This document shows positions 1 through 29,147 of a DNA stretch of 29,147 nt, one piece after another. Numbering within the stretch: position 1 is the first letter of the stretch; each line of letters starts with the position of its first letter. Source of the DNA: Verrucomicrobiota bacterium. GTDB taxonomy: Bacteria > Verrucomicrobiota > Verrucomicrobiia > Verrucomicrobiales > DEV007. Under the pieces are notes generated by a model, which saw nothing but the letters and a program-made list of their open reading frames with translations, made no database searches and had not been told where the DNA came from. The position numbers and the translations under genes were made by a program. Where the stretch lies: NCBI GenBank assembly GCA_020629815.1, contig JAHDCN010000004.1:1-29147 (forward strand), given 5' to 3'.

Positions 1-3000
1 AGCAGAGAAACTTCCAATTCCTCGAGGAACTCCACTTCCCGGACTAAGCCATCTCCGCCGCGCCATTTGCCTGAACCACCGCTGTCTTTGCGAATGGCAA
101 ACTCCCGCAGGCGAATCGGATAACGGGTTTCGAGAATTTCCGGATCGGTGATTGCGGTGTTGGTCATGTGAGTATGCAAACCGGATGCACCGTCATAACC
201 TTCACCTGCTCCGGCTCCTCCTCCGATTGTTTCGTAGTAGCCGAAGTGATCGTTGCCGAAAATGAAATTATTCATGGTTCCCTGGGAGCAGGCTTGCAGA
301 CCAAGCACTTCGATAAGTGCGTCAACAATGCGTTGACTGGTTTCCACATTCCCACCAACTACAGCCGGGCATTGATCGGTGTTTTCCGGGAAATCCGGAT
401 TGAGAAAACAACGGGGTAGATTGATATCGACCTCTGATAGAATACCTTCATTGAGCGGAAGGGAACTCTGAGTCCACAATCGCAGCACATACAAAATCGC
501 GCTGCGAACTATCGCCGGTGTGGCGTGAAGGTTACCGGGATGGGAGAGGGAGGTGCCGGTGAAATCGATCACTAATCCCTCCGCTGCTCCGGCCACCACA
601 GAAACCGAAATTCGACTACCATCATCGAGAAATTGATCAGTCGCATTGGCTGAGAATTTGGAGTTATCCAAATGCGCCCGTAGGGCTTTCGTGCTCTCGC
701 TCCGGAGCGAATTCAAGTGGTGTTTCACTTTTGCTGCACCGTTTGCTGATACCAAATTCTGGATGATATCGACACCGCGTTGATTTGACGCCAGCTGTGC
801 ATTGAGGTCTGCGATGTTGTCGGCCCGATTGCGGGTAGGGTATGGGGCCTCTGATAAAACCTCTTCCATACGCTCAATCTCAAGTTTTCCTTGCCGAACT
901 AATAGTGTTGGATGAATGACAACGCCCTCTTCTTCCAGGCTACGAGCAGCAGGGGGCATGGAACCTGGCGTAATCCCTCCGATCTCTGCGTGATGAGCCC
1001 GGTTGGCCACATAGGCGATCAATTCGTCACCGGAAAAGACCGGGGTGATTACCGTCACATCCGGAAGATGAGAGCCTCCGATCCCCGGATGATTGGTAAC
1101 AGCTGTATCGCCTGGATGTAGAGTCAGTTTTTGAACTACTTCGCGCACACACAAGCCCATAGCACCGAGGTGAACTGGGATATGCGGTGCATTGGAAATA
1201 AGTTCCCCACGGTCATTTAACAGGGCGCAGGAATAGTCTTCCCGCTCTTTGACATTGGTAGAAATCGCTGAGCGCTTCAACATAGCTCCCATCTCGGTCA
1301 CAACGTTTTCAAACCGATGCCGAAACAGCTCTCGCTCTACCTCTTTTGAAACCGAGCTGCTTGCTCGAAAAGCGTTTTCTTTCTTTGCCAGGATTGCCCC
1401 GTTTCCGGCGACAGTTGCAGTCCATCCCTTGTTCAGGAAAAATGTGCTGAACTGATCTTGAATTACAATTGGACCAGTGATCTTCTCGCCCACCTGACAT
1501 TCACTCCGATCGAGAAACGCTGACTCAACAGGGTTAGGTCGAAGAGGTAACCCTGTTAGGTCAACTGATTCAACAGGGGTGAACTTCTCAGGATTACCTG
1601 TCGAAGCAATCGCTCGTAAGCTAACCAGTTCCACTTGTCGATCGCTTTCTGGCCGATAGCCAAAGACTTTTTCATACTCGGATACGAATGCTCCCTGCAC
1701 ATCGCCGTCTTTCGGGATTGGAAGCGTGAGAGTCGAATCCTGACCATGCCAGCGCACTTCTGCCAAGGTCCTGCGAATCTCCCCATCGAAGCCGGCTGAC
1801 TTCAGTTGAGCTGCCGCATCTGCCTCAACTTCAGCGATGATCTTTGCTGGATCAAAATCAAGGATGCGCTGGACCTGTCGCTCGGCGAACCGTTCCACTG
1901 TTGCTTTATCGAGTCCAAAGGCGCTGAGCAATCCAGCTTCGGCCGGGACAATGATCTCGGTGATATTTAATCTCTCAGCAAGATCACAAGCATGTAAAGG
2001 GCCGGCACCGCCAAATGCCAGCAAGCTATAACCAGCTGGGTCAGCTCCTTCTCGAATCGAAATCGTGCGGATGGCATCTGCCATCTGCTCTACGGAAATC
2101 TCGAGCAAACCGTGAAGAAATTCCTTATCAATGTTATCCCCGGGGACTCCGGCTTGAACTTGCAGGCTCAAGGCAGCCTGATTTGCCTGTAGGATATTCT
2201 GATCGCTAATTGGAATACCGAAGTTTTCCGGATCAATTCTTCCCAGTAGAAGATTTACATCGGTAATAGTCAGCGGGCCACCATTGCCATAACAGGCAGG
2301 CCCGGGGAAGGCGCCGGCAGATTCCGGCCCTACACGTAGCCCGCCCTCACTCCAATAACATATGGATCCACCGCCTGAGGCCACTGTCTCTATCTTTAAA
2401 GCGGGAGAAAGCAGTCTGGCATCTCCTACAATCTGCTCGAACTGATAAACGAAGTCGCCATCATACCGCGCAACATCTGTCGAAGTACCTCCCATATCAA
2501 AGGTGAGGATCCTCTGTTTTCCCAATTGCTCTGCAATAGCAGCCGCTCCGGCAACGCCTCCGGCGGGACCAGACAAAAGGGAATCTTTCGGGTGGAACGA
2601 GGCGCGGTCGGCTAGCCCTCCAGCAGAAGTCATCGTCAAGAACTCTTGATCGCCCAATGATTTCCGAATCGAATCCAGAAATGATTGCATCACCGGATGC
2701 AGGCTCGCGTTAACCACAGCAGTTTCAGCACGCGGAAGGAGTTTGATCAAAGGTGCCAGCTCTGAGCTGATTGAAACGTGATCAAAACCAAGTTTGAGCA
2801 GTAGTTCCTGCAGCTGTATTTCGTGAACGGGATTCTGATAGGAGTGGAGTAGCGCGACAGCTGCATTGCGAATCCCCGAATCCAGTAATGCCTGCGCTTG
2901 TTTCCTAATACCTTCACTATCGAAGGGCTTGAGCACTGCGCCGGAAGCGTCCAAGCGCTCATCAACTTCGATAGTTGCAGAACTAAGCAAAGGTCTTTTG

Positions 3001-3527
3001 TGGTGTTGAAGAGCAAACAGATCAGGTCGCCGCTGGTCCCCAATTTCTAACAAGTCAGCAAAGCCATTTGACACAAAAAATGCGACCTTTGCGCCTTTCC
3101 GCTCGAGCAGTGCATTCGTGCCACGAGTGGTAGCCAAACGAAAGTCCAGAGAGGGGAATTCCTCATGAAGTCCGGTCCCGGTTAAAAGCCGTGCGCCAAG
3201 GATGGGAGCTTCTTCAGCAGAGGAAAGTTCTAAAACAAAGCCCTGACCTAAAGGGGCATCCAAAGTAATTTGGCTGCCTGCATGAGCTGATACTTTGCAT
3301 TGGTTTTTCCCGGAAAATGCGTAAAAACCTACAAAAAACCCATCCGGCACCTTCCAGGCATCACGGATCGAAACTTCACATTCCGTATCAGATCGCCAGC
3401 GGATCACACGCAGTTTTAGCCTCCCGGAGGACAAAACCTTAACCTGCCTCGGCGTATCTCCAACCGCTTTCCCGAAGCCCCAGCAATCAGTGAACGTTCC
3501 GCCTGTGTCTGCGCAAATGCGGGTCAT
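1..3527 (-). CDS. 5-oxoprolinase / hydantoinase A+B fusion (partial, C-terminus beyond the left edge)
   Basis: The frame stays open from an ATG at 3527 to the left edge, giving about 1175 residues of a family that usually has about 1250-1290, so only the C-terminal tip is missing. Members cleave 5-oxoproline to glutamate with ATP, or hydrolyse related hydantoins. The N-terminal half is HyuA-like: the phosphate-binding motif DTGGTFTD is at residues 7-14 and a second one, DMGGTSTDVA, near 341. The HyuB-like half begins near residue 735 (FENVVTEMG) and carries the glycine-rich GGGAGAGEGYDG near 1100 and ITDPEILETRYP after it. I prefer the ATG at 3527 over the in-frame ATG at 3557 because it puts the first motif at the usual distance from the N-terminus and has GGGA just upstream. 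Family assignment is firm. The exact substrate (5-oxoproline or hydantoin) cannot be told from sequence alone. Confidence 0.93.
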   Translation of the reverse strand, partial: MTRICADTGGTFTDCWGFGKAVGDTPRQVKVLSSGRLKLRVIRWRSDTECEVSIRDAWKVPDGFFVGFYAFSGKNQCKVSAHAGSQITLDAPLGQGFVLELSSAEEAPILGARLLTGTGLHEEFPSLDFRLATTRGTNALLERKGAKVAFFVSNGFADLLEIGDQRRPDLFALQHHKRPLLSSATIEVDERLDASGAVLKPFDSEGIRKQAQALLDSGIRNAAVALLHSYQNPVHEIQLQELLLKLGFDHVSISSELAPLIKLLPRAETAVVNASLHPVMQSFLDSIRKSLGDQEFLTMTSAGGLADRASFHPKDSLLSGPAGGVAGAAAIAEQLGKQRILTFDMGGTSTDVARYDGDFVYQFEQIVGDARLLSPALKIETVASGGGSICYWSEGGLRVGPESAGAFPGPACYGNGGPLTITDVNLLLGRIDPENFGIPISDQNILQANQAALSLQVQAGVPGDNIDKEFLHGLLEISVEQMADAIRTISIREGADPAGYSLLAFGGAGPLHACDLAERLNITEIIVPAEAGLLSAFGLDKATVERFAERQVQRILDFDPAKIIAEVEADAAAQLKSAGFDGEIRRTLAEVRWHGQDSTLTLPIPKDGDVQGAFVSEYEKVFGYRPESDRQVELVSLRAIASTGNPEKFTPVESVDLTGLPLRPNPVESAFLDRSECQVGEKITGPIVIQDQFSTFFLNKGWTATVAGNGAILAKKENAFRASSSVSKEVERELFRHRFENVVTEMGAMLKRSAISTNVKEREDYSCALLNDRGELISNAPHIPVHLGAMGLCVREVVQKLTLHPGDTAVTNHPGIGGSHLPDVTVITPVFSGDELIAYVANRAHHAEIGGITPGSMPPAARSLEEEGVVIHPTLLVRQGKLEIERMEEVLSEAPYPTRNRADNIADLNAQLASNQRGVDIIQNLVSANGAAKVKHHLNSLRSESTKALRAHLDNSKFSANATDQFLDDGSRISVSVVAGAAEGLVIDFTGTSLSHPGNLHATPAIVRSAILYVLRLWTQSSLPLNEGILSEVDINLPRCFLNPDFPENTDQCPAVVGGNVETSQRIVDALIEVLGLQACSQGTMNNFIFGNDHFGYYETIGGGAGAGEGYDGASGLHTHMTNTAITDPEILETRYPIRLREFAIRKDSGGSGKWRGGDGLVREVEFLEELEVSL

Positions 3528-3754
3528 AAATCCCGACGCAACACGGCTGATAAGCATTGGTCAAGTAGAGATCAGAGAGCAAGAATCGTGACCGTGGCTA
3601 TAAGAAGGTTATCAATGAGGTTATATCCGATTGGTCTACACAAGACAATCCGTAGAAAAAAATACAGTTTTCTGTAAAATTTCCCCTTGAAAACGACCAT
3701 AATTCCAGCAAATTCTCGCCTCGCCGTTGGCACAGTCGTCGCGGCAATAAACAT

Positions 3755-3829
3755 TCCTCAGTAGCTCAGCGGTAGAGCGGGTGGCTGTTAACCACTAGGT
3801 CGTTGGTTCGAACCCAACCTGAGGAGCCA
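3755..3829 (+). tRNA. tRNA-Asn (anticodon GTT)
   Basis: A complete cloverleaf can be drawn. The acceptor arms TCCTCAG (3755-3761) and CTGAGGA (3819-3825) pair perfectly. The D arm is GCTC...GAGC, the anticodon stem is GGTGG/CCACT around the loop CTGTTAA with anticodon GTT, and the T arm is GTTGG-TTCGAAC-CCAAC. The discriminator is G3826 and CCA is encoded at 3827-3829. The gene stands alone, with the thermonuclease-like gene starting 22 bases further on. Confidence 0.97.
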
Positions 3830-3851
3830 TTTTTTAAAAGCGCCAGTAGTC

Positions 3852-4301
3852 ATGGAATTCGCTCTTATATCCCTGGCGGTAGCGAATACTGCCGGTGTTT
3901 TGGTTCTGGTTTATCTTTTTCTAAGCCGTCGGCCAAGGCTAACCACCGGCAAGCCTTTCGATTTTCTACCAGGGGAAAGATATTATTACGGAGCGGAAAT
4001 CTTACGGGTGATAGATGGCGACACGGTAGAGGCACGAATCGACCTTGGCTTTGATACGCACCGAGTCGAAACCTTGAGGCTTTACGGTATCAACACGCCA
4101 GAGCTACGAGGGGAATCCAAAGAAAAAGGCCAAGCTGCAAAAGCGTGGCTGGAATCAAATCTTGACGGCGAAATCACAATCAGCACAATAAAAGATGAGA
4201 CCGGCAGCTTTGGCCGATACCTGGCTGTGTTGTTCTGTGACGGTGAGAATCTGAATGAGAAGATGCTGCGAGAAAAAATCGCAAAGCCCTATGAGCCCTG
4301 A
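3852..4301 (+). CDS. Membrane-anchored thermonuclease (SNase)-like protein
   Basis: The 149-residue protein has one hydrophobic N-terminal segment (about residues 3-24) followed by Arg/Lys, which suggests an inner-membrane anchor or uncleaved signal, then a staphylococcal-nuclease fold. The calcium-site motif VIDGDTVEARI supplies D55 and D57, RLYGINTPE supplies R77 and E84, and FGRYLA supplies R122. These match the Asp/Arg/Glu/Arg set needed for phosphodiester cleavage in the family, so the enzyme looks intact. The likely role is calcium-dependent DNA or RNA degradation outside the cytoplasm, which is inference. It follows tRNA-Asn closely and is separated by about 240 AT-rich bases without a recognisable gene from the next operon. 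Confidence 0.85.
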   Translation: MEFALISLAVANTAGVLVLVYLFLSRRPRLTTGKPFDFLPGERYYYGAEILRVIDGDTVEARIDLGFDTHRVETLRLYGINTPELRGESKEKGQAAKAWLESNLDGEITISTIKDETGSFGRYLAVLFCDGENLNEKMLREKIAKPYEP

Positions 4302-4541
4302 TAATAAGGGGGTTACGGCTCATCTCATAGCCACTATAATCCATTGAAACCAACACCTTACCATTATACATTACATATATTGTAGGAAGTTATGTGGAGT
4401 TACCTTTATTGGTGCTAATATTTAACAGTGTGCTGTCGTTGTAAGGGTTTGTTCCACGGGGAATGTTTTGGACTGGTGAATTTTTTGATTTTTTGATTTT
4501 CTGTCCAAGCTTGTTTCCTCCTACATTCGAGATACGCACTT

Positions 4542-5663
4542 ATGAAGAGATCTTTTTCTCCGTTGTTTAACTGTTCATGGATTTGGGTTGCTGTGGCAAT
4601 CACAGTGGCTCCTGTTTCGTCGCACGCATTTCTAAAGGGATTGTTTAATGGCAATAAAAAGGTTAACTCACAGGAGTTGGCCAGCCAGCAAGGAGCTGCG
4701 GCTACACTTTTGCAGAAGGCTCAAGGGCAGGAACAGGCAGGAAAGACGAAATCGGCGCGTGACACGTATCGGTCGGTTTACAAAAATTATCCAAGAACTG
4801 AGGAAGCAGGAGAAGCGCTGTTTCGGTCGGCTCAAATTCGTGAGCGCTCTGGAGATCCTAAGGATGCTTTTGATGAGTATCAGGTGGTCATGACTGAATA
4901 TCGCAATTCACCGCATTTTACTGAGTCACTTCAACGGCAGTATGCAATTGCTGAAGCATTGCGAAATTCCGACAAGAAAGGATTTCTTGGCATGGGTGCA
5001 GCGGTTCAGCCTTCAAAATTGATTGAAATGTTTCAGCAAATCGCGAAAAACGCTCCATTTTCGGAATATGCCCCCAAGTCTCAATTGAATGTCGGAAGAA
5101 TTCACGCCCGCCAGGGATCGACTTTAGAAGCAATTGTTGCTTACCAAAAGGTTGTTGAGTCCTATCCGAACACAAAGCAAGCGTCAGAAGCGCAATATGA
5201 GATTTTTGAACTGCGTGGTCAAAAGGCCGAGAAATCGAACAGTCCAGTCGAAGACCGAGCACAAGTAGAGGCAGGGCTCGATTTTATGACGCAAAATCCG
5301 GATGATGCGCGTGCTCAGGAAGTGAAAGCCGGTCTGGACGCTATCGAGGAGCGTTCCATGGAAAAATTCTACAACACCGGCACATTTTATGAGAAAAGCG
5401 GTAAACCGGAGGCTGCCAAGGTTTACTATCGCGAAGTAGTGAAGCAACCGAACAGCAAATGGGCCGGGAAGGCGCAAAGCCGATTGAATGCAATCGATAG
5501 CGCTCAAGCTGCCGGAGTCGCGGTGGAAGCCCCCGCTCCGGAGCCAGTGAAAGAAGCGGGAAAGAAGGCTGGAAATCTTTTTAAATTTGGCCGTAAGAAG
5601 GCGGAAGAGGCTGTTGATTCCGTAACCGACGCTGTCACTCCAGTGCCAGAGGCAACGAATTAA
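4542..5663 (+). CDS. BamD-like periplasmic TPR protein
   Basis: The 373-residue protein starts with a signal peptide (MKRSFS, a hydrophobic core, likely cleavage after SSHA) and continues with TPR-like helical repeats between about residues 45 and 325, such as QAGKTKSARDTYRSVYKNYP and STLEAIVAYQKVVESYPNTK. The pattern resembles BamD/YfiO, the helical subunit of the beta-barrel assembly machine. Two differences stand out: there is no lipobox cysteine at the cleavage site, and the protein is longer than typical BamD (about 245 residues), with an Ala/Pro/Lys-rich C-terminal region. It is followed by lptE and rsmI on the same strand, and the lptE neighbour favours a role in outer-membrane assembly. 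A general periplasmic TPR scaffold is the alternative. Confidence 0.75.
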   Translation: MKRSFSPLFNCSWIWVAVAITVAPVSSHAFLKGLFNGNKKVNSQELASQQGAAATLLQKAQGQEQAGKTKSARDTYRSVYKNYPRTEEAGEALFRSAQIRERSGDPKDAFDEYQVVMTEYRNSPHFTESLQRQYAIAEALRNSDKKGFLGMGAAVQPSKLIEMFQQIAKNAPFSEYAPKSQLNVGRIHARQGSTLEAIVAYQKVVESYPNTKQASEAQYEIFELRGQKAEKSNSPVEDRAQVEAGLDFMTQNPDDARAQEVKAGLDAIEERSMEKFYNTGTFYEKSGKPEAAKVYYREVVKQPNSKWAGKAQSRLNAIDSAQAAGVAVEAPAPEPVKEAGKKAGNLFKFGRKKAEEAVDSVTDAVTPVPEATN

Positions 5664-5733
5664 GAGCGTTTTCCTGTTTGTGTTTCGCCGAGAACCGAAT
5701 AATTTCGGATACGGACGGTTTCGTCCTAAATCT

Positions 5734-6327
5734 ATGAGGCATTTCTGGAATTTTCTGCTCCTGACCGCTTGTGCGATTGGTTTCTTTGTCAGCGGTTGCG
5801 CTGGCTACCAAGTGGGCTCTGTGAAGCCCTCGGTTTATGCGAATATTTCCAAGATTCATGTGCCGATCTTTGCGAATGACACGCTAGAGCCAAGGTTATC
5901 GAGTTTGGTCACCAATGCCGTTCTGAAGAAACTTCATGTCGATGGGACTTATAAAGTGACCACAAAAGCGGAATGTGATGCGATCCTTGTGGGGCGGATT
6001 TCCAAGGTTAGAAAGAGACAACTTCGTGCGGTTCGGACGGATACACTTCGCTCCCGTGAGCTGAATCTTTATCTCGATGTTTATTGGCATTTGGAAGATC
6101 CAGTCACTGGCGAGAGGATACAGTATGCTTCCACAATTGATGCGACGGCGGGTGCCGACCGGAACAACAACAATGAAAACGCAGGGTTAAGCCGACCTGG
6201 GCGGGTTGTAGGGTCTACAATTCAGTTTGTTGATCCGAGCTTCCAAATCAGTGAACGAAACGCTCTTTCTGTAGCCTCAGAGGATGCTGCAGGAAAATTG
6301 GTTTCCCAGCTTAGTAACGGCTGGTAG
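5734..6327 (+). CDS. lptE: LPS-assembly lipoprotein LptE-like
   Basis: The 197-residue protein begins with a lipoprotein signal peptide, MRHFWNF, a hydrophobic core and the lipobox V-S-G-C with the modified Cys at residue 22. CAGYQVGS follows directly, a common start of mature LptE-type proteins. The body has the LptE pattern of short beta strands (IHVPIFANDTLEPRLSSLV, then VGRISKVRKRQLRA). LptE plugs the LptD barrel and helps insert lipopolysaccharide at the outer surface. An upstream in-frame GTG at 5680 would add 18 residues ahead of the signal peptide, so the ATG at 5734 is preferred. The gene lies between the BamD-like gene and rsmI, and its end is close to the rsmI start. Confidence 0.82.
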   Translation: MRHFWNFLLLTACAIGFFVSGCAGYQVGSVKPSVYANISKIHVPIFANDTLEPRLSSLVTNAVLKKLHVDGTYKVTTKAECDAILVGRISKVRKRQLRAVRTDTLRSRELNLYLDVYWHLEDPVTGERIQYASTIDATAGADRNNNNENAGLSRPGRVVGSTIQFVDPSFQISERNALSVASEDAAGKLVSQLSNGW

Positions 6328-6340
6328 TTCGCCTGGAGTG

Positions 6341-7060
6341 ATGGCGACAAGTCGGGTGTTTCTTATTTGCAGCCCAATCGGCAATTTGGGCGATATTACT
6401 TACCGTGCAGTAGAAACATTGCAGTCGGCAGACTTAATTGCATGTGAAGATACGCGACACTCTCTTAGGCTGCTTCAGCACTACGATATCACTGGCAAAG
6501 AGTTGACTTCTCTTCACGATCGTAATGAGCAAAGGCGCTCTCTTCAGTTGGTAGAACGTCTCGAAAGAGAGAATTTGCAACTCGCGATCTTGTCCGATGC
6601 TGGATCTCCCACTATCTCGGATCCGGGTTATCGACTGGTTTCTCAATGCATTGAAGCAAATATTCCAATTGAAGTGCTTCCTGGACCATCTGCTGTAATC
6701 ACAGGGTTAGCAGGCTCCGGGCTGCCAACTGATTCCTTTTACTTTGGCGGCTTCGTACCTGTTAAATCAGGTCGGAGAACGAAGACTTTTGAGGAAGCTA
6801 TCCTGCGCCGCCATACCTCTGTGTATTTTGAATCTCCGTTCCGAATTGCTAAAAGCGTCGCTGCAATCGCAGATTTGGATCCGCAAAGGAAGATTTGTAT
6901 CGCCCGGGAGCTGACGAAGAAATTTGAGACCTTCCATCGAGGCACAGCATCTGATCTTTCTGCAGAATTTCCTTTGGAACGAAAGGTGAAAGGAGAGATT
7001 ACCTTGATCGTTTCCGGCTCCGGCCGCGTGAAAAAAAGTGTTCGGTCTGAAAAAGATTGA
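6341..7060 (+). CDS. rsmI: 16S rRNA (cytidine-1402 2'-O)-methyltransferase RsmI
   Basis: The 239-residue protein is a tetrapyrrole-methylase-fold enzyme with the RsmI hallmarks SPIGNLGDITYRAVE near the N-terminus, ACEDTRH at about 34-40, LSDAGSPTISDPGYRL at about 83-98 and PGPSAVITGL at about 115. It transfers a methyl group from S-adenosylmethionine to the ribose of C1402 in the ribosomal decoding centre. The start at 6341 (MATSRVF) is chosen because GGAG lies just before it at 6334-6337 and the conserved region begins at once. A longer frame from 6284 would overlap the end of lptE. It is probably the last gene of the operon. Its stop codon lies inside a strong hairpin described separately. 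Confidence 0.95.
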   Translation: MATSRVFLICSPIGNLGDITYRAVETLQSADLIACEDTRHSLRLLQHYDITGKELTSLHDRNEQRRSLQLVERLERENLQLAILSDAGSPTISDPGYRLVSQCIEANIPIEVLPGPSAVITGLAGSGLPTDSFYFGGFVPVKSGRRTKTFEEAILRRHTSVYFESPFRIAKSVAAIADLDPQRKICIARELTKKFETFHRGTASDLSAEFPLERKVKGEITLIVSGSGRVKKSVRSEKD

Positions 7061-7084
7061 GGCGGGACCTTGCGGTCCCGCCTC
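7059..7084 (-). terminator. Strong hairpin, terminator-like when read on the minus strand
   Basis: GAGGCGGGACC (7059-7069) and GGTCCCGCCTC (7074-7084) form a perfect 11-bp GC-rich stem with a TTGC loop, overlapping the rsmI stop codon. On the plus strand no T-run follows (ATGCATCC). On the minus strand the hairpin is followed by AATCTTTTTC, which fits an intrinsic terminator for transcription coming from the right. It may also stop or protect the rsmI transcript end. Confidence 0.6.
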
Positions 7085-7657
7085 ATGCATCCATCTTCAC
7101 CATTGTCCACCTGGGACAAATTGGTCTGTCTGTTTGTTTCGTTGTGTTTCTCCTGCGGTCAGCAGGCGCACATCATGCAGACTGTAGGGGCCATGTTCCC
7201 CAAACTGCATGGTTGGGCTTTCTCGGTATAGTTTGAAGATTAGGGATGCAAAAGTGTTTGGGTTTTACGCCGATGCAGCGGTGAACCGGGGTGTTGCCGG
7301 GGCACGCATTGGCGCTGAGGGTGAAGTTTTTCTACCTTTCCGACTTTTCGGCTTAGGAACTTTTTTTCTCTCATCGTATCGTTGATGGAGAAGAATCGCC
7401 TTTGGGTGATGCGTCTTGTTTTCAAAGACTGCAGCACATGCGTAAAGGTTGTCTGGGTGAAAATATTGTGTCATCTAGGGCCGGAGCCACATCGACAAGC
7501 CATCCCAAGTGAAGGAAGCGCGTCTGTTTGTTAGCTCTGTTGTTTCGTGTTGAGCCGGAAAATCCAGCACGTAGATAATTTATGATAATTATAATAATTA
7601 TCAAACGTTTTTTTAGAATTCCTTTCTCCCCTGCCCTTTCACCAACTAGTTTCACCT
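7085..7657. other. Unassigned stretch between rsmI and panB, possible minus-strand gene remnant
   Basis: I recognise no gene in this stretch of about 570 bases. On the minus strand a frame from 7474 to 7265 gives 69 basic residues starting MTQYFHPDNLYACAAVF. After one stop codon the same frame continues open to a TGA at 7097-7099, including MQFGEHGPYSLHDVRLLTAG. The composition looks protein-like but I cannot name a family. The minus-strand terminator-like hairpin at 7059-7084 would suit the end of such a gene. A small gene, a decayed gene and a non-coding RNA are all possible. No rnpB, tmRNA, SRP or 6S hallmark was seen. Confidence 0.3.
7584..7602. repeat. AT-only inverted repeat upstream of panB
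   Basis: GATAATTA and TAATTATC form an 8-base dyad around TAA, followed after AAACG by a run of seven T. It lies about 55 bases before the panB start codon. It could be an operator, part of a promoter or a weak terminator. The sequence alone does not decide. Confidence 0.35.
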
Positions 7658-8413
7658 ATGCCCGAGAAAAGCAGCATTCGACTTAGACGACCCGTTTCTG
7701 CCATTACAGCTTATGATTACCCATCGGCGCGGTTGGCTGAAGAAGCCGGCTTTCAGGTTCTTCTGGTTGGTGATTCTTTGGGGATGGTGGTCGCTGGGAA
7801 TCCTGACACCACTTCAGTCACGCTGGAACACATCAAATATCATACAAGTATGGTGGCCCGCGCTGCCAAAAAGGCTCTGGTAGTTGCGGATTTTCCCATC
7901 AATACCTACCGTGACCCAGAAGAAGCGGTGGAAAGTGCCCGCCAACTCATTGATGCAGGAGCAGGTGCAGTAAAATTAGAAGGCGGATTCGGACAGGTGG
8001 AGAAAATCCGGGCAATTTGTTCGGAGGATATTTGCGTGATGGGTCACCTAGGAATGCTCCCACAGCGGGTTCGCGAAGAAGGCGGATACAAAAAGAAGGG
8101 CAAAACGGACCAGGAGGCTGATCGTTTGGTTGAAGCTGCGCTTGCTCTGGAAAGCGCCGGAGTTTTTGCGATCGTCCTGGAGAGCGTAGTAGCTCCTGTG
8201 GCAAAAAGAATTACCAAAGAACTATCGGTTCCCACCATAGGAATAGGTGCCGGTGCTGGCTGTGATGGACAAATCCGGGTGCTCCATGATGTGATCGGGG
8301 CCTACCCGTGGTTCGTCCCACCCTTTGCTACGGTCTACGGAAACGTTGCAACTGAAATCAAGGAAGCGCTTGCGGGCTACAAGCAGGAAATTGAAGAAGC
8401 AGCGATAGACTAA
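7658..8413 (+). CDS. panB: 3-methyl-2-oxobutanoate hydroxymethyltransferase (ketopantoate hydroxymethyltransferase)
   Basis: This 251-residue TIM-barrel enzyme makes ketopantoate from 2-oxoisovalerate and methylene-tetrahydrofolate, the first committed step of pantothenate and coenzyme A synthesis. The family motifs are all visible: ITAYDYPSARLAEEAG, VGDSLGMVVAG with metal-ligand D39, VADFPINTY with D78, VKLEGG with E108, MGHLGMLPQ and AIVLESV with the probable general base E175. GIGAGAGCDGQIRVLHD, the typical substrate-phase loop, follows. Length is slightly below the usual 260-280 because the N-terminus is short. No other pantothenate gene lies nearby. Its stop overlaps the stop of the convergent DUF3500 gene by four bases. 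Confidence 0.97.
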   Translation: MPEKSSIRLRRPVSAITAYDYPSARLAEEAGFQVLLVGDSLGMVVAGNPDTTSVTLEHIKYHTSMVARAAKKALVVADFPINTYRDPEEAVESARQLIDAGAGAVKLEGGFGQVEKIRAICSEDICVMGHLGMLPQRVREEGGYKKKGKTDQEADRLVEAALALESAGVFAIVLESVVAPVAKRITKELSVPTIGIGAGAGCDGQIRVLHDVIGAYPWFVPPFATVYGNVATEIKEALAGYKQEIEEAAID

Positions 8414-9447
8414 GCGAGAGCCGGCTCCTTTACATGGACCCAGCAATGAACATGAGGTGCACCCCGAAAGTACCATAGCATTGAGGGGCCCTCAATTTGC
8501 CAGGTATCCCAAATACCGTCTTCTCCAACATCTTCCTTTCTGTAGAACGTCAGATACAACTCTGTGATCTGAGCCTCGATCATTCGAAGTGCTTCCATTC
8601 GGTCTTCCTCTCGAAATGGCAGTAGTAAAGCCTCGATAACACGGAGCAGCTCTTTTCTTTGCTCGGGTGACATATCATACGTCGCCAACCCCTCAAAGCC
8701 TTTGTCGCGCAAACTGACAGTGCGAGTTCCATCTTCTCCACGACTGTTTTCCAAAACTGCTTTCTTTTGCTGGTCAGCCTCCAGCTTCTGATAGAGTTCG
8801 TTTACCTGTTTTGCCTGAAACCAGTAAACGTTCCCCGGGTGTTCCGGCTTTTCGTAATAGCCCCCGGCGGCGTGCCCGTAAAACATCGGCCCTCCAAACG
8901 CAGTGCCCGGCTGGGCATTCCCATCACAGCGGCGGGTGCAATGTCTTCCAGTAAACACAAATTCTACCTTGTCCAGGTTGGGTGTTGCAAAAATAGCGAT
9001 CGAAGCCGTAGCAAATACGTCGTCGGGCGTCTTTGCTTTGCTGGTCTTATTGTCGTGAACAAACTGATCCCAGGTCTTATTTCGGAACTCCGGGCTGTGA
9101 AGGCTCATAAAAATTTCCCGGATCAGCAGTTGCTGGCTTCGGTCAAAAAGGTCCCCTACCCGCTCGTCTATAATATGCCAGCTGCTCTCCACTCGACTTC
9201 GAAGAGGATGGTCGTAGGGTTTTACGACTTTATTTTTTTGATGCTCACTCAAGCTTTCATAGAGTCGCAGAACCAACATCTCTGAACGAGGAAGAGCATT
9301 GGCATCCCGTGAACCTGCTTCGTTTGCGACAATTGTAGAAAATCCTGTCAAAATGGAGCTTCCTACGACCGTATGAGAGGCCCCTGCCAAAAAAGTTCTA
9401 CGTGTTTGTATGTCTGAAGATAGCTCCGTAGAGAGAGTCTCGGCCAT
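8410..9447 (-). CDS. DUF3500 family protein with Tat signal
   Basis: The 345-residue protein has a twin-arginine export signal near the N-terminus (TRRTFLAG, arginines at 16-17, then a weakly hydrophobic stretch), so it is probably exported folded and may carry a cofactor or metal. The body matches DUF3500 as I know it from Planctomycetes and Verrucomicrobia: FTGRHCTRRCDGN, AFGGPMFYGHAAGG, HPGNVYWFQA and, at the C-terminus, LWYFRGAPHVHCWVHV with a HxHxWxH cluster that could bind metal. The biochemical function of DUF3500 is not established. The gene is transcribed alone, converges on panB, and diverges from rho across a 326-base gap. Confidence 0.85.
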   Translation of the reverse strand: MAETLSTELSSDIQTRRTFLAGASHTVVGSSILTGFSTIVANEAGSRDANALPRSEMLVLRLYESLSEHQKNKVVKPYDHPLRSRVESSWHIIDERVGDLFDRSQQLLIREIFMSLHSPEFRNKTWDQFVHDNKTSKAKTPDDVFATASIAIFATPNLDKVEFVFTGRHCTRRCDGNAQPGTAFGGPMFYGHAAGGYYEKPEHPGNVYWFQAKQVNELYQKLEADQQKKAVLENSRGEDGTRTVSLRDKGFEGLATYDMSPEQRKELLRVIEALLLPFREEDRMEALRMIEAQITELYLTFYRKEDVGEDGIWDTWQIEGPSMLWYFRGAPHVHCWVHVKEPALA

Positions 9448-9773
9448 GGCGGAAACGTTACCATTTCCGACTCAACAAACCAGAAAATTTTAGCAGACTA
9501 CGCATGTTACCATGGAGAAAAAACACTTGCGCTTATGCGAAAGCAAGCACATCCTTACGAAGTCCCGGGAGCCTTGGTCTGGCATTCGCCTGATTCTATT
9601 GCGACTTCCATAACGGCTGTAAAATTTCGCCGGGACTAACTTGCGCGAGCGTAAGTAAATCAATTCGGCAATCGTTTGCCTATTTCCTATTTTCTCAAGA
9701 TTTTATCGTCCAACACCCGATTTGGTGTCTTGATCGATCCCCCCAAAAAAGCGATCTACCACCGTTTTCCTCG
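9448..9773 (+). promoter_or_regulatory. Structured leader region upstream of rho
   Basis: This 326-base gap between two divergent genes must hold both promoters. It contains a paired set of inverted repeats: AGTCCCGG (9561-9568) with CCGGGACT (9630-9637), enclosed by CTTACG (9554-9559) with CGTAAG (9650-9655). These could fold into one long-range stem with a 12-base internal bulge. Two short overlapping frames of 33-34 codons start at 9512 and 9535. I recognise neither. Known rho genes are often autoregulated in their leaders, so attenuation is a reasonable guess, not a demonstrated fact. Confidence 0.4.
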
Positions 9774-11204
9774 ATGAGCGAAGAAACTGTTAAATTTCAA
9801 TTTATTCCTGCGAAAGAAAAGAAGTCGTCTCCCGGCGAAGTTCCAGGTGACTCTTCGCAGCAAGAACTCCCTCTTGAGGAAACAAAAGGTCAGCGAAAAC
9901 CGAAGCTGAAAAAACCTTCAGGTAAATCCGCAGTGAGAAAGACAGGTTCAAAGAAGGAACCCAAAAAGAAAAGATCGCCTGAAGAGATTAAAAAAGCACG
10001 GGAGGAAGCCAAAAAGAAACGGGAAGAGGCTAGGAAGAAGAAGCGCGAAGAAGAGGCTGCCATCCTCGACGCTGCACCTCCACTTGAAATCGAAGGTCTT
10101 GTCGAGATTTCTCCGAAAGGATTCGGGTTTTTACGAGATCGGGGTAGAAATTTTCAGCAGTCGCCGAAAGACGATGTCTTTATCACTCCTGAAGTAGTCC
10201 GCTCGTACAGTCTGCGTGACGGCATGTGGGTGAAGTGTGTATCCAAGCAAGGTGTCAGGGGTCCGCAGCTGGTAGAGTTGCTCGAAATCAACGGCAAAGA
10301 GCCTGAGGAATATCAAAGTCTTCCCTATTTTGAAGAGCTAACTGCGATCAACCCGAATAAAGCCTTTAAGTTGGAAACTACCCCGACTCGAACCACAACA
10401 AGAGTTATCGACATGTTGGCTCCGATCGGTCGTGGTCAGCGGGGATTAATCGTGGCTCCTCCAAGAACCGGAAAAACAACCTTGCTCCATCATATCGCGG
10501 AAGCGATGGAAGAGAATTACGAGGAAGAGGTTCATCTGATTATTTTGTTGGTCGATGAGCGACCCGAAGAGGTAACTGACTTTAAGCGTTCTTTTCCGAA
10601 TGCGGAGATATTCTCCAGCTCAAACGATGCGCACGCGAAAGATCATACCAGAATCGCTTTGCTGGCAATTGAGCGAGCTAAACGCTTGGTAGAGGCCGGT
10701 GAACATGTGTTCGTTTTAATGGACTCCATTACCCGTCTGGCCCGGGCTTTTAACTCAGCTATGCGAGGAGGAAAACGTGGCGTCGCAAGCGGCGGTCTGG
10801 TTGTTGGTGCATTGGAGATACCGCGAAGAATTTTTGCCGCTGCAAGAAACACCCGGGAAGCGGGCTCGCTTACAATTGTTGCAACAGCATTGATTCAGAC
10901 TAACAGCAAGGCTGACGATGCGATCTTTCAGGAGTTCAAAGGTACCGGCAATATGGAGCTAGTACTGGACCGTCAAATCGCTCAAAACTACGTCTATCCT
11001 GCGGTTGATATTCATAAATCCGGAACCCGAAGGGAAGAGCTGCTCCTTCCACCTCACGTTCTCGAGAAGGTTTACGTTTTGAGACGCGGGCTTGGGGGCT
11101 ATAAGCCGGTTGATGGTATGGAATGGCTTCTAAAATGTATGGAGCGTTACGAATCCAACGCTCAGATGCTTATGGAAATTAAGATTTCCGCATCAGCCTT
11201 TTAG
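9774..11204 (+). CDS. rho: Transcription termination factor Rho
   Basis: The 476-residue hexameric RNA helicase ends transcripts by ATP-driven translocation on nascent RNA. The cold-shock-type RNA-binding domain starts near residue 104 (EIEGLVEISPKGFGFLRD). The ATPase core shows the Walker A APPRTGKT at 228-235, LLVDERPEEVTDF, the Walker B region VLMDSITRLARAFN around D317 and EFKGTGNMELVLDR. Instead of the usual small helical Rho_N domain, residues 1-100 are a Lys/Glu-rich, low-complexity extension (for example AREEAKKKREEARKKKREEE). The Q-loop region reads GGKRGVASGGLVVGALEIP, longer than and different from the common SGGVD pattern. The start codon is the first ATG after the leader. DUF4112 and a radical SAM gene follow on the same strand. 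Confidence 0.97.
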   Translation: MSEETVKFQFIPAKEKKSSPGEVPGDSSQQELPLEETKGQRKPKLKKPSGKSAVRKTGSKKEPKKKRSPEEIKKAREEAKKKREEARKKKREEEAAILDAAPPLEIEGLVEISPKGFGFLRDRGRNFQQSPKDDVFITPEVVRSYSLRDGMWVKCVSKQGVRGPQLVELLEINGKEPEEYQSLPYFEELTAINPNKAFKLETTPTRTTTRVIDMLAPIGRGQRGLIVAPPRTGKTTLLHHIAEAMEENYEEEVHLIILLVDERPEEVTDFKRSFPNAEIFSSSNDAHAKDHTRIALLAIERAKRLVEAGEHVFVLMDSITRLARAFNSAMRGGKRGVASGGLVVGALEIPRRIFAAARNTREAGSLTIVATALIQTNSKADDAIFQEFKGTGNMELVLDRQIAQNYVYPAVDIHKSGTRREELLLPPHVLEKVYVLRRGLGGYKPVDGMEWLLKCMERYESNAQMLMEIKISASAF

Positions 11205-11215
11205 GTTATCGCAGA

Positions 11216-11740
11216 ATGAACGAGGCTGGAGAGCAGAATTCGAAAGAAAACGATCTTAAAGGCGTTCTGCGCGAGAGAGCGAAAAGCTCAAAGCGTATAT
11301 CCTGGCTGCTCGACGAGTGTATCCGGATTCCCGGAACGCAAATCAGGTTCGGTCTTGATCCGATTATTGGTTTGATTCCCTGGGGTGGCGAAACGATTGC
11401 GACCCTCATGGGTGCGACTGTTTTAGGAGAGGCGACGAAAAAAGGAATCCCCTTCAAAACGCTGCTTCGTATGGGTGCTAACATGATTGTAAATGCGGGA
11501 GTTGGCACCATACCCGTGATTGGCGACTTATTTTCTGCGTGGTTCAAGTCGAACAGTAAAAACTACAGAATGCTCAATGAGTTTCTGGATAGTGAGGATG
11601 GTGCTCAGGCCAGTGGAGGATGGTGGCCGGTGATACTTGTCATAGCGACGGTCGGAATCGTTTTGCTGCTCAATGTTCTCTCTTGGTTCTTCATGTTTGC
11701 TTTCATCCGGGAGATCATCACTACCCTGATGGCTGGCTGA
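11216..11740 (+). CDS. DUF4112 membrane protein
   Basis: The 174-residue protein has the conserved DUF4112 core: LLDECIRIPGTQIRFGLDPI followed by IGLIPWGGE at about residues 35-62, RMGANMIVNAGVGTIPVIGD at about 85-104 and FKSNSKNYRML. A long hydrophobic C-terminal region (about residues 138-172) would span the membrane once or twice. The function of DUF4112 is unknown. The gene begins 11 bases after rho and its stop codon TGA directly abuts the ATG of the next gene, so the two are probably translated in a coupled way. Confidence 0.85.
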   Translation: MNEAGEQNSKENDLKGVLRERAKSSKRISWLLDECIRIPGTQIRFGLDPIIGLIPWGGETIATLMGATVLGEATKKGIPFKTLLRMGANMIVNAGVGTIPVIGDLFSAWFKSNSKNYRMLNEFLDSEDGAQASGGWWPVILVIATVGIVLLLNVLSWFFMFAFIREIITTLMAG

Positions 11741-12727
11741 ATGGATACGATATACGTCGAAAGAGAAGTTCGGGAGCATCCAAGGACAGCAGCAATACTA
11801 AAGCGGTATCCCCGCTCTACTATTATCGACTGCGACGTTTACACGGAAGTATTCAACCCTCACCAACAGAACTTCCGGCTACAAAAGAAGCGTCCATCAC
11901 TGATTCTGGCAAAGAAACATGGCAGGAAAGTCCTGCCGACACCCTCGAGTTACTCAATCGGGCGGAAGGAGAACTTCTACTTCAGCCATATGCTGAATTG
12001 CCTGTATGATTGCAGATACTGCTTCCTACAGGGGATGTTTCGATCCGCAAACTATGTCTCGTTTGTAAACTTCGAGGATTTTCAAATTGAGATTAATGAA
12101 GCGATCCTGGAAGCAAATGGTCCGGTCTGCTTCTTTTCCGGCTACGACTGTGATTCTCTTGTGTTTGAGAGCCTGACAAACTTTGCAGCGGAGTTTGTTC
12201 CCTTTTTTCAACAGCGACCGGAAGTGGAGCTCGAGTTGCGCACGAAAAGCCTGAATACATCCGTTCTCGAGAACTTTACCCCCTCCCCAAACATCATCAC
12301 TGCTTTTACCCTTTCTCCTGGGGTAATTAGCCGGGAAGTTGAAATCGGTGCTCCGCCTCTGGAGCAGAGACTTAACAGGGTTAGGTCGTTGACCCAACAG
12401 GGTTGGATGGTCGGATTACGATTGGACCCTCTGCTGCCGTGGCCAAAGTTCGAGAAAGTCTATGGGGAGTTTCTTGATAAAATTTTGGCTAGCCTCCCCT
12501 CTTCCTCGATCCATTCAGTGACATTGGGGTCGATGAGATTTCCTAAATCAATGTATGAGCGCATCGTCAAATTATACCCGCACGATCCTCTGTTTGCCCT
12601 TGAAGAAATGGAGTTGCAGAGTGGACAAATGAGCTACCCGCGGGAGATTGAAGAGCAATTGTCAGGTTTTGTAGAAGGCAGATTGAACCAACATCTGCCA
12701 GCAGAAAAGATTTTCCGCCAGACCTAA
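11741..12727 (+). CDS. Spore-photoproduct-lyase-like radical SAM protein
   Basis: The 328-residue protein resembles the spore photoproduct lyase (SPL) family, which uses an iron-sulfur cluster and S-adenosylmethionine to reverse the UV thymine lesion of spores. The cluster motif CLYDCRYCFLQG (C87, C91, C94) has the CxxxCxxC spacing, and the Leu-Gln after it is typical of SPL. C137, in FSGYDCDSL, lies 43 residues beyond C94, the spacing I recall between C98 and the hydrogen-donor C141 of the Bacillus enzyme. Nothing here suggests sporulation, so the substrate may be another lesion or an unrelated molecule. Its ATG abuts the DUF4112 stop, and it converges on the LptF/G gene with nine bases between the stops. 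Confidence 0.8.
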   Translation: MDTIYVEREVREHPRTAAILKRYPRSTIIDCDVYTEVFNPHQQNFRLQKKRPSLILAKKHGRKVLPTPSSYSIGRKENFYFSHMLNCLYDCRYCFLQGMFRSANYVSFVNFEDFQIEINEAILEANGPVCFFSGYDCDSLVFESLTNFAAEFVPFFQQRPEVELELRTKSLNTSVLENFTPSPNIITAFTLSPGVISREVEIGAPPLEQRLNRVRSLTQQGWMVGLRLDPLLPWPKFEKVYGEFLDKILASLPSSSIHSVTLGSMRFPKSMYERIVKLYPHDPLFALEEMELQSGQMSYPREIEEQLSGFVEGRLNQHLPAEKIFRQT

Positions 12728-12736
12728 GGGAATCCA

Positions 12737-13858
12737 CTACTTTCGACTTAGTCGCCAGAACATCACAAGGCCTAACGCGATAATCAGAACGTTCGGAATC
12801 CAGACGAGTAGGTGAGGATACATTTCCTCTTTCTGTTTCATCATCTGAGCAGTAATCAGCAGGACATAATACGTCACGGCAATGCAAAGGCTATAGATGA
12901 ACCCCATGGTAGACTCCCTGCGTTGCGCTGTGATTCCCAGCGGAATGCCAACCAGAGCAAAAGCAATGCAGGAGACTGAGAAGGCGAATCTCGTGCTAAG
13001 CTCGGTCCGATATTCAGAACGCATTTCAGGAGAAACGGCTCGATCTCTGAGTTTCGAAAGCAAGCTCTTTAGTCCAAGGTTTTCAGGCTGATCCTTAACT
13101 TCGTCGCCTTTGCCTTTGTATTTGGCTAAAGAAAAGCCGGTATCAGCATCCTTCATAAAAATCGGCTGGGCCGATTCCATAAAAGAACCATCTTCACCTT
13201 TCACCATTAGGTTCACATGGCTCAACCTCATGAGAAGTTGTGGCTCTTCACCATCAAGATCGACTGAAACCTCAGATGACTGCGCTATTGCAAGAGCTTC
13301 AGGCTCGTCATTCTTCATTTTCACCATCTGAAACTTTTTTAGTTTCCCTTCCTTTTTTTCTGCCCACACCAGATGGCCGGGTAAGTCCTTCATCACCTTC
13401 CCATCTGGAAAAATCAGCATCGGATCTCTTTTGATGTAGTTGATGAGGGTATCTTTCATCCCTTCCATCTCCATCTTTGCCGCAGGAGTAACGGACGCAT
13501 TGATCCAGCCGCAAAGCCCGGTGAAAAAGAGCGATATCCAGGCAATTGGAAGACAGATTCGCCACATGCTTAGCCCAGCCATTCGCATAGAAACGAACTC
13601 GCTATCCGCAGATAATCGTCCAAACACCAGAAGGATTGCGGTTAAGAAAGAAAACGGAACGGCTAAGCTTAGAGAAATGGGTATCACCAGCAAAATGAAC
13701 CGTAGAACGAAAGCCAGGCTCAAATCCGGACGCTTAGCCAACTCCCGTAAAATCTCCTGAAAAACATTCCCTAGCACCAGAATTACAATGATGATCAGGA
13801 TCGCAAATAACGAAGCGACAAAGACTTGTTTGCCTATGTATCGGTCCAGGATCTTCAT
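12737..13858 (-). CDS. LptF/LptG (YjgP/YjgQ) family LPS-export permease
   Basis: The 373-residue protein has the layout of the LPS-transport permeases: three N-terminal membrane segments (about 12-30, 50-79 and 100-119), a soluble periplasmic domain (about 120-285) with the beta-jellyroll pattern, and three C-terminal segments (about 288-309, 316-340 and 349-370). The opening MKILDRYIGKQVFVAS and the motif FGRLSADSEFVSMRMAGLS are strong family signs, the latter near the coupling helix that meets the LptB ATPase. LptF and LptG normally form a heterodimer that extracts lipopolysaccharide from the inner membrane. Only one permease is present here, so whether it is F or G cannot be settled. It diverges from dusB. 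Confidence 0.93.
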   Translation of the reverse strand: MKILDRYIGKQVFVASLFAILIIIVILVLGNVFQEILRELAKRPDLSLAFVLRFILLVIPISLSLAVPFSFLTAILLVFGRLSADSEFVSMRMAGLSMWRICLPIAWISLFFTGLCGWINASVTPAAKMEMEGMKDTLINYIKRDPMLIFPDGKVMKDLPGHLVWAEKKEGKLKKFQMVKMKNDEPEALAIAQSSEVSVDLDGEEPQLLMRLSHVNLMVKGEDGSFMESAQPIFMKDADTGFSLAKYKGKGDEVKDQPENLGLKSLLSKLRDRAVSPEMRSEYRTELSTRFAFSVSCIAFALVGIPLGITAQRRESTMGFIYSLCIAVTYYVLLITAQMMKQKEEMYPHLLVWIPNVLIIALGLVMFWRLSRK

Positions 13859-13959
13859 AGAAGGAAAAGGCGAAAGCTACCGTGTAGCAGAACGTTTGGG
13901 AAACTGAAATTCTTTGAAAATATCCGATTTGCCCTGACTTTTTCGGAAGTTTCAAACTC

Positions 13960-14967
13960 ATGCTTCCCTGGTTCGAAAACGATCAGTTCCCTTTGTATCT
14001 GGCTCCTATGGCCGGCGTAACCGATGTGATCTTTCGGAATATTTGCAAGAAACTGGGCGCTGATGTGATGGTGACTGAATTCGTTTCTGCGGAAGGAATT
14101 ATTCAGGCGGATGACCGGACTCGTAAATACACGGAGTTCGAAGAAACGCAGCGGCCAGTCGGAATTCAACTTTTCGGAGCCGATGGAAAACGAATGGGCG
14201 AGGCAGCCCGCAAAATCATTGATTGGAAGCAGCCCGAGTTCATCGACATCAATTTTGGCTGTCCGGTAAATAAGGTGGTTTCTAAAAATGGAGGCTCATC
14301 GCTTTTGCGGGATTGCCCATTGTTAGAGCAAGTTGCGACCGAAATGGTGAAGGCAGTTGGCGATCGTGTTCCTGTGACTGCAAAGATCCGGATTGGGTGG
14401 GATTTTGATTCGATCAATGGTCCCGAAGTTTGTCGCATTCTTGAAGATTCGGGTATTCAAGCGATCTCGATCCATGGCCGAACCAGATCTCAGGGCTACA
14501 GCGGTGAAGCGGATTGGGATGTTATTGACGAATGCAGCCAGTCTGTCGCCGTTCCTGTAGTGGGAAATGGCGATATATCTTGCGGGGCTGATGTGGAAAA
14601 GCGACGTGCCGAAACTGGCGTTAGCGGTGTAATGATTGGGCGAGCGGCAATGCAGAACCCCTGGGTCTTTCGGGAGGCGAAAGAGTATCTGAAGACTGGA
14701 ACCCAGCCAGAACCAGCGTCTATCGAGGAGAAGTGGGACCTTATTGTTCACCACGCTACCATGTTGGTAGAATCAGGGAAATTTTCTGCGGAAAACTTCG
14801 CTATGCAGTACTTCCGGTCACGATTGATGGCCTACAGCAAAGGCCTGCACCGTGGGAAACACCTTCGCATCAAATTCTCAAAGGTCGCCAGTTTAATCGA
14901 ACTGAAAGCGATAAGGGATGAATACTTTGAACTGTATTCTGCTCAATTTAGCGAACCGGCTCTGTAG
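13960..14967 (+). CDS. dusB: tRNA-dihydrouridine synthase, DusB-like
   Basis: The 335-residue flavoprotein reduces uridine to dihydrouridine in the D loop of tRNA. The TIM-barrel opens with LYLAPMAGVTDVIFR (FMN-binding loop), followed by VTEFVSAEG and QLFGADGKRM. The catalytic motif INFGCPVNKVV supplies Cys101, SIHGRTRSQGY and VVGNGDI contribute to flavin phosphate binding, and MIGRAAMQNPW is a family signature. A helical C-terminal domain (about 245-335) would bind tRNA. The overall pattern and length fit the DusB/NifR3 group best. DusA or DusC is less likely. The gene stands between two minus-strand genes. Confidence 0.95.
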   Translation: MLPWFENDQFPLYLAPMAGVTDVIFRNICKKLGADVMVTEFVSAEGIIQADDRTRKYTEFEETQRPVGIQLFGADGKRMGEAARKIIDWKQPEFIDINFGCPVNKVVSKNGGSSLLRDCPLLEQVATEMVKAVGDRVPVTAKIRIGWDFDSINGPEVCRILEDSGIQAISIHGRTRSQGYSGEADWDVIDECSQSVAVPVVGNGDISCGADVEKRRAETGVSGVMIGRAAMQNPWVFREAKEYLKTGTQPEPASIEEKWDLIVHHATMLVESGKFSAENFAMQYFRSRLMAYSKGLHRGKHLRIKFSKVASLIELKAIRDEYFELYSAQFSEPAL

Positions 14968-14988
14968 CGAGCTTGCTCCATTTTTTAG

Positions 14989-15198
14989 CTACTCTTCAAA
15001 ATGGTGAACAGACTCAATTGCGGGAGAAACATCCGTACTCACATCAGTTGGTGACAACTGCCTGCCACGTTTCGCTAAAATAAAACGAACACCTCTACGG
15101 ATCGTTTCAAAAGCCTCGGGAGAAAGAATCGCAAGGATTGCTCCAAGGATCAAAAATGCCATGGAGAAAAATACGGTGAAAAGATAGACAACAGTCAT
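14989..15198 (-). CDS. Small membrane protein of unknown function
   Basis: A 69-residue frame starts at the ATG at 15198 (a TTG two codons earlier is also possible). It has one long hydrophobic segment (about residues 3-25, TVVYLFTVFFSMAFLILGAI) followed by a basic stretch (RRGVRFILAKRGRQ) and a hydrophilic Ser/Asp/Glu-rich tail. The positive charges after the segment suggest that the tail is cytoplasmic. I recognise no family. It lies alone between dusB (convergent) and yaaA (divergent), and nothing else occupies the strand here, so it is probably real. Confidence 0.55.
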   Translation of the reverse strand: MTVVYLFTVFFSMAFLILGAILAILSPEAFETIRRGVRFILAKRGRQLSPTDVSTDVSPAIESVHHFEE

Positions 15199-15343
15199 GA
15201 GCAAAACTGGCGTTTGAGGAAAATACGGCCAACCTGAACAAATTAATAAAACTTAATAAATTTTCCACAAATATTTTTAAATTTTATTATTTGGTTTTTC
15301 GTTGTGTCGAGTCTTCGGTCGGCTAATTTGAGTTTCAGATTTT

Positions 15344-16126
15344 ATGATTGCTGTGATTTCACCGGCTAAAACGCTGGATTTTGAGAAAGACTGTCCTGCT
15401 CATGAGCCTACCGTGCCTGAATACTTGGACCAATCCTCTAATCTGGTAGGAATCCTCCGAAAGAAGAGTCGAGGCGACTTGATGAGCCTGATGAGCATTA
15501 GCGAGAAGCTTGCTGATCTCAATTTTGATCGCTATCAGAACTGGCAGACTCCTTTCACCGAAGACAATGCCAGGGCTGCTCTGCTTGCGTTCAAGGGCGA
15601 TGTATATACGGGTTTTGAACTTGATGGTTATGGCAAAAAGGAATTCAAGTATGCACAGAAGCATCTTCGCATTCTTTCCGGGCTTTACGGATTGCTGCGT
15701 CCTCTTGATCTTATTCAGCCCTATCGCCTCGAGATGGGCACAAAGCTAAACACTCCTCTTGGAAAGGATCTTTATTCTTTTTGGGGAGATCAGATCACAG
15801 AAGGCCTCAATACATCCCTCAGTAAATCAGGATCTGATGTCTTAGTGAACTTGGCTTCGAAGGAGTATTTCACGTCAGTCCGCAAGCCTGCTTTGAAGGC
15901 CGGGCGAATTATTACGCCTGACTTCAAGGATTGGAAAAATGGGAAATACAAGATCATCAGCTTCTATGCGAAAAAAGCCCGGGGTATGATGTGCGACTTT
16001 ATGACGCAAAATGGAATAACTGATCCCAAAGGGTTGAAAGATTTTCGGACTGCGGGATATTCCTTTAATTCGGAGTTAAGCGAAGGCGACAATTGGGTGT
16101 TTACTCGCAAAGAAGCCTCCTCTTGA
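15344..16126 (+). CDS. yaaA: Peroxide stress protein YaaA (DUF328/UPF0246)
   Basis: The 260-residue protein matches YaaA along its whole length: MIAVISPAKTLDFE at the N-terminus, LMSISEKLADLNFDRYQNW, ALLAFKGDVYTGF, LRILSGLYGLLRPLDLIQPY followed by RLEMGT, LVNLASKEYF, and near the C-terminus KIISFYAKKARGMM and AGYSFN. In E. coli YaaA is induced by OxyR and limits damage from hydrogen peroxide by reducing free iron. The fold has a DNA-binding cantaloupe-like topology. The gene has an AT-rich upstream region (15205-15343) and is followed at 28 bases by a secreted-protein gene. Confidence 0.96.
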   Translation: MIAVISPAKTLDFEKDCPAHEPTVPEYLDQSSNLVGILRKKSRGDLMSLMSISEKLADLNFDRYQNWQTPFTEDNARAALLAFKGDVYTGFELDGYGKKEFKYAQKHLRILSGLYGLLRPLDLIQPYRLEMGTKLNTPLGKDLYSFWGDQITEGLNTSLSKSGSDVLVNLASKEYFTSVRKPALKAGRIITPDFKDWKNGKYKIISFYAKKARGMMCDFMTQNGITDPKGLKDFRTAGYSFNSELSEGDNWVFTRKEASS

Positions 16127-16154
16127 TTCTGACTACTTCCGCATTTCATTCATC

Positions 16155-16874
16155 TTGATCCCGTTTCGCTCATTCCCGATCCGGAGCTTTATTGCCCGGT
16201 TTGCAATCGTTTGTTCACTCGGCCTTGTTGTATCCACGCAAGAAGCACAGGACGCAACCGTTAGCAGCAATCCTTCGGAGTTGATTGTCTCGCAGAGAAC
16301 GCTAACGAATTTTCTAACCGACAAGGTAGCGTTACTTCCATTTGTTAGCAGCTCCGGGGAGAAAATGCCGCTGAGGTCCAGCTTTGTTTTGGAGTCAGCC
16401 GAGTCCCCTTTTGCTGTGATTTGGGATAAAAAGGCGTGCCGGGTCATTGGTGTTGTGAATCTTAGGCCAGCCGCTGAGGCAAAAGCGGAAAGCGAGAAAG
16501 ATTCCGGATCTCCCGAGGAAGATGCCTATGTGTTAAAGGCAGCTGGGCCTTCTGTCTTCTCAGCAAACAGTGGCAGCTCAGTTTTCCCAAAATACTTTGG
16601 CGTCCGAATCGAAGGAGCGACGCCTGTTTTTCTATTTAGCCATGGCCATTTGGCTGTTGAAGAACAATTGTGGCTTGAGGAGGCAGGAACAATTTTGAAG
16701 CAACGCTTTCGCATTTCCAACCAAACGGGAAATGTAAAACTCACCTTCCCAGAGTCATATCGAAAGCGAATCACAGCAAACAAAGGCTCCTGGACCGGCA
16801 ATGTGTTGAGTGTCTCCAAAGAAGACGCAGCAGATCTTGTCCTCTCCTACCAATTGAAAGAACCCACATCCTAA
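16155..16874 (+). CDS. Secreted protein resembling a domain of large PVC cytochrome/propeller proteins
   Basis: The 239-residue frame begins with TTG at 16155. No ATG is available before residue 70, and the TTG gives a good signal peptide (Arg-rich start, core FAIVCSLGLVV). The mature part, with PLRSSFVLESAESPFAVIWD, PKYFGVRIEGATPVFLFSHG and KLTFPESYRKRI, resembles a beta-rich domain that in Planctomycetes and Verrucomicrobia is found inside large secreted proteins with cytochrome c or propeller domains. Here it is a separate small protein. No haem motif (CxxCH) is present. It sits between yaaA and a propeller-like gene, 18 bases upstream of the latter, and the two are probably one unit. The function is unknown. 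Confidence 0.65.
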   Translation: MIPFRSFPIRSFIARFAIVCSLGLVVSTQEAQDATVSSNPSELIVSQRTLTNFLTDKVALLPFVSSSGEKMPLRSSFVLESAESPFAVIWDKKACRVIGVVNLRPAAEAKAESEKDSGSPEEDAYVLKAAGPSVFSANSGSSVFPKYFGVRIEGATPVFLFSHGHLAVEEQLWLEEAGTILKQRFRISNQTGNVKLTFPESYRKRITANKGSWTGNVLSVSKEDAADLVLSYQLKEPTS

Positions 16875-16889
16875 ATCCTGCCAGGATTT
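16873..16889. repeat. Short palindrome over stop codon and ribosome-binding site
   Basis: AAATCCTG (16873-16880) and CAGGATTT (16882-16889) flank a single C. The palindrome covers the end of the stop codon of the gene before and the AGGA ribosome-binding site of the gene starting at 16893. As RNA, AAATCC and GGATTT could pair across a five-base loop and partly hide the site. Confidence 0.4.
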
Positions 16890-16892
16890 ATC

Positions 16893-18239
16893 ATGCAAAA
16901 AGCGAATATTTTTCATGGCCTCAGTGGTCTAAGTATCGCCCTGATCGGTAGTTTGGCGCTTCCGATCTCTGGAACTGCCAATGCACAGGAGGAAGAGCAG
17001 GCCGCAGCCCCTGTTTCGTCTAGAGATGTAATTGATATCCGGCCCAACAACGCCAAGCCTAGCATTGTAGCGATGGCTCCGGTCAATGAATCTAATGTGA
17101 TATTTTTGAACCCGGAGGGACAGGTTGGCGTGGCTAAGTTTTCCCCCGGTTTAAGCCTGATTGGCTGGGATTATTATTCGAAAATTCGCTCTGATGCTCA
17201 TCCTTCTCTGGTAGTCGGGAAGAACTACTCCGTCTACACCTGCAGTGCTTCGGAAATAACTCAGGCATTTAGCACATCGGGTGGAAAACTCGATTTCTTT
17301 CAGGCATTGATTCAGGACTGGCCCGGTAAAAAGGAAGGTGTGATCGTAACCGCTGGACCCGTTGCCGATGGTAATGGGCGTCTCCTGTTCGCGCTTTCGC
17401 CGATGAAGGAATCGGAGGACTCCCCTGCCAAGGCCTCGGTTGTCGCTTGGCATCCGTCGGGTGGAAAACTTCAGACCGTGGCAACGAGTATTTTGCCGGT
17501 CCGGGCTTTGGCAATCAGCAACGACGGAGTTCTTGCGAGTCGCCTGTACAAGCCCGACTATCAACACGGATACTATATTTCACTGAACCAACTCCCAGCT
17601 TTCGATCCAACTTCAGAGGGAGAAACATCCGGTGCAATTCCCGCGACTCTTCCCTCGATTCTGATTCCTGCGGAACTCACCAACGGTGGAGAGCCCGAGC
17701 AGCTTTGCTTTTTTAAAGAAGAAGGTATCAATAAATTACTGGTTACTTGTCCGAAGTCGAATCGCTTGATTGAAATTACTCCTCAGCGGGAAGGTTCGCT
17801 TTGGCAGGGGGCTGTGCTGGTCCGGCAGAAATTTGAATCCCCCGTCAGTGCTGTCATTGATCTGGGTAAAGGGCGCTTGCTGGGAGGTGGGCGCGATGGA
17901 TTTAGGCCAATAGAAAAGTCGGGAGAAATTTTCCGGATCAACAGCGTAAGCTTGGCGAACGACGGTATTGAGGTGGAGTTCACCCAACCCATTGAGCGAT
18001 TCTCTGCGATTCGGCCAGATGTTTATGCAGTTAAGACAATTCGTCTTCAGGATGGCACAGAGCAACCGATCACCATTCCTGAGCCATTGGTTGAATCGAA
18101 TGGAAAGGCTGTGATTCTTCGAACTGGAAAGATTCAGCCTGGCTCAATCTTGCGTCTGAAATGTGTCGGCATCACCGCCGAAGACAGCGGAGCGTCGCTT
18201 CAGAATCCGACTGCCTTTTTTACGGTCCACCAACGATAA
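16893..18239 (+). CDS. Secreted beta-propeller-like PVC protein
   Basis: The 448-residue protein has a clear signal peptide (likely cleavage after GTANA) and a Glu/Ala-rich linker. Residues of about 55-345 are a repeating beta-strand pattern like the propellers of PVC secreted proteins (for example GPVADGNGRLLFALS, ALAISNDGVLASRLY, AVIDLGKGRLLGGGRDGF). A C-terminal Ig-like part has VSLANDGIEVEFTQPIERFS and LRLKCVGI, closely resembling the last domain of membrane-bound dehydrogenase or cytochrome proteins in Planctomycetes. No haem motif or catalytic residue stands out. It follows its partner gene by 18 bases with AGGA in front of the ATG, and ends at a shared terminator. Role unknown, possibly binding of an extracellular ligand. 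Confidence 0.7.
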   Translation: MQKANIFHGLSGLSIALIGSLALPISGTANAQEEEQAAAPVSSRDVIDIRPNNAKPSIVAMAPVNESNVIFLNPEGQVGVAKFSPGLSLIGWDYYSKIRSDAHPSLVVGKNYSVYTCSASEITQAFSTSGGKLDFFQALIQDWPGKKEGVIVTAGPVADGNGRLLFALSPMKESEDSPAKASVVAWHPSGGKLQTVATSILPVRALAISNDGVLASRLYKPDYQHGYYISLNQLPAFDPTSEGETSGAIPATLPSILIPAELTNGGEPEQLCFFKEEGINKLLVTCPKSNRLIEITPQREGSLWQGAVLVRQKFESPVSAVIDLGKGRLLGGGRDGFRPIEKSGEIFRINSVSLANDGIEVEFTQPIERFSAIRPDVYAVKTIRLQDGTEQPITIPEPLVESNGKAVILRTGKIQPGSILRLKCVGITAEDSGASLQNPTAFFTVHQR

Positions 18240-18272
18240 AAAAAGCGCCCCCTGTGAAGGGAACGCTTTTTT
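18239..18272. terminator. Bidirectional intrinsic terminator
   Basis: AAAAAAGCG (18239-18247) pairs with CGCTTTTTT (18264-18272), with CCC/GGG extending the stem inward. A-tracts and T-tracts on either side make it functional in both directions. It lies between the end of the propeller-like gene (+) and the end of the DUF3597 gene (-). Confidence 0.85.
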
Positions 18273-18303
18273 AGTTTTTTGTTTTTTGCAAAAAGTTCGC
18301 AAA

Positions 18304-18735
18304 TTAGTCGAGCAGATCAGCCGGAACGTTTCCACCATTATCAGCGAAGCGGCGCATCACTTCTTTGTGAAGCCACATATTCATTTCAGCGGAACCCTTG
18401 CTGTCGATATCTGCCTGAGAATAACCAAGCTCGAGAGCAAGTTCCTTACGATTGCTGTAGCTGCTATCCATGCCAACCAGCTTCATTAGGTCAACAATGG
18501 AGCGGCGCCAGTCCAAATCTTCTGGATGAGCAGCTTCCATGTCGGTAAGAATCTTTTCCACATCAACTGTGGAAAGGGCAGTTGGAGCCTCCCCATCCGG
18601 GCAGTCTTCACCGCCAGCATCAGGAGAAGGAGTTGGAGCAGAAGCGTCAGCAGGTGCGGAACCGGCATCAACTACGGTTTCGTCTTCGTCTTTTTTTCCG
18701 AAGACCTTTGCCATTAAATCAGAGAACAATCCCAT
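18304..18735 (-). CDS. DUF3597 family protein
   Basis: The 143-residue protein begins MGLFSDLMAKVFGKK, has an Ala/Pro/Asp-rich flexible linker (about residues 20-50), and ends with the DUF3597 helical domain: VDVEKILTDMEAAHPEDLDW, RRSIVDLMKLVGMDSS, RKELALELGY and the nearly invariant MNMWLHKEVMRRFADNGGNV followed by PADLLD. The order of short amphipathic N-terminus, linker and globular domain is typical of the family. Its function is unknown. Presumably it is cytoplasmic, since no signal peptide is visible. It has its own promoter region in the 118 bases before the divergent dipeptidase gene, and shares its terminator with the gene on the opposite strand. Confidence 0.92.
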   Translation of the reverse strand: MGLFSDLMAKVFGKKDEDETVVDAGSAPADASAPTPSPDAGGEDCPDGEAPTALSTVDVEKILTDMEAAHPEDLDWRRSIVDLMKLVGMDSSYSNRKELALELGYSQADIDSKGSAEMNMWLHKEVMRRFADNGGNVPADLLD

Positions 18736-18853
18736 AGTGTTTCGATGCTACTCTCCACGCGCCGGGAAGCAAGTTTCAAAATCGATTCAGGAGAACTTTC
18801 TATTTACGCCTTAGTTTGCCTGAACAGCGAATTCCGCTACATTCCAGCGTTCC

Positions 18854-19537
18854 ATGAAAACATTTCCCGCAATCCTTCTTCTTCTGGCAGCCTTGTTTTT
18901 GCTTCCATCTTCTTTGGACGCTCAAGGCCTGTTTGGTAAAAAGGATCCCCACTCGGAGATTCTGCGAAAAGCCAAGCGGTATAATCTGGTGTCGGTCCGG
19001 CAGGCAGTGCCCGGCGCTTACATCGATATGCGCTACAAATACACCTCCGCCGCGAACAAGCCTTTGTATCTGCCTGATATGCCTTGTCTGGTGCACAAAG
19101 CCACTGGTGAGAAACTGAAGAAAGTGCAGAAGATTCTGGAGAAGCAAGGCTATGCACTGAAGATCTGGGATGCCTGGCGCCCCCCTGAAGCTCATATCGC
19201 CCTGTGGAACGCGGTGAAAGATCCAAACTACGTCGTGCCGCCGTCAAAAGGGCTTTCGTGGCACTGCTATGGAATCTCGATTGATCTTACCGTCGTGAAA
19301 AAGGATGGAACCCCTGTGCCTATGCCTTCCAAATTTGACGAATTTTCCGCAAAGGCAGCGTCTCAATATGTCGGTGGCGATCCTGAAATCGCCAAACGAG
19401 TGATCATGATCCAGGATGCGATGCGATCCGTCGGTTTCCGGACAATTCGTTCTGAGTGGTGGCACTTTGACGATATGCAGGCCGTCAATTCACGAAGACA
19501 TGTCACAGCAAAAGATCTCGGCATAAGAATGCCTTGA
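18854..19537 (+). CDS. ddpX: D-alanyl-D-alanine dipeptidase, VanX/DdpX family (M15D)
   Basis: The 227-residue zinc peptidase has an N-terminal signal peptide (core PAILLLLAALFLLPSS, cleavage near LDAQ). The M15D motifs are intact: IWDAWRP with the transition-state arginine R109, SWHCYGISIDL with zinc ligands H137 and D144, and EWWHF with catalytic E201 and ligand H204. VanX removes D-Ala-D-Ala in glycopeptide resistance. In Gram-negative bacteria DdpX instead recycles D-Ala-D-Ala as a nutrient or during stationary phase. No vanH, vanA or dipeptide transporter lies nearby, so cell-wall turnover in the periplasm is the more likely role. The next gene starts right after its stop. Confidence 0.92.
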   Translation: MKTFPAILLLLAALFLLPSSLDAQGLFGKKDPHSEILRKAKRYNLVSVRQAVPGAYIDMRYKYTSAANKPLYLPDMPCLVHKATGEKLKKVQKILEKQGYALKIWDAWRPPEAHIALWNAVKDPNYVVPPSKGLSWHCYGISIDLTVVKKDGTPVPMPSKFDEFSAKAASQYVGGDPEIAKRVIMIQDAMRSVGFRTIRSEWWHFDDMQAVNSRRHVTAKDLGIRMP

Positions 19538-19539
19538 GT

Positions 19540-20853
19540 ATGTTGATGAGAGACACGGCAATTCAGATTGTCGCACAGTTGCAGGAAGCGAGCTTTCAGG
19601 CCCTGTTTGCCGGCGGCTGTGTTCGGGATTCATTGTTGGGCAATGAGCCCAAAGACTTCGATATTGCAACCAGCGCAACACCAGAACAGGTGCTGAAGTT
19701 GTTTCCCGACGCAGATACAGTCGGCGCTCATTTTGGAGTTGTTCTGATTCGAAAAAATGGCTTTCACTTCGAAGTGGCGACCTTTCGGGAGGATGGTAAT
19801 TATCTGGATGGCCGGCGCCCGGAAGAAGTGATTTTCAGTTCTGCTGAAGAGGATGCAAAACGAAGAGATTTTACCATAAACGGGATTTTCGAAGATCCAG
19901 TTGAAGGTGAGATATTGGACTTCGTCAACGGAAGGGCTGATTTAGAGAAGCGCACTATTCGGGCGATTGGAGACCCGCGGGAGAGATTTCAAGAAGACTA
20001 TCTTCGAACACTGAGGGCAATTCGCTTCTCCACTCGATTGGGTTTCTCAATCGAGGAAGAAACGTGGGAGGCTATTTGTGCAACAGCCGGGCAAATTCAT
20101 TGCATTAGTCCGGAGAGAATCAGAGATGAACTGGATCGTATTTGGACCGATCCGAATCGGGTGAAGGGATTTGACCTTTTGGTCGAGTCTGGCTTCATGC
20201 TGGAAATCCTTCCCGAGATCATCGAGTTGCAAGGATGCGAACAGCCGCCGCAATGGCATCCGGAAGGAGATGTATTCATTCACACTCGCATCATGCTGGG
20301 GCTTTTAGAAGACGACGCCAGTTTACCTTTGGTGCTTTCCGTTCTTTTTCATGATATCGCAAAGCCTGCGACCTATACCTACGATGAAGAGGAAGATCGC
20401 ATCCGTTTCAACGGGCATGACAGTCTAGGCGCGGAGATGACCGAGACCATTCTGAAGCGATTGCGGTATCCCAATCATGTGATTGAAGCTGCGGTGACAG
20501 GTGTTCGTCATCACATGCAATTTGCCGCGGTCCAGAAAATGAAAGTTTCCAAACTGAAGCGTTTCATGTCGCGTGACACGTTTGAAGATGAAATGGAGCT
20601 TCACCGGGTCGATTGCAGCAGTAGCAATGGCATGCTGGACAACTATCATTTCCTGCAAGAGAAGCAGGAAGAGTTTGCAAATGAACCTTTGATCCCACCT
20701 CCACTCCTGAACGGGCACGATCTGATAGAACATGGCTGGGAGCCCGGCCCGACAATGGGCAAGGTCATCAGGGAAGCTCAGGATTTGCAGCTCGAGAAGA
20801 AACTGCAAAGCCGTGAAGAAGCCTTGGCTTGGCTACGTGCCAGGGCAAAGTGA
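19540..20853 (+). CDS. CCA tRNA nucleotidyltransferase / poly(A) polymerase family, with HD domain
   Basis: The protein of about 437 residues is a class II nucleotidyltransferase. FAGGCVRDSLLGNEPKDFDI carries the GG signature and the catalytic D39 and D41. FEVATFREDGNYLDGRRPEEV, EEDAKRRDFTING and DYLRTLRAIRFSTRLGFSI are the usual later motifs. An HD domain follows with LFHDIAKP near residue 268, typical of bacterial CCA-adding enzymes that also trim tRNA ends. It adds or repairs the 3'-CCA of tRNAs. A pure poly(A) polymerase is less likely with this layout. Since tRNA-Asn here encodes its own CCA, repair may be the main task. The ATG at 19540 (or 19546) is preferred over a TTG at 19534 that overlaps the stop of the preceding gene. 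Confidence 0.92.
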   Translation: MLMRDTAIQIVAQLQEASFQALFAGGCVRDSLLGNEPKDFDIATSATPEQVLKLFPDADTVGAHFGVVLIRKNGFHFEVATFREDGNYLDGRRPEEVIFSSAEEDAKRRDFTINGIFEDPVEGEILDFVNGRADLEKRTIRAIGDPRERFQEDYLRTLRAIRFSTRLGFSIEEETWEAICATAGQIHCISPERIRDELDRIWTDPNRVKGFDLLVESGFMLEILPEIIELQGCEQPPQWHPEGDVFIHTRIMLGLLEDDASLPLVLSVLFHDIAKPATYTYDEEEDRIRFNGHDSLGAEMTETILKRLRYPNHVIEAAVTGVRHHMQFAAVQKMKVSKLKRFMSRDTFEDEMELHRVDCSSSNGMLDNYHFLQEKQEEFANEPLIPPPLLNGHDLIEHGWEPGPTMGKVIREAQDLQLEKKLQSREEALAWLRARAK

Positions 20854-20857
20854 AGTA

Positions 20858-21391
20858 TTACTCCTCCTCGAGCAAAGCTTGCAGTTCATCCCAGTAATCT
20901 TCGCCCGCAATGTAGCCAACACAGCTTTCGGTGCCGCATCGACACGGGTGGTCTTTGTAATTTTCCAAGTCGAAGCCGTAATTAAAATACAGTTCTTCCC
21001 CTGACTTTATTTCGCGGATCGCTGCAATCCAGATACTGTGCCCATCGATATAGGCCTCACAGTTTGGCTCGCAGCTATGGTTGATCAATCGAGCGGCGTT
21101 TTCGGGAACGTCACCATCCAAATCCCAATCATCATCCAAAGTAAAAATATAAACGGCAGCTCCTCCCGTTTCCTGTGCCTTATCAAAAAGCGCCCAGCCT
21201 CGCTTGTCTGACTCCTCTTTGGTGATCTTCTCGCCAACGTATTCAATAATGTATTTCTCGTTGGGAATATCTTTGGTCGCGAAGACTCCCCTGCCGTGGA
21301 TTCCTGACTGACGTACTTCACACCAATCTGAACGGCACTCCTCATCCGGTAGCAGGGCCGATTTGCTCTTCGGTTTCTTCTTCTTTGCCAT
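20858..21391 (-). CDS. SET-domain lysine methyltransferase-like protein
   Basis: The 177-residue protein is almost only a SET domain plus post-SET tail. GIHGRGVFATKDIPNEKYII opens the domain, RLINHSCEPNCEAYIDG (N104, H105) is the S-adenosylmethionine-binding pseudoknot, and GEELYFNYG holds the catalytic tyrosine (Y138). CRCGTESCVGYI follows, whose three cysteines (150, 152, 157) with C107 could bind one zinc, as in eukaryotic histone methyltransferases. The protein starts with a Lys-rich segment. SET proteins occur in Chlamydiae and other PVC bacteria, where a few modify histone-like proteins. The target here is unknown. The ATG at 21391 follows GGGAG and overlaps the preceding stop by one base (TGATG). 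Confidence 0.93.
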   Translation of the reverse strand: MAKKKKPKSKSALLPDEECRSDWCEVRQSGIHGRGVFATKDIPNEKYIIEYVGEKITKEESDKRGWALFDKAQETGGAAVYIFTLDDDWDLDGDVPENAARLINHSCEPNCEAYIDGHSIWIAAIREIKSGEELYFNYGFDLENYKDHPCRCGTESCVGYIAGEDYWDELQALLEEE

Positions 21392-22236
21392 CACTTCTCC
21401 CACGGCACCTCTACTTCGATCCAGTTACTTTTCTCTGGCCCCCAGCCATTCGGATGATAGAGAACTCCGGCAAGGGCTTTCGGGCTTTCCGGACCAAAGT
21501 CTGTTCGCGCGAGTCCGATGTGAATCGTTCTTCCCTCGTTGGAAACGCGAAGCGTCTGAGGCTCGTCAGAATGCACCTGGTTGTCGTAGCAGAAAAAATA
21601 CAACTTTTCTGCTTCCGCTATTTCCCTATCCGCATAAAGCACGAGCTCCAGTCGATCCGGAGAAAGCCGATTGGCGCTCCAGTCCCAACTTTGAGGGCAG
21701 TCAGAAGGAAAGAGCTTCCGACTCTTATTGAAAACCTCGGCCCATTGTTTATCAACTTTCGGGGTTTCAGCTGAGACGGGAAGCGTGATAGAAAGCTCAC
21801 CAAATCCCGGATGACAGGTGCGGGCGCAAGCCATCCAGGTGGCCTTTCCCTCAATGGTTACAGTCTCGCTATTCAGGTCTTTGGGAACCTTGATTTCAGT
21901 CAGGAGGCAAACATCCTGCTCATAGCCGTAGGCAGTGAGCTTTGCCATTTTTGTTCTCTCTGGCCCTGGCCATTGAAGCGGACCGGCGGAGAAGCCCTTG
22001 GGAAGTTTCCAGGTAATCCCGGTAGGAACGCCAACTACGCCCGGCCCTTTCCAATAAGTGTGAAAGTCTTCGTCGTGACGAATAAACAGTCCAACGGTGA
22101 TTGTGCCACCGGGCTGAATTGTTTCCACCTCGGTAACCAGACGAATTTCCGGTATTCCGGGTTTTACCAATGCATCCCCTTCTCCTGAAAACACAAGAAT
22201 GGGTAGCAATATGAGTAATGCAGCAAAAAACCTCAC
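21391..22236 (-). CDS. Stand-alone DsbD N-terminal-domain-like protein (PF11412-type)
   Basis: The 281-residue exported protein resembles the periplasmic N-terminal domain of DsbD and ScsB: HDEDFHTYWKGPGVVGVPTG, ITWKLPKGFSAGPLQWPGPE, TAYGYEQDVCLLTEIKVP and WMACARTCHPG with C137 and C141 as a redox-active-looking pair. It has neither the eight membrane segments nor the thioredoxin domain of full DsbD, so the electron source is elsewhere. The most likely start is the GTG at 22236, which yields a good signal peptide (VRFFAALLILLPILVFSGEG). An ATG at 22383 would reach back into smc. It follows smc after 40 bases and couples to the SET gene. Confidence 0.8.
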   Translation of the reverse strand: MRFFAALLILLPILVFSGEGDALVKPGIPEIRLVTEVETIQPGGTITVGLFIRHDEDFHTYWKGPGVVGVPTGITWKLPKGFSAGPLQWPGPERTKMAKLTAYGYEQDVCLLTEIKVPKDLNSETVTIEGKATWMACARTCHPGFGELSITLPVSAETPKVDKQWAEVFNKSRKLFPSDCPQSWDWSANRLSPDRLELVLYADREIAEAEKLYFFCYDNQVHSDEPQTLRVSNEGRTIHIGLARTDFGPESPKALAGVLYHPNGWGPEKSNWIEVEVPWEK

Positions 22237-22276
22237 GCTACACAATCCAATACTCAATCGGGACAACAAGTGGTTT

Positions 22277-25200
22277 TTATCCTCCAATACCGGCGACTTT
22301 TGAGTCCGCAGTTTGCTCCTCGGCGTTGGAAAACTTAACGCCAACAGTCTTGGAAACACCAAACTCCTGCATGGAGACACCATACATCACGTCGGCTCGG
22401 GACATGGTCCGCTTACTGTGAGTCACGATAACGAACTGACTGTCGCCAATGAAGCGATCGAGCACTCGGATGAATCTCGTAATATTCGATTCATCAAGTG
22501 GAGCATCCAATTCATCCAGCACGCAGAATGGAGATGGCTTAACCATGTAAATCGCGAACAGCAGAGCCACCGCAGTCATCGATCTTTCACCACCTGAGAG
22601 CAAGCTGATCGACTGCAGCTTTTTGCCTGGAGGTTTAGCGATAATATCAATTCCACACTCCAGCGGATCTTCATCATCCATCAACACAAGATCAGCCTTT
22701 GCCTTGTCACCGAACAACTCTTTGAACATATCGCGGAAATTCTTCCGAATTTTCTCAAAGGTATCAGCAAACATCTTTCTGGTTTCGCGATTGATTTTCG
22801 CGATCATCCGCAACAGCTCTTCTTTGGAATTCTCCAGGTCTTCCAGCTGACGCAGATTAAATTGAAAGTGCTCCTCCAGTTCATCGAACTCAGAAATTGC
22901 ATCGAGATTGACCGGCCCCATTGAATCCAATCTGGTGCGAAGGAAAGCCACAGTCTCTACAACAAAGTCCCAATCCGGTTCAGCGGGATCGATATCGATT
23001 TCTTCGAATTCCTCCTCATTGGCTTCACTCGACTCCGCGGGAATAAAAGAAACGAGATTCTCGTCGGCGGCGTCGCTACCATTCTCAGCAGCTTCTGGAT
23101 TCTCAGCAGAGCCTTGCTCAAGTTTTTCCTCCCGCCATTCCCGCGGTTTCGGTGCCTTACTATTCTTGCGCCGGGCATTGTCCTTTTGAGTCTCGATCAC
23201 AGCCAGCAAAGTATGACTGTCCGGCTCAAACATTTCCAACTCGGTGCGATACCTCTCCCGACAGGACTTTTCCAAATTCTCGATATTGATGTCGAATTGG
23301 GCAACCTTCACTTCCTCCTTGCCCCGGCGGTCAGCAACATTCTGCACCTCTTTCCGCATCTTCGTTAGCTCGGATTCCCCTGCCTCAATCTTCTCGTTAT
23401 AGGTCGACCGCTCCGCGAGAATGGTTTCGTTCTCGGTTTGGCGTTCCGTGATCTCCACCTCCCATTGCGAAATCTTTTCCTGGAGTTCAGCCGTCTCTGC
23501 CTGGCCGCGAGCAATGCGTTGCTCGAAATCGGCAATCTCCAGCTCGCGCTTTTCAATCGTTTCCTTACTTTCCTGCAAACGCTGAACCATTGGAGCCATC
23601 TGCTCTTCAATATTGCGCTGAGTGCCCTTTTCGACAGCAAGCGAGGTCCTTGCTTCGGTAACTCGATCAGTGAGCCCTTCCTCGCTGGCACGGGCAGCAG
23701 CCAATTGCACCGAAATGCCATCCATCTGCTCATCAACCGTCTCGATCTGGCGAAGAGAAAGATCACGCTCCTGACGGTTTTTGGTGAGTTGTGCGTCGAT
23801 GCGGGTTTCCCGTTCCAGCAACTCGCTCTTTTCCCATTGCAAATTCTCGAGCTTACTATCCAACTGATTCAGGTCCCGTTCCAAAACCCCGTATTTGCCA
23901 TCGAGGGAAGATGAGGAAAGGCGTTTCTGTTGCAATCGCTCACGCGCTTCGGCAAGAATCCCTTCAAATTGGTCAACCCGGTCCATCAACTCATCGCGAC
24001 GCAGTTGACGGGAATCCACTTCACTGTGTAGCGTCGAAGCCAACTCTTCGAGTTCCTGAATCTCCGACTGCTTCTTCAGCAGCGATGAGCCTTCGCCGCT
24101 ACTTTTTCCCCCTTCGATAATGCCTTCGCGGGAAACGTACTCTCCACTTTGGGTAACAATATCAAACTCAGACGATTTCTTTCGCAAGCGCAGCGCTGTG
24201 TGCAAATCGGGAGCGATTAGAATCAACCCAAGAAGTTGGCCAATCAACGGGCGAAGTGATTCATCCTGACATTCTACATAGTCAGAAGCCCAACCAATAG
24301 CACCAAGAGGCGGGCGTCCTCTTTTATCTAATAGATCGGAATTCTGAAGCGCATCTGCAGCAATCAAAGAGGCCTTGCCCAGATTGTCCGAATTCAATGC
24401 GCTGATCACCTCTTCCGCGGTATTCAGGTCTTTTACCAACACAGCTTGGAGCCTCCGCCCAAGCGCTGCTTCGATCGCTTCCGCATTCTCCCCTTTAACC
24501 TGAATTGATTCATTCAGCGGGCCTTTAATTCCTTCCCGAAAATCGTCAGATTCCCCGAGATCCTGCAATACGGCCCGTGTTCCTTTCTCCAAACCTTCGC
24601 CACTCTCGACAAACTGCCTGAGCGTATCCAACCTGGCTCGTTTTTCTGAATGCAGTTGAAACAGAGAGCTCAGTGCTTCCTGCATCGCACTCGCTGCATT
24701 CTTTGCCTGATAGTATTTCTTTTCCGAAACTGCGAGGTTCTCTTCAAATCGGGAGATCGCATCCAGATGGGCATCAATCTTACTTTTCAGCTCCGCTGCG
24801 TCTTTGGTCCGCTCCTCCTTTTCAGCACTGATCCTGGTAATCTCTTCTTCTACCCGGGTCAGCCTCTGCTGAGAGGAAGAGAATTCCTCTTCGCTCGTTT
24901 CAATCGTTGCCTCTAAGGCCGCTGATCGGGATTTCAACTGGCTGCGCTCTTCTTCCAGCTCGCGATGCTGAGCATTGAGCGCTTCCCGGTTGTCCCGTGC
25001 TGCCTGTGTGGCCGCCTCTTCCTCCTCAACCTGACGCTGTTGTTCTTCAATGCGTTGAAGCACCTCTTGCAATTGAACGTCAGCCTGATCGATCTCTGCT
25101 TGCTGTCTGGACTCTTTCTCACGCGTTACAGTAATCTCGTCTTTGTTTTTCCGAATCAGAGTCGTTTGCTCGTGCTCACGCTCGACATTGAACTCAATCC

Positions 25201-26107
25201 TGTTCCTCGACGTGCTGATCTCGCTTTCCAGGCGGGCCAAAATTGACTGCAGCTCTGTAATGCGATTTTCAATCTCTTGGTACTCATACCTCGCCGAGGC
25301 CATTTGGGCCTGACGGTTATCGATCGAATCTTCAATATTGTCCTGCTCGAGTCGCAAACTTCGGATCGAAGTATTCAGCTCGGATTTCTCAGCTCTCAGT
25401 TCCCGCCACTGCTTGTGGCTCAGGTGCAAATCGAGAGTTTTTACATCATCGTGCAAATTTTGATAACGCTTCGCTTTTGAGGCCTGTCGGGAAAGCGATT
25501 TGATCTGTCTTTCGTTCTCCGAAACAATATCTCGGATTCGAACTAAATTCGCTTCGGTATAATCGAGCTTTCGCAAGGCCTCTTTCTTCTGTGCCTTGTA
25601 TTTGGTAATCCCGGCCGCTTCCTCAAATACCATGCGCCGATCTTCCGGCTTGGAGCTGAGCAACATATCAATCTTGCCCTGCTCCATGATGGAATAGCTG
25701 GTCCGACCGATGCCGGTATCCATTAACAAATTATGAATATCCTTTAGGCGGCATGGTTGCTTGTTCAGCAAATACTCGCCCTTACCATCGCGAAAGACAC
25801 GCCGCCCAATCGAGACTTCATCAAAATCGGTATCCAAAACGCCTTCACAGCCACCCAGTGTCAGAGTCACCTCTGCCATACCGAGTGGAGAACGCCGATC
25901 TGTCCCGTTGAAAATGACATCCGCCATTTCCCCGCCCCGCAGTGCTTTGGCTGAGGTTTCGCCCAGGACCCATCGCATGGCATCGACAATATTTGATTTG
26001 CCGCAGCCATTAGGGCCGACAATCCCTGTCACGCCCTCGTGAAAGTCCAGCAGGGTTTTGTCCGCAAAGGACTTAAAACCGTGCATCTCAAGTGATTTGA
26101 GAAACAT
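22277..26107 (-). CDS. smc: Chromosome partition protein SMC
   Basis: The 1276-residue protein has the full SMC plan: an N-terminal head with GIVGPNGCGKSN (Walker A, about residues 31-39), coiled coil to about 500, a hinge at about 505-670 (GRRLQAVLVKDLNTAEEVIS, IIEGGKSS), a return coil, and a C-terminal head with LSGGERSMTAVALLF (about 1172) and the Walker B region CVLDELDAPLDE (about 1194). With ScpA and ScpB it loads on DNA and organises and segregates chromosomes. An Asp/Glu-rich, low-complexity segment lies at about residues 980-1045, just before the C-terminal head (for example EANEEEFEEIDIDPAEPDWD). No scpA or scpB lies nearby. smc, the DsbD-like gene and the SET gene follow each other on this strand. 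Confidence 0.97.
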   Translation of the reverse strand: MFLKSLEMHGFKSFADKTLLDFHEGVTGIVGPNGCGKSNIVDAMRWVLGETSAKALRGGEMADVIFNGTDRRSPLGMAEVTLTLGGCEGVLDTDFDEVSIGRRVFRDGKGEYLLNKQPCRLKDIHNLLMDTGIGRTSYSIMEQGKIDMLLSSKPEDRRMVFEEAAGITKYKAQKKEALRKLDYTEANLVRIRDIVSENERQIKSLSRQASKAKRYQNLHDDVKTLDLHLSHKQWRELRAEKSELNTSIRSLRLEQDNIEDSIDNRQAQMASARYEYQEIENRITELQSILARLESEISTSRNRIEFNVEREHEQTTLIRKNKDEITVTREKESRQQAEIDQADVQLQEVLQRIEEQQRQVEEEEAATQAARDNREALNAQHRELEEERSQLKSRSAALEATIETSEEEFSSSQQRLTRVEEEITRISAEKEERTKDAAELKSKIDAHLDAISRFEENLAVSEKKYYQAKNAASAMQEALSSLFQLHSEKRARLDTLRQFVESGEGLEKGTRAVLQDLGESDDFREGIKGPLNESIQVKGENAEAIEAALGRRLQAVLVKDLNTAEEVISALNSDNLGKASLIAADALQNSDLLDKRGRPPLGAIGWASDYVECQDESLRPLIGQLLGLILIAPDLHTALRLRKKSSEFDIVTQSGEYVSREGIIEGGKSSGEGSSLLKKQSEIQELEELASTLHSEVDSRQLRRDELMDRVDQFEGILAEARERLQQKRLSSSSLDGKYGVLERDLNQLDSKLENLQWEKSELLERETRIDAQLTKNRQERDLSLRQIETVDEQMDGISVQLAAARASEEGLTDRVTEARTSLAVEKGTQRNIEEQMAPMVQRLQESKETIEKRELEIADFEQRIARGQAETAELQEKISQWEVEITERQTENETILAERSTYNEKIEAGESELTKMRKEVQNVADRRGKEEVKVAQFDINIENLEKSCRERYRTELEMFEPDSHTLLAVIETQKDNARRKNSKAPKPREWREEKLEQGSAENPEAAENGSDAADENLVSFIPAESSEANEEEFEEIDIDPAEPDWDFVVETVAFLRTRLDSMGPVNLDAISEFDELEEHFQFNLRQLEDLENSKEELLRMIAKINRETRKMFADTFEKIRKNFRDMFKELFGDKAKADLVLMDDEDPLECGIDIIAKPPGKKLQSISLLSGGERSMTAVALLFAIYMVKPSPFCVLDELDAPLDESNITRFIRVLDRFIGDSQFVIVTHSKRTMSRADVMYGVSMQEFGVSKTVGVKFSNAEEQTADSKVAGIGG

Positions 26108-26603
26108 GTCCCGAAAGATTCTGTTTGTTGTGAGTGTTCGTGTTTCGCTGGTCCTTTCAGATCAGCAACTTTCAACATACGATGATGTTTCAAGCATATT
26201 TACTTTGAACCCATCAAGAGAACTGTCGAGTGGAATTTCGAATACGAAGATATTTTACCGCAGTTAATTATTTATTAAATTCCAGGTAGCTTTGTTAGCC
26301 CAATTCGCAGTTTTGCAAAATATTACGTTCAAAAATCGGAATTATCGCAGAAATGTGTTGCGGAAATTATAAAAAACGGTGAAAATACCTTCGTGACAGA
26401 AATTCGTCCGCATCGTTTTTCTGATTCCTTTCGAATAATTCAATCAATTTTGTGCGGAACGGGGCGGCCCGGTGCAATAGGAAAATTTTCCTGCACCGGG
26501 CCGTTTTCCTTTTCGGGAAAGCCACTTGATTTGGTTGAGTAACCGCCTGATAGTTCCGAAACGTGAGAATCTGCCGCTCATTCGTTTTCCGCATCTTCTC
26601 ATA
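26108..26603. promoter_or_regulatory. AT-rich divergent intergenic region between smc and the deacetylase gene
   Basis: About 500 bases separate the two divergent genes. Both promoters should lie here. The left part (about 26230-26450) is AT-rich with many A- and T-tracts. The right part holds a strong hairpin (separate entry). I see no convincing protein-coding frame. A small RNA transcribed to the right and ending at the hairpin is possible. Confidence 0.45.
26465..26509 (+). terminator. Strong terminator-like hairpin with no gene in front
   Basis: CGGCCCGGTGCA (26465-26476) and TGCACCGGGCCG (26492-26503) form a perfect 12-bp stem. Inside it, after a three-base bulge, GGAAAA and TTTTCC also pair. 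TTTTCCTTTT follows on the plus strand, as in an intrinsic terminator. It lies about 100 bases before the ATG of the deacetylase gene and can act as an attenuator or as the end of a small RNA. Confidence 0.65.
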
Positions 26604-27422
26604 ATGAATTTCTCAAGGCGATTCGATTTTTGGTATACCATTTTCGCAGTAACAGTGGTCTCATTGTTGGTTTCCTCGTGCCAAATGCCATCGCAGGTTA
26701 AGCCTATATCACTTACTGCGGCAGAGCCCTCCCCTCGATACCAGCTGGATATCGGTCTTGATGCTCCGACCTGGGACCAATACACCTCAGAGATTGCCTC
26801 GTTTGCTCCACCAAAGATTGACGACACATACTTTCGGATCAAGACCTCGGAAAAGGTTGTCGCTTTGACTTTTGATGATGGGCCAGTTTCTCATACGGCG
26901 ACCTTATTGGACATGCTAAAAGCACGAAAAGTGAAGGCGACCTTCTATGTTGTTGGCAACATGGTTCGTCATCGACCGCAAATGCTGCGGCGTATGATCT
27001 CGGAAGGTCATGAGATCGGTAATCACACCGTAACACACGCTATCTTGTCGAAGCATAGCCGTGATAAGGTGAAGCGGGAGTTGCAGCAGGCACACGATCA
27101 GATCGTGGCAGCAACCGGTGTTGCGCCGAAGACAATGCGCCCTCCCGGAGGTGGAATTACAAAGGAGCAAAAGAAGTGGGTCTTCGCTGAGTTTGGTTAT
27201 CCAACTATCATGTGGTCCTGTGATCCGATGGACTGGAAGAAGCCGGGAGTTTCTGTAGTGGCTCAGAGAACCATTCAGGGTGCTTCTCCGGGCGGGATTC
27301 TTCTGTTGCATGATTTGCATAAATCGACGGTAGATGCTGTGCCAACCATCCTCGACACACTCCTGGGACAAGGATACCGGTTCGTCACCGTCAGCGAGCT
27401 AATTGCAATGGATGAAAGCTAG
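26604..27422 (+). CDS. Polysaccharide deacetylase (NodB/CE4 family) lipoprotein
   Basis: The 272-residue protein has a lipoprotein signal with lipobox L-V-S-S-C (Cys26), so it is membrane-anchored in the envelope. The NodB domain carries the five CE4 motifs: ALTFDDGP (catalytic base D91 and metal ligand D92), GNHTVTH (metal ligands H141 and H145), MRPPGG, the Trp/Asp motif SCDPMDW and GGILLLHD. Such enzymes remove acetyl groups from N-acetylglucosamine in peptidoglycan or chitin-like polymers, which can protect against lysozyme. The ATG at 26604 is preferred over a TTG at 26526, because it begins the signal peptide. The tubulin gene follows in the same direction after about 200 bases. Confidence 0.92.
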   Translation: MNFSRRFDFWYTIFAVTVVSLLVSSCQMPSQVKPISLTAAEPSPRYQLDIGLDAPTWDQYTSEIASFAPPKIDDTYFRIKTSEKVVALTFDDGPVSHTATLLDMLKARKVKATFYVVGNMVRHRPQMLRRMISEGHEIGNHTVTHAILSKHSRDKVKRELQQAHDQIVAATGVAPKTMRPPGGGITKEQKKWVFAEFGYPTIMWSCDPMDWKKPGVSVVAQRTIQGASPGGILLLHDLHKSTVDAVPTILDTLLGQGYRFVTVSELIAMDES

Positions 27423-27621
27423 CCTGCCAAGCAAAGGTTACGTTGGCTATGATGGTTCGCTATTCTTTACTTTATTTTCAATCCCGTTCAGCAGCGTTTT
27501 GGGATTGACGAACCCCTCAAAAATCACTCAACTATTTACATGATTTCGGGAAAAACTGAGATTTCCAGAATTGGAGATAAGCCTTAGTTTGCCCCATCCC
27601 CAAGGTTTTTTTAGTACATTC

Positions 27622-29147
27622 ATGAAAGTAAATAACAACATCATCATTTCCGTAGGCCAAGCAGGCGTTCAGATCGGAGATATGTTTTGGAAAACACTGT
27701 GCGGTGAGCACGGAATTAACTCAGAAGACGGAAAATGTGATGGTGATGAGCCCAAGGGAAACTGGAACGGATTCTTTTCTCAGTTAGGAGAAGGCGAGGA
27801 CAGCAGTTACGTCCCAAGAGCAATTTTTGCCGACCTGGAGCCGAGTGTGATTGATGCCGTCAAATCTGGCTCACCGGGACTTTACAATCCAGCCAACTAC
27901 ATTTCTTCGGTTGAAGGCTCTTCCAGTAACTTTGCGGTGGCAAACCAGGGCAAAGGCTCAGACCTGCTTGATGAAGTGATCGCCCGAGTCGATGCGGAAA
28001 TCGAAAAATGTGATTTGCCCGGCGGGATTATTATGATCCACTCCCTCGGTGGCGGAACCGGATCCGGTTTAGGCTGCTTGATCTTGAGTGCGATTAAGGC
28101 GCGTCACCCGGAGATTCCATTGTTGAGTGCAGCGATTATGCCGTCTGCTCAAGTGAGTTCTGTTGTTACGGAACCTTACAATGCAGTATTCGCTCTCGAG
28201 ACCTTGAAGAATTCCTGTGATGCCTGTGTGGTGTTCGACAACGAGGCTCTCTTCAAACTGACGCAGGAACAATGGCTGATCGACAATCCCACGCTGGAGG
28301 ATCTGAACCGCCTGATTTGCGAAGTGCTGTCCGAGATCACTGCGACGATGCGCTACTCCGGGTATCTCACCGTGGAGATCAGTTTGCGGGAGTTACTTAC
28401 CAACCTTGTCCCACAGCCCGACCTGCATTTCCTGATTGTTTCTACGGCTCCGCTTTATCCGCCAGACGATAGTAAGTTTGCTGAGCAGACCGTTGATGAG
28501 ATGACTCAGGCTTTGTTTTCCAAGGACTACGTGTTCGCAAAATGTGATCCTCTCGACGGGTTTTTCCTCAGTACGGCAGTGATCTATAGGGGCAAAGTCG
28601 GTGACAAGCCGAAGGCAGACGCCGCTCTGGCCAAAGTTCGGGAAACCCTGCCTTTAACCAATTGGATTCCGACCGCATTCAAGATCGGCTATGTGAACGA
28701 GCCTGGGCTGAGTCGGAACAAGTCCATGTTGATGATTGCCAACAACACCTCAGTGTCCACCGTGCTGGAGCGGATTTGTGAAAAGTTTGACCAGCTCTGG
28801 ACCAGAAAAGCTTTCGCGAACTGGTATCTCGATGCCGGCATGTCAGAGGAAGAGATCGAAAGCAGTCGTGAGTTTGCCCGTAGTCTCATTGATGCCTACA
28901 AAAGCTCAGGTGAGAGCGGCAAGAAATCAATCGAAGCGAGCTCCCGAGTAGCCCGTCCCACTCCAGCAGCGGCTCCGGTCGCGGCCGCAGCTGTTCCTGA
29001 ACCAACTCCGGAGCCTGAGCCCGAACCGGCGCCAGAACCGGAAGCTCCTGCTGTCACAGAGGAAGTTGCTGCTGCCCCTATTGAAGAGGCACCAGCGCCT
29101 GCGGCAGCAGAGCCAGAATCCGGGATTGAAACGAATCCGATCGCTCG
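27622..29147 (+). CDS. btubA: Bacterial tubulin, BtubA type (partial, continues beyond the right edge)
   Basis: A frame of 508 codons starts with MKVNNNIIISVGQAGVQIGD and is still open at the right edge. It is a true tubulin, not FtsZ. The T1 loop is GQAGVQIG (12-19), the tubulin signature GGGTGSG is at 143-149, PSAQVSSVVTEPYNAVFAL follows, the T7 region ends in RELLTNLVPQP (E257 aligns with the catalytic acid of alpha-tubulin), and NWIPTAFKIGYV and KAFANWYLDAGM come later. From memory the body matches Prosthecobacter BtubA closely, including SYVPRAI and LEPSVID. BtubA and BtubB polymerise with GTP into small microtubule-like filaments. After about residue 433 comes an Ala/Pro/Glu-rich tail (VPEPTPEPEPEPAPEPEAP) that BtubA as I recall it lacks. 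The ATG at 27622 has only a weak AAGG 16 bases upstream. Confidence 0.96.
   Translation, partial: MKVNNNIIISVGQAGVQIGDMFWKTLCGEHGINSEDGKCDGDEPKGNWNGFFSQLGEGEDSSYVPRAIFADLEPSVIDAVKSGSPGLYNPANYISSVEGSSSNFAVANQGKGSDLLDEVIARVDAEIEKCDLPGGIIMIHSLGGGTGSGLGCLILSAIKARHPEIPLLSAAIMPSAQVSSVVTEPYNAVFALETLKNSCDACVVFDNEALFKLTQEQWLIDNPTLEDLNRLICEVLSEITATMRYSGYLTVEISLRELLTNLVPQPDLHFLIVSTAPLYPPDDSKFAEQTVDEMTQALFSKDYVFAKCDPLDGFFLSTAVIYRGKVGDKPKADAALAKVRETLPLTNWIPTAFKIGYVNEPGLSRNKSMLMIANNTSVSTVLERICEKFDQLWTRKAFANWYLDAGMSEEEIESSREFARSLIDAYKSSGESGKKSIEASSRVARPTPAAAPVAAAAVPEPTPEPEPEPAPEPEAPAVTEEVAAAPIEEAPAPAAAEPESGIETNPIA

Follow-up and report, generated by a model that had tools for sequence, protein, structure and literature searches.

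Among bacteria, miniature microtubules have been described in Prosthecobacter, where the tubulins BtubA and BtubB are joined by a third protein, BklC (also named BtubC), and their cellular role has been called unclear (PMC3232192). Lateral contacts in these mini-microtubules are made only by the M-loop of BtubA, and the joint change of three M-loop residues abolished them (PMC10058229). BklC was shown to bind both the filaments and lipid (PMC5372463), and BtubC to stabilise the filament (PMC9871819, citing Deng 2017). That btub genes are old in Verrucomicrobia and have frequently been lost is one of two hypotheses put forward in PMC3232192. The Asgard tubulins AtubA and AtubB group with BtubA and BtubB, respectively, in PMC13394414, where further verrucomicrobial BtubA/B sequences were also reported; the lineage described here may be among these.

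A stretch of 29,147 nucleotides from a verrucomicrobial genome (the window) was found to end in a tubulin gene. We put at about 0.85 the probability that this gene is btubA and belongs to a btubA-btubB-bklC operon found in a family of Verrucomicrobiales other than that of Prosthecobacter, working by the mechanism proposed below. A bacterium outside Prosthecobacter's family would then carry the genes for miniature microtubules, and a diverged operon in a second family allows the conserved parts of the system to be asked about.

The frame at 27622-29145 (+) is confirmed as a btubA-type tubulin gene. Its product matched the Pfam families Tubulin (2.6e-51) and Tubulin_C (1.4e-23), showed no FtsZ_C domain at 0.001 and had no match in NCBIfam. 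Among the best 60 of 172 phmmer matches in the PDB, BtubA stood first (2bto, 1.1e-179), followed by Asgard AtubA (1.4e-102) and eukaryotic alpha-tubulin (about 1e-86); TubZ was absent from these 60. An AF2 model, built on an alignment of 19 sequences, had a mean pLDDT of 77, with residues 444-508 below 50, and its best Foldseek match was BtubA chain 2btq_A (TM 0.93 on target, 0.81 on query). The GTP-binding residues and most M-loop residues are retained. Within the M-loop the Lys and Phe are kept, an Arg is replaced by Asp and the Glu after the Phe by Ala, a combination present in 2 of 82 sequences; the Asp occupies one of the three positions whose joint change was described for Prosthecobacter. 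The first-pass annotation had named the protein a tubulin of BtubA type and quoted five motifs, all of which were found in the translation; the domains, the best PDB match and the tree placement agree with that assignment. FtsZ co-exists in the same genome (G000) as a separate gene, and PF00091 detected three genes there, btubA, btubB and ftsZ, so that the sequenced part of the genome holds no third tubulin.

Table. Positions of the features discussed. Positions refer to the window unless a locus (L) is named.
Feature	Position	Strand	Remarks
btubA, 3' end missing	27622..29145	+	ATG at 27622; 508 codons open to 29145, then 100-N gap
T1 loop GQAGVQIG, residues 12-19	27655..27678	+	V common to P0002, P0060, P0063, P0072; N in outgroups
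T4 glycine loop GGGTGSG, residues 143-149	28048..28068	+	From translation and alignment
T7/H8 region GYLTVEISLRELLTNLVPQP	28360..28419	+	Two-residue insertion relative to AtubA (alignments)
M-loop PPDDSKFAEQ	28459..28488	+	K and F kept; Arg (R284 of P. dejongeii) replaced by Asp; DSKFA in 2/82 sequences
C-terminal tail rich in Pro/Glu/Ala, residues 444-508	28951..29145	+	pLDDT below 50
NPIAR, end of tail	29134..29147	+	Last two bases, CG, start an Arg codon whatever the third base
CE4 polysaccharide deacetylase lipoprotein	26604..27422	+	Left neighbour of btubA
smc, host-genus type	22277..26107	-	Used as test of contig membership
SET-domain protein	20858..21403	-	Beside DsbD_N and smc; same trio in same-genus loci L056 and L058
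Hydantoinase A/B two-domain protein	3..3557	-	Cut at window start
Third tubulin paralogue	L103:3473-4951; L105:5535-6806	-	Proteins P0242-P0245
Pseudokinase-like gene	L016:5307-7772 (+); L103:1822-3345 (-)		Weak Pkinase match

The window stops at a scaffold gap of exactly 100 N (29148-29247 of contig C334), which cuts btubA; the btubA stop and the btubB start both fall inside it. Judging by the full sister proteins P0002 (BtubA) and P0123 (BtubB), about 300 bp rather than 100 are probably missing. To the right follow btubB, a TPR gene resembling bklC and a methyltransferase-like ORF, the last assigned by eye and without a Pfam match. Rightward extension of the contig, which had been proposed as a check, thus recovered both btubB and, as a bklC-like TPR gene, bklC. 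The host BtubB is readable from residue 71 (about 70 N-terminal residues lie in the gap) and is 89% identical to P0123. With 30-32% identity to nine other BklC proteins, which share 34-83% among themselves, the bklC-like product (257 aa, TPR families in Pfam) is a diverged copy. A BtubA-BtubB fusion, suggested by a 921-aa frame, was rejected, as this frame reads through the 100 N. Contigs searched with the window protein alone (P0001) yielded no locus, and with alignment A1 they yielded 37. The btubA-btubB-bklC order on one strand is found in 31 of these; the other six are split, cut or lack a gene on the contig. By title, 6 of the 37 are Prosthecobacter, 28 Verrucomicrobi(aceae/ales/a/ota) and one each Phragmitibacter, Brevifollis and Akkermansia, so tubulins from loci not named Prosthecobacter are common in these data. 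On the left of btubA, rho and an LptF/LptG gene lie among the neighbours beside smc and the CE4 lipoprotein, as had been listed from the sequence.

In the BtubA tree, 34 BtubA rows, the window protein among them, grouped at 100/100. A first version of 79 rows had long branches (5.78 for P0089), and P0089 and 41 other BtubA rows were dropped for a tree of 37 rows. In the latter the window protein and P0002 group at 94/85 with the type of g20, a genus of the host family f1, and belong neither to a 23-row group supported at 99/96 nor to a 5-row group supported at 100/100. In the BtubB tree a 22-row group (100/98) excludes the window copy, P0123 and P0124, which go together at 100/99, and the window pair and g20-type copies form a grade, not a clade. 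When both proteins were joined, the window pair and the g20-type copies formed one group at 87/78. Nesting with the 15 named Verrucomicrobiaceae loci gave, in the joined data, an AU p of 0.032, which speaks against it and is one of several tests, chosen after the trees were seen; for the relative branching of the window pair, g20 and f4 no alternative was rejected (AU p 0.14-0.27). The window BtubA lies outside the clade of named sequences that forms the Verrucomicrobiaceae crown. A wider tree placed the window protein in a 20-row BtubA group (100/100), which includes the third tubulins and HTH-tubulins described below, and apart from BtubB, AtubA, AtubB and eukaryotic alpha-tubulin; AtubA again grouped with BtubA, and AtubB with BtubB. 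A position inside FtsZ, named beforehand as a refuting outcome, was not found, the FtsZ rows being separated from the tubulins at 100/100 in a small tree that leaves the tubulins mostly unresolved.

The T1 loop GQAGVQIG had been regarded as a possible aid in rooting the bacterial tubulins. Its V occurs in five clusters, namely the window pair, P0063 (f1/g20, genome G168) and the close kin of the latter, P0060 and P0072. Since GQAGN is present in two AtubA, in P0246 and in P0080, V is derived and the loop loses this use; its likeness to eukaryotic alpha-tubulin is a convergence. Deep or long-branch BtubA and BtubB sequences were also noticed (P0080, P0089, P0238 and P0239), and P0080 branches below all other BtubA in both the 79-row and 37-row trees. 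The BtubB P0124, 78% identical to that of the window, is encoded on a 556-kb contig, and its partner BtubA is absent among the 120 listed.

The host genome is 69% complete and 0.99% contaminated, in 599 contigs. It belongs to family f1, and Prosthecobacter to family f4 of the same order; the named Prosthecobacter loci L017, L024 and L031 coincide, in both contig number and position, with genomes G196, G121 and G160 of f4, which agrees with the first-pass annotation that the host lineage is a different one. In f1, 3 of 74 genomes (G000, G168 and G073) match BtubB at 1e-25, and none of the 32 other genomes of the host genus carries btub; presence in only one of 33 members indicates that the operon is dispensable. 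Among 386 genomes drawn from the larger group of the order, 46 match P0002 at 1e-50, comprising G000, two of f1/g20, 42 of f4 and G349. The match of G073 is its third tubulin, its btubB being broken, and G349 was treated as contamination, both of its proteins reading by eye as eukaryotic alpha-tubulin. In a sample of the phylum btub was found in 5 of 387 genomes, all of f1 or f4, and the viral contigs searched for BtubA gave none.

In so fragmented a bin, and with no btub in the 32 related genomes, the contig might have come by mis-binning or contamination from a genome of the Prosthecobacter family, yet its flanks argue for the host. SMC matches of at least 900 residues stand at 52-67% inside the genus (one of 32 same-genus genomes has none) versus 41-46% outside it, two other f1 genera included. 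The gene right of bklC reaches 71% and 60% in two same-genus genomes, and 32-44% in other genus members with a match. Because smc on the left and this gene on the right are both of host-genus type, both halves of the scaffold point to the host and mis-binning is unlikely; the CE4 lipoprotein agrees, with a best copy at 51-65% in those same-genus genomes that match (30 of 32), and discriminates less than SMC, since it reaches 54% outside the genus. The genus FtsZ motif in the tail (see below) and the position outside the Verrucomicrobiaceae clade also speak against mis-binning, which we consider highly improbable. Recent horizontal transfer of the operon from Verrucomicrobiaceae would account for the patchy distribution in the family, and no conserved insertion site was found, the CE4 and methyltransferase genes of the relatives examined sitting in other surroundings. 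It is opposed by the place of the copy outside that clade, by a btubA core GC of 0.508 vs 0.492 for the window, and by an identity of at most 62% to BtubA proteins other than P0002 among the matches listed (up to 63% over partial copies), and it appears unlikely. An old residence in the family with repeated and ongoing loss, as against one old transfer from an unsampled lineage, is the history that we favour slightly. The grouping of the window pair with g20-type copies in the BtubA and joined trees and the broken operon of G073, with btubA gone and btubB truncated, point to it; against it stand the AU values, by which the f1 group is not significant, and the grade of f1 copies in the BtubB tree.

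The C-terminal end of BtubA carries a conserved peptide resembling SLRDLV. Of the 82 BtubA clusters in which the C-terminal anchor could be read, 77 have the pattern [LIVM][RK][DTQ][LIMF][VI] within the last 25 residues, whereas 500 shuffles gave 0.05 on average and never more than 2. There were 85 clusters in all, of which three had no anchor and were not used (two of them show the tip by eye), and P0084, P0085, P0087 and P0088 were left out of the count. All but one of 36 copies from named loci have the tip as well. It is lacking in P0001 (the window protein, cut by the gap), P0002, P0075, P0080 and P0089. P0002 ends in NPIARAIREGSSDPEEA, and the window tail in TNPIA followed by the bases CG, so that the next residue is Arg. 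NPIA was seen in 2 of 84 tails read, those of the window and P0002 (by reckoning, the 84 include two eukaryotic ones). The same four residues are found in the FtsZ linker of all 14 members of the host genus that were fetched, of 33 known and with G000 included, and in that of G073 (g20), whereas three other f1 genera, two f3 genomes and eight f4 genomes lack them there; in this set the row of G062 (f1) was unreadable and G168 had no FtsZ match. The FtsZ of G000 reads NPIAAAV, not NPIARAI, and that of most of the genus NPIARA followed by M, I, L or V. The f4 BtubA tip was sought in eight f4 FtsZ linkers and not found. A looser form of the tip pattern matched seven f1 FtsZ linkers as LSR(I/M/L)V.

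The window lineage apparently shows NPIAR(AI) in place of the SLRDLV-like tip, and, less surely, the filaments may dock to a partner common to the BtubA tail and FtsZ. In its full form, the proposal is that the BtubA terminal peptide was lost and the host-genus FtsZ-linker motif NPIARA(I/M/V) is carried instead, with microtubules and division ring competing for, or being linked by, one shared partner; this is tentative, and we hold it possible rather than probable. There is a nearly even chance that NPIA in the tail is a coincidence or a general tag, such as a degradation signal, and no docking motif shared with FtsZ. The motif is short, was found after the fact and lies in a low-complexity tail, and when the window tail was shuffled 200000 times NPIA arose 628 times. 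Chance is nevertheless less easily reconciled with the full pattern, which the P0002 tail gave 7 times when shuffled as often, with its retention in the two tails despite their divergence and its absence from the 82 other tails read, with the lack of a match in the six-frame stop-to-stop segments of the window and the fetched genus loci (89291 residues together), and with the FtsZ motif in every genus member examined. The link with FtsZ, having been noticed afterwards, is a lead and not a proof of a common partner.

Additional genes accompany some of the operons. A third tubulin, about 33% identical to BtubA and nearest to it, occurs in the operons of G168 and G073, and probably also on the contigs of P0060 and P0072. 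It has an altered T7 region and was modelled as a full tubulin (pTM 0.87; TM 0.86 to 2bto_B), and the two copies tested gave no Tubulin_C match. Three f3 genomes (G052, G049 and G043; loci L008, L009 and L010) have ORFs of 589-644 aa in which a related tubulin domain follows an HTH-type region, a fusion that is clear for L008 and L010 and weak for L009; the N-terminal part in L008 and L010, and weakly in L009, is matched by the HTH gene that stands on its own next to the third tubulin, and the Pfam HTH matches of L008 are below the curated cut-off. The glycine loop is degraded in L009 and L010, and no btubA or btubB was found in these three genomes. HTH-tubulins and third tubulins group at 98/99, on long branches. 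Of the 37 loci, 5 have too little sequence upstream of btubA to judge; in 24 of the remaining 32 a pseudokinase-like gene is found there. All five tested match Pkinase weakly, one of them above the curated cut-off, and three of the five have a membrane helix, recognised by eye only; G000 has five weak kinase-like matches, none beside btubA. Locus L105 of G073 is a decaying operon, with btubA gone, btubB truncated at its start and lacking some of the glycine loop, the kinase-like gene in pieces, and the third tubulin and bklC open.

By analogy with Prosthecobacter, BtubA and BtubB are predicted to pair into heterodimers that bind GTP and polymerise head to tail. The M-loops of BtubA would join a few protofilaments into a mini-microtubule, which the TPR protein BklC would decorate and tether to the membrane; both polymerisation and the function of BklC are carried over from the Prosthecobacter work. 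With less certainty, the acidic BtubA tail would expose a peptide at its end in the way that the FtsZ linker does; in the window lineage this peptide may be the NPIARA of the genus FtsZ linker, through which both filaments might use one partner.

What is new is that BtubA ends in a conserved peptide and that, in the window lineage, a motif of the host-genus FtsZ has apparently replaced it. If this reading of the tail is true, it offers a tangible clue to the docking site of the filament, and a bacterial microtubule would be wired to the division machinery by a borrowed short motif. The locus also bears on whether btub genes are old in Verrucomicrobia and often lost or have moved between families. 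No description of the BtubA tip, the FtsZ motif, the kinase in the operon or the third tubulin was found in the open-access papers searched, which is weak evidence of absence, as most subscription papers lie outside them.

Compared with the known systems, the locus is closest to BtubA/BtubB/BklC of Prosthecobacter (PDB 2BTO, 2BTQ and 5O09), which it resembles in gene order, domains, GTP loops, the Lys and Phe of the M-loop, and fold. It differs in family and in sequence, with about 60% identity for BtubA and about 30% for BklC, in the M-loop DSKFA, and in the acidic, P/E/A-rich tail, with NPIAR where Prosthecobacter has SLRDLVDRR; unlike in Prosthecobacter, no kinase-like gene adjoins btubA. 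Of the Asgard proteins (PDB 9HXC, 9F6T and 24RT), AtubA, which groups with BtubA as AtubB does with BtubB, lacks the two-residue T7 insertion of the window BtubA and matches it with a lower score (1e-102). The FtsZ of the same genome shares with the window tail a P/E/A-rich linker with the NPIA motif, but has an FtsZ_C domain and ends in DLDVPTFLRKKG, whereas the window BtubA has Tubulin_C, and the small tree separates the two at 100/100.
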